From Williamsia deligens (GTDB lineage Bacteria; Actinomycetota; Actinomycetes; Mycobacteriales; Mycobacteriaceae), in the NCBI RefSeq assembly GCF_024171765.1, contig NZ_JAMTCI010000001.1, forward strand, positions 2,528,796 to 2,592,795: a DNA stretch of 64,000 bases, in the 5' to 3' direction. A program made the position numbers and the translations under genes. This document shows positions 1-64,000 of this stretch, one piece after another. The stretch's first letter is position 1. Every line of letters starts with the position of its first letter. The notes beneath the pieces are model-generated. The model ran no database searches and was not told the DNA's origin. It worked only from the letters and a program-made list of their open reading frames with translations.

Positions 1-1
1 T

Positions 2-502
2 GTGCGCAACGAACTCGTCGACGGCGAGCGGGTGGCGGTGACCCCGACCGACGAGCGGTTCGACATCGAGTCGTCGATCGTCCTGCGGGCCATCGGCTAC
101 CGCGGGTTGCCGGTGCAGGACCTGCCGTTCGACGAGGGCCACAGCGTGATCCCCAACGACGGCGGACGGGTTCTGACCGAGCCCGGTGGCGACGTCATGC
201 CGGGTGTCTACGTCAGTGGTTGGATCAAGCGTGGCGCCACCGGCGGCATCGGGATGAACCGACTGGACGGTCAGCAGACCGCGCACGCGGTCCTGGCGGA
301 CTTCACGGCCGGCACCCTCCCGGAGCCGACGGCGTCGCGGGAGGCGATCGCGGACCTGATCGCCGGGCGCGGTGCGAAGCGTGTCGACGGTGCGGGCTGG
401 AAGAGCATCGACACCGCGGAGAAGCAGGCCGGCAAGGACGCCGGTCGTCGTCGGGTCAAGATCGTCCGCATCCCGGACCTCGAGTCCGCCGCCGCGGGCT
501 GA
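2..502 (+). CDS. NADPH-ferredoxin/adrenodoxin reductase, FprA type (C-terminal part, 5' end outside window)
   Basis: This is the last ~166 residues of an FAD- and NADPH-binding reductase that passes electrons from NADPH to ferredoxins, for example those serving P450s. The visible signature is GWIKRGATGGIGMN at about residues 73-86, which corresponds to the C-terminal FAD-contacting GWIKRGPxGxIGTN block of FprA/adrenodoxin reductases. It is followed by the usual helical tail ending in a GRRRVKIVRI-like strand. The reading frame is open to the left edge, so the GTG at base 2 is probably internal. Context does not prove a partner, but four P450 genes and a 3Fe-4S ferredoxin lie in the same window. 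FprA versus FprB cannot be decided from this fragment. Confidence 0.85.
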   Translation: MRNELVDGERVAVTPTDERFDIESSIVLRAIGYRGLPVQDLPFDEGHSVIPNDGGRVLTEPGGDVMPGVYVSGWIKRGATGGIGMNRLDGQQTAHAVLADFTAGTLPEPTASREAIADLIAGRGAKRVDGAGWKSIDTAEKQAGKDAGRRRVKIVRIPDLESAAAG

Positions 503-603
503 CCCCGCCACGCACGAGAACGACCCACACAGCGACCGACAACCGGAGACCGACTCTCGATCACCGGCCGGAGACCGCGAACGACGAGAGAGGCCCGTGA
601 CGA

Positions 604-1875
604 GTGCGCATCGCCCTGCTGTCCTACCGGAGCAAGCCGCACTGCGGAGGCCAGGGCGTCTACGTCCGACACCTCGCCCGTGAGCTCGCGTTGCTCGGCC
701 ATTCGGTCGAGGTGTTCTCCGGTCAGCCCTATCCCGACCTCGACGCGACCTCCTACGACCACGGCGTCACGCTGACGAAGGTCCCCAGCCTCGACCTCTA
801 CGGCGAGCCGAACCCGTTCCGCACGCCGCACCCGCGCGAGATCCGGGACTGGATCGACCTGCTCGAGGTGGGCACCATGTGGACGGCCGGGTTCCCCGAG
901 CCGCTCACGTTCAGTCTGCGGATGGCGAAGATCCTGCGTCGCCGTCGCGACGAGTTCGACGTCGTCCACGACAACCAGTGCCTCGGATACGGCCTGCTCG
1001 ACATCCAGCGGTCCGGGCTGCCCGTCGTCGCCACGATCCACCACCCCATCACCCGGGACCGGTCGCTGGCCCTGAAGGCCGCGAAGGGGTGGCGCAAGAT
1101 CACCGCGATGCGCTGGCACGGGTTCGCCCGGATGCAGGGCAAGGTCGCGCGTCGACTGCCCGACCTGTTGACGGTGTCGCGCAGCAGTGAGGTCGACATC
1201 CGCAAGGCGTTCGACATCCCCGCCGGTCGCATCGAGACGATCCCGCTCGGCGTCGACACCGAGGTGTTCCGGCCCGGGCCGCAGCGCGTCCCCGGACGCG
1301 TGGTGTGCGTCGCCAGCGCGGACGCCCCGCTCAAGGGTGTCTCGTACCTCCTCGAGGCGATCGCCAAGCTCGGTGCCGAGCGGTCGGTCCACCTCGAGCT
1401 GGTGTCCAAGCTCGACCCCGACGGCCCCAGCGCCCGCCTCATCAACGAGCTGTCGATCTCCGACCGTGTGACGGTGTCGTCGGGTCTCACCGACGAGGAA
1501 CTCGGCGCCCTCATCGGCTCGGCCGAGGTGGCGTGCGTCCCGTCGCTGTACGAGGGCTTCTCGCTGCCCGTGGTGGAGGCCATGAGCTGCGGGACCCCGA
1601 TGGTGGTCACCACCGCGGGCGCCATCCCCGAGGTCGCCGGACCCGACGGCGAGGCGACCCTGCATGTGCCGCCGATGGATTCGGGTGCACTCGCATCCGC
1701 GATCGGACGACTCCTCGACGACTCAGACCTCCGTCGTCGGCTCGGTGAGGGCGGTCGCGCCCGGGTGGAGTCCCGATTCAGCTGGGCGGCCGTGGCCGCC
1801 AAGACCGCAGAACACTACGAACGCGCCATCGCATCGACGCGGGGCGTGAGGGGAGACATCCGTGCTCACAGTTGA
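604..1875 (+). CDS. GT-B glycosyltransferase, family 4 type
   Basis: A 423-residue retaining-type glycosyltransferase that would move a sugar from a nucleotide-sugar onto an acceptor in the cytoplasm. The N-terminal donor-independent domain opens with MRIALLSYRS and a Gly-rich loop (CGGQGVYV, residues 14-21). The C-terminal domain has the GT4 E-x7-E pair (E317 and E325 in SLYEGFSLPVVEAMSCG) followed by GTPMVVTTAGAIPEV. The GTG start follows a purine-rich stretch. The gene overlaps the following methyltransferase by 14 bases, and a prenyltransferase-like gene follows, so the three look like one operon modifying a lipid or polyprenyl acceptor. The sugar and acceptor cannot be read from the sequence. 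Confidence 0.85.
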   Translation: MRIALLSYRSKPHCGGQGVYVRHLARELALLGHSVEVFSGQPYPDLDATSYDHGVTLTKVPSLDLYGEPNPFRTPHPREIRDWIDLLEVGTMWTAGFPEPLTFSLRMAKILRRRRDEFDVVHDNQCLGYGLLDIQRSGLPVVATIHHPITRDRSLALKAAKGWRKITAMRWHGFARMQGKVARRLPDLLTVSRSSEVDIRKAFDIPAGRIETIPLGVDTEVFRPGPQRVPGRVVCVASADAPLKGVSYLLEAIAKLGAERSVHLELVSKLDPDGPSARLINELSISDRVTVSSGLTDEELGALIGSAEVACVPSLYEGFSLPVVEAMSCGTPMVVTTAGAIPEVAGPDGEATLHVPPMDSGALASAIGRLLDDSDLRRRLGEGGRARVESRFSWAAVAAKTAEHYERAIASTRGVRGDIRAHS

Positions 1876-2575
1876 TTTCGACCGGCTCGGCGTACGTGAC
1901 GGCACCACCGTCATCGACATCGGTGCCGGACAGGGTCGGCACTCGTTCGAGATGTTCCGACGCGGTGCCGACGTCATCGCCTTCGACCAGTCCGAGTCGG
2001 ACATGACGGCCGTGTCGGAGATGTTCGACGCGATGATGGCCGAGAAGCAGGTGCCCGCGTCGGCGAAGGCGCGCACCGAGGTGGGCGACGCGCTGCATCT
2101 CCCGTACGCCGACGACAGCTTCGACGTGGTCCTGATGTCGGAGATCCTCGAGCACGTCCCCGCCGACACCGACGCCATCGCCGAGATGGCGCGCATCCTC
2201 AAGCCCGGCGGACACGCCGCGGTGACGGTGCCCCGGTACTGGCCCGAGAAGATCTGCTGGGCGTTCTCCGACGCCTACCACGAGGTCGAGGGCGGTCACG
2301 TCCGCATCTACAAGGCGAGCGAGCTGGCGCAGAAGCTCACCGCCGCGGGCCTGCAGGTGACCGGGACCGACCACCGCCACGCCCTGCACGCGCCCTACTG
2401 GTGGCTGAAATGCGCTGTGGGCGTGGAGAACGACCGCAACCCGCTGGTCCGCGGGTACCACAAGATGCTGGTGTGGGACATGATGAGCGCCCCCGCGCTG
2501 ACCCGGGTGGGGGAGCGCGTGCTCGACCCGCTGCTGGGCAAGTCCGTCGTCCTCTACCTGCACAAGCCGGCCTGA
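1862..2575 (+). CDS. Class I SAM-dependent methyltransferase
   Basis: A 237-residue Rossmann-fold methyltransferase. Motif I is VIDIGAGQGRHS (residues 17-28), the acidic end of strand 2 is IAFDQSESDM, and motif IV/post-I is SFDVVLMSEILEHV with KPGGHAAVTVPRYWP after it, typical of the Methyltransf_11/UbiE-like group. The start overlaps the glycosyltransferase, which implies translational coupling. The prenyltransferase-like gene begins 9 bases after its stop. It probably methylates the glycosylated or prenylated product of its neighbours; the substrate is unknown. Confidence 0.85.
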   Translation: MLTVDFDRLGVRDGTTVIDIGAGQGRHSFEMFRRGADVIAFDQSESDMTAVSEMFDAMMAEKQVPASAKARTEVGDALHLPYADDSFDVVLMSEILEHVPADTDAIAEMARILKPGGHAAVTVPRYWPEKICWAFSDAYHEVEGGHVRIYKASELAQKLTAAGLQVTGTDHRHALHAPYWWLKCAVGVENDRNPLVRGYHKMLVWDMMSAPALTRVGERVLDPLLGKSVVLYLHKPA

Positions 2576-2583
2576 GGTCTCCT

Positions 2584-3741
2584 GTGCCAGCCGTCCCCGA
2601 GGTCCCCGGCATCCTGACCGCCGAGCAGTGCGCCGCCACCGGCGCGGCGATCGCGGCGATGCAGGAGCCCTCGGGTGCGCTGCCCTGGTTCCCCGGCGGT
2701 CAGACGGATCCGTGGGACCACGTCGAATCCGCGATGGCGCTGAGCGTCACCGGGTTCCACGCGGAGGCGCAGGCGGCCTACGAGTGGTCGCGGCGGACGC
2801 AGCGCCCCGACGGATCGTGGCCGATCCGCATGGTCGTCGGCCGTGTCACCGACCCGAACACCGACGCGAACTTCTGCGCCTACCTGGCCGTGGGGGTGTG
2901 GCACCACTTCCTCGTGACCGAGGACGAGGCGTTCCTACGGCGGATGTGGCCGACGGTGTGGAAGGCCATCGAGCTGGTGCTGCGGTTCCAGGCGCCCTCA
3001 GGTGAGATCCGGTGGGGTGGAGCCCATCCGTTGCCGCACTCGCAGGATTCGGCGGCGCCGGGCTCGTCGCACGCGGGCTCGTCGCACGAGGGCTCCGCGG
3101 AGGTGGGTGCGGTGCCGCCGGGGATGTTCGACGACGCGATGCTCACCGGCAGCGCGAGCATCCACCAGGCCCTGGGGTGTGCTGCCCTGCTCGCCGACGC
3201 GATCGGTCAGCCCGAGCCGGGGTGGGTCGCCGCGCGTGACCGTCTCGGCCACGCGTTGCGCGCACACGCCGACCGTTTCCTGCCGCCGTCGGACCACTCG
3301 ATGGACTGGTACTACCCGGTTCTCGGTGGGGCCGTCCGGGGTCGGTTGGGTGAGGAGCTCATCGCCGCGCGCTGGGACGAGTTCGTCGTCACCGGTCTCG
3401 GGGCGCGGTGCGTCGACCATCGCCCGTGGGTGACAGGGGCGGAGACCTGCGAGCTGGTGCTCGCGCTCGACTGTCTCGGCGACGACGCGACCGCGCGGCA
3501 GCTGTTCGCCGACATGCAGCACCTGCGCGATCCCGACGGCTCCTACTGGACCGGACTGGTCTACTCCGACGGCAAGCGGTGGCCCGTCGAGAAGAGCTGT
3601 TGGACCTCGGCCGCCGTCGTCCTCGCCGCCGACGCGCTCAGCCGCACCAGCCCGGCCAACGGCATCTTCCGGGACGCGGATCCGTTCTCGGTCCCCAACC
3701 CGTCGTCCCCCGAACTCGACTGCGTGTGCGCCCGGGTCTGA
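2584..3741 (+). CDS. Prenyltransferase / squalene-cyclase-like alpha-alpha barrel protein
   Basis: About 385 residues from a GTG start 9 bases after the methyltransferase stop. The protein is rich in Trp, Asp and His (LPWFPGGQTDPWDHVESAMA near residue 32) and contains RRTQRPDGSWPI and MQHLRDPDGSYWTG, the repeated DGS(W/Y) elements of alpha-alpha-toroid prenyltransferase and squalene/oxidosqualene-cyclase repeats. No DXDD cyclase motif is apparent. A low-complexity Ser/His/Gly insertion (GSSHAGSSHEGS, about residues 160-171) is encoded by an imperfect 15-bp tandem repeat. The family is normally annotated only as prenyltransferase. A glucoamylase-like (alpha/alpha)6 fold is an alternative reading, so the enzymatic role stays open. 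Confidence 0.7.
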   Translation: MPAVPEVPGILTAEQCAATGAAIAAMQEPSGALPWFPGGQTDPWDHVESAMALSVTGFHAEAQAAYEWSRRTQRPDGSWPIRMVVGRVTDPNTDANFCAYLAVGVWHHFLVTEDEAFLRRMWPTVWKAIELVLRFQAPSGEIRWGGAHPLPHSQDSAAPGSSHAGSSHEGSAEVGAVPPGMFDDAMLTGSASIHQALGCAALLADAIGQPEPGWVAARDRLGHALRAHADRFLPPSDHSMDWYYPVLGGAVRGRLGEELIAARWDEFVVTGLGARCVDHRPWVTGAETCELVLALDCLGDDATARQLFADMQHLRDPDGSYWTGLVYSDGKRWPVEKSCWTSAAVVLAADALSRTSPANGIFRDADPFSVPNPSSPELDCVCARV

Positions 3742-3858
3742 GCCCGGCAGTGTCTGAACGCCCGTTCCCAGGAAGTCCTGGACCCCGACTGGGCACCTGA
3801 CTAGACTGGTGTCCAGAAGTGCGTCCGTCCGGTGGACGCGCAGCGCATCGGAGGGTTC

Positions 3859-4707
3859 ATGGAGTACGGGATCGTGCAGTTCACCAGCGATCGTGGGCTG
3901 CGGCCGGCCGTGCTGGCGCCGCTGGTCGAGGAGGCCGGGTTCGCCGCCTACTTCGTCCCCGAGCACAGCCACATCCCCACCCGCCGGGATGCCGCGCACC
4001 CGCAGACCGGTGACGCCTCTCTCCCCGACGACCGCTACATGCGGACTCTGGACCCGTGGGTGTCGCTGGGCGCGGCCGCCGCGGTGACGTCGCGCGTGCG
4101 CCTGGGAACCGCTGTCGCGCTACCCGTGCAGTCCGATCCGCTGACGCTGGCCAAGCAGATCGCCACCCTGGACCACCTCTCCGACGGGCGGGTGACGCTC
4201 GGCGTCGGGTTCGGATGGAACCTCGACGAGCTGGGGGACCACGGGGTGCCGCCGCAACGCCGCCGCACCATGCTGCGCGAGTACCTCGAGGCCATGCGCG
4301 CGCTGTGGTCGCAGGAGGAGGCCGAGTTCTCCGGTGAGTTCGTGAACTTCGGTCCGTCGTGGGCGTGGCCGAAGACGTCCCAGCAGCCGGGTGTACCCGT
4401 GGTGGTCGGGGCGGGCGCCACGGAGAAGAACTTCACCTGGATCGCGAAGAACGCCGACGGGTGGCTCACCACCCCGGCCGACACCGAGATCGACGACTCC
4501 GTCCGCCTGCTGCAGAAGATCTGGGCCGACCACGGCCGGTCAGGGCAACCGCAGATCATCGCTCTCGACGGCCGCCCTGACCCCGAGAAGCTCGCCCGGT
4601 GGGAGGGACTCGGGGTGACCCTCGTGCTCTACGGCGTGCCCGACGACGACGTCGACAAGGCGCGGGGGTATCTCGCGAAGCGGGCGGGGCAGCTCGGCCT
4701 CGCCTGA
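3859..4707 (+). CDS. LLM-class F420-dependent oxidoreductase
   Basis: A 282-residue luciferase-like TIM-barrel oxidoreductase, expected to use reduced coenzyme F420 or FMN. Family marks are the opening MEYGIVQFTSD, EHSHIPTRRD (about residues 35-44), VRLGTAVALPVQSDPLTLAKQ, the loop GRVTLGVGFGWNLDE, and RRTMLREYLEAMRALW. The ATG at 3859 is chosen because GGAGG lies just upstream. A TAGACT hexamer at about 3812-3817 could be its -10 element. It is a single gene between the glycosyl/methyl/prenyl trio and a convergent GGDEF gene. The substrate is not predictable. Confidence 0.85.
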   Translation: MEYGIVQFTSDRGLRPAVLAPLVEEAGFAAYFVPEHSHIPTRRDAAHPQTGDASLPDDRYMRTLDPWVSLGAAAAVTSRVRLGTAVALPVQSDPLTLAKQIATLDHLSDGRVTLGVGFGWNLDELGDHGVPPQRRRTMLREYLEAMRALWSQEEAEFSGEFVNFGPSWAWPKTSQQPGVPVVVGAGATEKNFTWIAKNADGWLTTPADTEIDDSVRLLQKIWADHGRSGQPQIIALDGRPDPEKLARWEGLGVTLVLYGVPDDDVDKARGYLAKRAGQLGLA

Positions 4708-4723
4708 GATCCCGCAGCCGGTG

Positions 4724-5803
4724 TCACAACCGACTGCACAGCTGGTCTCCGCCGGCGCGCTTCGCCTCGTACATGGCCGCGTCCGCGGCCTCGGTGGCGG
4801 ACGCGAGGTCGGCGTCACCCGCACCGTGCGGGGCGGCCCACACCGCGCCGACGCTCATCGTCACCCGTGCGCGGGGGTCCGCCCCGACCGTCAACGAGAG
4901 GCTGTCGACCGCGGCGACGACCGCGGCGCGGTGACCGACGAGGATCAAGGTGAACTCCTCACCACCGGTGCGGGCGATCAGGGCGCGCGGGCCGAAGTGC
5001 GCCTGCAGGTGGCGTGCGGCGTCGACGAGGACCGCATCACCGGCGGCGTGACCGTAGGTGTCGTTCACCGCCTTGAAACGGTCGAGATCCACTGCGACCA
5101 CGCACATCACCTGTGATCGCTCGACGGCGTCCTCGCGCAGACGAGGGAACGCGCGCTCGAGCCCGGCGCGGTTGGCGACCCGGGTGAGGGGGTCGCGGAA
5201 CGCCTGGTCGGCACGCTGTCGCTCACTCGACCACAGGGCTCGCGCCACGATCGGCAGCCCCAGCAGCAACCACAGGAGCGTGCTGACCTCGAGGACGAGT
5301 CGTCCGGTGATCGGCAGTCGAGATGCGGCGACGGCGACCAATGCCGTGACCAGGACGAGGTGGCAGACGAAGACGGTCTTGCCCGCGTGATACCCCGCGA
5401 ACGACCCGACGATGACGAACATCCCGCACCCGAGCAATCCGAGTTCGGCGTCGGCGAGGGTCATGAGGGCGACGAAGATCCCCGCGTCCGCGGCGAGGAC
5501 GAACGCGTAGACGAGGCGGTCACCGAGGAGCGCGTCGGTGACCAGCCAGGTGCTGCTCATCAGCAGGGCGAGAACGGCTGTCGCCCACAGCACCACCGTC
5601 GGTGCACCCTCGCGCGCCAGGCCGGTCGAGGCGCCGATCGCCGCATAGACCGCCAGGGAGAGCGACGCGGCGAAGGCGGTGATGCGGACGATGCGGACGT
5701 TCGCCTCCCGCTCCGGGCGGTGCAGGAGATCGTCGGAGGAGCGGGTCACCCGGTCGACGGTCCCGTTCTGATCCCCCCGTCGTGACGGGGTGTCGCCCAA
5801 CAC
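4724..5803 (-). CDS. Membrane-bound GGDEF diguanylate cyclase
   Basis: A 359-residue protein with about six hydrophobic segments (roughly residues 38-185) and a C-terminal GGDEF domain that would make cyclic di-GMP from two GTP. The domain contains DPLTRVANRAGLERAF (204-219), the metal/nucleotide motif DLDRFKAVNDTYGH (239-252) and the active-site loop GGEEF (280-284). The product-inhibition RxxD site normally five residues before GGEEF is absent, so feedback inhibition through that site is unlikely. The N-terminal membrane region looks like a sensor of unknown ligand. The GTG start is uncertain. It is the last gene of a minus-strand run and follows the arginase-like gene by 46 bases. Confidence 0.85.
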   Translation of the reverse strand: MLGDTPSRRGDQNGTVDRVTRSSDDLLHRPEREANVRIVRITAFAASLSLAVYAAIGASTGLAREGAPTVVLWATAVLALLMSSTWLVTDALLGDRLVYAFVLAADAGIFVALMTLADAELGLLGCGMFVIVGSFAGYHAGKTVFVCHLVLVTALVAVAASRLPITGRLVLEVSTLLWLLLGLPIVARALWSSERQRADQAFRDPLTRVANRAGLERAFPRLREDAVERSQVMCVVAVDLDRFKAVNDTYGHAAGDAVLVDAARHLQAHFGPRALIARTGGEEFTLILVGHRAAVVAAVDSLSLTVGADPRARVTMSVGAVWAAPHGAGDADLASATEAADAAMYEAKRAGGDQLCSRL

Positions 5804-5849
5804 CTCACGGGCGGAACTGTCTCACGAGTGCGGCTGCACGTGCAGGCGA

Positions 5850-6791
5850 TCAGGCGTCGCCGGCGTCGGGGGTGGATGCCCCCACGATCTGCGCGAGAGC
5901 TGTCACGAACCGGGTCAGCACGCTCGGGTCGCCGGCTGCCCGTGTCGGGTTGACCTCACCGACCGTGAGGACCCGCCACCGGGAGTCGGCGACGACCGTG
6001 GCGACCGCGGACGTCAGCTGGTCGAGCGTCGGCCCGACGTTGCGTCCGCTGGTGTTCTCGGCGAGGGGTGTCTCGGTGAAGTCGAGGACGTCGACGTCGA
6101 TGTGGACGACGAACTGGCGGATGTCGTCGGGCAGTGCCGCGAGTGCGGCTCGCGCAGCCCCGGCGGGGTCGGCGATCACCTCGGTCTGCGAGACCACGGG
6201 AAACGCGAGGCGCTCCACGTGGTCGCGCTCGGATGCGGTCGACTGTGTCGGATCGACGCCCAGGAACACGACCTGACCCGGACCGAGCAGCGGTCGGGAC
6301 CCGAATGCCGCCGCGTAGTCCGAGACCGCGCCCGGGAGATCGAGTGCGTGGCCGAGCCCCATCCAGTCGAGTGCTCCCTCGCGGGTCGTGGTGGGGGTGT
6401 TCATGTCGAGATGGCGATCGGAGTAGATCAGCGCGCAGGCGACTCCCGTCGCCTGCCGGACCCCCGCGACCGCCGCCGGGGCGACCGTGCAGTTGCCACC
6501 GATCACGACCACCCGGCGTCCGGCGCTGATCTCGCCCGCAACACGGTCGGTCACCTCGCGGGACGAGGCCACCACGTCGTCGACGTTCTGTGCGAGCGGC
6601 GACGTCGCGTCCGGCGTCCACACCTGCTCGGTGAGGTCGGGCGTCTCGACAACCGTGACGCCCGCCGACTCCAGCGCCGTGATCAGGCCGGCTTCCCGCA
6701 ACACGCGCGGGGCCTGGTCCTGACCGGCGGCGTAACTGGCCGCGCTGCTGGGGACCCCGAACAGGCCGATCGTCCGTGTCGTGTCGCTCAT
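5850..6791 (-). CDS. Arginase/agmatinase-family ureohydrolase-like protein
   Basis: A 313-residue ureohydrolase-fold protein, starting at the ATG of MSDTTRTIGL. The binuclear manganese motifs are mostly kept: DRHLD (residues 125-129, for DAHxD) and HIDVDVLDF with D232, D234 and D237. The first motif reads GGNCT (98-102) where true arginases have GGDHS, so the first metal-ligand His is Cys. The family members hydrolyse guanidino compounds (arginine, agmatine, formiminoglutamate) to urea or formamide. The altered metal site makes the substrate uncertain and leaves open a non-canonical enzyme. The neighbours are signalling genes and give no pathway. Confidence 0.75.
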   Translation of the reverse strand: MSDTTRTIGLFGVPSSAASYAAGQDQAPRVLREAGLITALESAGVTVVETPDLTEQVWTPDATSPLAQNVDDVVASSREVTDRVAGEISAGRRVVVIGGNCTVAPAAVAGVRQATGVACALIYSDRHLDMNTPTTTREGALDWMGLGHALDLPGAVSDYAAAFGSRPLLGPGQVVFLGVDPTQSTASERDHVERLAFPVVSQTEVIADPAGAARAALAALPDDIRQFVVHIDVDVLDFTETPLAENTSGRNVGPTLDQLTSAVATVVADSRWRVLTVGEVNPTRAAGDPSVLTRFVTALAQIVGASTPDAGDA

Positions 6792-6823
6792 CGGTCCAGT
6801 CGACCACACGGCACCGTCGAGCA

Positions 6824-7962
6824 TCAGGCGGCCGCCCGCTGCTCCGACGACTCCCGGGTGCCGCCGACCGTGTCGTCACGATGCCCCGGCGGTGGCGGGG
6901 CGACCGAGGGGAGTGCGTGGCCGGTGGGCGTGGTGACGACCGCGGTGTGTCGGCCGACGTCGTCGTCGGTGACGGTGACCCGCCATCCGGGGTTCTGTGT
7001 GGCGCGGTTGTGCGGCATGCACATACCCAAACCGTTGGTCGCGGTGGTCGGACCACCGTCGCAGTGGGGGTGCGCGTGGTCGATCTCGGCGATGGGGGCG
7101 TCGCAGAACGGGATCCGACACCAGCGGTCGCGGACGGTCAGGAGATGCCGCAGACCCTCGGGGAACAGTCGTGCCCGGGACTCCATGGCGACCAGCGCAC
7201 CGGTGTCGGGGCAGGCGAACAATCGCCGCATCTCGACGTCGGCGCCCGCGTCGACTGCTTCGGCGATCAGTCGCCGTGCTGTGTCCGCGGGAAGCGGGCC
7301 GAACACGGGGACATGTGCTGCAGCGTCGGATGCGTCGGTGAGGATCGACGACGGCAGTACGAGGTCGATGCCGACGGGCTGCTCGGCGGGAGCAGCACCG
7401 GTGACCCGCTCCACCAGGGCGTTGCGATCGACGACGGCGTGCGGGTCCAGTGCACAGGCCATCTCGCGCACTCGCGCATCGAGCTCGCGGTCCCCCAGCC
7501 CGGACACCGTCGTGGGGTCGGCGCACTGTGCGGCGTCGACCGCGGCACGGTCGGACGGTGTGAGACAGGCGGTCTCGCGGACGACGATCGTCGCCCGCCA
7601 CTCGCTCAGGACCCCGTTCCGCAGGAGTGCCCGTGTGTGGGGCATCTCCGTCATCGCGCGCGCGAATCCGAGGTGGCGCCCACCGACCGCCGCCGAGACC
7701 GACGCGCGAGTGCGATCTCCGACGTCAGTCCCCGGCAGCGACGCGACGCGGGGACGCCCCTCTCGGCCTCGGCGACCGATCGCAGCTGCTCCAGCCGGAG
7801 TGTCTCGTCGACCTGGGCCGCGGCACAGGCCGACTCGATGGTCTCGAGCAGGCCGATCCGGTCGACCGTCGTGACCTCGTCGGCGGACTCGGGGAGATCG
7901 GCCAGCACCCACAGGACCTCGCGGAGCGCCGCGGTGCCGTCGGGAGAGACCGTCTCGATCAT
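6824..7962 (-). pseudogene. DUF222 / HNH endonuclease domain protein, interrupted by a frameshift
   Basis: Two reading frames together spell one DUF222-HNH protein of the type repeated in mycobacterial and Gordonia genomes. The N-terminal frame begins MIETVSPDG at 7962 and runs to SEIALARR. The continuation SAAVGGRHLGFARAM is in another frame and goes on to the HNH module (CRIPFCDAPIAEIDHAH ... HCDGGPTTATNGLGMCMPHN), ending at 6824. Adding one base near 7699-7701 restores ALARRVSAAVGG, the usual DUF222 wording at this point. This is either a real single-base deletion or a sequencing error. Intact members carry an HNH nuclease fold of unclear cellular role. Confidence 0.8.
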
Positions 7963-8010
7963 GTGTTCGATTGTACGGATGGCCACCGACAGGATGGGTC
8001 GCACGCAGGA

Positions 8011-9210
8011 CTAGTCGGGGTCGAATCCCGAGAGCATCGCGCGGACGGCGGCGACGACGGTCGACCGGTCGTAGGTCTGCACGAACTCGAAGCGGCTGTC
8101 GTCGCCCGGGCTGATGCAGCGGGCGGAGAGCACGGCGCAGACATGGGGACCGAGGACGGCTACGTTCCACTCCTCGCCGACCGGTTCGGCGCTGCCGCGC
8201 GCGGCGCCGTCGGCAGCGGTCCTGCTGATGAGGGGCACCCGGACGCCGTACACCGGCGACAGTCCCGTGTCCGCGGAGACGCCGTCCCACCGCCGACCGG
8301 TCAGATGGCCCAGCTCGTAGGCGGTACCGGCGGTCCGGACCACCACCGCCGAGGCCCCCGTGCCGGTCGCCTGCGACTCGAGCGACCGGCCCATCTCCTC
8401 GAGCAACATCTCGCCGCCGCGCCGCGGACGGCGCGTCGAGGAGACGATCGTGAACGGTGTGGCGCCGACGTCGACCCGACCCTGGTCCGTCTGCGGTGTG
8501 GGGAACGCGGCGACCGGACCCGACCCCCACGCGTGGACGTCGACGAACGCCGCGCCGATGCCGTACTGCGCACCCAGGCTGAGGGCATCACGGACAAGGC
8601 CGTCGCTGTGCACGCCCTCGGCCACCACCGTGGCCGAGCTGTTCTGCAGGTGCGCGGCGAGTTCGTGGACGAAGCGCGCGACCACCGGATCGTGCATCTG
8701 GGCCAGCACCTCGTCGCGCACCACGACGATGTCGGGGCCGATCACGGGGAGCATCGCCAGCGCCAGGTCGTCGACACCGACGCGCACGACGACGCGTCGA
8801 CCGATGCCGCGGGCCCGACGGATCGCCTCGATGGTCGATCGGGGTGAGCGGACCACGTCGCCGGGGTCGATCGCGATGGCGAGGTCGAGGTCGGCTCCCT
8901 CGACGGACGAGAGCGACGTCGGGTCCACCGTGGTCAGCACCGGTGCCGCCGCAGCGGCGTGGGCGGAGGTACTCCGTGCGCACGAGATCGCGAGTGCGTC
9001 GAGGGCTGCGGTCTGCTGCATGAGCGACGCGACGTGCCGCAGGCTCTCCTCGGAGTGCAGTGCCCCGCCGGGAGGTCCCGCGAGGGACACCATCCCCGCG
9101 GCGAGTGCGCCGTCGGACAGACGATGCACCCCGACGGTCCGTGCGGTGATGGCGAGTGCCGCGAGAGGTGACTCGTCCGCGGACTCACGCCGCGACCCAT
9201 GGTCGATCAT
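8011..9210 (-). CDS. Degenerate EAL-domain protein with a C-terminal DICT-like sensor region
   Basis: About 399 residues. Residues roughly 45-240 follow the EAL phosphodiesterase fold (DLALAMLPVIGPDIVVVRDE, ATVVAEGV, GAQYGIGAAF) but most catalytic residues are lost: the ELTE position reads AIAID, the expected Lys of the KID strand is missing, and no EAL signature is seen. It is therefore more likely to bind than to hydrolyse c-di-GMP. The last ~160 residues (from about TPFTIVSSTRRP) resemble the DICT sensory domain; that assignment is tentative. The ATG at 9210 is preferred over one 39 bases upstream because GGAGG precedes it by five bases. It lies between GAF-ANTAR and DUF222 genes on the same strand, with a GGDEF gene nearby. 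Confidence 0.65.
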   Translation of the reverse strand: MIDHGSRRESADESPLAALAITARTVGVHRLSDGALAAGMVSLAGPPGGALHSEESLRHVASLMQQTAALDALAISCARSTSAHAAAAAPVLTTVDPTSLSSVEGADLDLAIAIDPGDVVRSPRSTIEAIRRARGIGRRVVVRVGVDDLALAMLPVIGPDIVVVRDEVLAQMHDPVVARFVHELAAHLQNSSATVVAEGVHSDGLVRDALSLGAQYGIGAAFVDVHAWGSGPVAAFPTPQTDQGRVDVGATPFTIVSSTRRPRRGGEMLLEEMGRSLESQATGTGASAVVVRTAGTAYELGHLTGRRWDGVSADTGLSPVYGVRVPLISRTAADGAARGSAEPVGEEWNVAVLGPHVCAVLSARCISPGDDSRFEFVQTYDRSTVVAAVRAMLSGFDPD

Positions 9211-9318
9211 CGCCACCTCCACCCGACAGCTCCGCTCTGGCGCCGTCATGGGGAAGAGGCCTCGAGGTCAGCATACGGCGTGCGTGCCGTATGAGTGGTC
9301 TTCGGGGCCGATCGGCCG

Positions 9319-9948
9319 TCAGGTGGGTGTGCGACCACCGGTGCGCTGGGCGATGAGCTCCGCCGCGATGTCGCGGACGCGACGGTTGCTGTTCTGCGAC
9401 CGTGCGCGCAGCAGGCCGAACGCCTCGTCGGCGCCGATCCCGTGCTCGGCCATGATGATGCCCTTGGCCTGCTCGATCGGCGCCCGGTTGTGCAGCGCCG
9501 CGCGCAGTGCGTCGGCCACGTCGAGTGCGGACCGGAACCGCGCGAAGTCGCCGATGGCCCGACCGACGGTCGTCGTCAGGAGTGCCACCGCATCGGTGTC
9601 GACCGCAACGAGTCCGGCGGGCTCACGGGCGTACAGCGTCAGCGCCCCGAGCGGCTGACCGAACGCCACCAGCGGCGCGACCAGAACGGGGGAATGGACG
9701 GTCTCGTGGGTGTGCGTCGCCGTGTGGGTGCGTCCGCCGAGCTCGACCGCGATGGCGGCCGCGTCCACTCCGCGGATCATCTCCCGCGCCACGTCGACCA
9801 CCCGATCGAGCAGCGCCGTGAGCTGGTCGTCGTCGCCGATGCTCCCGCCGAGGCCCACCAGCGCCGCTGTCATCGACGCCGGTTCGGCCCTGGGGTGGTC
9901 GGGACACATCTGATCGTCGGGTCCGGTCTGCGGATCTCGCACGGACAT
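9319..9948 (-). CDS. GAF and ANTAR domain transcription antitermination regulator
   Basis: A 209-residue regulator. A GAF sensor fold (about residues 30-135; LLDRVVDVAREMIRGVDAAA, PLGALTLYA) is followed by an ANTAR RNA-binding domain with the hallmark ALHNRAPIEQAKGIIMAEHG and the downstream helix with DEAFGLLRARSQNSNRRVRDIA. ANTAR proteins bind tandem hairpins in nascent RNA and prevent termination. The ATG at 9948 is chosen because GAGGAGG stands just upstream. The GAF ligand and target RNA are unknown. It is the first gene of the minus-strand signalling stretch. Confidence 0.88.
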   Translation of the reverse strand: MSVRDPQTGPDDQMCPDHPRAEPASMTAALVGLGGSIGDDDQLTALLDRVVDVAREMIRGVDAAAIAVELGGRTHTATHTHETVHSPVLVAPLVAFGQPLGALTLYAREPAGLVAVDTDAVALLTTTVGRAIGDFARFRSALDVADALRAALHNRAPIEQAKGIIMAEHGIGADEAFGLLRARSQNSNRRVRDIAAELIAQRTGGRTPT

Positions 9949-10080
9949 GGGCACCTCCTCGGTGGGCACGACGGAGGTGACCGTCGTTACCCGACCGTGT
10001 AGTCGGATACCCGGACCGATGGTGCACGCGTGCGGGATGGTGATCCCTGTCATGTGGTGCGCGCGTCGGCCCGTGCCGTC

Positions 10081-11679
10081 TCAGACCCCGCTGCGCAGCA
10101 CGCCCTTGTTCACCTTGCCGGCGGGGTTGCGGGGGAGTTCGTCGACGACGATCACGTCGGCGGGATGCTTGTAGCGCGCGAGCCGGTCGTCGAGGAACGA
10201 CCGCAGGTCGGCGACCGTCGGATCCTCGGCTCCCGGGGTCGTCGCCACCACGGCCACCGCCACCTCGCCCCATCGATCGTCGGGACGGCCGATCACCGCG
10301 ACCTCACGGACGGCCGGGTGCGCCGCGAGCGCGTTCTCGACCTCGACGCAGTAGATGTTCTCGCCGCCGGAGATGATCATGTCCTTCGCGCGGTCGACGA
10401 CGTAGACGAAGCCCTCGTCGTCGAGGCGGACGAGATCGCCCGAGTGGAACCATCCGCCCGCGAACGCCTCCGCCGTCGCCTCGGGTCGATTCCAGTAGCC
10501 GCTCATCAGGTTCGGTCCGCGGTAGACGATCTCGCCGACCTCACCGACGGCGACGTCGTTCATGTCGGGATCGACGACGCGGGCGGCGATGGTGCGCAAC
10601 GGGCGTCCCACCGAGCCGACCTTGCGGTGGGTGTCCTCGCCGGTGAGAGCGCAGGTGACGGGGGACATCTCGGTCTGACCGAAGACGGCGCAGATCGTCG
10701 CGTCCGGGAAGGTCTCGGCCATGGCGGCGAGGAGCGTCCCGGACGCGGGTGCCGCACCCCACCACAGGAACCGCAGCGCGAGATCCCGGGGCCGTGCCCG
10801 CTGCTCGGCGATCACCAGCTGCCACTGCGCCGGGACCATGAACATCGTCGTGATGCGCTCGGCGGCGATGACGTCGAGCGTCGCCGCGGGGTCGAACTGC
10901 CGCAACGGGAACAGAACGGTCGCGACACCGTCGAGCAGACACGTCGAGATCACGCCAAATGCCGCGATGTGGAACACCGGCACCGCGATCGCCGAGATGG
11001 CCTCGTGGTCGACGACGCCGGGCGCGACCATGTTGTGCATCGCCTGCGCCTGCAGGTTGATGTGGGTCAGCACAGCACCTTTCGGTGCGCCCGTGGTCCC
11101 CGAGGTGTACATGATCACCGCGGGTGTCGTCTCGGGCACGTCGATGGGCCGCAGCGAGAGATCCTGTGCGATCAACGATTCGTAGTCGAGTGCGGCGTCA
11201 CGCGCGCCGTCCATGCGGACACGCAGATGAGTGGTGCCGCCGGGTAGCGCCGCCACCGCGTCGACGACGCCGTCGAAGGCCGGCTCGTGGACGATCGCCC
11301 GGGCGGCCGTGTCGGTCATGAGATGCAGGATCTCCGGCGGCGCCATCCGGAAGTTGACCGGGACGGCGATCGCGCCGAGCGCGTTCAGGGCGAGCACGGT
11401 CTCGAAGAACTCGGGCCGGTTCAGCGTCAGGATCAACACGCGGTCACCGAACGCGACGCCCAGGCCGTCCAGGGCGGCGGCGAGACGGGACACGCGGTCT
11501 GCGAGTCCGCGCCAGGTGGTCGTCGTCCCCTCGAAGCGCAGCGCGCACTCGTCGGGACGCATGATCGCGTGCATGCGCACCTGGTTCACCCAGGTGTGGC
11601 GTTGGGAGATCAGCGGTTCGGTGTCACGGGGGAACGGCTGCGCGGCCGGAGCGGAGGCGGGATCGGTGACCGAGGTCAT
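10081..11679 (-). CDS. fadD5: Fatty-acyl-CoA synthetase, FadD5 type
   Basis: A 532-residue AMP-forming acyl-CoA ligase that adenylates a carboxylic acid with ATP and transfers it to CoA. It carries the phosphate-binding motif MYTSGTTGAPKGA (residues 190-202), WGAAPASGTLL, FGQTEMSPVTC, AFAGGWFHSGDL, the hinge DRAKDMIISGGENIYCVE and the catalytic Lys (K522) in NPAGKV. The opening QRHTWVNQVRMHAIMRPDECAL and the GQTEMSPVTC/MNDVxVGEVGEIVYR blocks match mycobacterial FadD5 closely. In M. tuberculosis fadD5 precedes the mce1 operon; no mce genes are visible here. Substrate by analogy: fatty acids. The ATG at 11679 sits close to the stop of a methyltransferase gene on the same strand. Confidence 0.85.
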   Translation of the reverse strand: MTSVTDPASAPAAQPFPRDTEPLISQRHTWVNQVRMHAIMRPDECALRFEGTTTTWRGLADRVSRLAAALDGLGVAFGDRVLILTLNRPEFFETVLALNALGAIAVPVNFRMAPPEILHLMTDTAARAIVHEPAFDGVVDAVAALPGGTTHLRVRMDGARDAALDYESLIAQDLSLRPIDVPETTPAVIMYTSGTTGAPKGAVLTHINLQAQAMHNMVAPGVVDHEAISAIAVPVFHIAAFGVISTCLLDGVATVLFPLRQFDPAATLDVIAAERITTMFMVPAQWQLVIAEQRARPRDLALRFLWWGAAPASGTLLAAMAETFPDATICAVFGQTEMSPVTCALTGEDTHRKVGSVGRPLRTIAARVVDPDMNDVAVGEVGEIVYRGPNLMSGYWNRPEATAEAFAGGWFHSGDLVRLDDEGFVYVVDRAKDMIISGGENIYCVEVENALAAHPAVREVAVIGRPDDRWGEVAVAVVATTPGAEDPTVADLRSFLDDRLARYKHPADVIVVDELPRNPAGKVNKGVLRSGV

Positions 11680-11732
11680 GATCGGACGGTAACCGGCCCC
11701 GGTACCCGCCGGTGCCCGTTCGCCCCGACCGG

Positions 11733-12431
<699 letters not shown>

Positions 12432-12471
12432 CTATCGGTCGGGGTCTGCGTGCCCGCGTAGCGTGACCGAC

Positions 12472-13443
12472 GTGAAAGCGCAGATCCTCACCGCCGAGAC
12501 CGGTCCCGACGCCCTCGAACTCCGTGACGTCGACGACCCCACCCCGACCGACGAGCAGCTGCTCGTCGACATCCGTTCCTGCGGGGTGTGTTTCCCCGAT
12601 CTGCTGATGTCGCGCGGGGAGTACCAGATGCGCGTGCCGGTGCCGTTCACCCCGGGGACGGAGGTCGCCGGCGTGGTCGCGTCGGCGCCGAGCGGCTCGC
12701 GGTACAGCGAGGGGGACCGCGTCGTGGTCACCTCGCTCATCGGCGGCTTCGCCGAACAGGTCGCGGCCGTCGACGGACAGGTCCTGCCGCTGCCGGAGGC
12801 GCTGTCGTTCGACGAGGGTGCGGCGCTCGGCATCAACTTCCAGACCGCGCTGTTCGCCCTCGACACCCGCGCGCACCTGCAGCCGGGGGAGACGGTCGGT
12901 GTCCTCGGGGCGGCCGGCGGTGTCGGTGTCGCGACGATCGCCGTCGCCAAGGCGCTCGGGGCGCGTGTCATCGCGATAGTGCACCGCGAGGGTGCCGAGG
13001 AGATGCTGCGCGAGGTCGGGGCCGACGAGGTGGTGCCGCTCCGCGAGGGCTGGGGCGACCGCATCAAGGAGCTGACGGGCACGGGCGTCGACGTGCTCAT
13101 CGATCCCGTGGGCGGTGAGGTGTTCGACGAGGCGCTGCGTCAGGTCGCCCCCGGTGGCCGGTTCGTCGTCGTCGGGTTCGCCGCCGGCGGGATCCCGACG
13201 GTGAAGCTCAACCGGGTGCTGTTCCGGAACATCTCGGTGGTCGGTGCGGCATGGGGCGAGTACGTGCGCACCCATCCGGACCTCCCCGCGCAGCTGCACG
13301 AGCGGATCACCGCGATGGTGGCGGAGAAGGGTCTGCGCCCGCCGGTGAACGTGACCTATCCTCTGGCCGATCTCGGCCAGGCATTGCGCGACCTCGCCGA
13401 CGGGAAGATCCTGGGCAAGGCAGTCATCCACATCAGCGACTGA
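12472..13443 (+). CDS. NADPH:quinone oxidoreductase (zinc-free medium-chain dehydrogenase)
   Basis: A 323-residue MDR-superfamily oxidoreductase. The GroES-like N-terminus contains SCGVCFPDLLMSRGEYQ and PFTPGTEVAGVV. The cofactor domain has the nucleotide loop GVLGAAGGVGVATIAVAKALG. The structural and catalytic zinc ligands of alcohol dehydrogenases are absent, which places it with quinone reductases/enoyl reductases that transfer hydride from NADPH. The GTG at 12472 fits the family N-terminus (KAQILTAETGPDAL). A DUF2277 gene follows 21 bases after its stop and is probably co-transcribed. Confidence 0.88.
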   Translation: MKAQILTAETGPDALELRDVDDPTPTDEQLLVDIRSCGVCFPDLLMSRGEYQMRVPVPFTPGTEVAGVVASAPSGSRYSEGDRVVVTSLIGGFAEQVAAVDGQVLPLPEALSFDEGAALGINFQTALFALDTRAHLQPGETVGVLGAAGGVGVATIAVAKALGARVIAIVHREGAEEMLREVGADEVVPLREGWGDRIKELTGTGVDVLIDPVGGEVFDEALRQVAPGGRFVVVGFAAGGIPTVKLNRVLFRNISVVGAAWGEYVRTHPDLPAQLHERITAMVAEKGLRPPVNVTYPLADLGQALRDLADGKILGKAVIHISD

Positions 13444-13464
13444 CCCCGACCCCCGGGAGCCATC

Positions 13465-13752
13465 ATGTGCCGCAACATCACCGAGCTGCGCGGACTGGAA
13501 CCGCCCGCCACCGCCATCGAGATCGAGGCCGCCGCCCGGCAGTACATCCGCAAGGTCAGCGGTGTGCAGAAGACCTCGGCGGCCAACGCCGAGGCCTTCG
13601 AGAAGGCCGTGGCCGCGGTCACCGAGATCACCCGCGACCTGCTGTCGGTGCTTCCCGAGCGCCGGCAACCGCCGAAGACGGTGCCGCCGCTGCGCCGGCC
13701 CGAGGTCCAGGCGCGGATCGCCGCGCGCGCCGGGGCCGCGCCGCAGGCCTGA
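13465..13752 (+). CDS. DUF2277 family protein
   Basis: A 95-residue protein beginning MCRNITELRGLEPPAT, which is the invariant opening of the DUF2277 family, followed by QYIRKVSGVQKTSAANAEAF and a short basic, Pro-rich tail. Members are small, soluble and widespread in actinobacteria and alphaproteobacteria, and no biochemical function is established. The N-terminal Cys2 and the conserved KVSG-x-KTS segment are the only conspicuous features. It lies just after a quinone oxidoreductase gene on the same strand and convergent to the P450 operon, whose last stop is 6 bases away. Confidence 0.9.
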   Translation: MCRNITELRGLEPPATAIEIEAAARQYIRKVSGVQKTSAANAEAFEKAVAAVTEITRDLLSVLPERRQPPKTVPPLRRPEVQARIAARAGAAPQA

Positions 13753-13758
13753 GAAGGG

Positions 13759-15012
13759 TCAGGGCCGGTAGGTCACCTGGAGGTCCTTCACCCCGTTGAT
13801 CCACCCGGACCGCAGCCGTTGCGGCTCGGCGATCTTCCCGATGTCGGGGGCGAGGTCGGCGATCGCGGCGAACATAAGCTCGATCTCCATCCGCGCGAGG
13901 TTCGCGCCGATGCAGTAGTGCGCCCCGCTGCCACCGAACGACAGGTGCGGGTTGGGGTTCCGGGTGATGTCGAAGGTGCGGGGCTCGTCGAACACCTCCT
14001 CGTCGAAGTTGGCCGACGAGTAGAACAACCCGACGCGCTCGCCGGCCCGCACGGTGACGTCGCCGAGCTCGATGTCGCGGACGGCGGTGCGCTGGAAGCA
14101 GTGCACCGGTGTCGCCCACCGGATGATCTCGTCGACCGCGGTCGACGGGCGGTCACGTTTGAACAGCTCCCACTGGTCGGGGTGGTCGAGGAATGCGTTC
14201 ATCCCGGAGCTGATCGCGTTGCGGGTGGTCTCGTTGCCCGCGACCACGAGGAGGACCACGAAGAAGCCGAACTCGATCTCCGTCATCGGGTCGCCGCCGT
14301 CGGGTCCGCTGTCGGCGTGGACCAGGGTCGAGACGATGTCGTCGGCCGGGTTCTGCCGGCGATCCTCGGCCATGGCGTAGGCGTAGCCCATCAGCTGCGC
14401 GTTCGCCTCGGCCGGGTCGGCACCCTGATAGTCGGGATCGTCGGTGTTCATCACCGCGTTCGACCACGCGAAGAGCTTCTCCCGATCCTCCTCCGGCACG
14501 CCGAGCAGATCGGCGATGGCCGAGAGCGGTAGGTCCACGGCGATGTCGTCGACGAAGTTGCCCGAGCCGTCCGCCAGCGCCGCCGTCACGATGGCCCGCG
14601 CACGGTCGTCGAGGATCTGGTGCAGCGCGTTCACCGCACGCGGGGTGAACAGTCGGGAGACGATCTTGCGCAGACGGGTGTGCTCCGGCGGATCATGGTT
14701 GATGAGCAGGGCTTTGGTGAACTCCAGCAGCTCCGGTGTCACCCCGTCCGGCAACCGCATGACGGCGCCCTGCCTGGTGGTCGACCAGTCGACGCTGTTC
14801 TTCGAGATCGCACGGATGTCGGCGTGGCGGGTCACCACCCAGTAGCCGTCGTCCCGGAACGGCGTGCTCTCCGGGTCCTGGGCGATCCAGAAGATGCGTC
14901 GTGTCTCACGGAGCTGTGCCAGCTCGTCGGCGGGGACCCCGCGCTCCACGAGGGCGGGATCGGTGAGATCCCACCCCGCGCCGAACGGGCAGCGTGTCGG
15001 TAGGTCGGTCAC
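13759..15012 (-). CDS. Cytochrome P450, CYP125-like
   Basis: A 417-residue soluble bacterial P450. The I-helix oxygen-binding motif is VVAGNETTRN, the K-helix ExxR is DEIIRWATPVHCFQRTA, and the heme loop is SFGGSGAHYCIGANLAR with the thiolate ligand at C367. INHDPPEHTRLRKIVSRLFTPRAV and SANFDEEVFDEPRTF strongly resemble CYP125/CYP124-type enzymes that oxidise terminal methyl groups of sterol side chains and branched lipids. A steroid or isoprenoid substrate is inference only. It is the last gene of the ALDH-SDR-HIBDH-CMD operon: its GTG overlaps the CMD stop by 4 bases. Redox partners would be supplied from elsewhere, such as the ferredoxin at 22619. Confidence 0.85.
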   Translation of the reverse strand: MTDLPTRCPFGAGWDLTDPALVERGVPADELAQLRETRRIFWIAQDPESTPFRDDGYWVVTRHADIRAISKNSVDWSTTRQGAVMRLPDGVTPELLEFTKALLINHDPPEHTRLRKIVSRLFTPRAVNALHQILDDRARAIVTAALADGSGNFVDDIAVDLPLSAIADLLGVPEEDREKLFAWSNAVMNTDDPDYQGADPAEANAQLMGYAYAMAEDRRQNPADDIVSTLVHADSGPDGGDPMTEIEFGFFVVLLVVAGNETTRNAISSGMNAFLDHPDQWELFKRDRPSTAVDEIIRWATPVHCFQRTAVRDIELGDVTVRAGERVGLFYSSANFDEEVFDEPRTFDITRNPNPHLSFGGSGAHYCIGANLARMEIELMFAAIADLAPDIGKIAEPQRLRSGWINGVKDLQVTYRP

Positions 15013-15422
15013 TCGCGGGCCTTCCTGGTGTACCGGTCGATGACCCTGCCGAACGTGGAGTCCAGCTTGGTCCCGAGCGGCCAGCCGATGTAGTAGCAGA
15101 GGAACAGCGCGATCTCGCGCAGTTGATCGGGGTCGAGTTCGCCGTTGCCGAGTGCCGCTCCGGCCTGGATCTCGGCGACGTCGTCGAGACCGGAGGCGGC
15201 CAGTGCACCGAGCAGCAGCAGGCGGCGGTCGCGGACGGTGAGTCCCTCGCGCGTCCACACCTCACCGAACAGGTGATCCGCGGTGTGCGCGAAGTAGTCG
15301 CCCGGGCCGTCGGACAGGTCGAAGCCGTAGACCTCGGCCATCTTCGCGAGACCCCTGCGGCGTCGATCGCTCTGGGGTGGATCGTCCTGGGGTCGATCGT
15401 CCTGGGGCGCGTCATCGGTCAT
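15009..15422 (-). CDS. Carboxymuconolactone decarboxylase (CMD) family protein
   Basis: A 137-residue alpha-helical CMD-fold protein (RRGLAKMAEVYGFDLSD, TVRDRRLLLLGALAASG, REIALFLCYYIGWPLGT). The CxxC redox pair of AhpD-like peroxidases is absent, so a decarboxylase/lactonase-like or binding role is more likely than peroxide reduction. The first ~20 residues are an Asp/Pro/Gln repeat (QDDRPQDDPPQSD) encoded by a 15-bp tandem repeat (gatcgtcctgggg at 15380-15392 and 15395-15407). It overlaps both neighbours by 4 bases, and the order matches Rv0768-Rv0771 of M. tuberculosis, where a CMD protein also closes the ALDH-SDR-HIBDH run. Confidence 0.82.
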   Translation of the reverse strand: MTDDAPQDDRPQDDPPQSDRRRRGLAKMAEVYGFDLSDGPGDYFAHTADHLFGEVWTREGLTVRDRRLLLLGALAASGLDDVAEIQAGAALGNGELDPDQLREIALFLCYYIGWPLGTKLDSTFGRVIDRYTRKARE

Positions 15423-16306
15423 GCGGTGCTCCTCGTGGTGGCGATGTCCCCGGGCCCCACCCCGAGGCCGTCACCCAGGTTCGTCAGTGCGATGCGGGCC
15501 AGGGGCAGTTCGACGTCGAGGTCGTCGGCGAGGTCGAGCGCGAGGGCCACGTCCTTCTCGCCCAGGTCGCGCACGTGGGTGAAGACCGAGTGCCAGAAGT
15601 CGTCGGTGTCGACGGGGGCTGTGGTGTCGCGCAGCATGATCGCCCCCGCCCCGCCGGTGATGGCGTCGGTGTGTCGGACCACCTTGCCCAGCTTCACGAG
15701 GTCGATGCCCGCGGCCTCGGCGAGCCGGGCGGCCTCGGTGGTGGCGGTGAACGAGATGAAGTGCAGCAGGTTGCGGGCCAGCTTCATCCGCGTTCCCGCG
15801 CCGATGGGCCCCGCGTGGATCGTCATGTCCGACGCCAGCGCGAAGACCGGCTTGACCTTCTCGTAGGCGGTGCGCTCGCCACCCACCATGATCGCGAGTC
15901 GGGCCTGCTCGGCGCCGGCCGCTCCACCGGAGACCGGCGCGTCCACGAGGTCGACGCCGCGCGCCTCACACGTCTCGGCCAGGTCGACCGCGGTGCGGGG
16001 CGAGATCGTCGAGTGCACCGCGATCACCGTTCCGGGCGTGGCGGTCTCGAGGATGCCGCCGGGACCGGTTATCACCGACCGCACCTGCTCGTCGTCGAGG
16101 ACGGTGATCGAGATGATCGAGGCGCCCGCTGCCACCTCCGCGGCCGTCGAGACCGCCACCGCGCCCGCCGCCACCGCCTTCTCGGTGGCCTCCGGACGCG
16201 CGTCGCAGACGATCAGACCGCCCGGCCAGGCCGTGAAGCGTTGCGCGATCGGGGCTCCCATGTTCCCCAGGCCGATGAACCCGACGGGGGACTGCGGGTC
16301 GGTCAT
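15419..16306 (-). CDS. NAD(P)-dependent beta-hydroxyacid dehydrogenase (3-hydroxyisobutyrate dehydrogenase family)
   Basis: A 295-residue dehydrogenase. The Rossmann loop is VGFIGLGNMGAPIAQRF (residues 8-24). The substrate motif DAPVSGGAAGAEQARLAIMVGG follows at about 122-143, and the catalytic Lys is K175 in GAGTRMKLARNLL. Family members oxidise 3-hydroxyisobutyrate, tartronate semialdehyde or related beta-hydroxyacids. The start (ATG at 16306) overlaps the SDR stop by 4 bases and its end overlaps the CMD start by 4 bases, so it is tightly coupled in the five-gene operon. The true substrate is presumably an intermediate shared with the SDR and ALDH. Confidence 0.87.
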   Translation of the reverse strand: MTDPQSPVGFIGLGNMGAPIAQRFTAWPGGLIVCDARPEATEKAVAAGAVAVSTAAEVAAGASIISITVLDDEQVRSVITGPGGILETATPGTVIAVHSTISPRTAVDLAETCEARGVDLVDAPVSGGAAGAEQARLAIMVGGERTAYEKVKPVFALASDMTIHAGPIGAGTRMKLARNLLHFISFTATTEAARLAEAAGIDLVKLGKVVRHTDAITGGAGAIMLRDTTAPVDTDDFWHSVFTHVRDLGEKDVALALDLADDLDVELPLARIALTNLGDGLGVGPGDIATTRSTA

Positions 16307-17040
16307 GAGCGCATGATCTGTCCGCCGTCGACGTTGAGGATCTGGCCGGTGATCCACGATGCGTCGTCGGAGAGCAGGAACAGCAGCGCGTCGGCCATGT
16401 CGTCGGGGGTGCCCATCCGCGACAACGGGAGCTTGGACACCATGTCCTTCACCATGTCCCCGGGTGTCGTCGTCCTGGTCGCCTCGGTGTCGGTGGGACC
16501 GGGCGCGATGGCGTTCACCCGGATGCCCTGGCCGCCGAGTTCGGTGGCGAGCTGCTGGGTGAGGCCGTTGACCCCGACCTTGGCCAGGCCGTAGAAGCCG
16601 CTGTAGAGCCATGCGGCGGTGGAGGACTGGTTGACGACGGCCGACCCGCGCGGCATGTGTGGATACACCGCACGCGTCACGTTCAGCGCGCCGTCGAGGT
16701 TCACACTCATGAACTTCTTGTAGTAGTCCCACGGCACGGTGATGAGGAAGTCCAACTTCATCCCGCCGTAGATCGCGGCGTTGTTCACCAGCCCGTCGAT
16801 GCGTCCATGCGCGTCGACCGTCGCCGCCGCCAGCCCCTGGGCGGAGTCCGGGTCGGAGACATCGCAGTGGACGTAGGTCCCGCCGATGTCGGCGGCGACC
16901 GTGCCGCCGGGTTCGTCGGCCACATCGGCGACGACGACCGTCGCACCCTCGGCGGCGAGACGTCGGGCGTACACCTCACCGATCCCTCCGGCGGCACCGG
17001 TCACGATCACGACCTTGTCGACGAAACGCTGTTGTGTCAC
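16303..17040 (-). CDS. Short-chain dehydrogenase/reductase (SDR)
   Basis: A 245-residue classical SDR. The cofactor loop is VTGAAGGIGEVYARR (residues 13-27), with VVVADVADEPG after it favouring NAD through the Asp at the end of strand 2. NNAAIYGG is the NNAG-type motif, and catalysis is by S140, Y150 and K154 (SSTAAWLYSGFYGLAKVG). The tail VNAIAPGPTDTEATR and SWITGQILNVDGG are standard. It lies between an aldehyde dehydrogenase and a HIBDH-family gene, matching the position of Rv0769 in M. tuberculosis. It would oxidise a secondary alcohol or reduce a ketone of the pathway substrate. Confidence 0.9.
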   Translation of the reverse strand: MTQQRFVDKVVIVTGAAGGIGEVYARRLAAEGATVVVADVADEPGGTVAADIGGTYVHCDVSDPDSAQGLAAATVDAHGRIDGLVNNAAIYGGMKLDFLITVPWDYYKKFMSVNLDGALNVTRAVYPHMPRGSAVVNQSSTAAWLYSGFYGLAKVGVNGLTQQLATELGGQGIRVNAIAPGPTDTEATRTTTPGDMVKDMVSKLPLSRMGTPDDMADALLFLLSDDASWITGQILNVDGGQIMRS

Positions 17041-17073
17041 TGGTACTCCTGGGTTCGGTGTCGGGACTGCGGG

Positions 17074-18576
<1,503 letters not shown>

Positions 18577-18595
18577 CGTGGTGGGCTCCGATCTG

Positions 18596-18605
18596 GACAC
18601 GTGTC
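18596..18605. promoter_or_regulatory. Palindromic operator candidate GACACGTGTC in the ALDH/TetR divergent spacer
   Basis: GACACGTGTC is a perfect 10-bp palindrome in the 65-base spacer between the leftward ALDH operon and the rightward TetR-P450 operon. It is flanked by two copies of TCTGGAC (18592-18598 and 18603-18609). A TAATGT hexamer at 18624-18629 could be the -10 of the TetR gene and would give a very short leader. The position suits autoregulation by the adjacent TetR protein and control of both operons. No footprint evidence is available. Confidence 0.45.
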
Positions 18606-18641
18606 TGGACTGGTGCTCAAACGTAATGTAGCGTGGCCCAC

Positions 18642-19229
18642 ATGTCCAGCCCCTCGTCCCATGAGTCGACCCGCCGGCGGTTGACCGATCAGCAGGCCGA
18701 GACCGTCCGTCGTCTCACCGAAGCAGCACGAGAAGTGCTGCACGAGGACGGTTTCGAGGCCATGACGGTCCGCATGGTGGCCAAGCGTGCCGGTGTGGCA
18801 CCCGCGACCGCGTACACCTACTTCAGCTCCAAGAACCACCTCGTCGCCGAGCTGTTCTGGCGGATGCTGGTGTCGTCGGTGCCGGAACCGGACCCCTCCC
18901 TCGACATCACCGAGCGCGCCGCGGTCGTCCTGCGGGACGTCGCGCTGGTCGTGTCCGGGGAGGACCAGCTGGCCGGTGCCGTCACCGTCGCGCTGCTCGG
19001 ATCCGATCCCGATGTGGCGCATCTGCGCATCCGCGTCGGCGGCTTCATCCGGGAGCGTCTGGCGACGGCGCTCGGGCTCCCCGCCGACACCGACGACGAA
19101 CGCGTCGAGCTGCTCGAGATGCTGTACTCCGGTGCGCTGGTGCGCGCCGGGATGGGATATCAGACCTACTCCGACATCGCCGACCGTCTGGCCGGCGCGG
19201 CGAAGTTGTTGCTGGAGCAGCACCGGTGA
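18642..19229 (+). CDS. TetR/AcrR-family transcriptional regulator
   Basis: A 195-residue one-domain-plus-ligand-domain repressor. The N-terminal HTH reads EAAREVLHEDGFEAMTVRMV and AKRAGVAPATAYTYFSSKNH, with the usual recognition helix and YxYF-x-SK ending. The C-terminal helices would bind a hydrophobic effector. ATG at 18642 is chosen; an in-frame GTG 9 bases upstream is possible. It overlaps the next P450 gene by 4 bases and is divergent from the ALDH operon, as Rv0767c is to Rv0768 in M. tuberculosis. It probably controls both arms and itself through the palindrome at 18596-18605. Confidence 0.88.
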   Translation: MSSPSSHESTRRRLTDQQAETVRRLTEAAREVLHEDGFEAMTVRMVAKRAGVAPATAYTYFSSKNHLVAELFWRMLVSSVPEPDPSLDITERAAVVLRDVALVVSGEDQLAGAVTVALLGSDPDVAHLRIRVGGFIRERLATALGLPADTDDERVELLEMLYSGALVRAGMGYQTYSDIADRLAGAAKLLLEQHR

Positions 19230-20473
19230 CCGCGGGAACCGACGCGTCCGGCGTCCCCGGGATGCAGGATCGGGTCCCCTTCGACCCCTATGACTATGCG
19301 TTCCACGACGATCCGTACCCCACCTACGCTCGGTTGCGGGCGCAGGCGCCTGTCTACTTCAACAGTGCGATGGACTTCTGGGCGTTCAGCAAGCACGAGG
19401 ACGTGCGCGCGGCGTTCCGGGACGCGGGACGCCTGTCGAACAGCTGGGGTGTGTCGATGGACCCCGCCGCCTACGGACCCGACGCGCACCTGTCGATGTC
19501 GTTCCTCGCCATGGACGACCCGAAACACATGCGCATCCGCAAGTTGGTGTCGAAGGGGTTCACCCCGGCCCGGGTGAACCATCTCGCCGACCGTGTCCGC
19601 GAGATCACCCACCAGCACTGGGATCGGTGCCTGGAGATGGGTGAGTTCGACTACGTCGCCGAGTTCGCCGGCCTGCTGCCGATGGACGTCGTCTCGGAGC
19701 TGATGCTGGTGCCCGTGGCCGACCGCCCGCGGTTGCGCGAACTCTCCGACGCCCTGATCCACCGGGACGAGGGTGTGTTCGACGTACCGGAGGCCGCCGT
19801 GACGGCCTACTTCGAACTCGTCACCTATTACGCCGATCTCGTGACGGACCGACGTCAGAACCTGGGCGACGACCTCGTCTCGGCGCTGATCCGCGCGGAG
19901 ATCGTCGACGACGACACAGGGCAGCCGACATCGCTCACCGAGGGCGAGATCATCGGCTTCATGATCCTGATGATCGTCGCGGGCAACGAGACGACCACCA
20001 AACTGCTCGCCAACGCGGCGTACTGGGGATTCCGCAACCCCGACGAGCTCGCCAAACCCCTCACCGACCCGGATGCGGTCCCCGCGTGGACCGAAGAGAC
20101 ACTGCGGTACGACAACTCGACCCAGATGGTGCTGCGCCGGGTCGTCGAGGACGTCGAGTACGGCGGATACACCATCCCCGCGGGGCAGCGCGTGCTGCTC
20201 CTCGTGGGCTCGGCCAACCGGGACGAGGATGTGTTCGATGCGCCCGACGAGTACCGGATCGGGCGCGACAGCTCGCAGACGCTGACCAGCTTCGGCCTCG
20301 GAACCCACTTCTGCCTGGGTGCCCATCTCGCGCGCCTCGAGGCGAACGTCGCGTTGGGCGAGATCGCCGCGTCACTGCGGTCGTTCGACCTCGACCTCGC
20401 GCGCGCCGAACGCTTCCACTCCATCAACGTCCGCGGGTTCGCGTCGTTGCCGATGTCGGTGACGGTGCGCTGA
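19226..20473 (+). CDS. cyp123: Cytochrome P450, CYP123 family
   Basis: A 415-residue soluble P450. The I-helix motif is IVAGNETTTKLLANA, the ExxR is EETLRYDNSTQMVLR, and the heme loop is FGLGTHFCLGAHLAR with ligand C363. The opening FDPYDYAFHDDPYPTYARLR, the block LAMDDPKHMRIRKLVSKGF and the end VRGFASLPMSV resemble M. tuberculosis CYP123 (Rv0766c) throughout, and the gene is followed by the same partners. GTG start, 4-base overlap with tetR. The physiological substrate of CYP123 is not known; the neighbouring sterol demethylase suggests a sterol or isoprenoid. Confidence 0.82.
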   Translation: MTAGTDASGVPGMQDRVPFDPYDYAFHDDPYPTYARLRAQAPVYFNSAMDFWAFSKHEDVRAAFRDAGRLSNSWGVSMDPAAYGPDAHLSMSFLAMDDPKHMRIRKLVSKGFTPARVNHLADRVREITHQHWDRCLEMGEFDYVAEFAGLLPMDVVSELMLVPVADRPRLRELSDALIHRDEGVFDVPEAAVTAYFELVTYYADLVTDRRQNLGDDLVSALIRAEIVDDDTGQPTSLTEGEIIGFMILMIVAGNETTTKLLANAAYWGFRNPDELAKPLTDPDAVPAWTEETLRYDNSTQMVLRRVVEDVEYGGYTIPAGQRVLLLVGSANRDEDVFDAPDEYRIGRDSSQTLTSFGLGTHFCLGAHLARLEANVALGEIAASLRSFDLDLARAERFHSINVRGFASLPMSVTVR

Positions 20474-21279
20474 TGCCCCGATTCGGTCCGCACCCCGAAC
20501 GCCGGCCGGTGCTGGTCGCCGGGGGGTCGTCGGGGATCGGCGCCGCCACCGGGGTGATGCTGGCCGCGGCAGGACACCCCGTCGCGTTGGGCGCCCGCAG
20601 GGTGGAGAAGTGCCAGGAGTTCGTCGACGAGATCGTCGATGCCGGAGGTGAGGCCGTCGCGGTCGCATTGGACGTCACCGATCCCGCCTCCATCGACGAC
20701 TGCGTCCACAAGGCCGAGGCCGCTCTCGGTGCCGTCGAGATCGTCGTCTCCGGCGCCGGGGACATGGCCCCGGGGCGCACCTTCGAGGCGTCGACCGACG
20801 AGTTCGCCTCCCAGGTGAACATCCACCTCACGGGCGCCCAGCGCCTGTTCCGTCGTGTCGTCCCCGAGATGATGGCCCGGCGCCGTGGGGATTTCGTGAT
20901 CATCTCCTCCGACGTCGCCGCCGACCCGCGCCCGCACATGGGCGCCTACGCCGCCGCCAAGGCGGGCCTGGAGGCGTTCGCGCTGACCGCCCAGATGGAG
21001 GTCGAGGGGTCCGGCGTGCGCGTCAGCCTCGTCCGCCCCGGGCAGACGCTCACCGGGATGGGCATGAATGTCGACCCCGAGGTCACCACCGCGATGCTGA
21101 CCGACTGGATGCCGTTCGGTTTCGCCCGCCACGGGAACTTCATGCGTCCCGAGCACCTCGCGACGGCGATCGCCGCCGTGGTCTCGATGCCCCGCGGTGC
21201 CCACATGCGCCTGGTCGAGGTGGAGGCCGAGGCCCCGCTCGCCCGCGTCCCCGATCCCGAGCCAGGAGAATCCCCATGA
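20473..21279 (+). CDS. Short-chain dehydrogenase/reductase (SDR)
   Basis: A 268-residue SDR. The cofactor motif VAGGSSGIGAATGVML lies at residues 15-30, VALGARRVEKC follows with an Arg pair that suggests NADP preference, and the active site is YAAAKAG after VIISSDVAADPRPHM. The C-terminal ~50 residues are longer than in minimal SDRs. The gene starts inside the P450 stop (TGATG) and overlaps CYP51 by 4 bases, matching the position of Rv0765c in M. tuberculosis. It probably handles the alcohol made by one of the flanking P450s. Confidence 0.88.
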   Translation: MPRFGPHPERRPVLVAGGSSGIGAATGVMLAAAGHPVALGARRVEKCQEFVDEIVDAGGEAVAVALDVTDPASIDDCVHKAEAALGAVEIVVSGAGDMAPGRTFEASTDEFASQVNIHLTGAQRLFRRVVPEMMARRRGDFVIISSDVAADPRPHMGAYAAAKAGLEAFALTAQMEVEGSGVRVSLVRPGQTLTGMGMNVDPEVTTAMLTDWMPFGFARHGNFMRPEHLATAIAAVVSMPRGAHMRLVEVEAEAPLARVPDPEPGESP

Positions 21280-22622
21280 CACTCACGAAACCCGCCCGCG
21301 TCTCCGGGGGAGAGGGCGAACACGGCCACCTCGAGGAACTCGCGTCCGACCCGATCGGTCTGTTCTGGCGCGTCCGTGAGGAGTGCGGTGACGTCGGACT
21401 GTTCCAGCTCGCCGATCGCGAGGTCGTGCTCGTCAGTGGCGCCGCGGCCAACGAGGAGTTCTTCCGCGCCCCCGAGGAGGATCTCGACCAGGCCGCCGCC
21501 TACCCCTTCATGACCCCGGTCTTCGGCGAGGGCGTCGTCTTCGACACCAGTCCGGAGGAGCGATCCGCGGCGATCCACAACGCCGCCCTCAAGGCCGACC
21601 ACATGAAGCGCCACGCCGTCACGATCCCGAACGAGGTCGAGCGGATCATCGCCGGCTGGGGTGACGAGGGGGAGATCGACCTCCTCGAGTTCTTCGCCGA
21701 ACTCACGCTGTACACCTCGTCGTCCTGTCTGATCGGTGCGAAGTTCCGTGAGCGGCTGGACAACCGGATCGCGCACCTGTTCCACGACCTGGAGAAGGGC
21801 ACCGACCCGATCGCCTACGTCGACTACCACGCCGACATCGAGAGCTTCCGCAAGCGCGACGAGTCCCGCGCGGAACTGGTCGAGTTCATCGAGGGGGTCA
21901 TGCAGGAGCGGATCGCGAACCCGCCCGTCGACAAGGCCGATCGGGACCTGATGGACGTCCTGGTGTCGGTCGGATTCGACGCCCACACCATCACCGGGAT
22001 GTTCATCTCGATGATGTTCGCCGGGCACCACACCACGTCGGGCACAGCGGCTTGGACCCTCATCGAACTGCTGCGTCACCGCGAGTACATGCAGCAGGTC
22101 ATCGACGAACTCGACGAGATCTACGGCGACACCCCCGCGGGGGAGCGCCCCGAGTACACCTTCGCCCACACCCGGCAGATGCCGAAGCTCGAGGCGGCAC
22201 TGAAGGAGTCACTGCGGCTGCATCCACCGCTCATCGTGCTGATGCGCGTCGTCCAGAACGACATCCACATCGAGGACGTCGAGATCTCCGCCGGCCAGAC
22301 CGTCGCCGTGTCGCCCGCGGTGAGCAACCGGCTGCCCGAGGACTTCCCGGACCCCGACGCGTTCGATCCCGATCGCTACCAGAAGCCGCGGCAGGAGGAC
22401 CTGGCCAACCGGTGGACCTGGATCCCGTTCGGTGCCGGTCGGCATCGCTGTGTGGGGGCACAGTTCGCGATGATGCAGCTCAAGGCGATCTTCTCGGTCC
22501 TGCTGCAGAACTACGACTTCGAGATGCTCCAGCCGTCGGAGTCCTACCGCAACGACCACTCGAAGATGGTGGTCCAGCTGCAGCAGCCGTGTCGCGTCAG
22601 CTACCGCCGACGGGCGCGGTGA
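21276..22622 (+). CDS. cyp51: Sterol 14-alpha-demethylase CYP51
   Basis: A 448-residue P450 of the CYP51 family, which removes the 14-alpha methyl group of sterols in three oxidations. The CYP51 signatures are clear: the B'-region AYPFMTPVFGEGVVFD, the I-helix MMFAGHHTTSGTAAWTLIEL with the family-specific His before Thr, ExxR in ALKESLRLHPPLIVLMR, and the heme loop PFGAGRHRCVGAQFA with ligand C392. Similarity to M. tuberculosis CYP51 runs end to end, from RVSGGEGEHGHLEEL to SYRNDHSKMVVQLQQP. The 4-base overlaps with the SDR and ferredoxin genes match the M. tuberculosis operon. A sterol biosynthesis pathway is not seen here, so the natural substrate may be exogenous. Confidence 0.95.
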   Translation: MTLTKPARVSGGEGEHGHLEELASDPIGLFWRVREECGDVGLFQLADREVVLVSGAAANEEFFRAPEEDLDQAAAYPFMTPVFGEGVVFDTSPEERSAAIHNAALKADHMKRHAVTIPNEVERIIAGWGDEGEIDLLEFFAELTLYTSSSCLIGAKFRERLDNRIAHLFHDLEKGTDPIAYVDYHADIESFRKRDESRAELVEFIEGVMQERIANPPVDKADRDLMDVLVSVGFDAHTITGMFISMMFAGHHTTSGTAAWTLIELLRHREYMQQVIDELDEIYGDTPAGERPEYTFAHTRQMPKLEAALKESLRLHPPLIVLMRVVQNDIHIEDVEISAGQTVAVSPAVSNRLPEDFPDPDAFDPDRYQKPRQEDLANRWTWIPFGAGRHRCVGAQFAMMQLKAIFSVLLQNYDFEMLQPSESYRNDHSKMVVQLQQPCRVSYRRRAR

Positions 22623-22819
22623 CGGTGGCGCGCATCGAGGTCGACCTCGACCTGTGCCAGGGACACGGCGTCTGCGAGATGGAGGCGTCGGAGTTCTTCC
22701 GCGCGCACAGGGACCACGTCGAACTGCTCCGCACCGACGTCGACGACGCGACCCGCGACGACGTCGACCGCGCTGTCTCGTACTGCCCCACCCAGGCCCT
22801 GCGCCTGATCGAGGACTGA
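22619..22819 (+). CDS. 3Fe-4S ferredoxin, P450 partner
   Basis: A 66-residue ferredoxin. Cluster Cys are C13 and C19 in DLCQGHGVCEM and C56 in SYCPTQAL; the residue at the second position of the usual Cys motif is not Cys (His16), as in single [3Fe-4S] ferredoxins that serve bacterial P450s. The GTG at 22619 overlaps the CYP51 stop by 4 bases. The order CYP51-ferredoxin equals Rv0764c-Rv0763c, whose ferredoxin supports CYP51 in vitro. It could also supply CYP123 and the CYP125-like enzyme, because no other ferredoxin gene is visible in the window. Confidence 0.9.
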   Translation: MTVARIEVDLDLCQGHGVCEMEASEFFRAHRDHVELLRTDVDDATRDDVDRAVSYCPTQALRLIED

Positions 22820-22860
22820 CACGGTCGAGAACCGACCCCACCCCGAAAGGCACACCTCTG

Positions 22861-23412
22861 ATGGCATTCGATCGCGCTGAACTCGACGAGATGGTCGAGC
22901 GCTGGCTCCAGGCGAACCGCGACGGCGAGAAGGCCGGTGACTGGCGCAATCTGGCCGAGTTCTACACACCGGACGCGACATACGGATGGAACTACGGACC
23001 CGAGTGGGACTTCATGGCCGTCGGACGCGACGAGATCCGCGACTACGCCATCGGTTTCGAGATGGACGGTCTCGACGGCTGGACGTACCCGTACCAGTCG
23101 TGGGTGATCGACGAGAGGACCGGGGACATGATCGGCCTGTGGAAGCAGGTCTACGAGGCGACCCGTCCCGACGGCAGTCACTACGCACTCGAGGGCATCC
23201 AGGGCAGCTGGTTCAAGTACGCCGGGGACTTCCAGTTCGGTTGGCAGCGCGACTTCTTCGACTACGGCAACGTCGTCGCCCTCTTCATGGAGATGATCAC
23301 CGACGGTGTGTTGAGCGAGGGGATGAGCGCACGCATGACCCGCGTCGCCGAGGCGACGGGCCCGCTCCCGGGCTGGTATCCGCTGGGCCAGACCCCTGTC
23401 CCGTTCTGGTGA
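22861..23412 (+). CDS. NTF2/SnoaL-like fold protein (Rv0762c-like)
   Basis: A 183-residue protein with the length and composition of NTF2-like cone folds: the opening helix MVERWLQANRDGEKAGDWRNL, then FYTPDATYGWNYGPEWDF, VGRDEIRDYAIGFEM and many aromatic residues in the predicted pocket. Family members include ketosteroid isomerase- and SnoaL-like small enzymes and binding proteins. It starts at an ATG after an AAAGG stretch, 41 bases after the ferredoxin stop. An unannotated protein of nearly the same size (Rv0762c) sits here in M. tuberculosis, so it is probably part of the CYP51 pathway. The reaction is unknown. Confidence 0.75.
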   Translation: MAFDRAELDEMVERWLQANRDGEKAGDWRNLAEFYTPDATYGWNYGPEWDFMAVGRDEIRDYAIGFEMDGLDGWTYPYQSWVIDERTGDMIGLWKQVYEATRPDGSHYALEGIQGSWFKYAGDFQFGWQRDFFDYGNVVALFMEMITDGVLSEGMSARMTRVAEATGPLPGWYPLGQTPVPFW

Positions 23413-23416
23413 GGGC

Positions 23417-24673
23417 ATGACCTACCGCGATCTCACCCAGGACCAGCTCGCCGTCCTCCTCCCCGAACTCCTGCTGTCCGGCCAGTTGATCGACCGCAGC
23501 GGGATGGCGCACGTCATCGGTGCGTTCGGACGCGAGGAGATGGCGCAGGTGGCCATCGAGGAGTGGATGGCCGCGAGCCCGGTCTACACCGCCCGCATGC
23601 GTGCGGCGATGGGCGTCGCCGGGGACACCGTGCCCGACATGTTCAAGTGTCTGCAGCTCGACATCGGTGCGCCGCCGCAGTTCATGGACTTCCGGTACGA
23701 GGTCATCGACGACCACACGGGCCGCTTCGTCCTCGACCACTGCGGCGCACTGCTCGACGTCGAACCGCTCGGCGACGAGTACGTGACGTCGATGTGCCAC
23801 ACCATCGAGGACCCCACGTTCGACGCCACCGCGGTGGCCACCAACCGCAAGGCGCGTATCCGTCCGGTACACCGTCCCCCGCGCCGGCCGGCGGACCGGA
23901 CACCGCACTGCGAGTGGACGGTCACCATCGACGACAGCCGCGAGGACCTCGAACTGCCGGCGTACACCGCCGCGATGTTCGACACCGCCGCCGCGTCGAT
24001 CGCCCTGTCGCAGATCGACCACACCGAGCCCGGGTGGACCGACTACTCCGGCGACCTCCTCGACGACCTGCAGTTCCGGGACTGGGCGGTCAGCACCCTG
24101 GTCCGGACCGCGGAAGAGGTGGCGCTGCAACACCAACTGCTCGCACTGGGATACATCTGGGCGGTCCGCCGACGCACAGACGAGGCCGGCGTCGACAAGC
24201 TCGTCCGCAAGCAGCTGACCGGGATCTGTGGACTCGCCGCGGATCGCATCCGTGCCGCGCTAGACCTGTCGCGCGACGCCGCCGGACTCGCGCGGGTGTT
24301 CGCGCTGCACCCGGTGCTCGGACCCCATCAGTACGTCGGGCTCGAGGTGTCCGGTTCTCTCGACGACCGGTCGGTGTCGGTGCGGATCCCGCAGCGGGGT
24401 CCCGCTGTCGACGACGGCGGATGGATCACCTTCATCGATCCCGACCACCTCGGCCCGCTGCAGGCGATCGCGACGGCCGTCGACCCGCACTGGGTGGTCG
24501 AGGGCGCCCGGGTGGCCGACGGCGCGTTGCTCGTCGACTTCGGCTGGGGTGACGAGGAACTCGCCGAGTCCGGAGAGGTCGCCGTCGCGCGGTTCAGTGG
24601 CGGTGCGACGTTCCAGTTCAGCGACCGGGGGCGCCCGACGTCACTGATCCCGATCACCCCCGTCAGCTCCTAG
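23417..24673 (+). CDS. Uncharacterised 418-residue protein of the CYP51 operon
   Basis: I do not recognise an established family. It begins 4 bases after the NTF2-like stop, so it belongs to the operon. An N-terminal region (residues ~1-150) holds conserved-looking Cys/His/Asp positions: MFKCLQLDIGAPPQFMDF, LDHCGALLDVEPLGDEYV and MCHTIEDPTFD. These recall the cysteine/histidine pattern of L-2-amino-thiazoline-4-carboxylate hydrolase-like proteins, but this is a weak impression. The remaining part is mixed alpha/beta with no transmembrane segment or signal peptide. The ending is acidic and soluble. The neighbouring FadD19-like ligase begins 9 bases after its stop. A role in processing a P450 product is inferred from position alone. 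Confidence 0.7.
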   Translation: MTYRDLTQDQLAVLLPELLLSGQLIDRSGMAHVIGAFGREEMAQVAIEEWMAASPVYTARMRAAMGVAGDTVPDMFKCLQLDIGAPPQFMDFRYEVIDDHTGRFVLDHCGALLDVEPLGDEYVTSMCHTIEDPTFDATAVATNRKARIRPVHRPPRRPADRTPHCEWTVTIDDSREDLELPAYTAAMFDTAAASIALSQIDHTEPGWTDYSGDLLDDLQFRDWAVSTLVRTAEEVALQHQLLALGYIWAVRRRTDEAGVDKLVRKQLTGICGLAADRIRAALDLSRDAAGLARVFALHPVLGPHQYVGLEVSGSLDDRSVSVRIPQRGPAVDDGGWITFIDPDHLGPLQAIATAVDPHWVVEGARVADGALLVDFGWGDEELAESGEVAVARFSGGATFQFSDRGRPTSLIPITPVSS

Positions 24674-24682
24674 GAGGAGACC

Positions 24683-26311
24683 GTGGCGCAGAACCTGGCC
24701 GACCTGTTCGAGCATGCCGTCGACGCTGTGCCCGACCGCGTCGCGGTCGTCGACGCCGGGACGCCGTACACGTTCTCCGCGGTGGAGGCGCGCGCGAACC
24801 GGCTCGCCCACCTCCTCGCCGAGCGTGGCGTCACAGCGGGTGACCATGTCGGCGTCCACATGCACAACGACATCGACGCCCTGTGCGCGTTCCTCGCGTC
24901 GTACAAGCTGCGTGCCGCGGCGGTCAACGTCAACCATCGCTACCGCGCCGACGAGGCGCGGCACGTCTACAGCGACGCGACGGTCAGGGCGGTGCTCACG
25001 CAACCCGGCCATGCCGACGTCGCTGAGGCGGCCGCCGAGGGGCTCGACACCGAGGTCATCGTCACCGGCGCCGATCTCGACACGGCACTCGAGAACTTCT
25101 CCGCCGACCGCGATTTCGGTCCCCGCGCGGACGACGACCGCTTCCTCATGTACACCGGCGGGACGACGGGCGCCCCCAAGGGTGTGATCTGGCACCACTG
25201 CGACATCTGGCGGGTGCTGGGCGGCGGGATCGACTTCTACTCCGGTGAGCTCCTCGCCGACGAACGGCAGCAGTCGCGGTCGGCGGCGGAGTCCGCGGCG
25301 GCCGGTGCGACGCAGGGGATGCGGTTCCTGATGCTGCCCCCGCTGATCCACGTCTCCGGTCTCATGCCCTCGCTGGGTGCCCTGTTCTCCGGCAACACCG
25401 TGATGTACGAACCACGCTTCGACGCGTCGTCGGTGTGGGACGTGGTGATGCGGCAGGAGGCGAACATCCTGGTGATCACGGGTGATGCCATGGCACTGCC
25501 CCTGATCGAGGAGGCCAGGACCCGGGCCGCAGCCGGTACGCCGGTGGTGGCGCCCTCGCTGCTCGCCATCAGTTCCGGTGCCGCACTGTTCTCGCCGGCG
25601 CTGAAGCGACAGATGCTCGAGGTCATGCCGACGGCGGCCATCAGCGACTCCATCGGATCGTCGGAGACCGGTTTCGGTGGGATCACCGTCTACTCGGCCG
25701 CGGACACCTCCTTCGCCGACAGCGCCTACAGCGGGGGCCCGCGCGTGCCGGCGGGACGTGGGGCCACAGTGATCGACGACGACGGTGCCCCGGTGTCGGC
25801 GCCGGGCGAGGGCTGGTTCGCCAAGACGGGGTATCTCCCGGTCGGATATCTGAACGACCCGGCGAAGACCGCCACCATCTTCCGTGAGCACGACGGTGTG
25901 CGCATGGTGGTCAGCGGTGACCGTGCCCGGATCGACACCGACGGCACGATCACGCTGCTGGGCCGCGGTTCACAGGTGGTGAACACCGGTGGCGAGAAGG
26001 TCTTCGTCGAGGAGGTCGAGGGACACGTCAAATCCCACCCGTCGGTCGTCGACGCCACCGTCGTGGGGATCCCCGACGACCGGTTCGGGCATCGGGTCGC
26101 AGCGGTCGTGAGCGTGTCCGGGTCGGCGCTCGACGTCGACGATCTGGACGCTCACCTGCGGAACAGGTTGGCCGGCTACAAGATCCCCCGCGCGTATTGG
26201 GTCGTCGACACCGTCCTGCGGACGCCGAGCGGCAAACCCGACTACCGCTGGGCGAACGACGTCACCGCGACCACCGATCCGACGCACGACCGACTCCACC
26301 CCGCGACGTGA
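24683..26311 (+). CDS. Acyl-CoA synthetase, FadD19-like
   Basis: A 542-residue AMP-forming CoA ligase. The phosphate loop is MYTGGTTGAPKGVIWHH, in the TGGTTGxPKGV form typical of the FadD19/FadD17 steroid-side-chain ligases, followed by LPPLIHVSGLMPSLGALFSGN, ITGDAMALPLIEEA, SDSIGSSETGFGG, LLGRGSQVVNTGGEKVFVEEVE and the catalytic Lys in RTPSGKPDYRW. The SDSIGSSETGFGG and GKPDYRW blocks match FadD19, which activates C24 branched sterol side-chain acids. GAGGAG directly precedes the GTG start. Together with the P450s this suggests that the operon activates an oxidised branched or steroid acid. Confidence 0.85.
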   Translation: MAQNLADLFEHAVDAVPDRVAVVDAGTPYTFSAVEARANRLAHLLAERGVTAGDHVGVHMHNDIDALCAFLASYKLRAAAVNVNHRYRADEARHVYSDATVRAVLTQPGHADVAEAAAEGLDTEVIVTGADLDTALENFSADRDFGPRADDDRFLMYTGGTTGAPKGVIWHHCDIWRVLGGGIDFYSGELLADERQQSRSAAESAAAGATQGMRFLMLPPLIHVSGLMPSLGALFSGNTVMYEPRFDASSVWDVVMRQEANILVITGDAMALPLIEEARTRAAAGTPVVAPSLLAISSGAALFSPALKRQMLEVMPTAAISDSIGSSETGFGGITVYSAADTSFADSAYSGGPRVPAGRGATVIDDDGAPVSAPGEGWFAKTGYLPVGYLNDPAKTATIFREHDGVRMVVSGDRARIDTDGTITLLGRGSQVVNTGGEKVFVEEVEGHVKSHPSVVDATVVGIPDDRFGHRVAAVVSVSGSALDVDDLDAHLRNRLAGYKIPRAYWVVDTVLRTPSGKPDYRWANDVTATTDPTHDRLHPAT

Positions 26312-27189
26312 GCGGGGACCCGCAGCCCCTTGCGGGACAGGTGTACGCGGTCGCCGGGTCGAGCCGGGGGATCGGGGCGGCCCTGGTCGGTCGCCTGGCG
26401 ACCTTCGGCGCGGCGGTCGTCGTCAACGGCCGCGACGGGTTCGTCGTCGACGATGTCGTCGAGGCGATCGCCTCCTCGGGTGGCCGTGCTCTCGGTGTCA
26501 CGGGGTCTGTCGCCGACCCCGCGGTCGCCCACGCCGTCGTCCGCGCGGCGGTCGAGTCGTTCGGTCGTCTCGACGGCGTCGCGAACTGTGCCGGGATCGC
26601 CGAACCGCCGGGATCGTCGATCCTCACCATCGATTCCGAGGAGTTCGCGGAGGTGGTCGCGAGTCACCTGACGAGTGCGTTCGAACTCACCCGGGCGGCC
26701 GCGCCGGTACTCGCCGATGCGGGCGGGGGATCCATCGTCCTCAGCGGATCGGCGGCCGCGACAGGCATCTTCGGCGGATCCGCCTACCCGGCCGCCAAGG
26801 CCGGGGTGACGGGGTTGGCGATGGCGGCCGCGGCCGACCTCCGGGACGCAGCTGTCCGGGTGAACGTCGTCCTGCCCGGTGCGCGGACGCGCCTGTCGAC
26901 CGGGGACGACTACCACCGACACATCGACGACCTGCGGGAGCGCGGAATCCTCGACGACGGGATACACGCCGTCGCGGCGAATCCCGCTCCGGCGGAGTAC
27001 GTCACCGGCGTGTACGCCCACCTGCTGTCACCGCGATCGGCGCCGCTCACCGGGGAGGTCATCAGCGCGGCGGGCAACTTCGTCGGTCGACACGCGCCCT
27101 CGGAACTGCAGCTGCTGGCCTACGCCGACCACCACGGCCTCCCGCCCATGACGCTCGACGAGGTCGCGGCGGCCATGGCACCACGCTGA
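26308..27189 (+). CDS. Short-chain dehydrogenase/reductase (SDR)
   Basis: A 293-residue SDR starting at a GTG that overlaps the CoA-ligase stop by 4 bases. The cofactor loop is VAGSSRGIGAALVGRL, VVVNGRDGF follows, NCAGIAEPPG takes the NNAG role, and the catalytic pair is YPAAKAG after IVLSGSAAATGIFGGSA. The C-terminal extension (about 60 residues beyond the core, with GEVISAAGNFVGRHAPSEL) is longer than usual and resembles MaoC-linked or FabG4-like SDRs acting on CoA thioesters. It most likely oxidises a 3-hydroxyacyl-CoA produced from the ligase substrate. Confidence 0.85.
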   Translation: MSGDPQPLAGQVYAVAGSSRGIGAALVGRLATFGAAVVVNGRDGFVVDDVVEAIASSGGRALGVTGSVADPAVAHAVVRAAVESFGRLDGVANCAGIAEPPGSSILTIDSEEFAEVVASHLTSAFELTRAAAPVLADAGGGSIVLSGSAAATGIFGGSAYPAAKAGVTGLAMAAAADLRDAAVRVNVVLPGARTRLSTGDDYHRHIDDLRERGILDDGIHAVAANPAPAEYVTGVYAHLLSPRSAPLTGEVISAAGNFVGRHAPSELQLLAYADHHGLPPMTLDEVAAAMAPR

Positions 27190-27285
27190 CCCGTCAGGAG
27201 CGCGGTGATGCCGGGGTGTGGTGTCCGACTCACTCGCACCTCCTCACGTCCGGACGTCGTCGTTGCTGCTGGTAAGCATCCTGAC

Positions 27286-28209
27286 ATGACCTCAGCCGCC
27301 TCCGCCTCCCCGACGATCGGCGACGACCCCCTCACCGTGTTCGGCGTGGGCGGCGAACCGCCGACGGCACCGGCCACCCGGATGCGACAGCGTCTCGGCG
27401 GGCTCCTCGTCGATCACCGTGGGTCCGTGGACATCGCCGCATGGGCAGTCCTCGTCGACTCCGCGGCGGGCGCGCCGTTCGTCGCGCAGACCCCACCCGA
27501 TCGAGGCGTGGTGCAGGCGAGTCTCGCGTTCGCCACCACCGGGGTCGAGGTCGCCACGGAAGGGGTGCTGACCGCGGTCGCCACCCTGCGCCACGACAGT
27601 GGGGCGTTCGGGCTCACCACCGTCGACGTCACCGCCGGTGACGACCTGGTCGCGACCGTCCTCGCCCGCAGTGCCCGGACGGGTCGCGTGTTCGACGACG
27701 CCCTGATCGAACGCCTCACCGGTGCCGGCGCGTCGGGTGGGGCGCGCGGGTGGCCTGTCCCGTCGTCGCTGCCCGCCGACGCCCCGGCACCCCCGGCGAT
27801 CGATCCGGTCCTCACCGGTGAGCAGGTCGTCGCGGCGATCGTGGACGGGAGGATCGGCGGGGGTCCGCTGGCCGACGTGCTCGGCGTCAGTCCGACGGCC
27901 GACGGCGCGCGGTTCCGTCCGGCGCCGTGGATGGCCAACGCGCTCGGGTCGATGCACGGGGGTGTCGTCGCCGCGGCGATCGCGCAGGCGTGTTCGTGGG
28001 CGGGGCAGTCGAGGACGGGGGCCGGTCAGGGCTATCGCCTCGCGGACTTCGCCGTCGACTTCTTCCGGTCACCGCCGGTCGACGTCGACGAGTTGACCAT
28101 CGACACCCGCGTCGTACGCGCGGGACGCCGCGTCGTGTCGCTGGTCGCCGAACTCCGCGACGGCGACACCGTCCTGGCGCAGGCGACCGCGGCTGTCCAC
28201 CTCACCTGA
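27286..28209 (+). CDS. Acyl-CoA thioesterase-like double hotdog protein
   Basis: A 307-residue protein with two hotdog-like halves. The second is clearest: PWMANALGSMHGGVVAAAIAQ, the PaaI-type HGG nucleotide/thioester loop, followed by FAVDFFRSPPVDVDEL and VSLVAELRDGDTVLAQATAAVH. The first half carries only a decayed version (LVDHRGSVDIAAWAVLVDSA). PaaI-type enzymes hydrolyse acyl-CoA thioesters. The ATG at 27286 is chosen; no strong ribosome-binding site is visible, and a GTG at 27205 is possible. It is 96 bases after the SDR on the same strand and ends the CYP51-associated run, with a repeat array just downstream. Confidence 0.75.
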   Translation: MTSAASASPTIGDDPLTVFGVGGEPPTAPATRMRQRLGGLLVDHRGSVDIAAWAVLVDSAAGAPFVAQTPPDRGVVQASLAFATTGVEVATEGVLTAVATLRHDSGAFGLTTVDVTAGDDLVATVLARSARTGRVFDDALIERLTGAGASGGARGWPVPSSLPADAPAPPAIDPVLTGEQVVAAIVDGRIGGGPLADVLGVSPTADGARFRPAPWMANALGSMHGGVVAAAIAQACSWAGQSRTGAGQGYRLADFAVDFFRSPPVDVDELTIDTRVVRAGRRVVSLVAELRDGDTVLAQATAAVHLT

Positions 28210-28231
28210 CCGCATCTCTGACTCCCGCCCC

Positions 28232-28356
28232 CGTCGAGTGGGCGTTTACGAACGTCGAGTGGGCGTTTCTGGACGTCGAGTGGGCGTCTGACGACGCCTG
28301 CCGCCCACTCGACGCATCCAACCGCCCACTCGACGTCTCCAACCGCCCACTCGACG
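28232..28356. repeat. Inverted array of 13-bp units with 21-bp period (3 direct + 3 inverted)
   Basis: CGTCGAGTGGGCG occurs at 28232-28244, 28253-28265 and 28274-28286, exactly 21 bases apart. Its reverse complement CGCCCACTCGACG occurs at 28302-28314, 28323-28335 and 28344-28356, again 21 bases apart. The two halves can fold into a long hairpin in RNA or a cruciform in DNA, with 8-base variable spacers. It lies 22 bases after the thioesterase stop. A structurally similar array with a different unit is at 38352-38529. A terminator or nucleoid/protein-binding role is possible; no function is known to me. Confidence 0.9.
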
Positions 28357-28384
28357 GGGGAGGGGCGGCGGCCGGGAATAAAAC

Positions 28385-28402
28385 AAGCAAGCATGCTTGC
28401 TT
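28385..28402. terminator. Perfect 18-bp palindrome followed by a T tract
   Basis: AAGCAAGCATGCTTGCTT is perfectly symmetrical and runs into TTTTTT (28401-28406). As RNA it gives a 7-bp stem with a CATG loop and a U tail, the form of an intrinsic terminator for the run ending at 28209. It is also only 30 bases upstream of the ATG at 28432, so it could instead be an operator for the next operon. The AT-rich sequence stands out from the surrounding GC-rich DNA. Confidence 0.6.
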
Positions 28403-28431
28403 TTTTGCCCAGCCGGTGATGTGGTCGTCCC

Positions 28432-29235
28432 ATGACGGTTCTCCGTGACCTCGTCGACGACATGACCGCCGAGGCCGCATCCCTCGACGACCTCGTCGCG
28501 GGACTCGACGACACGCAGTGGCTCACCCCGACGCCCGCCGAGGGGTGGACGGTCGCCGACCAGGTCGGCCATCTGGCGTGGACGGACAGGGTCGCGACGG
28601 TCTCGGCCACCGACCCCGACGGCTTCGCCGTGGTCCTCGCCGAGGGAGCAGCGGACCCCGCGAACTTCATCGACGACGCCGCGGCACAGATGGCCGCACA
28701 GCCGCCCGCGGACCTGCTGCGGCAGTGGCGCGACATGCGCGCGGCCCTCGCCGACGCGTTGCTCGCGACCCCCGCCGGCACCAAGCTCGCGTGGTTCGGC
28801 CCGCCGATGTCGGCGGCGTCCATGGCGACCGCGCGGATCATGGAGTACTGGGCGCACGGACAGGACGTCGCCGACGCCCTCGGCGTCACCGTCGAGCCGA
28901 CGGACCGCCTGAAGGCTGTCGCGCACATCGGCGCGCGTACCCGCGACTTCGCCTACGTCCTGCGGGGGAAGACCCCGCCCGCCGACGAGTTCCGCATCGA
29001 GCTGACCGGTCCCTCGGGCGACGAGTGGACCTGGGGGCCGCAGGACGCGACCGACCGCGTCACCGGCAGCGCCGTCGACTTCTGCCTGCTCGTCACGCAG
29101 CGCCGCGCCCCGGAGGACCTCGGCCTCACCGTGGTCGGCGACGACGCCACCGAATGGACGGCCATCGCACAGTGTTTCGCCGGCGCACCCGGCCCGGGGC
29201 GCGCACCTCGCGTCGACGCGGCGGTGGCCCGATGA
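28432..29235 (+). CDS. TIGR03084-family metal-binding protein (DinB/maleylpyruvate-isomerase-like)
   Basis: A 267-residue protein with a DinB-like four-helix bundle: [39 protein letters not shown] with the first metal His, [17 protein letters not shown] with the second, and a third in [14 protein letters not shown]. This His triad spacing is that of the mycothiol-dependent maleylpyruvate isomerase-like group, in which TIGR03084 proteins fall. The function is not established, but mycothiol-dependent or metal-dependent chemistry fits an actinobacterium. It overlaps the AtuA-like gene by 4 bases and is the first gene of the operon. Confidence 0.82.
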
Positions 29236-30938
29236 CCGCGACGACGCCGGTCCGCATCGGCAACGCGTCGGGCTTCTACGGTGACCGTTTCGCCGCGGTC
29301 CGGGAGATGCTCGAGGGCGGCGAGCTCGACTACCTCACCGGCGACTACCTCGCCGAGCTGACGATGCTCATCCTCGGCCGCGACAGGATGAAGCACCCCG
29401 ACCGCGGATACGCCTCGACGTTCCTGCGTCAGATGCGCGAGAACCTCGCCCTCGCCCACGAGCGGGGTGTGCGGATCGTGGCCAACGCCGGCGGTCTCAA
29501 CCCGACGGGCCTCGCCGACCAGATCCGTGCTCTCGCAGCCGACCTCGGTCTGGAGGTCCGCGTCGCGCACGTCGACGGCGACGACCTCGTCGACCGCGCC
29601 GACGAACTCGGCCTCGGCACACCGCTGACCGCCAACGCCTACCTCGGTGGCTTCGGCATCGCCGCCGCGCTCGACGCCGGGGCCGACGTCGTCGTCACCG
29701 GCCGGGTCACCGACGCATCCCTGGTGGTCGGTCCCGCCGTGCACCACTTCGGCTGGGACGCCACCGACCTCGATCGCCTGGCCGGCGCCGTGGCGGCCGG
29801 TCACGTGATCGAGTGCGGTACCCAGGCCACGGGCGGCAACTACGCGTTCTTCGCCGAGATCGCCGACCTCACCCACCCCGGGTTCCCCCTCGCGGAGGTG
29901 TCCGACGACGGGTCATCGGTCATCACCAAGCACGCCGGTACGGGTGGAGCGGTCACCGTCGGCACCGTGACCGCGCAACTCCTCTACGAGATCGGGGGCC
30001 CGCGCTACCTCGGCCCGGACGTGACCACGCGGATGGACTCGATCCGTCTCGAGCAGGTCGGCACCGACCGCGTCCGGATGAGCGGGGTGCGCGGCGAGGT
30101 CCCGCCGACGACCACCAAGGTCTCCTTGAACACCCTGGCGGGGTTCCGCAACGAGGTGACGATGATCCTCACCGGCCTCGACATCGAGCAGAAGGCGGCG
30201 CTCGTCACCGAGCAGTTCGAGTCGTCGCTGCCGACGAAGCCCGAATCCCTCACCTGGGAGCTGTCGCGGACCGATCGCCCCGACGCGGGCACCGAGGCAC
30301 AGGCCAGCGCACTGCTCCGGGTGGTCGGGCGCAGCACCGACCCCGACGCCGTCGGACGAGGGTTCTCCGCCGCCGCGGTCGAACTCGCGCTCGCCAGCTA
30401 CCCCGGTTTCAGCCTCACCGCACCACCGGCCGCGGGCGCACCGTTCGGCGTCTTCGAGCCCGGACACGTCGACGCCGCCGCGCTCGACCACCGCGCGACA
30501 CTGCCCGACGGCACCGTCATCCGCATCCCGCCGAGTCCCGTGCGGGGTGAGCTGCCCCCGCTCGATCCCGACGACGTCCCCGGGCCCCGTGACTGGGGTC
30601 CGACCACGCGCGCACCGCTGGGCCGGATCGCCGGCGCCCGCAGCGGGGACAAGGGCGGCAGCGCCAACATCGGCGTGTGGGTACGCGGCGAGGACGAGTT
30701 CGCCTGGCTCGACGAGACACTCACCGTCGACGCGCTGCGCGTCCTGCTGCCCGAGGCGGCCGATCTCACGATCACCCGCCATCGACTGCCCAACCTGCTC
30801 GCGGTGAACTTCGTGATCGAGGGCATCCTCGGCCGCGGCGTCGCCGACAACGTCCGATTCGACCCGCAGGCCAAAGGACTCGGCGAGTGGTTGCGCTCGC
30901 GGGTCGTCGACATCCCCCACCGATTCGAGGTCATCTGA
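29232..30938 (+). CDS. AtuA-like protein (acyclic terpene utilisation family)
   Basis: A 568-residue protein. The N-terminal domain opens [20 protein letters not shown] and has [50 protein letters not shown] and [13 protein letters not shown], all AtuA (DUF1446) hallmarks. The C-terminal ~110 residues carry [20 protein letters not shown] and [19 protein letters not shown], the second AtuA domain, fused in one chain. AtuA is required for citronellol/geraniol degradation in Pseudomonas but its reaction is unproven. A similar protein (Rv0976c) precedes fadE13-accD2-accA2 in M. tuberculosis. The operon context indicates branched or isoprenoid acyl-CoA degradation. Confidence 0.88.
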
Positions 30939-32099
30939 ATGAGTCTTGCGACACCCGCCTGGAACACCCCGGAACGCCGCGAGTTGCGCAGCACCGTCGC
31001 CGGATTCGTCGAGCGTCACATCCTGCCGTACCAGAACGACTGGGAGCGGGACGGTCTGATCCCGCGCGAACTGCACCTCGAGGCCGCCAAGCTCGGTCTG
31101 CTCGGTGTCGGGTTCCCGGAGTCGGTGGGTGGATCGGGCGGCGATCTCGTCGACGCGACCATCGCCGGTGAGGTGTTGCACGAACGCGGTGCGGCCGGCG
31201 GCATCTACGCGTCGCTGTTCACCCACGGCATCGCCCTCCCGCATCTCATCGCCGCCGGAGACCCCGACCAGATCGACCGCTGGGTGCGACCGACGCTGGC
31301 CGGGGAGAAGATCGGAAGCCTCGCCATCACCGAGCCCGGCGGTGGCAGCGACGTCGGCCACCTGACGACGAAGGCCGTGCGCGACGGCGACCACTTCGTG
31401 GTCAACGGTGCGAAGACCTACATCACCTCCGCGGTCCGTGCCGACTTCGTCGTCACGGCGGTCCGTACCGGCGGTCCCGGTGCAGGGGGTGTCTCCCTGC
31501 TCGTGATCGACACCGACACCCCGGGGTTCTCGGTCAGCCGCAAGCTCGACAAGATGGGCTGGCGCTGCTCCGACACCGCTGAACTCAGCTTCGTCGACGC
31601 CCGCGTCCCGGTGGCCAACCTGGTCGGTGTCGAGAACAGCGGGTTCACCCAGATCGCCGCGGCGTTCGTCACCGAACGGGCCGGTCTCGCCACGCAGGCG
31701 TACGCCAGCGCCCAACGGTGTCTCGACATCACCCTCGAATGGGTCCGTACCCGTGAGACCTTCGGCAAACCGCTCATCGCCCGACAGTCGGTGCAGGACA
31801 GCGTCACCGAGATGGCACGCCGCATCGACATCGCCCGCACCTACACCCGCGCCGTGGTCGACCGGAAGGTGAGCAGCTCGGACGACCTCATCGCCGAGGT
31901 GTGCTTCGCCAAGAACACCGCGGTCGAGGCGGGTGAATGGGTCGCGAACAAGGCGATGCAGCTGTTCGGCGGCCTCGGGTACATGGCCGAATCGGAGATC
32001 GAGCGGCAGTACCGCGACATGCGCATCATCGGCATCGGCGGCGGCACCACGGAGATCCTCACCGGGCTCGCCGCGAAGCGACTGGGCTACCAGGCATGA
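30939..32099 (+). CDS. Acyl-CoA dehydrogenase, FadE13-like
   Basis: A 386-residue FAD-dependent dehydrogenase introducing a 2,3-double bond in an acyl-CoA. The FAD/substrate motifs are SLAITEPGGGSDVGHLTTKA and YITSAVRADFVVTAVRTG, with RETFGKPLIARQSVQ and a C-terminal QLFGGLGYMAESEIERQYRD followed by GGGTTEILTGLAAKRLG, whose Glu is the catalytic base position. The ATG immediately follows the AtuA-like stop. The citronellyl-CoA dehydrogenase AtuD has the same neighbour in terpene clusters. The electron acceptor would be ETF, not encoded here. Confidence 0.9.
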   Translation: MSLATPAWNTPERRELRSTVAGFVERHILPYQNDWERDGLIPRELHLEAAKLGLLGVGFPESVGGSGGDLVDATIAGEVLHERGAAGGIYASLFTHGIALPHLIAAGDPDQIDRWVRPTLAGEKIGSLAITEPGGGSDVGHLTTKAVRDGDHFVVNGAKTYITSAVRADFVVTAVRTGGPGAGGVSLLVIDTDTPGFSVSRKLDKMGWRCSDTAELSFVDARVPVANLVGVENSGFTQIAAAFVTERAGLATQAYASAQRCLDITLEWVRTRETFGKPLIARQSVQDSVTEMARRIDIARTYTRAVVDRKVSSSDDLIAEVCFAKNTAVEAGEWVANKAMQLFGGLGYMAESEIERQYRDMRIIGIGGGTTEILTGLAAKRLGYQA

Positions 32100-32112
32100 A
32101 AGGCAGCAAGGC

Positions 32113-33711
32113 ATGACGGCTCTGCGCTCGACCGTCGATCCCGCGGACCCGGCCTTCGTCGAGAACGCCACCACGATGACCGAGAAGCTCGCGGGACTCG
32201 AGGAGCAGTTCGCGAAGGCCCTCGCCGGCGGCGGTGAGAAGTACGTCGAGCGCCACCACAAGCGCGGGAAGCTGTTGGCCCGGGAGCGCATCGAGCTCCT
32301 CATCGACCGCGACACCGCGTTCCTCGAGCTGTGTCCGCTGGCCGCCTACGGCTCCGACTTCGCCGTCGGGGCGTCGATGGTGATCGGTATCGGTGTGGTC
32401 TCCGGCGTCGAGTGCATGATCGTCGCCAACGACCCCACAGTGCGTGGCGGCACCTCGAACCCGTGGACCCTGCGCAAGGGGTTCCGCGCCAACGAGATCG
32501 CGATGGCCAACCGCCTGCCCTGCATCTCGCTGGTGGAGTCCGGCGGCGCCGACCTGCCGACGCAGAAGGACGTCTTCATCCCCGGCGGCCGCATGTTCCG
32601 CGACATCACGCAGCTGTCCGCCGCGGGCATCCCGACCATCGCGCTCGTGTTCGGCAACTCCACCGCCGGCGGCGCCTACGTGCCCGGCATGAGCGACCAC
32701 ACGGTCATGATCGAGAACCAGTCGAAGGTGTTCCTCGGGGGTCCGCCGCTGGTGAAGATGGCCACCGGTGAGGACAGCGACGACGAGTCGCTCGGCGGTG
32801 CGAGCATGCACGCGCGGCGCAGTGGTCTCGCCGACTACTTCGCCCGCGACGAGCAGGACGCGATCCGCATCGGTCGCCGCATCGTCGCCCGGTTGAACTG
32901 GCGCAAGACCGGGCCCGGTCCGGTGGCGCCGGTGGTCGAGCCGCGATTCGACCCCGAGGAGCTGATGGGCATCGTCCCCGGCGACCTGAAGATCCCGTTC
33001 GACCCGCGCGACGTGATCGCCCGCGTCGTCGACGACAGCGACTTCGACGAGTTCAAGGCAGAGTACGGCTCCTCGCTCTGCACCGGCTGGGCACGCATCC
33101 ACGGGTACCCGGTCGGGATCCTCGCCAACGCGCAGGGCGTGCTGTTCAGCGCCGAGTCGCAGAAGGCGACGCAGTTCATCCAGCTCGCCAACAGGTCGAA
33201 CACGCCACTGCTGTTCCTGCACAACACCACCGGGTACATGGTGGGCAAGGAGTACGAGCAGGGTGGCATCGTCAAGCACGGGTCGATGATGATCAACGCC
33301 GTCTCCAACTCGACGGTGCCGCACATCTCGGTGCTCGTCGGCGCCAGCTACGGCGCCGGTCACTACGGGATGTGTGGCCGCGCCTTCGATCCCCGGTTCG
33401 TCTTCGCCTGGCCCAGTGCCAAATCCGCCGTCATGGGCGCCCAGCAGTTGTCGGGTGTCATCGCGATGGTCTCGCGCACCGCCACCGAGGCGCGGGGCGG
33501 CACCGTCGACGCCGAGGCCGAGGCGGGGATGCGCGCGATGATCGAGGCCCAGATCGAGGAGCAGTCGTTGCCGGCCTTCCTGTCGGGGATGCTCTACGAC
33601 GACGGTGTCATCGACCCACGCGACACCCGCACCATCCTGGGGATCGCGTTGTCGGCCATCGATTCCGCGCCGGTCGAGGGGACGTCGAACTTCGGCGTCT
33701 TCCGGATGTGA
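32113..33711 (+). CDS. Acyl-CoA carboxylase carboxyltransferase (beta) subunit, AccD2-like
   Basis: A 532-residue carboxyltransferase transferring CO2 from carboxybiotin to an acyl-CoA. The N-terminal half contains ARERIELLIDRDTAFLEL, VSGVECMIVANDPTVRGGT, CISLVESGGADLPTQKDVF and FGNSTAGGAYVPGMSDHTVM. The C-terminal half contains TPLLFLHNTTGYMVGKEYEQ, VLVGASYGAGHYGMCGRAF and FAWPSAKSAVMGAQQLSGV. The sequence type is that of methylcrotonyl/geranyl-CoA carboxylase beta subunits. The ATG at 32113 is chosen because GGCAGCAAGG precedes it. It pairs with the biotin carboxylase encoded 11 bases downstream. Confidence 0.92.
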   Translation: MTALRSTVDPADPAFVENATTMTEKLAGLEEQFAKALAGGGEKYVERHHKRGKLLARERIELLIDRDTAFLELCPLAAYGSDFAVGASMVIGIGVVSGVECMIVANDPTVRGGTSNPWTLRKGFRANEIAMANRLPCISLVESGGADLPTQKDVFIPGGRMFRDITQLSAAGIPTIALVFGNSTAGGAYVPGMSDHTVMIENQSKVFLGGPPLVKMATGEDSDDESLGGASMHARRSGLADYFARDEQDAIRIGRRIVARLNWRKTGPGPVAPVVEPRFDPEELMGIVPGDLKIPFDPRDVIARVVDDSDFDEFKAEYGSSLCTGWARIHGYPVGILANAQGVLFSAESQKATQFIQLANRSNTPLLFLHNTTGYMVGKEYEQGGIVKHGSMMINAVSNSTVPHISVLVGASYGAGHYGMCGRAFDPRFVFAWPSAKSAVMGAQQLSGVIAMVSRTATEARGGTVDAEAEAGMRAMIEAQIEEQSLPAFLSGMLYDDGVIDPRDTRTILGIALSAIDSAPVEGTSNFGVFRM

Positions 33712-33722
33712 GGGGCACCACG

Positions 33723-35714
33723 ATGATCACCTCCGTCCTCGTGGCCAACCGGGGCGAGATCGCCCTGCGCGTGTTCGCCACCTGTTCCCGTCTCGGCATC
33801 GCGACCGTCGCCGTCTTCTCCGACCCCGACGCCGGGTCGCCCCATGTCCTCGCGGCGGATCGCGCTGTGCGCCTGCCGGGTACGACGTCGGCGCAGACCT
33901 ATCTCGACGTCGACGCCATCATCGCCGCGGCGCGCACATCCGGTGCCGACGCGGTCCACCCCGGATACGGATTCCTCTCGGAGAACGCCGCGTTCGCGCG
34001 GGCCGTCGTCGACGCCGGCCTCACCTGGATCGGCCCGCCGCCCGCCGCGATCACCGCGATGGGCTCCAAGGTGAACGCCAAGGCGCTCATGGCCGACTCC
34101 GACGTGCCGATCCTCGGCGACCTCGACCCGACGTCGATCGAGGCGTCCGATCTGCCCGTGCTGGTGAAGGCGTCGGCCGGTGGCGGTGGACGCGGGATGC
34201 GCGTGGTCCGCGACATCACCGTCCTCGCCGACGAGGTGGAGGGCGCGGCCCGCGAGGCGGCGTCGGCCTTCGGCGACCCGACGGTGTTCTGCGAGCCGTA
34301 TGTCGAACGCGGACACCACATCGAGGTGCAGGTGCTCGCCGACACCCACGGAACGGTCTGGGCCGTGGGGGAGCGCGAGTGCTCCATCCAACGGCGCCAC
34401 CAGAAGATCGTCGAGGAGGCGCCCGCGCCACTCGTCGAGCGGATCGGTGGCGACCTGCGCGACCGGCTGTTCGCCGCCGCTCGTTCCGCGGCGTCGGCCA
34501 TCGACTACGTCGGCGCCGGCACGGTGGAGTTCCTCGCCGACGGTGCCGGCCGCTTCTACTTCCTGGAGATGAACACCCGTCTGCAGGTGGAGCACCCGGT
34601 CACCGAGGCCACCACCGGACTCGACCTCGTCGAGTGGCAGCTGCGCATCGCCGACGGCGAAACGCTCGACGACACCCCGCCCGCCACACGTGGACATTCC
34701 ATCGAGGTGCGCCTCTACGCCGAGGACCCCGCGAACGGGTGGTCGCCGCAGTCGGGACGGGTGCACCACGTCGACATCCCGGGCGACGTCACGTTCGACG
34801 CCCTCGTGACGCCGGGTGTCCGCGTCGACTCCGGCATCGCCGACGGCAGCGAGATCTCCGTCTACTACGACCCGATGCTGGCCAAAGTTATCTCGTGGGC
34901 GCCGACACGGCGCCGGGCGGCGGCCATGCTCGCCGGCGCGTTGACACGGGCCCGCGTACACGGGCCGGGGACCAATCGCGATCTGCTGGTGCGGATCCTG
35001 CGTGACGAGCAGTTCGCCACCGGTGACACCGACACCGGTTACCTCGACCAGGTCGGCCTCGATGTGCTCGCCGCGCCGCTGCTCGACGACGGTGCGACCC
35101 GCAGGGCGGTCGTCGCCGCAGCTCTCGCCGCCTCCGCCCGCGAACGGGCGGCGGCCGTCGTCCAGCGGGGCGTGCCGGCCGGGTGGCGCAACCTGGCGGC
35201 AGCGCCACAGAGCCGGTCCTTCGTGGGTCCCGACGGCGACGAGGTCGCCGTCCGCTACCGCGCGACCCGCACCGGCATCGAGCTGCCCGACGATCCTGCG
35301 ATCGCCGTGGCGTCGGTGGACGCCGACGTCGTCGTCCTCGAGGTCGACGGCGTCCGGGTGCCCCACCGTGTGTCGGCGTACCCGGACGCGGACGGCATCG
35401 CGACGGTCCACGTCGACACCGCTGTCGGGTCCCTGGCGCTCACCGAGGCACCACGCTTCGTCGACCCGACGGCCGTCGGGGCGCCCGGATCGCTCCTCGC
35501 GCCCATGCCGGGAGCGGTGGTCCGTGTGGCCGTCGCCGTCGGCGACCGAGTGGTGCAGGGCCAGCCGCTGCTGTGGCTGGAGGCCATGAAGATGGAACAC
35601 ACGGTGCACGCCCCGGCCGACGGCGTCGTGACCGAGCTCGCAGTGTCGGCCGGACACCAATTGGCGGTGGGTGATGTACTCGCCGTGATCAGTGAAGAGG
35701 AAGTGACCGCATGA
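33723..35714 (+). CDS. Biotin-dependent acyl-CoA carboxylase alpha subunit (biotin carboxylase + BCCP), AccA2-like
   Basis: A 663-residue fused alpha subunit. The N-terminal biotin carboxylase opens VLVANRGEIALRVFATCSRLG, with ADAVHPGYGFLSENAAFARA, the ATP-grasp Gly-rich loop LVKASAGGGGRGMRVV, ERECSIQRRHQKIVEEAPAP and FLEMNTRLQVEHPVTE. The C-terminal BCCP domain carries the biotinylation motif EAMKMEH with the modified K623. It carboxylates its own biotin using ATP and bicarbonate and works with the AccD2-like subunit. Together they probably carboxylate a branched 3-methyl-2-enoyl-CoA (methylcrotonyl- or geranyl-like). The gene overlaps the next dehydrogenase gene by 4 bases. Confidence 0.93.
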   Translation: MITSVLVANRGEIALRVFATCSRLGIATVAVFSDPDAGSPHVLAADRAVRLPGTTSAQTYLDVDAIIAAARTSGADAVHPGYGFLSENAAFARAVVDAGLTWIGPPPAAITAMGSKVNAKALMADSDVPILGDLDPTSIEASDLPVLVKASAGGGGRGMRVVRDITVLADEVEGAAREAASAFGDPTVFCEPYVERGHHIEVQVLADTHGTVWAVGERECSIQRRHQKIVEEAPAPLVERIGGDLRDRLFAAARSAASAIDYVGAGTVEFLADGAGRFYFLEMNTRLQVEHPVTEATTGLDLVEWQLRIADGETLDDTPPATRGHSIEVRLYAEDPANGWSPQSGRVHHVDIPGDVTFDALVTPGVRVDSGIADGSEISVYYDPMLAKVISWAPTRRRAAAMLAGALTRARVHGPGTNRDLLVRILRDEQFATGDTDTGYLDQVGLDVLAAPLLDDGATRRAVVAAALAASARERAAAVVQRGVPAGWRNLAAAPQSRSFVGPDGDEVAVRYRATRTGIELPDDPAIAVASVDADVVVLEVDGVRVPHRVSAYPDADGIATVHVDTAVGSLALTEAPRFVDPTAVGAPGSLLAPMPGAVVRVAVAVGDRVVQGQPLLWLEAMKMEHTVHAPADGVVTELAVSAGHQLAVGDVLAVISEEEVTA

Positions 35715-36910
35715 CCGCGACATCCGAGCGTCCCACCACCGAGGTGCCCGCCAACCCGTTCGTCGAGACCCCCGAGCGCGCCGCGCTGCGTGCCTCGGTG
35801 GCCGCGCTGGCCGCGCGTTTCGGGCCGGACTACTTCCAGAAGTGTGCCCGAGAGGGCCGCAAGACCGACGAGCTGTGGGCCGAGGCCGGCAAGCTCGGCT
35901 TCCTGGGCGTCAACCTCCCCGAGGAGTACGGCGGCGGTGGCGCCGGCATGTACGAGCTGGCCATCGTCATGGAGGAGCTCGCCGCGTCGGGCACCGGTCT
36001 GCTCATGATGGTCGTGTCGCCGGCCATCTGCGGCAACATCATCGCGCGTTTCGGCACCGACGAGCAGCGTCAGCGCTGGCTGCCGGGCCTCGCCGACGGC
36101 ACCATCACCATGGCGTTCGGCATCACCGAACCCGAGGCGGGGTCCAACTCGCACCAGATCACGACCACCGGACGCCGTGACGGCGACGAGTGGCTGCTCA
36201 GTGGTCGCAAGGTGTGGATCTCCGGGGTGGACCAGGCCGAGGCCGTGCTGATCGTCGCGCGCACCGAGGACGCGAGGACCGGCAAGCTCAAGCCCGCGCT
36301 GTTCATCGTCCCCACCGACGCGCCGAACTTCGAGTACCGGCAGATCGAGATGGAGCTGATCAACCCCGAGAAGCAGTTCCAACTCTTCCTCGACGACGTC
36401 CGGCTCCCGGCGGACGCGCTCGTCGGATCCGAGGACGCGGCGCTGAGCCAGCTGTTCGCGGGCCTCAACCCGGAACGCATCATGGCCGCCGCGTCGGCGA
36501 TCGGCATGGCGCGCTTCGCGCTGGGCAAGGCCGTCGACTACGTCACCACCCGCACGGTGTGGAAGACGCCCATCGGCGCACACCAGGCGATCGCACACCC
36601 GTTGGCGCAGGGCAAGATCGAGCTCGAGATGGCCAAGCTGATGATGCAGAAGGCGGCCTCGTTCTACGACGCCGGCGACGACTGGGGTGCCGCGGAACCG
36701 GCCAACATGGCGAAGTACGCCGCCGCCGAGGCGTGCGTGAAGATCGTCGACCAGGCCGTGCAGTCCATGGGCGGCAACGGGTTGTCGACCGAGTACGGCG
36801 TCGCGCCGCTGCTCAACCTCTGCCGCATCGCCCGCGTCGCACCGGTGAGCCGCGAGATGGTGCTCAACTTCGTCGCGCAGACCAGCCTCGGCCTGCCGAA
36901 GTCGTACTGA
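35711..36910 (+). CDS. Acyl-CoA dehydrogenase, FadE12-like
   Basis: A 399-residue acyl-CoA dehydrogenase. Motifs are FLGVNLPEEYGGGGAGMYEL, MAFGITEPEAGSNSHQITTT, LSGRKVWISGVDQAEAVLIV, TPIGAHQAIAHPLAQGKIEL and VQSMGGNGLSTEYG. The C-terminal base region reads APVSREMVLNF, with a Glu in the expected position but without the usual GTSEI wording, a known variation in the FadE12 group. ATG overlaps the alpha-subunit stop by 4 bases. It is the second dehydrogenase in the operon, so the pathway probably desaturates two different intermediates. Confidence 0.9.
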   Translation: MTATSERPTTEVPANPFVETPERAALRASVAALAARFGPDYFQKCAREGRKTDELWAEAGKLGFLGVNLPEEYGGGGAGMYELAIVMEELAASGTGLLMMVVSPAICGNIIARFGTDEQRQRWLPGLADGTITMAFGITEPEAGSNSHQITTTGRRDGDEWLLSGRKVWISGVDQAEAVLIVARTEDARTGKLKPALFIVPTDAPNFEYRQIEMELINPEKQFQLFLDDVRLPADALVGSEDAALSQLFAGLNPERIMAAASAIGMARFALGKAVDYVTTRTVWKTPIGAHQAIAHPLAQGKIELEMAKLMMQKAASFYDAGDDWGAAEPANMAKYAAAEACVKIVDQAVQSMGGNGLSTEYGVAPLLNLCRIARVAPVSREMVLNFVAQTSLGLPKSY

Positions 36911-36915
36911 GTCCC

Positions 36916-37731
36916 ATGGCCGACACCACCTCCGACACCGTCGTCACCCGGTCCGACTCGGGTGGCGTCGCGACGATCACCCTGGACTCGCCGGCGAACC
37001 GGAACGCGCTGTCGCCGGCGCTGACCGGACAGCTGCGGGACCATCTCGCGGCGGTCGACGGCGACACCTCGGTGCGGTCGGTGGTGCTCACCCACACGGG
37101 CGGGACCTTCTGCGCCGGTGCGGATCTGTCCGCGGCGATGACGTCGGGGCTCTCACCGGAGGAGGCGTCGGCCGCGGGGACGGAGGCGATGACCGCCATC
37201 CTGCGGGCGATCATCACGTCGTCGAAGCCCGTGATCGCGCGGATCGACGGACACGTGCGCGCCGGTGGACTCGGGATCGTCGGGGCCTGCGACATCGTCG
37301 TCGTCGGGCCGTCGACCACGTTCGCTCTGACCGAGGCGCGCCTCGGTCTGGCGCCGTCGATGATCTCGTTGACTCTCCTGCCGAAGATGGACTCGCGCGC
37401 CGCCAGCCGGTATTTCCTGACCGGGGAGAAGTTCGGGCCCGCGCAGGCGCAGGAGATGGGGTTGGTGACCATCGCCGTCGACGACGCGGACGCCGTCGGG
37501 GAGACCGTCGCCGGCCTCACCGCGAACATCGCCAAGGCGTCCCCGCAGGGTCTCCGGGAGTCGAAGAAGGTCGTCAACACCGTGACCCGGGAGTTGTTCG
37601 ACCGACTCGCCGATCAGCGTCGCGACGAGTCCGCCGCGTTGTTCGCCTCCGACGAGGCCCGGGAGGGCATGACGGCGTTCCTGCAGCGGCGCGAGCCGTC
37701 GTGGGTCTCCGGATCCGGGGTGTCGGCATGA
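36916..37731 (+). CDS. Enoyl-CoA hydratase/isomerase family protein, EchA7-like
   Basis: A 271-residue crotonase-fold protein. The oxyanion-hole segments are HTGGTFCAGADLSAAM (about residues 59-74) and IDGHVRAGGLGIVGACDIVV, and TFALTEARLGLAPSMISLTLL holds one catalytic Glu position. The pattern is closer to methylglutaconyl-CoA or isohexenyl-glutaconyl-CoA hydratases that follow a carboxylase than to fatty-acid hydratases, but this is inferred mainly from context. ATG begins 5 bases after the dehydrogenase stop and its end overlaps tetR by 4 bases. The order corresponds to echA7 (Rv0971c) after fadE12 in M. tuberculosis. Confidence 0.88.
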   Translation: MADTTSDTVVTRSDSGGVATITLDSPANRNALSPALTGQLRDHLAAVDGDTSVRSVVLTHTGGTFCAGADLSAAMTSGLSPEEASAAGTEAMTAILRAIITSSKPVIARIDGHVRAGGLGIVGACDIVVVGPSTTFALTEARLGLAPSMISLTLLPKMDSRAASRYFLTGEKFGPAQAQEMGLVTIAVDDADAVGETVAGLTANIAKASPQGLRESKKVVNTVTRELFDRLADQRRDESAALFASDEAREGMTAFLQRREPSWVSGSGVSA

Positions 37732-38324
37732 CCGGGGTGCGTGAGCCGCAGCAGAGCCGGTCGCGGGCGACCCGGAAGCGACTGCTGGACGCGACGATCG
37801 ACATGCTGGCGGCGGAGGGATGGTCGGCGACGACCGTCGCTGTCGTCGCCGAGCGGGCAGGCGTGTCGAGAGGCGCTGCGCAACATCACTTCCCGACGCG
37901 GGAGAGTCTCATCACCTCCGCACTGGAGGCGACGTTCGAGGAGTTGACGGCACGCGCGTCCGTCGTCGACGACACCCTTCCCGACGGGCCCGGTCGCGTC
38001 GAGGCCGTCGTGACGCGGGCGGTCGACGTCTACACCGGACTGCACTTCAAGGCGGCGCTGCAGGTGTGGAGTGCGGCGGCGTCGGATCCCGCTCTGCGCG
38101 AGATGATCCTGCCGCTCGAGCAGCGCTTCGGCAGCGCGGCGCACCGTATGACGGTCGAGTCGCTGGCCGGTGTCGACGCGCCGCCGCACGTGCACCGGCT
38201 CGTCCAGGCCACGCTCGACATGGCCCGCGGACTGGGGCTGGCCGACACGCTCTCCGACGACTCCGCCCGTCGCAAACAGGTCGTCGCGACCTGGTCCGAG
38301 GTCCTCTCCGCCGCCCTCCGCTGA
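37728..38324 (+). CDS. TetR-family transcriptional regulator
   Basis: A 198-residue regulator with an N-terminal HTH: RATRKRLLDATIDMLAAEGW, TVAVVAERAGVSRGAAQHHF and PTRESLITSALEATF. The C-terminal ligand domain is all-helical (TGLHFKAALQVWSAAASDPALR). It is the last gene of the carboxylase operon (4-base overlap with echA7-like) and probably represses it in the absence of an acyl-CoA or terpenoid effector; the palindrome at 28385-28402 ahead of the operon is one candidate target. The downstream region is the second 21-bp-period repeat array. Confidence 0.87.
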   Translation: MTGVREPQQSRSRATRKRLLDATIDMLAAEGWSATTVAVVAERAGVSRGAAQHHFPTRESLITSALEATFEELTARASVVDDTLPDGPGRVEAVVTRAVDVYTGLHFKAALQVWSAAASDPALREMILPLEQRFGSAAHRMTVESLAGVDAPPHVHRLVQATLDMARGLGLADTLSDDSARRKQVVATWSEVLSAALR

Positions 38325-38351
38325 CCCTGCGCTAACCCCCCGGGTCGCACT

Positions 38352-38529
38352 CGCCGAGCGTGCCACAACGGTGCGCCGAGCGTGCACTCGATTCCCTCGA
38401 CCGTGCACCAGATCTCGTCGACAGTGCAGAAGTGCACGCTCGGCGGAATCTGGTGCACGCTCGGCGGAATCTGGTGCATGCTCGGCGGTGTCTACTGCAC
38501 GCTCGGCGGGATCTGGTGCACGCTCGGGG
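38352..38529. repeat. Inverted repeat array, 12-bp units with 21-bp period (2 inverted + 5 direct)
   Basis: CGCCGAGCGTGC occurs at 38352-38363 and 38374-38385. Its complement GCACGCTCGGCG occurs at 38434-38445, 38455-38466, 38476-38487 (one change), 38497-38508 and 38518-38529 (one change), each 21 bases apart. Decayed copies of the unit lie between (around 38399-38430). The period of 21 gives a false seven-residue peptide repeat on both strands. It fills the 258-base gap between convergent genes (TetR + and NTF2-like -). It resembles in design, not in unit sequence, the array at 28232-28356. Confidence 0.9.
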
Positions 38530-38582
38530 AGTTCACACCGGGGTGGGGCCCCGAGGTGCGGGTGCGGGTTCGGGTACTCGGT

Positions 38583-39032
38583 TCAGACGAGGCCGGTGGC
38601 GTCGAAGATCCAGGACGTGTCGGCACCTGCGAGTTCCTGGAGCCACGTCGGCGGGGCGGTGTTGGCGAGTCCGCCGAAGTCCCAGTAGTCCTTCCACAGC
38701 GCGACCTTGCCGTCACGTACCCGGTGCACCGAGACGAACGGCAACTCGGCGGTCTCACCCGTCGCCCACTCCCACGACTCCGAGTGCTCGTACATGACGA
38801 CGTCGCCGTCACGCACGAGCGTCCCCGGGTGGTTCCGATAGGCCGCCAGAGGTGCGATACCCACTCGGAGCCGCTTGACGATGTCCACCGGACCGCGTGC
38901 GGCGAGCGTCGGCCCGACCGGCATGTCGACGTAGATGCAGTCGTCGGACAGATGGGCGGCGACGCCGTCCCAGTCGCGGTCCGACAGCGCCTGCCAGAGG
39001 CCTGTCACGGCCGCCGTCGGATCAGACGGCAT
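38583..39032 (-). CDS. NTF2-like / SnoaL-like protein
   Basis: A 149-residue cone-fold protein: VTGLWQALSDRDWDGVAAHL, SDDCIYVDMPVGPTLAARGP, VDIVKRLRVGIAPL, VMYEHSESWEWATGETAELP and VHRVRDGKVALWKDYWDFGG. The pattern of Asp/Tyr/Trp in the pocket is that of limonene-1,2-epoxide hydrolase-like and SnoaL-like proteins; whether it is an enzyme is unknown. It overlaps the amidohydrolase gene by 11 bases and is translated after it, so the two probably act on the same compound. Confidence 0.82.
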   Translation of the reverse strand: MPSDPTAAVTGLWQALSDRDWDGVAAHLSDDCIYVDMPVGPTLAARGPVDIVKRLRVGIAPLAAYRNHPGTLVRDGDVVMYEHSESWEWATGETAELPFVSVHRVRDGKVALWKDYWDFGGLANTAPPTWLQELAGADTSWIFDATGLV

Positions 39033-40824
39033 GTGCGACAGGCTCGTCGGTGGGCGTGGGCGTGGGCACCGGAGCGGTGTCGCGGACGCCTGCGCGCAGG
39101 AAGCGTCCCGTCCGACGAGCTCCGATCACCTCGGTCGGACAGCCGCCGCGGACGACGGTCGACCCGCCGACGAGTACCGCGTCGATCGCACCGTCGTTGC
39201 GGTTGACCATGCGCGGCAGACCGCCGAACGCCTCGACCGGGCTCTCGTGGTACTCGTCGAGCCGCGCGTCCAGCGCGGCGGGATCGATCACGACGAGATC
39301 AGCCCGGTCGCCGACCCGGAGGTGACCGGCATCGATGTCGTAGAAGTCGGCCAGTTCGCCGGTCAGGCGGTGCACGGCGGCCTCCACCGACAGGAACTCC
39401 CGGCCGGCGAGCTGCTCGTCGCGCACGTGGCGCAGCAGCCGCAGGCCGAAGTTGTAGAAGGCCATGTTGCGCAGGTGGGCACCCGCGTCGGAGAACCCCA
39501 TCTGGATCCCCGGTTCGCGGGCCATCTGACGCAGGATCTCCGGGCGGTGGTTGGAGATGGTCGTCCGCCAGCGCAGCGCGCGGCCGTGCTCGACGACGAG
39601 GTCGAGGAACGCGTCGACGGGGTGCAGACCGCCCCGGTCCCGACCGACCTCACCGAACGACCTGCCGATCACCGTCTCGTCCGGGCACGCGACGATCTGC
39701 GCGTCGAACAGGTCGCGGTGCCACACGCGGGGTCCGAACTTCTTCTCGTAGTCGGCGCGGAACCGGCGGCGGTACTGCTCGTCCCTGATCAGCGAGTCGC
39801 GGGCGATGTCGTCGCGCAGATGCAGGGCCGCTGCGCCACTGCCGAACTCCTCGAAGATGACGAGGTCGATACCGTCGGCGTAGACCTCGAACGGCACCGG
39901 CAGATGCTGCCAGCGGAAGTCGCCGCCGAGCCGGTTCACGATGCCGGCGAGCGGACCCATGATGCGGACCGCCTGCGGGTTGGCCTTGATGTCCGCGGCG
40001 GAGAGCAGGCTTGTCTTGAGGCGGGGACGTCCGATCCCCAGGGACTGGACGGCCTGGGAGACGACGTCACGCGGGTGGGTGATGTCCGGCCCCGACTGCA
40101 GGACGCGACCGGTCCGACGCACCAGGTTCTTCAACCGGCGGAGCTCGCTCGGTCGGGCATACGTCGACGGCAGCGTCCGCGACCGGCACGTCTCGCCGTC
40201 GAGCTTGTCGAACAGCAGCTGCTGCGACGACAGGCCGACGAAGCCGGCGTCGAGGGCGTCGGCGAGCCACCGTTCCATCTGCGCCATCTCGGAGCGGGTC
40301 GGGCGCGTGTCGGAGCGGGTCGCCCGGTCGAGTCCCATCGCGGCGGCGCGCATGTCGGAGTGGCCGAGGAACGCCGCGACGTTCGGCCCCAACGCCCGTG
40401 ACTCGAGGGCGTGGATGTACTGCTCGCAGCAGCGCCAGTCCTTGTTGCGGTCGACGGCGTCGATGACGTGTTCGCGCGGGATCGCCTCCACCCGTCCGAA
40501 CAGGTCACCCGCGTCGGTGCCGTCGACGTGCACCGTGGACAGCGAGCACGAACCGACGAGCACGGTCGTCACACCGTGTCGCACGGACTCCGACAGGCCG
40601 GGGGCGTCGAGGACCTCGATGTCGTAGTGCGTGTGGATGTCGACCATCCCGGGGATCACCCATCGGCCGTGCGCCTCGATCACCTGCGGGCAGTCGGTCA
40701 CGTCGAGGGGTTCGACGCTGACCTCGGCGACGACGCCGTCACGGATCCCGATGTCGCGGATGGCGGATGCGGCGCCGGTGCCGTCGAACCACCGACCGCC
40801 CTGGACGATTGTGTCGTAGCTCAC
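39022..40824 (-). CDS. Amidohydrolase-family protein (N-acyl-D-amino-acid deacylase-like)
   Basis: A 600-residue metal-dependent hydrolase. The N-terminal beta-sandwich and first metal motif read TIVQGGRWFDGTGA and VIPGMVDIHTHYDIEVLD (HxH); further likely ligands are in FLGHSDMR and GFSDAGAHLRNMAFYN. The C-terminal RVGDRADLVVIDP is the family end. Members hydrolyse N-acyl amino acids, dihydropyrimidines or lactams; the large insertions here fit the D-aminoacylase-like group often found in actinobacterial catabolic operons. A GTG/ATG choice is not at issue: ATG at 40824. A three-half-site inverted repeat lies 40 bases upstream. Confidence 0.85.
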   Translation of the reverse strand: MSYDTIVQGGRWFDGTGAASAIRDIGIRDGVVAEVSVEPLDVTDCPQVIEAHGRWVIPGMVDIHTHYDIEVLDAPGLSESVRHGVTTVLVGSCSLSTVHVDGTDAGDLFGRVEAIPREHVIDAVDRNKDWRCCEQYIHALESRALGPNVAAFLGHSDMRAAAMGLDRATRSDTRPTRSEMAQMERWLADALDAGFVGLSSQQLLFDKLDGETCRSRTLPSTYARPSELRRLKNLVRRTGRVLQSGPDITHPRDVVSQAVQSLGIGRPRLKTSLLSAADIKANPQAVRIMGPLAGIVNRLGGDFRWQHLPVPFEVYADGIDLVIFEEFGSGAAALHLRDDIARDSLIRDEQYRRRFRADYEKKFGPRVWHRDLFDAQIVACPDETVIGRSFGEVGRDRGGLHPVDAFLDLVVEHGRALRWRTTISNHRPEILRQMAREPGIQMGFSDAGAHLRNMAFYNFGLRLLRHVRDEQLAGREFLSVEAAVHRLTGELADFYDIDAGHLRVGDRADLVVIDPAALDARLDEYHESPVEAFGGLPRMVNRNDGAIDAVLVGGSTVVRGGCPTEVIGARRTGRFLRAGVRDTAPVPTPTPTDEPVAHAV

Positions 40825-40863
40825 ACACCCACTGGACCACTCGCGGGTGGGTCAGTCAAGACG

Positions 40864-40885
40864 TCTGTCTGGACAGATGTCTGTC
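40864..40885. promoter_or_regulatory. Operator candidate: three alternating 6-bp half-sites upstream of the amidohydrolase gene
   Basis: TCTGTC-TG-GACAGA-TG-TCTGTC (40864-40885) contains two overlapping perfect inverted repeats that share the central GACAGA. On the minus strand it is followed by TTGACT (40855-40860), then 17 bases and TCCAGT, a weak -35/-10 pair facing the amidohydrolase gene. The three half-sites 8 bp apart suggest cooperative binding of a dimeric repressor. No regulator gene adjoins it. Confidence 0.5.
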
Positions 40886-41252
40886 ACTCGACGCGGATGT
40901 CCACGCGGTCGGGGTAGAAGGCCAGGTGGCCCTTGATGTCGTCGACCGCGGGGAACGGGTCGGTGTAGGTCCACACCGCGTCGGTGGCCGTGTCGTCGCC
41001 GACGGCGAGGTCGAAGTACGACGCCTCGCCCTTGTACGGGCAGTACGACGTGGACTCCGAGGTGCGCAGCACGGCCGGGTCGACGGCGCCGAGCGGGATG
41101 TACTGCACGGCGTCGTAGGACGCCTCGCGCAGGGTCTTGGCGGAGTCGGTCTCCGCGACGATCGTGTCGCCGACGCGGACCGTCACGTGTCCGGGCGTCG
41201 GTTCGACGGTGATGGGGTGGTCGGGACCGGGGACGAGATGTTCGCGCTTCAT
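40884..41252 (-). CDS. DUF427 domain-containing protein
   Basis: A 122-residue small beta-rich protein with the DUF427 signature: VRVGDTIVAETDSAKTLREA, YDAVQYIPLGAVD, and TSYCPYKGEASYFDL, in which the Cys-Pro-Tyr-Lys-Gly stretch is the most conserved element, then AVWTYTDPFPAVDDIKGHLAFYPDRVDI. The fold is known but the biochemical role is not established. It lies 7 bases after the phytanoyl-CoA dioxygenase-like stop and is probably co-transcribed with it. Its stop sits at the edge of the operator candidate for the next gene. Confidence 0.92.
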   Translation of the reverse strand: MKREHLVPGPDHPITVEPTPGHVTVRVGDTIVAETDSAKTLREASYDAVQYIPLGAVDPAVLRTSESTSYCPYKGEASYFDLAVGDDTATDAVWTYTDPFPAVDDIKGHLAFYPDRVDIRVE

Positions 41253-41259
41253 CTGAGCG

Positions 41260-42063
41260 TCAACGCCCCCCGGGCGTCGGCGCTTCCCCGCCTTCGCCGA
41301 GGGCGTCGACGATCGCCCGCTCCACCGGCGCCGTCGGCCGGTCGAGGTCGAACTGCTCTCGCAGCATGATGCCGGGTTGACTCATGAACCGCGGGCGCCC
41401 GGAGTGGTTCACCTGGGCGGCGTGGACGAGGAACGGGTGGCAGAGGAACACGTCACCGGCGTCCCCGGTGGCGAGCACCTCGGGGCGTCCGGGGTCGTCG
41501 AACACTCCGGCCGCGTCCATCTCGGCGCAGAGGGCGAACATGTCCGCGCCGTCGTCGCCGTGGGGGGCGAGGAACCGGGGCACGTCGAGATGGGACCCCA
41601 CCCGGATCCGGGTCGGTGCGTCGTCGTCGCCGACGTCCGAGATCAGGAACAGCGCCAGCAGCCCGCGATCACGCGACGACACCGAGATCCGTTGACCGGA
41701 GCCGTCCGCTGCGGCGAAGCTCGCGTCGATGTGCCAGCCGGTGTCCCCGGACTCGCGCCCGAGCGGGAATCGGACCGGGACGGTCCCGAGCTCGACGCGC
41801 TGGATCCACCGACCGGGCCCGATCAGCGAGTCGTAGGCCTCGACGAGTCCCGGGGAGCGGGCGGCTCGCGCGAACGCAGGTGTCATCGGGCTGTTCGTCC
41901 ACCGGACGGGCTCGATCCACGTCGACGGGTCGTCCGGCGACTCGGGGATGGTGTCCCAGAGTTCCGCGCGGCACTGGTCGATCGTCGCCCGGTCGACGGC
42001 GCCACGCAGGACGACGAACCCGTCACGGACGAAGGTCTCGATGTCGCTGTCGGAGAGGGTCAT
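41260..42063 (-). CDS. Phytanoyl-CoA dioxygenase family protein (Fe(II)/2-oxoglutarate)
   Basis: A 267-residue double-stranded beta-helix oxygenase. The facial triad is visible as H111-x-D113 in DTGWHIDASF and the distal His in CHPFLVHAAQVNHSG, with the 2-oxoglutarate-binding Arg in SGRPRFMSQPG. The opening DIETFVRDGFVVLRGAVDRA is typical of the PhyH group. It would hydroxylate a substrate using Fe(II), O2 and 2-oxoglutarate; the substrate is unknown. It stands upstream of the DUF427 gene and 55 bases downstream of a glycosyltransferase gene on the same strand. Confidence 0.87.
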   Translation of the reverse strand: MTLSDSDIETFVRDGFVVLRGAVDRATIDQCRAELWDTIPESPDDPSTWIEPVRWTNSPMTPAFARAARSPGLVEAYDSLIGPGRWIQRVELGTVPVRFPLGRESGDTGWHIDASFAAADGSGQRISVSSRDRGLLALFLISDVGDDDAPTRIRVGSHLDVPRFLAPHGDDGADMFALCAEMDAAGVFDDPGRPEVLATGDAGDVFLCHPFLVHAAQVNHSGRPRFMSQPGIMLREQFDLDRPTAPVERAIVDALGEGGEAPTPGGR

Positions 42064-42118
42064 CGCCGATCAGTGTCGCGCCGGAGCCGCTGACGCCGCC
42101 ACCGGTTTTCGTTCACCC

Positions 42119-43216
42119 TCACCCGACCGTCGCGCCGGCGATCGCCGGCAGCTCGGCGGCGACCTCCGCGGGGGCGGGCATTTCGGCGATCTCCTGCGCG
42201 ACCTCGCGGGAGGCGGCGCGAACGGCACTGTCCCGCAGCAGGAGTCGGTCGACGGCGTCGGCGATGGCGAGAACCGTCGCGTCGTCGGGGAGTACCTCCT
42301 CGCCCAGGTTGCGGGCGACGACGGCCTCGGCGTTGCGGAACTGGTCGGCGCCCTGGGGCACCACGAGGTGGGGTACGCCCGCCGCGCACGTGCCGAGTGT
42401 GGTTCCCGCGCCGCCGTGGTGGACGACGAGATCAGCGCGGGCGACGACCGCGGCCTGCGGTACCCACGGGGCCACCTCGACGAGATCGGAGTGTGTCCCC
42501 AGTGCGCCGGCGTCCGCGGCGGGTCCCACCGCGACCAGCACCCGTCGGGTCCCGGTGTCCACGGCGCGGATCACGGTGTCGAGCACGGCCGCGCTGCTGA
42601 ACTCGGTGCCCAGGGTCACGTAGACCAGCGGCAGGTCCGTCCGGCGGCCGACGATGTCCGGGACGGTGCCGCCGGGGGAGTAGGAGACCGGACGCAGCTG
42701 CCGGTAGCCCGCCAGGTCCAGCACGTCGCGGTCCTGCATGGAGGCCGGGTATATGTCGAGGTGGGGCAGATGCGCACCGACGAACCCGAACGTCAGGCCG
42801 CGTCCGATCCCGTGGCGGACACACGGCACACCGGTCTCGGCTGCCGCCTGCATCGCACCGATGTTCCCGGCCTCGGCGACGACGAGGTCGGGACGGTCGG
42901 CGCCGATGAGTGTCACCAGATCGCGACGGAACGCGTCGGGGAGGATCTCGCCGAACGCGGTCTGCACGACGACCCCCACACCCGGTGTGCGCGCTCGCTG
43001 CGCGGGCGGGACGTCGGCGAACCCCAGGCGGGCGAACGCGTCGGCGATGGGTGTGCCCGCCGGTCGCGTCGACAACCCCGCCGCGGCGAGGGTGTCCGAC
43101 ATCGCTGACGTCGTCGCGAACACGACGTCGTGTCCGGCGGCGACGGTCGCGCGGGCCAGGGGGATCAGGGGGAGGGTGTGTCCGTAGGAGCCGAGGGCAG
43201 AGAAGAGGACGCGCAT
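42119..43216 (-). CDS. UDP-glycosyltransferase-like glycosyltransferase (GT1, MGT type)
   Basis: A 365-residue GT-B enzyme shorter than eukaryotic UGTs. The N-terminus SALGSYGHTLPLIPLARATV matches the GHxxP acceptor-side motif of GT1 enzymes, and the C-terminal donor motif is DLVVHHGGAGTTLGTCAAGVP followed by VVPQGADQFRNAEAVVA. Such enzymes glycosylate macrolides, glycopeptides, sterols or flavonoids; detoxification by glycosylation is a plausible role. It stands alone on the minus strand between the PhyH-like and alpha/beta-hydrolase genes. Acceptor and sugar are not predictable. Confidence 0.87.
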   Translation of the reverse strand: MRVLFSALGSYGHTLPLIPLARATVAAGHDVVFATTSAMSDTLAAAGLSTRPAGTPIADAFARLGFADVPPAQRARTPGVGVVVQTAFGEILPDAFRRDLVTLIGADRPDLVVAEAGNIGAMQAAAETGVPCVRHGIGRGLTFGFVGAHLPHLDIYPASMQDRDVLDLAGYRQLRPVSYSPGGTVPDIVGRRTDLPLVYVTLGTEFSSAAVLDTVIRAVDTGTRRVLVAVGPAADAGALGTHSDLVEVAPWVPQAAVVARADLVVHHGGAGTTLGTCAAGVPHLVVPQGADQFRNAEAVVARNLGEEVLPDDATVLAIADAVDRLLLRDSAVRAASREVAQEIAEMPAPAEVAAELPAIAGATVG

Positions 43217-43264
43217 GTCCCGAAGGTTAGCCGGACTAAGAGGCGCGTGCCTCTTCCCTGGTCG

Positions 43265-44311
43265 TCAGTGAGACGAGTGACCGGGCTTCGCGAGCAGTTC
43301 CCGCAGGCCGGCGTCGATGAAGTCGGTGTCGACGGGATTGGCCCCGCCCCCGGCGAAGTGACCCCAGACCCCGGGGATCACCCGGACCTCGCCCTGCTCG
43401 ATGAACTGACTCGCCCAGTGCTCGTCCTCCGGGGGGAAGTAGAGGTCCTTCTCGGCGGGCATCGCGAGCAGCGGGCAGCGGATGGACGCGAGCGCCTTCG
43501 TGACGTCGCCGTCGAAACCGGGGGTGTTGCCGACGTTCCCGCTGTGCCAGGTCCGCAGCATCGCGATCAGGTTGTTCGGATCACGCCCGTCGCGGAAGAA
43601 CTTCTCCCAGAAGCCGTAGAGGAAATCGTCGAGCGAGGTGAACCCGAGCTCGCGCCACGTCTCCTGCCAGTAGAACGCCTGCGAGTAGCCCCAACCCGAG
43701 TAGACCCGGGCGAACGCGCGGAGGCCCTTGATCGGCAACCGGTCGGGGGCGTAGTCGCCCTCGGCGAACGCCGCGTCGGCGGACAGCGCCGCGATCAGCG
43801 ACTCGAGGAACACCTTGTTGTGGGGTGCGGTGATGCTCGACCCGCAGAAGGGCGCCGCCCGCTCGACCATCTCGGGATGGCTGACCGCCCACTGATACGT
43901 CTGGCCGGCCCCCATCGACCACCCCGTGACGAGCGAGATCGAGGAGATGCCGAACTTCTCGGTGATCAGGCGGTACTGGGCCTCCACCTGGTCGTGGAAC
44001 GTCACGGCCGGGAACCGGGGGCCGTCGTGCGGTGACGGCGTGGTGGAGGGCGAGCTGGACAGCCCGTTGCCGAGCATGTTCGCGACGACGATGAAGCGTT
44101 CGGCGGGGTCCAGCGCCCGACCGGGCCCGATGAGCCACTCGTTGTCGGTGTGCCAGCCGGAGTACCACGTGGGATAGACGACGACGTTCGACTTGTCGGG
44201 CGCGAGCGTGCCGTACGTCTTGTAGGCCAGGACGGCGTCGCGGAGCGTGATGCCGCTCTGCAGGGTGACGTCGCCGAGGTGGAAGAGGTCGGCGTCGGTG
44301 GGTGCGGGCAT
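43265..44311 (-). CDS. Alpha/beta hydrolase, homoserine-acetyltransferase-like
   Basis: A 348-residue alpha/beta hydrolase. The N-terminal layout (FHLGDVTLQSGITLRDAVLA, YKTYGTLAPDKSNVVVYPTW) is that of the MetX/homoserine O-acetyltransferase branch. The nucleophile is S132 in TGWSMGAGQTYQ; the acid and His are likely in MPAEKDLYFPPEDE and VWGHFAGGG. The MetX-specific residues cannot be confirmed, and members of this branch also include plain esterases. The ATG at 44311 is preferred to a GTG one codon upstream because AAAGG stands 7 bases before it. Confidence 0.78.
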   Translation of the reverse strand: MPAPTDADLFHLGDVTLQSGITLRDAVLAYKTYGTLAPDKSNVVVYPTWYSGWHTDNEWLIGPGRALDPAERFIVVANMLGNGLSSSPSTTPSPHDGPRFPAVTFHDQVEAQYRLITEKFGISSISLVTGWSMGAGQTYQWAVSHPEMVERAAPFCGSSITAPHNKVFLESLIAALSADAAFAEGDYAPDRLPIKGLRAFARVYSGWGYSQAFYWQETWRELGFTSLDDFLYGFWEKFFRDGRDPNNLIAMLRTWHSGNVGNTPGFDGDVTKALASIRCPLLAMPAEKDLYFPPEDEHWASQFIEQGEVRVIPGVWGHFAGGGANPVDTDFIDAGLRELLAKPGHSSH

Positions 44312-44347
44312 CACGAGGCCTTTCGTCGGTCCTGCGTGCGCCTGAGC

Positions 44348-45316
44348 CTAGGTGGTCCGGACGGATTCGGTCCGGCGTCGGGCAGAGGTGCGTGCCTCGT
44401 GCACCCCCATCGTCGTGACCGTGACGGCGACGACGGCCAGCCCGGTCCACTGCGAGCCCGAGAGGTGGGTCCCGAGCAGCAGGGCACCGACCGTCGCGGC
44501 GGTCGCGGGGAACGCCAGTTCACCCAGCGTCGCCCGCGACGCCGGCGTGGTGCGTAGCGCCCGGTAGTAGAGGGTCAGCGCGAGCAGGCCCGGGATCAGT
44601 GCGAGCAGGACCAGCCCGACGGCGTCACCCCAGGCCGGCAGGACCGGCGCCCCGGTCACCCCGACGACCGCGAATGCGCCGAGGGTGCCGAACGCGAACC
44701 GCAGGGTGGTCAGATTTCGCGGGGACACCGACGGGGACACCAGACGGCCGAGCACCGTGCCCGCCGCCCAGAGCGCGGCCGCACCGAGGGCGAGCAGGGC
44801 GGGCTCGAGCTCGGACACCCGGATGTGCAGCGGATCGGCGAACGCGAGCAGCCAGGTGCCGACGAGAGCGGGGACCACATAGAGGCCGAACCGGGGTCGC
44901 AGTCGCTCACCGAGGATCACCACGGCCAGCGCGATCGCCAACACGGGCTGCAGCTTCTGCAGCACCAGCGGGGTGATGAAGTCCCCGTCGCCGCCGGCGA
45001 TGGTGAACGCCCGGGTGAACAGGGCGGTGGCGATCGCGGACGCGCCCACCCCGATCACCACGACGGCGGCCTGGTCGCGACGGGTCAGGCCGACGAAGGC
45101 ACGCAGGGCGGACGGCAGGAACGGCAGCAGCAGGACGATCGGGATGATGTGCTCCCACAGCACGACGGTCCCGGCGGCGAGCTCACTCGCGAGCGGCTTG
45201 CGGAGGAGGCCGTCGAGACCCCACAGCGCCGCGGACACCGCGACCAGCCAGGTCGCGTCGCGGCCGACGGGGGCGGACTGTCCGGCACCGCGTGTGACGA
45301 TCACCGTCTGACTCAT
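44348..45316 (-). CDS. EamA/DMT-superfamily transporter
   Basis: A 322-residue integral membrane protein with about ten hydrophobic helices in two homologous EamA halves. The first begins DATWLVAVSAALWGLDGLLR and the second LEPALLALGAAALWAAGTVL. GELAFPATAATVGALLLGTH is the conserved Pro-containing helix 9. It lacks a signal peptide and ends with a basic cytoplasmic tail. Members export or import amino acids, metabolites or drugs; the substrate is unknown. The gene ends 37 bases before the alpha/beta hydrolase start, so the two may be co-transcribed. Confidence 0.88.
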   Translation of the reverse strand: MSQTVIVTRGAGQSAPVGRDATWLVAVSAALWGLDGLLRKPLASELAAGTVVLWEHIIPIVLLLPFLPSALRAFVGLTRRDQAAVVVIGVGASAIATALFTRAFTIAGGDGDFITPLVLQKLQPVLAIALAVVILGERLRPRFGLYVVPALVGTWLLAFADPLHIRVSELEPALLALGAAALWAAGTVLGRLVSPSVSPRNLTTLRFAFGTLGAFAVVGVTGAPVLPAWGDAVGLVLLALIPGLLALTLYYRALRTTPASRATLGELAFPATAATVGALLLGTHLSGSQWTGLAVVAVTVTTMGVHEARTSARRRTESVRTT

Positions 45317-45748
45317 GGAACTCCCGGGGGCGTCGGCGATGGGTGGTGGGTGACCTCGCTGTCATGGATGGGAACACCGGCGGGCCGCCGTACGTTCCAT
45401 CACCGGTCGGGGTCTCCCGCCGGCCGCCCTGTCAAGGATTTTGACCGCATGAAACGCGGTCGGTAGAGTCGAGCGCTGGTGTCCGGCGCAGGCCGGGCCA
45501 GTTCGTGTGCCCACGATCATCGACGGATTCCCTCCGTCGATGCGGGTGTGCCCCGGACTGAGGTGACAGCCTCGCACGGGCAAGCATGACACGCCCGACA
45601 ACGGGGTGAGGAAACAACGACTGACCAGCGCTTTCGAGGCTGGTGGGGCGATCTGTGGAGTCGGAGCCGAGTGCGTATCGGCGGCGATTGCCCGGAGCAC
45701 CAACCACAGAGACCGACGAACAACGCCGACACAGAGGATGAACTTTCA
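45317..45748 (+). other. Intergenic region: divergent spacer and long rpsL leader
   Basis: 432 bases without a credible gene between the leftward transporter and rpsL. It holds the strong rpsL promoter (45441-45469), so about 270 bases of transcribed leader follow. A perfect 8-bp inverted repeat with a 5-base loop (TCGACGGA-TTCCC-TCCGTCGA, 45520-45540) lies 51 bases after the -10. It has no T tract. The rest shows no clear open reading frame, tRNA or riboswitch pattern that I can support. Confidence 0.7.
45441..45469 (+). promoter_or_regulatory. rpsL operon promoter
   Basis: TTGACC (45441-45446), an exact 17-base spacer, and TAGAGT (45464-45469) form a good housekeeping sigma-type promoter directed at rpsL. 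Transcription should begin near 45476, about 270 bases before the start codon. Strong consensus-like promoters are rare in this GC-rich DNA and fit a ribosomal-protein operon. Confidence 0.75.
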
Positions 45749-46123
45749 GTGCCAACGATCAATCAGCTGGTCCGCAAGGGCCGCCACGACAAGGCTGCCA
45801 AGCAGAAGACGGCAGCCCTGAAGGGCAGCCCGCAGCGTCGCGGGGTCTGCACCCGCGTCTACACGACCACGCCGAAGAAGCCGAACTCCGCGCTGCGCAA
45901 GGTCGCGCGTATTCGTCTGACCACCGCGGTCGAGGTCACCGCCTACATCCCCGGTGAGGGCCACAACCTGCAGGAGCACTCGATGGTGCTCGTGCGCGGC
46001 GGTCGAGTGAAGGACCTCCCGGGTGTGCGCTACAAGGTCATCCGCGGTTCGCTGGACACCCAGGGCGTCAAGGCCCGCAAGCAGGCACGCAGCAAGTACG
46101 GCGCGAAGAAGGAGAAGGGCTGA
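45749..46123 (+). CDS. rpsL: 30S ribosomal protein S12
   Basis: A 124-residue S12, essential for decoding at the ribosomal A site. It has [12 protein letters not shown], the loop [39 protein letters not shown] and [11 protein letters not shown]. Residues linked to streptomycin resistance, Lys43 and Lys88, are both wild type. GTG start at 45749, in the standard position; the stop overlaps the rpsG start (TGATG). It is the first gene of the str operon. Confidence 0.98.
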
Positions 46124-46593
46124 TGCCACGTAAAGGACCCGCCCCGAAGCGCCCCCTCGTCAACGACCCGGTCTACAGCTCGCCGCTGGTCACCCAGCTG
46201 GTGAACAAGATCCTGCTCGACGGCAAGAAGTCGACCGCCGAGCGCATCGTGTACCAGGCTCTCGAGCAGGCACGCGACAAGACCGGCACCGACCCGGTCA
46301 TCACCCTCAAGCGCGCGCTCGACAACGTGCGCCCCGCGCTCGAGGTGAAGAGCCGCCGTGTCGGTGGCGCCACCTACCAGGTGCCCATCGAGGTCAAGCC
46401 GAACCGCGCCAACACCCTGGCCCTGCGGTGGCTCGTGACCTTCAGCCGCCAGCGTCGTGAGAAGACGATGGTGGAGCGCCTGGCCAACGAACTGCTCGAC
46501 GCCAGCAACGGCCTCGGTGCCGCGGTCAAGCGTCGCGAGGACACCCACAAGATGGCCGAGGCCAACCGGGCGTTCGCGCACTACCGCTGGTGA
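46123..46593 (+). CDS. rpsG: 30S ribosomal protein S7
   Basis: A 156-residue S7, the primary assembly protein of the 30S head domain, which also contacts mRNA and E-site tRNA. Typical blocks are [66 protein letters not shown] and [18 protein letters not shown]. The ATG overlaps the rpsL stop, giving translational coupling. In other bacteria S7 is the autoregulator of this operon; a binding site in the transcript was not identified here. Confidence 0.98.
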
Positions 46594-46637
46594 CAATCCT
46601 TTTCAACATCGTCAACGCGAAAGAGCGGGGCAGATAA

Positions 46638-48743
46638 GTGGCACAGGACGTGCTGACCGACCTGAACAAGGTCCGCAACATCGGCATCATGGCCCACATC
46701 GATGCCGGCAAGACCACCACCACCGAACGCATCCTCTTCTACACCGGTATCTCGTACAAGATCGGTGAGGTCCACGACGGCGCAGCCACCATGGACTGGA
46801 TGGAGCAGGAGCAGGAGCGTGGCATCACGATCACCTCTGCTGCCACCACCTGCTTCTGGAACGACAACCAGATCAACATCATCGACACCCCGGGCCACGT
46901 CGACTTCACCGTCGAGGTCGAGCGCTCGCTGCGCGTCCTCGACGGCGCGGTCGCGGTGTTCGACGGCAAAGAGGGTGTCGAGCCGCAGTCCGAGCAGGTG
47001 TGGCGTCAGGCCGACAAGTACGACGTGCCGCGTATCTGCTTCGTCAACAAGATGGACAAGCTCGGTGCGGATTTCTACTTCACCGTGCAGACCATCAAGG
47101 ACCGCCTCGGCGCCAAGCCGTTGGTGATCCAGCTGCCGATCGGTGCCGAGAACGACTTCGAGGGCGTCGTCGACCTCGTCGAGATGAAGGCCAAGGTCTG
47201 GTCGGGCGAGACCAAGCTGGGCGAGAAGTACGACGTCCAGGACATCCCGGCCGACCTCGTCGAGCGGGCCGAGCAGTACCGCGAGGAGCTGCTCGAGACC
47301 GTCGCCGAGTCCGACGAGGAACTGCTGGAGAAGCACTTCGGTGGCGAGCCGCTGACGATCGACGAGATCAAGGGCGCCATCCGCAAGATGACGGTCAACT
47401 CCGAGATCTACCCCGTGCTGTGTGGCTCGGCGTTCAAGAACAAGGGCGTCCAGCCCATGCTCGACGCCGTGATCGACTACCTGCCGTCCCCGCTGGACGT
47501 CGAGTCGGTCCAGGGTCACGCACCGGGCGACGAGGAGAAGATCCTCACCCGCAAGCCGTCCGCCGACGAGCCGTTCGCCGCGCTGGCGTTCAAGATCGCG
47601 ACGCACCCCTTCTTCGGCAAGCTGACCTACGTCCGGGTGTACTCGGGCAAGGTCGACTCCGGCGCCCAGGTCATCAACTCGACCAAGGGCAAGAAGGAGC
47701 GTCTGGGCAAGCTCTTCCAGATGCACTCCAACAAGGAGAACGCGGTCCCGACCGCGTCCGCCGGACACATCTACGCCGTGATCGGACTGAAGGACACCAC
47801 CACCGGTGACACCCTGTGCGATCCGCAGGATCAGGTGATCCTGGAGTCGATGAGCTTCCCGGACCCGGTCATCCAGGTCTCGATCGAGCCCAAGACCAAG
47901 TCCGACCAGGAGAAGCTGGGCACCGCGATCCAGAAGCTCGCCGAAGAGGACCCGACCTTCTCGGTCAAGCTCGACGAGGACACCGGCCAGACCGTCATCG
48001 GCGGCATGGGCGAGCTCCACCTCGACATCCTCGTCGACCGCATGCGTCGCGAGTTCAAGGTCGAGGCCAACGTCGGCAAGCCGCAGGTGGCCTACCGCGA
48101 GACGATCCGCAAGACCGTGGAGAAGCACGACTTCACCCACAAGAAGCAGACCGGTGGATCGGGCCAGTTCGCGAAGGTCATCGTCAAGCTCGAGCCGCTG
48201 GTCGACGCCGAGGACGGGGCGACCTACGAGTTCGTCAACTCCGTCACCGGTGGTCGCGTGCCGCGTGAGTACATCCCGTCGGTCGACGCCGGTGCACAGG
48301 ACGCCATGCAGTACGGCGTGCTGGCCGGGTACCCGCTGGTGAACCTCAAGTTCACCCTGCTCGACGGTGCCTACCACGACGTCGACTCCTCGGAGATGGC
48401 GTTCAAGATCGCCGGTTCGCAGGCACTGAAGGAGGCCGCCCGCATGGCCGGCCCCGTCATCCTCGAGCCCCTCATGGCGGTCGAGGTCATCACGCCCGAG
48501 GACTACATGGGCGACGTGATCGGCGACCTGAACTCCCGCCGTGGCCAGATCCAGGCCATGGAGGAACGCAGCGGTGCCCGTGTCGTCAAGGCACTGGTCC
48601 CGCTGTCGGAGATGTTCGGCTACATCGGAGACCTCCGGTCGAAGACGCAGGGCCGAGCGAACTACTCCATGGTGTTCGACTCGTACGCCGAGGTTCCGGC
48701 GAACGTGTCGAAGGAGATCATCGCCAAGGCAACGGGCGAGTAA
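46638..48743 (+). CDS. fusA: Elongation factor G
   Basis: A 701-residue translocase GTPase. G1 is [15 protein letters not shown], the switch-II motif [16 protein letters not shown] follows, and [10 protein letters not shown] is the NKxD guanine-specificity motif. Domains II-V follow at normal length ([50 protein letters not shown]). GTG start with GGGGCAG upstream, 44 bases after rpsG. No duplicate or truncated EF-G is seen, so this is the housekeeping copy. Confidence 0.98.
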
Positions 48744-48856
48744 TCACCGCTGCCGGGGCGCGATCCCTCGCACCACGGCGACCAACGTAAGAGAGAAAAT
48801 CCCAGTCCCTCACCGGGATCTCCCCGGTGTAGGCAACAGTCCAGGAGGACACACAA

Positions 48857-50047
48857 GTGGGCAAGGCGAAGTTCGAGCGGACCAAGCCGCACGTGAACAT
48901 CGGCACCATCGGTCACGTCGACCACGGCAAGACCACGCTGACCGCGGCGATCACCAAGGTTCTGCACGACAAGTACCCGGACCTCAATGCCGCGTTCGCG
49001 TTCGACCAGATCGACAAGGCGCCGGAGGAGAAGGCTCGTGGTATCACGATCAACATCTCCCACGTCGAGTACCAGACCGAGAAGCGTCACTACGCGCACG
49101 TCGACGCACCCGGTCACGCGGACTACATCAAGAACATGATCACCGGTGCCGCCCAGATGGACGGCGCGATCCTGGTCGTGGCGGCCACCGACGGCCCGAT
49201 GCCCCAGACGCGTGAGCACGTGCTGCTCGCCCGTCAGGTCGGCGTGCCGTACATCCTGGTCGCCCTGAACAAGGCCGACATGGTCGACGACGAGGAGATC
49301 ATCGAGCTCGTCGAGATGGAGGTCCGCGAACTGCTGGCCGCCCAGGACTTCGACGAGGACGCGCCGGTCGTGAAGGTCTCGGCGCTCAAGGCGCTCGAGG
49401 GCGACGAGAAGTGGGGCGAGTCGATCGCCGAGCTGATGGCCGCTGTCGACGAGTCGGTGCCGGACCCGGTCCGTGAGACCGAGAAGCCGTTCCTCATGCC
49501 CGTCGAGGACGTCTTCACCATCACCGGTCGTGGCACCGTCGTCACCGGTCGTGTCGAGCGTGGCTCGGTCAACGTCAACGAGGACGTCGAGATCGTCGGC
49601 ATCCGCGAGAAGTCGACCAAGACCACCGTCACCGGTATCGAGATGTTCCACAAGCTGCTCGACTCGGCAGAGGCGGGCGACAACGCCGGCCTGCTGCTGC
49701 GTGGCCTCAAGCGTGAGGACGTCGAGCGCGGCCAGGTCATCGTCAAGCCCGGCACCACGACCCCGCACACGGAGTTCGAGGGCCAGGCGTACATCCTGTC
49801 GAAGGACGAGGGTGGTCGTCACACCCCGTTCTTCAACAACTACCGTCCGCAGTTCTACTTCCGCACCACGGACGTGACCGGCGTCGTGACCCTCCCCGAG
49901 GGCACCGAGATGGTCATGCCGGGCGACAACACCGAGATGAGCGTCAAGCTCATCCAGCCGGTCGCCATGGACGAGGGCCTGCGCTTCGCGATCCGCGAGG
50001 GTGGCCGCACCGTCGGTGCCGGCCGCGTCACCAAGATCAACAAGTGA
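48857..50047 (+). CDS. tuf: Elongation factor Tu
   Basis: A 396-residue GTPase that delivers aminoacyl-tRNA to the ribosome. Motifs are [16 protein letters not shown] (G1), [12 protein letters not shown] (G3) and NKADMVDD (G4; Ala where many species have Cys). [20 protein letters not shown] holds the effector loop and [19 protein letters not shown] is the conserved domain III entry. GGAGGACACACAA precedes the GTG. The 113-base gap after fusA may hold an extra promoter, and a strong hairpin follows the stop. Confidence 0.98.
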
Positions 50048-50082
50048 TCTCAGCTCGTTGATCTGACTCGCGAGAGTCGTCC

Positions 50083-50120
50083 ACGAACGCCCGATCCCCG
50101 TCAGGGGGTCGGGCGTTCGT
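50083..50120 (+). terminator. tuf terminator hairpin
   Basis: ACGAACGCCCGA ... TCGGGCGTTCGT with a GC-rich inner stem (TCCCC/GGGGG) and a GTCA loop forms an almost perfect ~16-bp stem, 36 bases after the tuf stop. No T tract follows, as is common for actinobacterial terminators. It closes the rpsL-rpsG-fusA-tuf unit. Confidence 0.85.
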
Positions 50121-50165
50121 CGTCTGGCAGGCCGGTCGGATCGCGGGCGTGGCACGCTGTGTGTC

Positions 50166-51692
50166 ATGAGCGATGAGCACGATGGAGTGCGGGTCACGAC
50201 GGCATCAGGTGCGGTACGCGGGCGACGGATCACGATGGGGGACACCTCGGTCCATGCGTTCCTGAACATCCCCTACGCGGCGCCGCTCGTCGGGTCGGCA
50301 CGTTTCGAGGCACCGGCCGCCGCGCAGACGTGGGACGGGGATCGCGACGCGACCGCGCACGGACCCACGCCACCGCAGACCCCGTATGCGGCACCGTTCT
50401 CCGAACTGCTGCCCAGCGCGGTCGTCCCGGGCGACGAGTCGCTGAACCTGTCGGTGTGGACACCCGATCCGGGCGCCGCCGGCCTCCCGGTCATGGTGTG
50501 GATCCACGGCGGGGCGTTCGTACGCGGGGCCCACCGCATCCCCACCTACGACGGATCGGCGTTCGCGCGCGACGGCGTGGTGATGGTCGGGATCAACTAC
50601 CGTCTCGGCGCGCTCGGCTTCCTCAGCCTCCCGGGCGCACCCGACAACCGGGGTCTGCTGGACCAGCTGGCGGCACTGCGCTGGGTGCAGGACAACATCA
50701 CCGCGTTCGGAGGTGACCCGGACCGCGTCACGGTCTTCGGGGAGTCCGCCGGCGGCATGAGCATCGCGGCCCTCCTCGCGTCGCCGCTCTCGCCCGGGCT
50801 GTTCGCGCAGGCGATCATCCAGAGCGGCAACGCTGTCGCGGCGGCCGAGGTCGCCGACGCGCGTCTCGTCACCGCCGACTTCACGGAGCGGTTCAGCCTG
50901 CCGCCCACCGTCTCCGGGGTCGCGCAGCTCGACGACGAGACCCTTCTGCGGGCACAGGCAGAACAGGCCGTCGCGATGATGACCGACGGCAGCCCCGGCC
51001 GGTGGGGTCGCACCGTGGCGGCTCGTGGCCTGGGCCTGATGCCCCTGTTCCCGACGATCGACGGCACCGTTCTCGAGTCGCTGCCGATCGACGCGCTCAC
51101 GGCCGGGGCGGGCTCCGGCGTCCCGGTGCTCGCCGGGACCACCCGGGACGAGTTCCGCTTCTTCCTCGTGCCCAGCGGTGTGGCCGGGATGATCACCGAC
51201 GAGACGTTGCCTGCGGTGGCGCAGCGGTTCGGGATCGATCCGTCGGCCGTGGCCGTCTACGCGGCCATTCGTCCGGGTGCGACGCCCGGGGACGTGCTGT
51301 GCGCCGCCATCACCGACCATGCCTTCCGTGCCGGCACCGCCGACATCGTCGACGCGGTCGCGGCACGCGACGGTGGGTCGGCATGGCAGTACGAGTTCGC
51401 GTGGGCGACGGAGGTCCGGGACCTGCGATCGGCTCACGCGCTCGAACTGCCGTTCGTGTTCGACACCGTCGCCGCCACGTCGGCGATGACCGGTCCCAAC
51501 CCGCCGACCGGTCTCGCTGACGACGTCCACGGCGCCTGGGTGCGCTTCGCGACGACGGGCGATCCCGGATGGGACCCGGTGCGCCCAGGCTCACCGCGTC
51601 CGGTGCGGACGTTCGGCGACCCCGACCTCGCCCCCGACGCCGTCGTCCACGACCCCCGCGCCGACGAACTGCCGCTCACCGGCGTCCGCTGA
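50166..51692 (+). CDS. Carboxylesterase/lipase, type B family
   Basis: A 508-residue alpha/beta hydrolase of the carboxylesterase B family. The oxyanion hole is VMVWIHGGAFVRGA (residues 109-122), the nucleophile is S194 in VTVFGESAGGMSI, and the catalytic His is in RSAHALELPFVFD near residue 427. No signal peptide is present, so it is cytoplasmic and likely to hydrolyse small esters or amides. It lies between the str operon terminator and two hairpins, so it appears to be a single-gene unit. Confidence 0.9.
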   Translation: MSDEHDGVRVTTASGAVRGRRITMGDTSVHAFLNIPYAAPLVGSARFEAPAAAQTWDGDRDATAHGPTPPQTPYAAPFSELLPSAVVPGDESLNLSVWTPDPGAAGLPVMVWIHGGAFVRGAHRIPTYDGSAFARDGVVMVGINYRLGALGFLSLPGAPDNRGLLDQLAALRWVQDNITAFGGDPDRVTVFGESAGGMSIAALLASPLSPGLFAQAIIQSGNAVAAAEVADARLVTADFTERFSLPPTVSGVAQLDDETLLRAQAEQAVAMMTDGSPGRWGRTVAARGLGLMPLFPTIDGTVLESLPIDALTAGAGSGVPVLAGTTRDEFRFFLVPSGVAGMITDETLPAVAQRFGIDPSAVAVYAAIRPGATPGDVLCAAITDHAFRAGTADIVDAVAARDGGSAWQYEFAWATEVRDLRSAHALELPFVFDTVAATSAMTGPNPPTGLADDVHGAWVRFATTGDPGWDPVRPGSPRPVRTFGDPDLAPDAVVHDPRADELPLTGVR

Positions 51693-51704
51693 TCCGATCC
51701 GTGG

Positions 51705-51734
51705 TGATCCTTCCCCGCTCAGCGGGAAGGATCC
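51705..51734 (+). terminator. Hairpin after the carboxylesterase gene
   Basis: GATCCTTCCCCGCT-C-AGCGGGAAGGATC (51706-51733) pairs over 13 bases with one bulged C. It begins 14 bases after the esterase stop, the usual place for a terminator. Its centre CCCGCTCAGCGGG is repeated in the larger hairpin at 51768-51816. Confidence 0.7.
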
Positions 51735-51767
51735 CTACGCCTGCGTGATCGCGACGCCCGCTGCTGA

Positions 51768-51816
51768 GGATCCGATGCAGTTCTTCCCGCTCAGCGGGAA
51801 CAAGTGCGTCGGATCC
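51768..51816. repeat. 49-base near-perfect palindrome before menC
   Basis: Outer arms GGATCCGA/TCGGATCC and inner arms TTCCCGCT/AGCGGGAA (51784-51800) give 21 of 24 paired positions around one central base. It shares its core with the hairpin at 51705-51734, so the pair looks like a small repeated palindromic element or a double terminator. It ends 26 bases before the menC start, so it could also affect menC expression. Confidence 0.65.
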
Positions 51817-51842
51817 CGCGTCATCTGTGCCACCGTGGTGCG

Positions 51843-52820
51843 GTGAGCCTGCCGAGCGTCGACGACATCCTCGCTACCGCCCGCGTCGTGGCCCTGCCGA
51901 TGCGCGAACGGTTCCGGGGGATCACCGTGCGCGAGGTGATGGTGTTCCGGGGACCCGCGGGGTGGGGTGAGTTCGGTGCGTTCGGAGAATACGACGATCC
52001 CGAGGCGGCATGGTGGTTGGCGGCCGGCATCGAGGCCGCCTGGATCGGTCCGCCGACACCGCTGCGCGACAGCGTCGCGGTGAACGCGACGGTCCCCGCG
52101 GTACCCGCCGCCGACGTCCCCGACATCCTCGCCCGGTACCCGGGCGCGACCACGGCGAAGGTGAAGGTCGCCGAGCCCGGCGACACCCTCGACGACGAGA
52201 TCGCGCGGGTGGAGGCCGTCCGCGCGACGATCCCGAACGTCCGTGTCGACGCGAACGGGAAATGGACGGTGCCGCAGGCGATCACCGCGTTGCATGCTCT
52301 CGGCGACCTGCAGTACGCAGAACAACCCTGCGCCACCGTCGAGGAACTCGCACAGGTGCGCGCTGCCGTCGACACGCCGATCGCCGCCGACGAGAGCATC
52401 CGCCGCGCCGAGGACCCCATGCGGGTGGTGCGCGCCGATGCTGCCGACGTCGCCGTCGTGAAGGTCGCCCCGCTCGGGGGTATGCGACGGGTCCTGTCGC
52501 TGGCGGCGGACATCCCGCTGGATCTGGTGGTGTCGAGTGCGCTGGACTCCGCGGTGGGCATGTCCGCCGGAATCGCCTGCGCCGCGGCGCTTCCGGACGG
52601 CTCCCTCGCCTGCGGGCTCGGTACCGGGACCATGTTCGTCCGCGACATCGCCGCCCCCTTCGTCCCCGACGACGGGCGGGTGACCCCACGGACGGTCGTC
52701 CCCGACGAGGACGCGCCCGCCGCCGACCCCACCCGAACCCGCTGGTGGGTGGACCGTCTCCGGCGGACACATGCGCTGCTCGCCGCCGGTCACCCGGCGT
52801 CGGAGTGGTCCCAGGTGTGA
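51843..52820 (+). CDS. menC: o-Succinylbenzoate synthase (MenC)
   Basis: A 325-residue enolase-superfamily enzyme dehydrating SHCHC to o-succinylbenzoate in menaquinone biosynthesis, in the cytoplasm. The catalytic Lys pair is AKVKVAEPG (K108 last), metal ligands are D136 (VRVDANGKWT), E160 (QYAEQPC) and D183 (IAADESIRR), and the second Lys is K207 (VVKVAPLGGMRR). The shape matches the short actinobacterial MenC. GTG start at 51843. The menaquinone genes usually next to it are not visible. The P450 operon promoter lies just downstream. Confidence 0.85.
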   Translation: MSLPSVDDILATARVVALPMRERFRGITVREVMVFRGPAGWGEFGAFGEYDDPEAAWWLAAGIEAAWIGPPTPLRDSVAVNATVPAVPAADVPDILARYPGATTAKVKVAEPGDTLDDEIARVEAVRATIPNVRVDANGKWTVPQAITALHALGDLQYAEQPCATVEELAQVRAAVDTPIAADESIRRAEDPMRVVRADAADVAVVKVAPLGGMRRVLSLAADIPLDLVVSSALDSAVGMSAGIACAAALPDGSLACGLGTGTMFVRDIAAPFVPDDGRVTPRTVVPDEDAPAADPTRTRWWVDRLRRTHALLAAGHPASEWSQV

Positions 52821-52845
52821 TCTGGTAGACACTGAGGCCTCACAA

Positions 52846-52865
52846 AGATACGATTCCTCGTATCT
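52846..52865. promoter_or_regulatory. TetR-type operator in front of the P450-TetR-SDR operon
   Basis: AGATACGA-TTCC-TCGTATCT is a perfect 8-bp inverted repeat with a 4-base spacer, 21 bases upstream of the P450 start codon. The size and symmetry are those of TetR-family operators. The TetR gene at 54221, in the same operon, is the natural candidate to bind it. Confidence 0.7.
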
Positions 52866-52886
52866 GTTCCAATGGAGGTGCATGAC

Positions 52887-54224
52887 ATGACGGTCACAGC
52901 GTTCCGCGCTCCCGCCGAGAGCGGCCTGAAAGAGGTCCCGCTCCAGAAGAAGAACGGGGTCCTGGCCGTGCTGCAGATGCGGCACGACCCGTTCGGGTTC
53001 CAACGCAAGCGCCTGGCCGAGTACGGCAAGATCTCCGCGCTGAAGATGTTCGGCCGCGACTGGGTGGTCGCGTCCGGTCCGGAGGCGACCGAGCAGATCC
53101 TGATGAACAAGGACAAGGCGTTCGCCAACGGGCCGGCGTGGACCTTCCTGATCGGGCCGTTCTTCAACCGTGGCGTGATGCTGCTCGACTTCGACGAGCA
53201 CCGCAGCCACCGGCTGATCCTGCAGCAGGGGTTCAACCCGGCGGTGCTGAAGAAGTACATGGCGTTGATGCAGCCGATGATCGCCCAGCGGATGCAGACC
53301 TTCCCGACCGGGAAGGTGGAGCTGTTCCACGAGTTCAAGGCGCTGACCCTCGACGTCGCCCTGGAGGTGTTCCTCGGGCTGGAACTGCCCAAGGCCGAGG
53401 CCGATCGGATCAACAAGGCGTTCCTGGAGACCGTGCAGGCCGGTGTCGCGGTGATCCGCAAGCCGATCCCGGGAACCCGCTGGGGCAAGGGGATCCGCTC
53501 CCGCAAGATCCTCGAGGACTTCTTCTACTCCCACATCCCCGCCAAGCGGGCGACGAAGACCGACGACCTGTTCTCCGTGCTGTGTCATGCCGAGAGCGAG
53601 GAGGGCAAGACGTTCTCCGACGAGGACATCGTCAACCACATGATCTTCGTGCTCATGGCCGCGCACGACACGTCGACCATCACGATGACCCAGATGTGCT
53701 ACCGGATGGCGAAGTCGCCGGAGTGGCAGCGACGGGCGCGCGAGCAGTCGCAGGCGATGGACTCCGAACTGACCTACGACGATCTGGGCAAGCTCACCGA
53801 GCTCGACCTGATCCTCAAGGAGTCCCTGCGGATGTGCACCCCCGTGCCCGCCCACCCGCGCGCGGCGGTGAAGGACACCCAGATCCAGGGGTACTTCGTC
53901 CCCAAGGGCGCCTTCGTCTCGCTGACGGCCCTCCACGACCACTACGATCCCGAGATCTACAGCGACCCCTGGCGTTTCGACCCCGAGCGGTTCGCCCCGG
54001 GCCGCGCGGAGGACAAGAAGCACCGCATGGCGTGGCACCCGTTCGGCGGCGGCGTGCACAAGTGCATCGGCCTGTACTTCGGGCAGATGGAGATCAAGAC
54101 GATCATGCATCAGCTGCTGCGCAACTACGAGTGGTCCGTCCCCGACGACTACACGCTGCCGATGAACTACAGCTCCCTGCCCATCCCCAAGGACGGTTTC
54201 CCCGTGACATTGCGCAAGCTGTGA
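52887..54224 (+). CDS. Cytochrome P450, CYP136-like
   Basis: A 445-residue P450. FLIGPFFNRGVMLLDFDEHR, the I-helix IVNHMIFVLMAAHDTSTITM, ExxR in ILKESLRMCTPVPAH, and the heme loop HPFGGGVHKCIGLYFGQMEI with ligand C393 resemble M. tuberculosis CYP136 (Rv3059), but the N-terminus is about 40 residues shorter. The ATG at 52887 is selected because GGAGGTG lies 7 bases upstream; an ATG 15 bases earlier falls inside that site. Its neighbours TetR and SDR are the same families as Rv3058c and Rv3057c, although here all three share a strand. Substrate unknown. Confidence 0.87.
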   Translation: MTVTAFRAPAESGLKEVPLQKKNGVLAVLQMRHDPFGFQRKRLAEYGKISALKMFGRDWVVASGPEATEQILMNKDKAFANGPAWTFLIGPFFNRGVMLLDFDEHRSHRLILQQGFNPAVLKKYMALMQPMIAQRMQTFPTGKVELFHEFKALTLDVALEVFLGLELPKAEADRINKAFLETVQAGVAVIRKPIPGTRWGKGIRSRKILEDFFYSHIPAKRATKTDDLFSVLCHAESEEGKTFSDEDIVNHMIFVLMAAHDTSTITMTQMCYRMAKSPEWQRRAREQSQAMDSELTYDDLGKLTELDLILKESLRMCTPVPAHPRAAVKDTQIQGYFVPKGAFVSLTALHDHYDPEIYSDPWRFDPERFAPGRAEDKKHRMAWHPFGGGVHKCIGLYFGQMEIKTIMHQLLRNYEWSVPDDYTLPMNYSSLPIPKDGFPVTLRKL

Positions 54225-54805
54225 GCCGCAAGCCCCGGAACACCGACGACCCGCAGGAGCAGGAGGACGCGATCCTCGCGGCCGCCGCGGCGGAGTTCAC
54301 CGACGTCGGGGTGCGCAAGGCCTCCGTCGACGAGATCGCCCGACGGGCCGAGGTCTCGCGCAGCACGCTCTACCGTCGGTTCCCCAACAAGGAGTCGCTG
54401 CTCGTGGCGGTGGCCACGCGGCTCTACCGGGACGGGATGGCGCAGATGGAGCAGGCCATCGTCGGACTGACCCCGCCCGAGGCGATCGCCGAGGCGTTCG
54501 CGGTGGGTGCCCAGCTGATCCTCAAGGACCCGCTGATGCACCGCCTCGTCGTCGACGACCTCGAGATGAAGGGCATCACGTCGTCGTCGGTGACGTCGAT
54601 GTTCATCGACGCGGTCACCGCGAGGACCGTGCGGACCCTCCGGGGTCTCGGTGCGACACGCCCGGACCCGGACCTCACCGACGCCGTCGAGATCATCGTG
54701 CGCCTCGTCATCTCCCAACTGGAGGTGCCGGGGTCGCAGGAGAAGCAGGAGCCGGAGTACGTGCGCTCCTTCGCGGCAAGACACCTGTCACCGATGGTCT
54801 GGTGA
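54221..54805 (+). CDS. TetR-family transcriptional regulator
   Basis: A 194-residue regulator. HTH: EDAILAAAAAEFTDVGVRKA, SVDEIARRAEVSRSTLYRRF and PNKESLLVAVATRLY. The ligand domain is helical, with LTPPEAIAEAFAVGAQLILK. GTG overlaps the P450 stop by 4 bases. It probably represses its own operon at the 20-bp operator (52846-52865), releasing it on binding a hydrophobic effector. It corresponds in place to Rv3058c. Confidence 0.88.
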   Translation: MSRKPRNTDDPQEQEDAILAAAAAEFTDVGVRKASVDEIARRAEVSRSTLYRRFPNKESLLVAVATRLYRDGMAQMEQAIVGLTPPEAIAEAFAVGAQLILKDPLMHRLVVDDLEMKGITSSSVTSMFIDAVTARTVRTLRGLGATRPDPDLTDAVEIIVRLVISQLEVPGSQEKQEPEYVRSFAARHLSPMVW

Positions 54806-54878
54806 CACCCCCGACGATCCCGGACGTGCCGGCTGTGCACGTCCCCCACCCTCGACCCATCAGAAGGACGACGACCCC

Positions 54879-55757
54879 ATGACACCCTCCACCGGAATCC
54901 TCTCCCGCGCTCGCGCCCGCAAGGCCGACCGTCCCGACGTCCGCGGACTCACCATCGCCATCACCGGCGCAGCACGCGGCATCGGCCTCGAGACCGCGAA
55001 GACCCTGCGCGACGCCGGCGCCACCGTGGTCATCGGCGACATCGACGAGGAGGCCGTGGGCAAGGCCGCCGCCGACCTCGGTCACGAGGGCTTCGTCCTC
55101 GACGTCACCGACCCGGACTCCTTCGAGGCGTTCCTCGACGAGGTCGAGAAGGTCGCCGGTCCCATCGACGTCCTCATCAACAACGCCGGCATCATGCCGA
55201 CCGGCCCGCTGCTGAACTACGACCTCAACGTCATCAAGCGCAACTTCGACATCGACCTGCTCGGCGTCGTCATCGGCACCCAGTGCGCGGCGAAGCGCAT
55301 GATCGCACGCGGCGGTGGCCAGGTCGTCAACATCGGCTCGGTGGCCGGACGTCTTCCCGTCCCGGGTCTGACGATCTACAACGGCGCGAAGGCGGGCGTC
55401 ATCGTCTTCTCGGAGGCGGCCGACGTCGAGCTGGCGCCGCAGGGTGTGCGCGTCAAGACGGTCAACCCCACCTTCACGCGCACGGCACTCATCTCCGGCA
55501 TCGCGACGAACAAGTTCGTCCAGACGGTCGGCCCCGAGGACGTCGCCCGCGAGGTGCACAACAGCATCGTCGGCACCAAGACACACATCACCGTGCCGCG
55601 GTCGATGGCGTGGGTGCACGCCAACCCGGTCATGGCGCCCGGGCTGAAGCGGACGCTCGGGAAGTTGACCGGGATGAACCAGATGTTCCTCAGCTACGAC
55701 GACGCCGCCCGCGCGGAGTACCTCAAGCGGGTGAACGGCAACCCCGTCGCCAAGTAG
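54879..55757 (+). CDS. Short-chain dehydrogenase/reductase (SDR)
   Basis: A 292-residue SDR with a ~20-residue N-terminal extension before RGLTIAITGAARGIGLETAK, then VVIGDIDEEAVGKAAADLG (NAD-type Asp), VLINNAGIMPTGPLL, and the active site VNIGSVAGRLPVPGLTIYNG plus the following AKAG. AAGGACGACG precedes its ATG. The C-terminal region (KLTGMNQMFLSYDDAAR) is extended and may bind membranes or a long acyl substrate, as is common for mycobacterial SDRs of this group (Rv3057c position). It likely oxidises the alcohol produced by the P450. Confidence 0.88.
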   Translation: MTPSTGILSRARARKADRPDVRGLTIAITGAARGIGLETAKTLRDAGATVVIGDIDEEAVGKAAADLGHEGFVLDVTDPDSFEAFLDEVEKVAGPIDVLINNAGIMPTGPLLNYDLNVIKRNFDIDLLGVVIGTQCAAKRMIARGGGQVVNIGSVAGRLPVPGLTIYNGAKAGVIVFSEAADVELAPQGVRVKTVNPTFTRTALISGIATNKFVQTVGPEDVAREVHNSIVGTKTHITVPRSMAWVHANPVMAPGLKRTLGKLTGMNQMFLSYDDAARAEYLKRVNGNPVAK

Positions 55758-55777
55758 CCGACTGGGGACGACCCGAC

Positions 55778-55823
55778 ACACGACGAGACCCCGCCGGCGG
55801 ATGCCGACGGGGTCTCGTCGTGT
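55778..55823 (+). terminator. Terminator of the P450-TetR-SDR operon
   Basis: ACACGACGAGACCCCG ... CGGGGTCTCGTCGTGT forms a perfect 16-bp stem with a 14-base loop, 20 bases after the SDR stop. It also stands between convergent genes, with the LuxR-type gene ending at 55854, so it may work in both directions. No T tract follows. Confidence 0.85.
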
Positions 55824-55853
55824 CAGGGTGCCGCGGCCGTCAGGGCCGCGGGG

Positions 55854-56261
55854 TCACCACTCGTCGAGGCGCGTGTAGCCGTCCTGGATGGCACGGGCGA
55901 AGAGGTTCGCCTTCGACCGTGCGGGGCGGCCCACGGCGGTGTACTTGGCGCGGATACGCGTCAGGTGGGTGTTCACCGTCGACGCCGTGATGTAGAGCGC
56001 TCCGGCGGCCTCGGCCTTCGACTCGGCGGCGAGCCAGGCCAGCAGCACCTCGACCTCACGGCGGGAGAGCGCTGGACGCTCGGGTGCGGTCGAGGCCCCG
56101 GCGGGGGCGGTCGGGGGTGCGGCCGGCGTCGGCCGGGCGACGGGCGCGGACGGGACCACGTGGAGCCCGCCGGCGCGACGCAACGCCGTCGCGCGGTGGG
56201 GCGCGATCACGGGCGGACGGGTCCGGGTCTGGGCAGCCGGGAAATGGGGGGCGACGGACAT
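55854..56261 (-). CDS. LuxR-type HTH DNA-binding protein (stand-alone)
   Basis: A 135-residue protein: a ~60-residue Pro/Ala/Arg-rich, probably disordered N-terminus, then a LuxR C-terminal HTH domain (PALSRREVEVLLAWLAAESK, AAGALYITASTVNTHLTRIR, AKYTAVGRPARSKANLFARA). No receiver, PAS or other sensor domain is present, so the HTH is controlled by something else or by levels. ATG at 56261 follows GGAGGAAA. It is divergent from the STAND NTPase gene with a 191-base spacer, suggesting co-regulation. Confidence 0.85.
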   Translation of the reverse strand: MSVAPHFPAAQTRTRPPVIAPHRATALRRAGGLHVVPSAPVARPTPAAPPTAPAGASTAPERPALSRREVEVLLAWLAAESKAEAAGALYITASTVNTHLTRIRAKYTAVGRPARSKANLFARAIQDGYTRLDEW

Positions 56262-56452
56262 GGGTACGATTTCCTCCGGTTCGGTGACCTGTGCGGCGAT
56301 CGATCGGGGCGCTGCACAGGTGTGCGATGTGGTCACTATGTCCCGACTCGGGTCGGTCTCTCCACCGGAGAGGCCCCTGTGGGGCAAGTCCATACACAGG
56401 TCCATACGTCGGACACCGTCCGGACGGGCATCTGCCCAGGTGAGGGGGATGT
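56262..56452. promoter_or_regulatory. Divergent control region between the LuxR-type gene and the STAND gene
   Basis: This 191-base spacer holds CTCTCC-ACC-GGAGAG (about 56358-56372), a perfect 6-bp inverted repeat, then GCCCC-TGT-GGGGC (56373-56385). Two direct copies of GTCCATAC (56388-56395 and 56400-56407) follow, 12 bases apart. The cluster of symmetrical and direct repeats suggests binding by the LuxR-type protein or by the HTH of the STAND protein. No clear -35/-10 pair was found. Confidence 0.5.
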
Positions 56453-59400
56453 ATGGGTCCGCGGTCCATCGAGACGCGTGACGACTTCGCACGCGCATTG
56501 ACCGAGCTGAAGTCGGCCGCAGGGCTGTCGATCCGGGAGATCGCGGGCAAGGCCGACGCCATCGCGGCGACCGTCGGCGGCTGGTTCTCCGGGCAGCACG
56601 CACCCACGGCTGCCAACACCGACGTGCTGCGCCGGGTGCTGTCGGTGCTGGGTGTCGATCCGGCCGACCACCCCGACTGGATCGAGGCGGCCGCCCGGGC
56701 GCGACGTCAGGCACCCCGTCGCGGCGCGGGCCAGAAGCCTCCCTACCGCGGGTTCACGCCGTTCGAGGTGGACGACCACGCGCTCTTCTTCGGGCGCGCC
56801 GACGTCACCGATCTGGTCATCGAGACCGTGCTGGAGCAGTCCGAGCGCTCGACCGCCATCGTCACCGGGGTGGACCGCCTGCCGGTGGTCACCCTCGTCG
56901 GCCCCTCGGGGGCGGGGAAGTCCTCGGTGCTGCGGGCGGGGCTGTTGGCCCAGCTGGGCCGCGAGGGCCCGTTCGAGGAGTGGCGCTACGTCCTGCTCAC
57001 CCCGGGCACCGATCCCGTCGCGGCGTTCTCCGCGGCCGTCGGCGACATGCCCGACGGCGACGGTCCCGTCCTCGTGGCCATCGACCAGTTCGAGGAGATG
57101 TACACCCTCAACGACGCCGACCAACGCCGACGGCTGATCACCGCCCTCGCCGAGTTCACCGCGTCCCGCGACGAGCTCACCATCGGGGTGCTCACCGTCC
57201 GCGCCGACTATTACGGCGTGCTCGCGGAGAACCCGCGGGCGGCCCGGGCGCTGCAGAACGCGACGGTGCTGGTGCCCGCCCTGGACCAGTCGCAGTTGCG
57301 GGAGGTGATCACCGCACCCGCGGCGGTCGCGGGTGTCGCCGTCTCCGACGACCTCGTCGACCTGCTCATCGCCGACCTGCGCCCCGGGGTGTCCGGCGCG
57401 GGCCTGGGCAGTGTCCTGCCGCTGCTGTCCCATGCGTTGCTGTCGACGTGGTCCCGCTCGAACAAGCGGGTGCTCACCGTCGCCGACTATGTCGCGACCG
57501 GTCGCATCCGCGGCGCCGTCGAGCAGACCGCCGAGCGCGTCTACGCCGAGCTCGACTACGCCGAGAAGATGGTGGCGCGCCGTCAGCTCCTCGCGATGAC
57601 GAACGTCGACGAGGACAGCACCTCCCGGCGTCGCGCGCCGCTCGAGGAACTCGGGTTCCCCGGGCCGGCGCAGATGCCCGAGGAGAAGCGCGACGTCCGG
57701 CAGCGGCGGGCGGCGAGCGTCCTGGACCGGTTCGCCTCCGCCCGACTGGTGTCGGTGTCGGAGACGCACGCCGAGATCGCCCACGAGGCACTGCTGTCGG
57801 CGTGGCCCCGCCTGATGCGGTGGATCGACGAGGACCGCGACCAACTCCTGGTCGCCCGTCGTCTGCAGGCGGCGGTCGAGCTGTGGCAGGACGCCGACGA
57901 GGCGTCGGAGCTGCTGCCGCTGGGCGGACGGCTCGACCTGTTCACCGAGTACGCGCAGGCACCCGAGAACGCGGTGCGGATCACTTCCGATCAGCAGCGT
58001 TTCCTCGACCTGGCCGTCCACCGTCGCGACGTCGTGAGCAACCGTCGTCGGCGGCAGAGTCGTCGGATGCGGGCCATCACCGTCGCCGCGTCACTCCTCG
58101 CGGTCGTCGCGCTGGTCGCGGCCGTGCTGGCCGTGGTCGCGCGATCGGAGGCGGTGGAGCAGAAGGAGGCCGCCGAACAGAGCCGGCTGCAGGCCACCTC
58201 GGCACGTCTGGCCGTCGTCGCCGACGAGCAGCGGTCGCGCGATCCGGCGCTCGCGCAACAGCTCGCCCTCGTCGCCTACCGGTTGTCGCCGACGATCGAG
58301 GCGCGCTCGGCGATCCTCGACACGACCGCGGGGCCGGTGCCGGCCCGTCGATCTGTGCCCGCCGGTGGCGTGGCGATCGCGGTGTCCCCCCAGGGTTCGC
58401 TGGTCGCCGCGGCCTGCGCCGATCACCGGGTCCGTCTCTTCCGTCTCACGGCCGACGGCCTCTCGGACGCCGTCGCCACCGTCGGCGAGGCCGCCGAGGA
58501 CGACCGCTACTACTCGACGAAGTTCTCCCCGGACGGCTCCACTCTCTGGGTGGGCGGCACGGACGGGCTCACCGCGTACGACGTCCGCGATCCCGTGACG
58601 CCGCGCAGGATCACCGACATCCCCCGCGTCGACGGCAGGATCACCGACCTGGCGGTCGACCCCTCGGGCACGACGATCGCGCTCGCCGTCGACGGTGCAG
58701 GGGTGCAGGTCTTCCGACGTGCCGCGACCGGTGCGTGGGCGCCTCTGGCCGTGCCCCCGCAGTTCGCCGGTGCGGGGACGATGGTCGCGTTCAGTCGGGA
58801 CGGTCGCCTCCTCGCGAGCGCGAGCGTCCTGCAACGCGTCGACGTCAGTGAGATCGGCCCCGACGGACTCCGCCCCCTGTCGGCCATCGCACTGCCGGGA
58901 TCGGTGAACGTCACCGCCGACGACGCCGACTTCTCCCCGAGGACGGGCGAACTCGCGTTGGCGCTCAAGACCCGCGACGTCAAGACCTACTCGATGGCGG
59001 ACCCGGCACGACCGGTGCAGACCGCCGACTACACGGACTTCACGAGTTACGTCGGAGGTGTCGCCTACAGCGCCGACGGGACGCACCTCGTCGGGTCGAG
59101 CAGCGACGACACGGCCCGCGTCTACGACCTGGTGAACCGGACCCCGCCGCGCACCCTGCGCAGCGGTGCCGTCACATCCCAGGCGGCATTCGCCGGTGAC
59201 CGGGTGGTGGTGTCCGCGGAGGACGGATCGGTCTCTGTGTGGCCGTCGCGCCAGCAGGCCGTGCAGGCCGGGCCCAAGAACACCTTCCAGTTCGCCTTCC
59301 GCGCCGACGGGTCACGGTTCGTCGTGAGCACATCCGATCCCGACGGAGCCGTGTCGCAGTGGCGGATCGACGACGGGGCCGGTCTGCAACGGGACGGCCC

Positions 59401-60301
59401 GCTGCTCTCGCCGCCGCCGGGGGAGACCTTCTCGGCGCTCGACATGACCACCGACGCGCGGATCGTGGGCGTCGGCACCGCGAGCGGTCAGCTCTACATG
59501 GCCGACGTGTCCGATCCCGCCCGCCCCGCTGTCATCTCACCTGCCGTGCCGATCACCCCCGGGGGGCTGATCGAGACCGTCGCGGTCAGCGGGGCCACCC
59601 GGGTCGCCATCGCCGGGTCGACCCTGTCGACTCAGCTCCCGGTCGTCGACATCAGCGATCCGCGGGCGCCCCGTCGGGTCGCCGCCATCGATCTCGGAGA
59701 CGGGGCCGCGTGGGCGGCGATGTCGCCCGACGGACGTCGCGCGGTGGTCTCCACCGCGACCGGGTACGTACTGCTGATCGACCTGTCGACGCCGGCGCGG
59801 GCACGGGTCCTCAGCCGCACCAAACTGTTCGACACCGGTGCGCTCGCCGCCCGCTTCTCGCCCGACGGACGCCTGCTGGTGGTCAGCTCGGCGACGAAGC
59901 AGGTGGAGGTCCTCGATGTGTCCGACCCGTCGAGACCCCGTACCGTCGCCGACCTGTCGGGACCCACCGGCGCGGTCTACGGCGCCACCTTCTCGCGGGA
60001 CGGTTCCCGGGTCGCCGCGGGCGGTGCGGACGGTCGACTCTGGATCTGGGATGTCCGGGATCGCCGCGTGCCTCGGCCGATCGCGCGGTTGCAGGCCTAT
60101 CCGGGCCGCATCTACGACGTCGCCTTCGGTCCGGGTGACCGCACCGTCCTGGCGACCGGTGCAGCCGGTGTCGTGGGGTCGTGGAACACCGACGTCGACG
60201 GGGTGGTCCGCGGTGCGTGCGCGATGGACAGCGAGCCGATCACCCGTGACGAGTGGAGCCTCTACGTCCCCGGTATGGACTACCGGCCGCCCTGCTCCTA
60301 G
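56453..60301 (+). CDS. HTH-nSTAND1 NTPase with membrane segment and C-terminal beta-propeller
   Basis: A 1282-residue multidomain signalling ATPase. Residues 1-75 resemble a Cro/XRE HTH (LTELKSAAGLSIREIAGKAD). Walker A is GPSGAGKSS (150-158), Walker B is VLVAIDQFEEMYT (206-218), and the downstream TVRADYYGVL and EIAHEALLSAWPRL blocks are typical of nSTAND1. A single hydrophobic segment at about 541-563 follows an Arg-rich stretch. A coiled helix comes next, then about 650 residues of repeated short strands (FSPDGSTLWVGG, YSADGTHLVGSSSDDTARVY, FSRDGSRVAAGGADGRLWIW), a WD40-like propeller. STAND proteins are switchable signal-transducing scaffolds; the ligand is probably sensed by the propeller. 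The gene heads a run of four small membrane-protein genes. Confidence 0.88.
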   Translation: MGPRSIETRDDFARALTELKSAAGLSIREIAGKADAIAATVGGWFSGQHAPTAANTDVLRRVLSVLGVDPADHPDWIEAAARARRQAPRRGAGQKPPYRGFTPFEVDDHALFFGRADVTDLVIETVLEQSERSTAIVTGVDRLPVVTLVGPSGAGKSSVLRAGLLAQLGREGPFEEWRYVLLTPGTDPVAAFSAAVGDMPDGDGPVLVAIDQFEEMYTLNDADQRRRLITALAEFTASRDELTIGVLTVRADYYGVLAENPRAARALQNATVLVPALDQSQLREVITAPAAVAGVAVSDDLVDLLIADLRPGVSGAGLGSVLPLLSHALLSTWSRSNKRVLTVADYVATGRIRGAVEQTAERVYAELDYAEKMVARRQLLAMTNVDEDSTSRRRAPLEELGFPGPAQMPEEKRDVRQRRAASVLDRFASARLVSVSETHAEIAHEALLSAWPRLMRWIDEDRDQLLVARRLQAAVELWQDADEASELLPLGGRLDLFTEYAQAPENAVRITSDQQRFLDLAVHRRDVVSNRRRRQSRRMRAITVAASLLAVVALVAAVLAVVARSEAVEQKEAAEQSRLQATSARLAVVADEQRSRDPALAQQLALVAYRLSPTIEARSAILDTTAGPVPARRSVPAGGVAIAVSPQGSLVAAACADHRVRLFRLTADGLSDAVATVGEAAEDDRYYSTKFSPDGSTLWVGGTDGLTAYDVRDPVTPRRITDIPRVDGRITDLAVDPSGTTIALAVDGAGVQVFRRAATGAWAPLAVPPQFAGAGTMVAFSRDGRLLASASVLQRVDVSEIGPDGLRPLSAIALPGSVNVTADDADFSPRTGELALALKTRDVKTYSMADPARPVQTADYTDFTSYVGGVAYSADGTHLVGSSSDDTARVYDLVNRTPPRTLRSGAVTSQAAFAGDRVVVSAEDGSVSVWPSRQQAVQAGPKNTFQFAFRADGSRFVVSTSDPDGAVSQWRIDDGAGLQRDGPLLSPPPGETFSALDMTTDARIVGVGTASGQLYMADVSDPARPAVISPAVPITPGGLIETVAVSGATRVAIAGSTLSTQLPVVDISDPRAPRRVAAIDLGDGAAWAAMSPDGRRAVVSTATGYVLLIDLSTPARARVLSRTKLFDTGALAARFSPDGRLLVVSSATKQVEVLDVSDPSRPRTVADLSGPTGAVYGATFSRDGSRVAAGGADGRLWIWDVRDRRVPRPIARLQAYPGRIYDVAFGPGDRTVLATGAAGVVGSWNTDVDGVVRGACAMDSEPITRDEWSLYVPGMDYRPPCS

Positions 60302-60383
60302 GTCGGACCTGCCGAGCGCGGGGCGACCGGGCACCTAGCATGGTGCGGACCCGTCACCGGTGGCGGTCGGTACGGAGGTGAGT

Positions 60384-60965
60384 GTGGGTTCGGACGCGCG
60401 CGACGCCCGCCGTGCCCTGCGCGCCGCCCGCATCGAGTTGCGCACCGCGACGGCCGATCTCGACAGGCTCGAGGGTCGGCGCCCTCGGCGTTCCGTCCCG
60501 CGCTGGGCGGTGCTCGTCGTCGTCGTGGCGGTCGTGCTCGCCGCCGTCACGGCGGTGATGGTGCAGCGTCGCGTCAGCACGACGGTCTACCCCGACGCCG
60601 AGGTCATCGCCGCGACACGGGCCCTGATCACCCCCGTCCTCACCCCCGACGTCGCTGACCCCGACGCCGCCGGTCGCATCCTCGACGACGCCACCGGGTC
60701 GTTCCGCGACGAGTTCGCCCAGTCCGGCGGCGCCTACCGTGCGCTCGTCGCCCGGTTGGGAACCCGGACCACCGGCACGGTCGACGGCGTCGCGATCGCC
60801 GACCGCAGGGGGGACGCCGCGAGCGTGCTGGTGACCGCGGTGCTGGTCACGAGCCGCACCGACGCGGCTCCACAGACCACCGATCCCCGACGGCTGCGTC
60901 TGATGGTGGCGGTCGCCCCCGACGGGGGACGGCTGAAGCTCGCCGACGTGGAGCTTGTGCCGTGA
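60384..60965 (+). CDS. Mce-associated-like single-pass membrane protein
   Basis: About 193 residues. A charged, helical N-terminus (ARDARRALRAARIELRTATA) is followed by one transmembrane helix (about 41-60) and an extracytoplasmic domain. The domain's wording (ATGSFRDEFAQSGGAYRALV, RLRLMVAVAPDGGRLKLADV, ending ELVP) recalls Mce-associated membrane (Mas) proteins, in which a VirB8/NTF2-like domain follows one helix. GTG at 60384 is chosen because GGAGG ends 5 bases upstream. It starts 82 bases after the STAND stop. No mce genes are nearby. It overlaps the next gene by 4 bases. Confidence 0.72.
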   Translation: MGSDARDARRALRAARIELRTATADLDRLEGRRPRRSVPRWAVLVVVVAVVLAAVTAVMVQRRVSTTVYPDAEVIAATRALITPVLTPDVADPDAAGRILDDATGSFRDEFAQSGGAYRALVARLGTRTTGTVDGVAIADRRGDAASVLVTAVLVTSRTDAAPQTTDPRRLRLMVAVAPDGGRLKLADVELVP

Positions 60966-61636
60966 GCGTGGTCCGCAGGGCCGTCACGCTCTGGGTCGAC
61001 GTGCTCGGCGTGACGGTGTCCGCGGTGCTGGTGGCCGCGATGGCCGGGGTGGTCGGGACGCCCGCGTGGTGGGTGTCGCTGACGGTGACCACGGTCGTGA
61101 TCGCGGTGGCCACGGTGATCGTGGCCCGCGCCGCGTGGCCGGGGACCGCGGATCGTCGCCGCGGAGCCGGAACCGCGGCCCTCGACGGCGACCGTGTCGC
61201 GGTGATCCTCGCGCTCGTCGTGTGTGCGGGCCTGCTCGCCGCCGGCGTCGGGTTCGTCGCGGTCGCGGCGGACGCCCGCGCCGACGCCCGGGCGCGCGTC
61301 GATGCTCGAACGGAGGTGGCGCAGACGGGTGCGGCGATGGTGTGCCGCGTCATCGAGCGGGGGACACCTGCGCGACAGGCCGCCGCGGAGGCGTCCGCCA
61401 CCGGCGACCTCGCCGATCGGCTGCGGACGGGCGCAACCGTTCTCGGGACCGATGTGTCCTCCGCGACCTGCCGCCCGGTGCAGACCGCGCTCACCTCGTC
61501 GTCGACCGATGCGGCCGAGGTGCTCGTACTCGTCGACGTGACCGCCGACGGCGACACCGTCGGACAGGCGGTGGCCGCCGGGCTCCGGCGGGTCGACGGT
61601 CGATGGCGCGTCGCCTCCCTGCAGGTGCTCCGATGA
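60962..61636 (+). CDS. Three-helix membrane protein with Mas-like C-terminal domain
   Basis: A 224-residue protein with three predicted transmembrane helices (about residues 9-31, 36-57 and 79-102). A ~120-residue extracytoplasmic domain follows, containing two Cys (AAMVCRVIERG and SATCRPVQT) that could form a disulfide and ending RVDGRWRVASLQV. The ending is the same type as in the neighbouring genes and in Mas/VirB8-like domains. The GTG overlaps the preceding stop by 4 bases. It is not recognisable as a named family; its role is inferred only from the cluster. Confidence 0.68.
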   Translation: MSVVRRAVTLWVDVLGVTVSAVLVAAMAGVVGTPAWWVSLTVTTVVIAVATVIVARAAWPGTADRRRGAGTAALDGDRVAVILALVVCAGLLAAGVGFVAVAADARADARARVDARTEVAQTGAAMVCRVIERGTPARQAAAEASATGDLADRLRTGATVLGTDVSSATCRPVQTALTSSSTDAAEVLVLVDVTADGDTVGQAVAAGLRRVDGRWRVASLQVLR

Positions 61637-62256
61637 CCGACGACCCCACGCCCGAGGTGCCGGCATCGCGCCGTCTCACCGTCGCCCGCGAGCGGGTGAG
61701 GGACGCCCAGGCCGCGGTCGACGCCGCGCGCGCGGCCCTGGAGGACGCGAACCCCGGCGACGGGACTCGCGGGAGACGGTGGGGTCGGACCGTCGTGGCG
61801 ACGAGCGTGCTGGCTCTCGTCGTCGCCGTCGCGGCGGCGCTGGTCGGGGTGATCCTGATCCCCGACAGCGGGAGCGGTGACGACACGGGCTCCGTGGTCG
61901 CCGCGTCGACCGCGGCCGTCACGACGGTCCTCACCGCGGATCCCGCACACCCCGACCGCTACCTCGCCGCGGCCCGCGACGTCAGCGGCGGCGAGTTCCG
62001 TCGTCGCATCGACGCCGCAGCCCCCGCGATCACCGCAGCCGTCGCCGGTCTGTCCTCCGCGGGGTCCGGGCAGGTCGTCGCCGCGGGCGTGGTGGGGTCG
62101 GCGCCGGCGTCCGGCCCCGCCGACGTCCTCGTCGTCGCCGAGGCGACCGCGCCCGAGCTGGTCGGTGGTTCGTCGGGCGATCGCCGGATCGTGCTGTCGG
62201 TGACCATGATCCGACGTGGCGACCGGTGGGTCATCGGGCAGGTGACCCCGCGATGA
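61633..62256 (+). CDS. Mce-associated-like single-pass membrane protein (second copy type)
   Basis: A 207-residue protein with a helical charged N-terminus (RRLTVARERVRDAQAAVDAA), one transmembrane helix (about 54-76) and an extracytoplasmic Ala/Asp-rich domain ending MIRRGDRWVIGQVTPR. Its layout repeats that of the protein encoded at 60384, so the pair of single-pass and multi-pass genes appears duplicated. ATG overlaps the preceding stop by 4 bases. No enzymatic motif is visible. Confidence 0.68.
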   Translation: MTDDPTPEVPASRRLTVARERVRDAQAAVDAARAALEDANPGDGTRGRRWGRTVVATSVLALVVAVAAALVGVILIPDSGSGDDTGSVVAASTAAVTTVLTADPAHPDRYLAAARDVSGGEFRRRIDAAAPAITAAVAGLSSAGSGQVVAAGVVGSAPASGPADVLVVAEATAPELVGGSSGDRRIVLSVTMIRRGDRWVIGQVTPR

Positions 62257-62927
62257 GAACGGTCCGTGCGGTGCTCGCCGCCCTTTCCATCACCGGCGTC
62301 GTCGTCGGCGGGTGGCTCCTCGGGTGGCCCGGTTGGGTGATCCCGCCCGCGGTCGTCGTGGTCCTCCTCGTCGCGGGACTGGCGGCGTGGCCGAGAACCC
62401 CTGTCGCGTCACGCTCCGGGCACACGCGCACCGACGTCGCCCTCGGGGTCGTCGCGGTGGTGGTCGTCGGCATGACGTGCCTCGCCGCGGCGATCGCCCC
62501 GCGGGGGAGCACCGGCCCGGGAGCAGGGCCCGCGTCACTGCGAGACCGGGCGTCGTCGGCGACATCGGCGTATCTCACCGTCGCGCCCGGCGCCTCCGCG
62601 TCCGATGCCGTCGCAGCCCGGTTGCGAACGCTCGCACCCCTGCTCACGGGACGCGCGCTGGCCGACCTCCGCAGTCAGGGGCCGGACTCCGCCCTCCCGG
62701 GTGCGACCGCCACCGGGTCCTCGCAGGAGGTCTCGGTGCAGTCGGTCGGACTCGCCACACTGCGTGGCGACAGCGCGCGGATGATGCTGTTCGCCACGGT
62801 GCGCGTCACGGTCCCGACGGCGACGCCACCGGCCTCGACAGCGTCGATCGCCCGGTGGGTGGTGATGCGTAGAGTCGACGGCACATGGCGACTCGCCGAC
62901 ATCTACCCGGTGGGCCCGGGCGGGTGA
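62253..62927 (+). CDS. Three-helix membrane protein with Mas-like C-terminal domain (second copy type)
   Basis: A 224-residue protein with hydrophobic segments at about residues 5-24, 28-46 and 62-81, then an extracytoplasmic domain (SATSAYLTVAPGASASDAVA ... ARWVVMRRVDGTWRLADIYP). It has the same length as the protein at 60962 and the same ending type (VDGxWR). ATG overlaps the preceding stop by 4 bases, so all four membrane proteins form one coupled unit after the STAND gene. The function is unknown. Confidence 0.68.
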   Translation: MRTVRAVLAALSITGVVVGGWLLGWPGWVIPPAVVVVLLVAGLAAWPRTPVASRSGHTRTDVALGVVAVVVVGMTCLAAAIAPRGSTGPGAGPASLRDRASSATSAYLTVAPGASASDAVAARLRTLAPLLTGRALADLRSQGPDSALPGATATGSSQEVSVQSVGLATLRGDSARMMLFATVRVTVPTATPPASTASIARWVVMRRVDGTWRLADIYPVGPGG

Positions 62928-62947
62928 CCGCGAGACGCGCCGGAGAT

Positions 62948-62963
62948 GGACCGTGCCCGGTCC
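62948..62963. terminator. Small hairpin after the membrane-protein quartet
   Basis: GGACCG-TGCC-CGGTCC is a perfect 6-bp inverted repeat 20 bases after the last membrane-protein stop and 19 bases before the next start. It could end the STAND operon or be an operator of the reductase gene. No T tract follows. Confidence 0.45.
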
Positions 62964-62982
62964 ACGTACGACGACGAGGGGT

Positions 62983-64000
62983 GTGGCCGTGGGTGCTGGC
63001 GTGGTGATCGTGGGAGCGGGTCTCGGTGGTGTGCGACTCGCCGAGAACCTCCGGCAGGCGGGATATCCCGACGCCGTGACGCTGATCGGCAAGGAGCCCC
63101 ACGTCCCCTACGACCGTCCGCCGCTGTCGAAGGCGGTGCTGCGGGGTGAGCGCGGCCCCGTCGAACTGAAGCCGCGCGACTGGTACGACGAGAACCACAT
63201 CGCGCTCCTGCTCGACACCGAGGTGACCGGCGTCGATCTCGAAGGCCGGTCGGTGTCGGTGGGTTCGGGCGAGACCATCGCGTTCGAGACGTTGGTCCTC
63301 GCAACCGGACTCGACCCGCGGTTCCTCCCCGACGATGTGCTCGACGGGCAGGACGCCGACTCCGTCGCGGACCTGCGCGGGGTGCACGTGGTGCGCACCG
63401 CCGACGACGTGTCGGCGCTGCGCGCAGATCTCACCGACGGCGCCCGCGCCGTGGTCGTCGGTGCCGGGTTCATCGGATGCGAGACCGCGGCGAGCCTCTC
63501 CACCCTCGGCGCTGCGGTCACCATCGTGGAGCCCGCGCCCTCGGTGCTCAACGCCGCGCTCGGCGCGACCATCGGTGCGCGCGTGGAGAAGCTGCACACC
63601 GACCGCGGGGTCACCGTGCGCACCGGTGTCGGGGTGTCGGGTCTCACCGTGTCCGACGGGGCGGTCTCCGGGGTCGTCCTCGACGGGGGAGAGACGCTCG
63701 ACGCCGACCTCGTCGTGATCGGCATCGGATCCATTCCGACGACCGCCCTGGCCGAGTCGCTGGGGTTGACCCTGGCCGACCGGTCCGTGGGGGGCGGGAT
63801 CTCCTGTGACGCGCGGGGTCTCACCTCGGCGCCGGGGGTGTACGCCCTGGGCGACGTCGCCAACTGGGCCGACGAGGCGGGTGAGTTCGGGCGTCGTGTC
63901 GAGCACTGGAACCACACCGTGGAACAGGCCAAGATCCTGGCCGATGTCATCGCCGGCACCGAGAAGGCGGCCACCGCGCCCGTCGTGCACTACTTCTGGA
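62983..64000 (+). CDS. FAD-dependent ferredoxin/rubredoxin reductase (3' end outside window)
   Basis: About 339 residues are visible of an NAD(P)H-dependent FAD reductase that feeds electrons to a ferredoxin or rubredoxin. Two dinucleotide loops are present: VIVGAGLGGVRLAENLRQAG for FAD and AVVVGAGFIGCETAASLSTL for NAD(P)H. LVLATGLDPRFLP and GVYALGDVANWADE (the FAD-contacting Asp) follow, and GKEPHVPYDRPPLSKAVLRG is the characteristic N-terminal block of the putidaredoxin-reductase group. The start is uncertain: GTG at 62983 or 62989, after GAGGGG. The frame runs open to the window end. Together with the FprA-type fragment at the left edge, it is a candidate redox partner for the P450s. Confidence 0.87.
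   Translation, partial: MAVGAGVVIVGAGLGGVRLAENLRQAGYPDAVTLIGKEPHVPYDRPPLSKAVLRGERGPVELKPRDWYDENHIALLLDTEVTGVDLEGRSVSVGSGETIAFETLVLATGLDPRFLPDDVLDGQDADSVADLRGVHVVRTADDVSALRADLTDGARAVVVGAGFIGCETAASLSTLGAAVTIVEPAPSVLNAALGATIGARVEKLHTDRGVTVRTGVGVSGLTVSDGAVSGVVLDGGETLDADLVVIGIGSIPTTALAESLGLTLADRSVGGGISCDARGLTSAPGVYALGDVANWADEAGEFGRRVEHWNHTVEQAKILADVIAGTEKAATAPVVHYFW

Follow-up and report, generated by a model that had tools for sequence, protein, structure and literature searches.

The stretch of DNA analysed here (the window, 64,000 nt from Williamsia deligens) contains an ORF of 1282 aa for a STAND protein (56453-60301, plus strand), a gene for a LuxR-type HTH protein divergent from it (55854-56261, minus strand) and, downstream of the STAND gene, four genes for small membrane proteins (the quartet). 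A preliminary description of this DNA had given the same inventory, and the ORFs and the GerE match bear out the divergent stand-alone LuxR-HTH gene beside the 1282-residue STAND protein, as the four ORFs found downstream bear out the membrane-protein genes. The features are as follows.

55854..56261, minus strand: stand-alone LuxR-type (GerE) HTH protein, 135 aa (Pfam, ORF calls)
56314..56325, no strand: GCACAGGTGTGC, 5-2-5 palindrome (same-genus promoter comparison)
56388..56407, plus strand: tandem direct repeat GTCCATAC-ACAG-GTCCATAC, putative operator (comparison across loci)
56453..60301, plus strand: STAND protein, 1282 aa, in the order HTH, nSTAND1, TM, WD40 region
56483..56674, plus strand: N-terminal XRE-like HTH (HTH_31, under the Pfam cut-off), residues 11-74
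56741..57904, plus strand: nSTAND1 NTPase, residues 97-484 (Pfam, alignment of 16 orthologues)
58064..58159, plus strand: single transmembrane helix, residues 538-569, with Arg-rich N-terminal flank (hydropathy)
58160..60298, plus strand: WD40/beta-propeller region, residues 570-1282, with invariant C1256 and C1281 at its end
60384..60965, plus strand: quartet gene 1, one TM, Mce-associated-membrane-protein-like, a neighbour outside the LuxR/STAND unit
60962..61636, plus strand: quartet gene 2, about three TM (hydropathy), paralogue of gene 4
61633..62256, plus strand: quartet gene 3, one TM, paralogue of gene 1
62253..62927, plus strand: quartet gene 4, about three TM (hydropathy), paralogue of gene 2

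The LuxR gene most likely encodes 135 aa from the ATG at 56261 rather than the 286 aa of an ORF that begins with GTG. The 4-base overlaps described before exist between the quartet genes, but not between the STAND gene and the quartet, where a gap of 82 nt separates the STAND stop codon (60301) from the GTG start of the quartet at 60384; this start was taken from the gene caller, and GTG 60360 is a possible alternative. Upstream of the LuxR gene (50235-55757 of the window) lie genes for an esterase, MenC, a P450, a TetR-type protein and an SDR, of which the TetR-type one is labelled provisionally, from a sub-threshold ScbR match. The genes at 45749-50047 are presumably of the rpsL-rpsG-fusA-tuf kind.

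The STAND protein is a member of the nSTAND1 family. Its nSTAND1 domain (PF20703) is full-length, with a Pfam match at residues 97-484 (E 2.8e-95) that covers model positions 1-377 of 379, and the P-loop from G150 and the acidic Walker B motif (D211-Q-x-E-E) are intact here and kept in all 16 aligned orthologues. The XRE-like HTH_31 match at residues 11-74 reaches 25.1 bits against a Pfam cut-off of 27, so the previously suggested order of XRE-like HTH, nSTAND1, one TM helix and WD40 stands except that its HTH remains below threshold. The WD40-type Pfam matches fall within residues 645-1250, and the best solved sequence relative of this region is 5yzv (residues 1126-1246, E 4.7e-19), which reflects a likeness to PkwA-type kinase-WD40 proteins confined to the WD40 region; PkwA has a kinase in place of the STAND NTPase. 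Hydropathy gives a single hydrophobic segment, residues 538-569, in agreement with the membrane helix that had been placed at residues 541-563, and this helix is found in 16 of 16 orthologues with a hydropathy maximum of 2.24-2.97. Moreover, its N-side flank is the more positive one in 15 of the 16. The residues C1256 and C1281 are invariant in all 16, and 14 of these proteins have no other Cys after the helix; since Cys is scarce before the helix too (0-6 per protein), the argument from this pair lies in its invariance and not in its rarity. The conserved helix and the invariant terminal Cys pair together suggest that the NTPase is inside, while the propeller and its predicted disulphide would be outside the membrane. 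Alternatively, the propeller might be cytoplasmic and the hydrophobic segment a buried helix or a peripheral anchor, as Apaf-1, a STAND/WD40 protein matched by the STAND protein, is soluble. We consider this improbable in view of the hydropathy maxima, the positive N-flank and the invariant Cys pair, and because a TM segment between the P-loop NTPase and the WD40 region is also present in all 24 distant relatives checked (80 were fetched), 17 of which carry a C-terminal Cys pair 24-25 residues apart. The same helix in these actinobacterial, cyanobacterial and other nSTAND1-WD40 proteins (PF20703 plus WD40) means that the transmembrane layout is widespread and not special to this locus, so the earlier view of an unusual one-protein layout is not upheld. 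Unlike here, a small LuxR partner is not among the matches listed for the 80 loci of these relatives, where the best reached 27 bits inside a longer ORF and several flanks were short.

The small LuxR-type protein has a GerE HTH of 33.6 bits (Pfam cut-off 23.5), and no Pfam domain besides GerE, thus no N-terminal sensor or receiver domain, was found in its 135 aa. In its homologues a core of about 75 aa is conserved and the rest varies; the HTH is among the conserved parts and the N-terminus among the variable ones, and many share the C-terminal tail RPA.(T/S)K..LFARA.QDG.T.LDEW. Such homologues also occur without a STAND gene, many of them adjoining two-component genes. In a LuxR tree of 79 rows and 74 columns the STAND-linked label is clustered, requiring 9 changes against 21.4 in shuffled labels (0 of 500 shuffles were as low), and the STAND-linked proteins do not form one clade. 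Next to one relative (L083:5621-9072), Pfam identifies a kinase with HATPase_c and also a response regulator, and the relatives in L085, L089-L091 and L093 lie beside genes resembling NarL-type two-component genes. The four relatives in L089, L090, L091 and L093 share the upstream stretch TCCCCA.TTCTGGGTCTA, which is unlike the repeat at the STAND genes.

To see how the two genes are distributed, 201 family genomes were searched, and at E<=1e-80 a STAND gene was called in 58 of them, in 20 of 31 genera. All eight genomes of the same genus have it. A small LuxR gene of the same family adjoins it in 50 of the 58 genomes, divergently in 45 and co-directionally upstream in five (G055, G008, G030, G038 and G071). 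The remaining eight, in which the LuxR gene is not adjacent, are G067, G051, G173, G034, G021 (only 66% complete), G097, G068 and G027. Since a genome has roughly one to eight LuxR genes of this family, simple arithmetic gives fewer than one chance adjacency over all 58 genomes. In the eight same-genus genomes the divergent pair always lies between an SDR and a ferredoxin-reductase gene, and between genera the flanking genes differ. The dissimilar flanks imply that the LuxR/STAND pair is kept as a unit, and judging from gene order it is this pair that forms the conserved unit. The pair is a real, conserved two-gene pairing assembled from known families. No description of it was found in searches of open-licence PMC papers, and none occurs in the retrieved parts of PMC5487216, PMC7159879, PMC10907252, PMC5587647, PMC8195603 and PMC5760070. 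In G136 (L080, L086), G077 (L087) and G042, LuxR genes flank the STAND gene on both sides.

The tandem repeat in the intergenic region ends 45 nt upstream of the STAND start codon and has the general form TCSRTAC-N4/5-TCSRTAC with a period of 11-12 nt. Its half-sites covary within the genus, as TCCGTAC occurs twice in G004 and G007. Among the 30 loci of the first set, 27 have a loose repeat between LuxR and STAND that points at the STAND gene, 19 of them in the strict form, and L076, L079 and L080 have none; of 28 further STAND genomes nine have the repeat, two of them (L190, L202) in reversed orientation ahead of a co-directional pair. In total, 36 of the 58 STAND genomes carry it and 22 do not by the pattern used, and since this pattern was derived from these very loci, the counts are descriptive. 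The repeat mostly starts 60-100 nt, and up to about 150 nt, upstream of the STAND start. As a control, each locus was shuffled once at the mononucleotide level, and the two strands of these 565 kb then yielded four loose and no strict matches. The repeat accompanies 35 of the 50 adjacent LuxR/STAND pairs but one of the eight STAND genes without an adjacent LuxR gene (Fisher p 0.0034, with no correction for kinship). The exception is G034. In addition, it is absent at the 14 examined LuxR loci without a STAND gene (L083-L085, L089-L098 and L100), L092 having one loose match 1.5 kb from its LuxR gene. In G023 (L088:5547-6187) the LuxR gene and a loose repeat are kept and are followed by a weak STAND-like remnant of 29 codons (E 0.009). 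The association with LuxR adjacency speaks for the LuxR protein as reader of the repeat, and the absence of the repeat at the 14 LuxR loci without STAND and its presence in G034 speak against it; G023, with its STAND-like remnant, weighs neither way. The LuxR protein is one candidate reader, the HTH of the STAND protein the other. Without mismatch, the fixed 20-base repeat occurs once in seven of the eight same-genus genomes and twice in G002. With one mismatch there are 40 sites over the eight genomes, the exact ones included, against one for the reversed control, which makes further sites and targets possible; the surplus may reflect base composition or further operators. Furthermore, the 5-2-5 palindrome (56314-56325) is found at about the same place in six of the eight same-genus genomes, as GCACG/CGTGC in one of them, and is an additional candidate site.

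The quartet shows a different distribution from that of the pair. Its genes 1 and 3 resemble each other (32% identity), as do genes 2 and 4 (25-27%), and hhalign supports both relationships (E 2.1e-12 and 2.1e-13), so the quartet is a doubled two-gene unit. Gene 1 (at 120 bits or more) is present in 33 of the 201 genomes, 16 with a STAND gene and 17 without one (E<=1e-80). The preliminary description had joined all six genes in one envelope-sensing system, and this is borne out for LuxR and STAND, which stand together in 50 of 58 genomes, but not for the quartet, which lies within 6 kb of the STAND gene in 13 of 58 and is thus usually separate from it. A single six-gene system would fit the contiguity of the genes here, with the STAND gene and the quartet on the same strand, and the four of 58 genomes in which the quartet directly follows the STAND gene with no gene between (G000, G004, G007 and G013, the last with a 4-nt overlap). 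We nevertheless regard it as very unlikely, since beyond these counts two opposite-strand genes intervene in four same-genus genomes (L024-L027), G006 of the same genus has the pair without the quartet, and G023 has LuxR and quartet with only the 29-codon remnant of a STAND gene. The gene order across the family genomes led us to reject a six-gene operon. The intervening genes in L024-L027 are of the universal-stress-protein and amino-acid-permease kinds, by Pfam in L027 and by resemblance in the rest and in other genera.

The surroundings of the quartet point elsewhere. A ferredoxin-reductase gene lies directly 3' of it in 14 of 17 contexts (the exceptions are L215, G013 and G023), and here mycofactocin genes follow downstream (L032, 4239-10001), with MftR, MftB and MftC above the cut-off and an MftD match on a protein cut by the end of the locus. 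By its neighbours, the quartet is at home in a P450-TetR-SDR-quartet-ferredoxin-reductase-mycofactocin locus, and the position of the LuxR/STAND pair between SDR and quartet in this genus is most simply explained by insertion. Next to an mce operon in G001 are genes homologous to quartet genes 1 and 4 (31% identity, E 1.6e-17 and 2.5e-13), and MCE genes are no more than 6 kb away for at least 16 of 38 more distant homologues of gene 1 (37 were scored by script; the G123 row was left out and counted as a miss). Because gene-1 homologues adjoin MCE genes elsewhere, the quartet can be called Mce-associated-like. However, tblastn with four MCE proteins found no MCE gene near the quartet in any of the 17 contexts (7.5-64 kb each), the controls L030 and L031 giving matches. 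Curated Mam models did not match the quartet, with only weak Rv0361_Cterm matches (E 0.066 and 0.22), and an hhalign comparison of gene 1 with one Mam-like protein gave no match. The quartet therefore shares homology with Mam/Omam proteins while having no MCE gene nearby, and appears to resemble orphan Mce-associated membrane proteins, being at most of the orphan type. An example of this type, according to PMC5487216, is OmamA of Mycobacterium tuberculosis, which stabilises an Mce lipid importer. A likely mis-grouping is thereby corrected, the quartet pointing to lipid- or mycofactocin-linked metabolism. It could also be argued that the LuxR/STAND pair is a local regulator that responds to a substrate and governs the genes for P450, SDR, quartet, reductase and mycofactocin, considering that all eight same-genus genomes have it between SDR and ferredoxin reductase and that the quartet-type proteins suggest lipid-related envelope work. 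In other genera, though, the pair adjoins unrelated genes, the metabolic locus carries its own TetR-type gene, and seven of the eight same-genus genomes contain the exact repeat just once, even if one-mismatch copies exist. We therefore take such local control to be rather unlikely.

As STAND NTPases, including nSTAND1, occur in proposed bacterial conflict systems according to PMC8195603 and PMC10907252, the locus might instead serve in phage defence or conflict, with the WD40 region as its sensor, a role that the preliminary description had also raised. Against PADLOC models the six genes give weak, local or generic matches, which lend it no support: mad3 (8.9e-4), HmaA (0.084), mad8 and AriA on the P-loop and CARF3 (7.7e-4) on the LuxR HTH. 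Of 10 neighbours in other genera, out of 13 picked, two match PADLOC models (a C3a156 oxidoreductase, 3.2e-13, and a dCTPase, 2.8e-6), yet their Pfam matches point to a luciferase-like monooxygenase and a cytidine-type deaminase, and they form no known set. The PADLOC models showed neither a STAND anti-phage (Avs-like) family nor a defence-island context. The inheritance in a fixed place within the genus, the lack of any effector domain found and a sensor side that appears to lie outside the cell also speak against defence. With weak PADLOC matches and no defence set among the neighbours checked in other genera, this candidate was rejected, and we hold it to be most improbable.

Considering all these results, we think it fairly probable that a LuxR/STAND signalling cassette, membrane-spanning and with its own putative operator, stands here side by side with a separate quartet that belongs to a metabolic locus. 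From the parts, their order and conservation, the adjacency and the repeat, all read from sequence, we infer the following signal flow for this cassette. The propeller outside the membrane would sense a ligand or a state of the envelope and signal through the single TM helix to the STAND NTPase, and the NTPase would flip between an ADP-closed and an ATP-open, oligomerising form. The N-terminal HTH of the STAND protein and/or the small LuxR protein would then act at the tandem repeat, and this would control the divergent LuxR/STAND pair and perhaps other genes. If the pair works in this way, it would add a way for a single protein to carry a signal across the membrane to transcription, neither as a two-component system nor as an anti-sigma factor; the STAND protein occurs in 20 of the 31 family genera searched. 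The tandem repeat offers a handle and the LuxR protein is a candidate output protein, so the pair is directly testable.

IniR (Rv0339c) and MalT are, like the protein proposed here, STAND-type ATPases that act as transcription regulators, and PMC5760070 reports that IniR responds to envelope stress. In both, the ATPase itself ends in the LuxR-like HTH, whereas here this HTH is encoded by a separate gene and the HTH fused to the STAND protein is N-terminal, XRE-like and sub-threshold. Besides, WD40 repeats and a transmembrane segment, both present in the STAND protein, are not mentioned in the retrieved main text on IniR (PMC5760070). A more specific reading, which we put forward only tentatively, is a split transmembrane counterpart of MalT and IniR, in which the outside propeller would drive the STAND NTPase by way of the single membrane helix, this would hold or release the separate LuxR-HTH output, and the HTH of the membrane-bound STAND protein would bind the tandem-repeat operator of its own promoter. 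Given that the same kind of LuxR protein stands beside two-component systems, it would then be an interchangeable output module. NarL-type two-component loci (such as L083, L085 and L089) contain a close relative of the small LuxR protein and, unlike this locus, have neither a STAND gene nor the tandem repeat.

In addition, G000 carries two STAND-WD40 paralogues (G000:C1:2450453 and G000:C1:326129), with no small-LuxR gene near them among the matches listed. And the STAND match is split over two frames or contains an internal stop in G134:C1:5192458-5196229 and G033:C189:5977-7593, which may be due to decay or to sequencing error.
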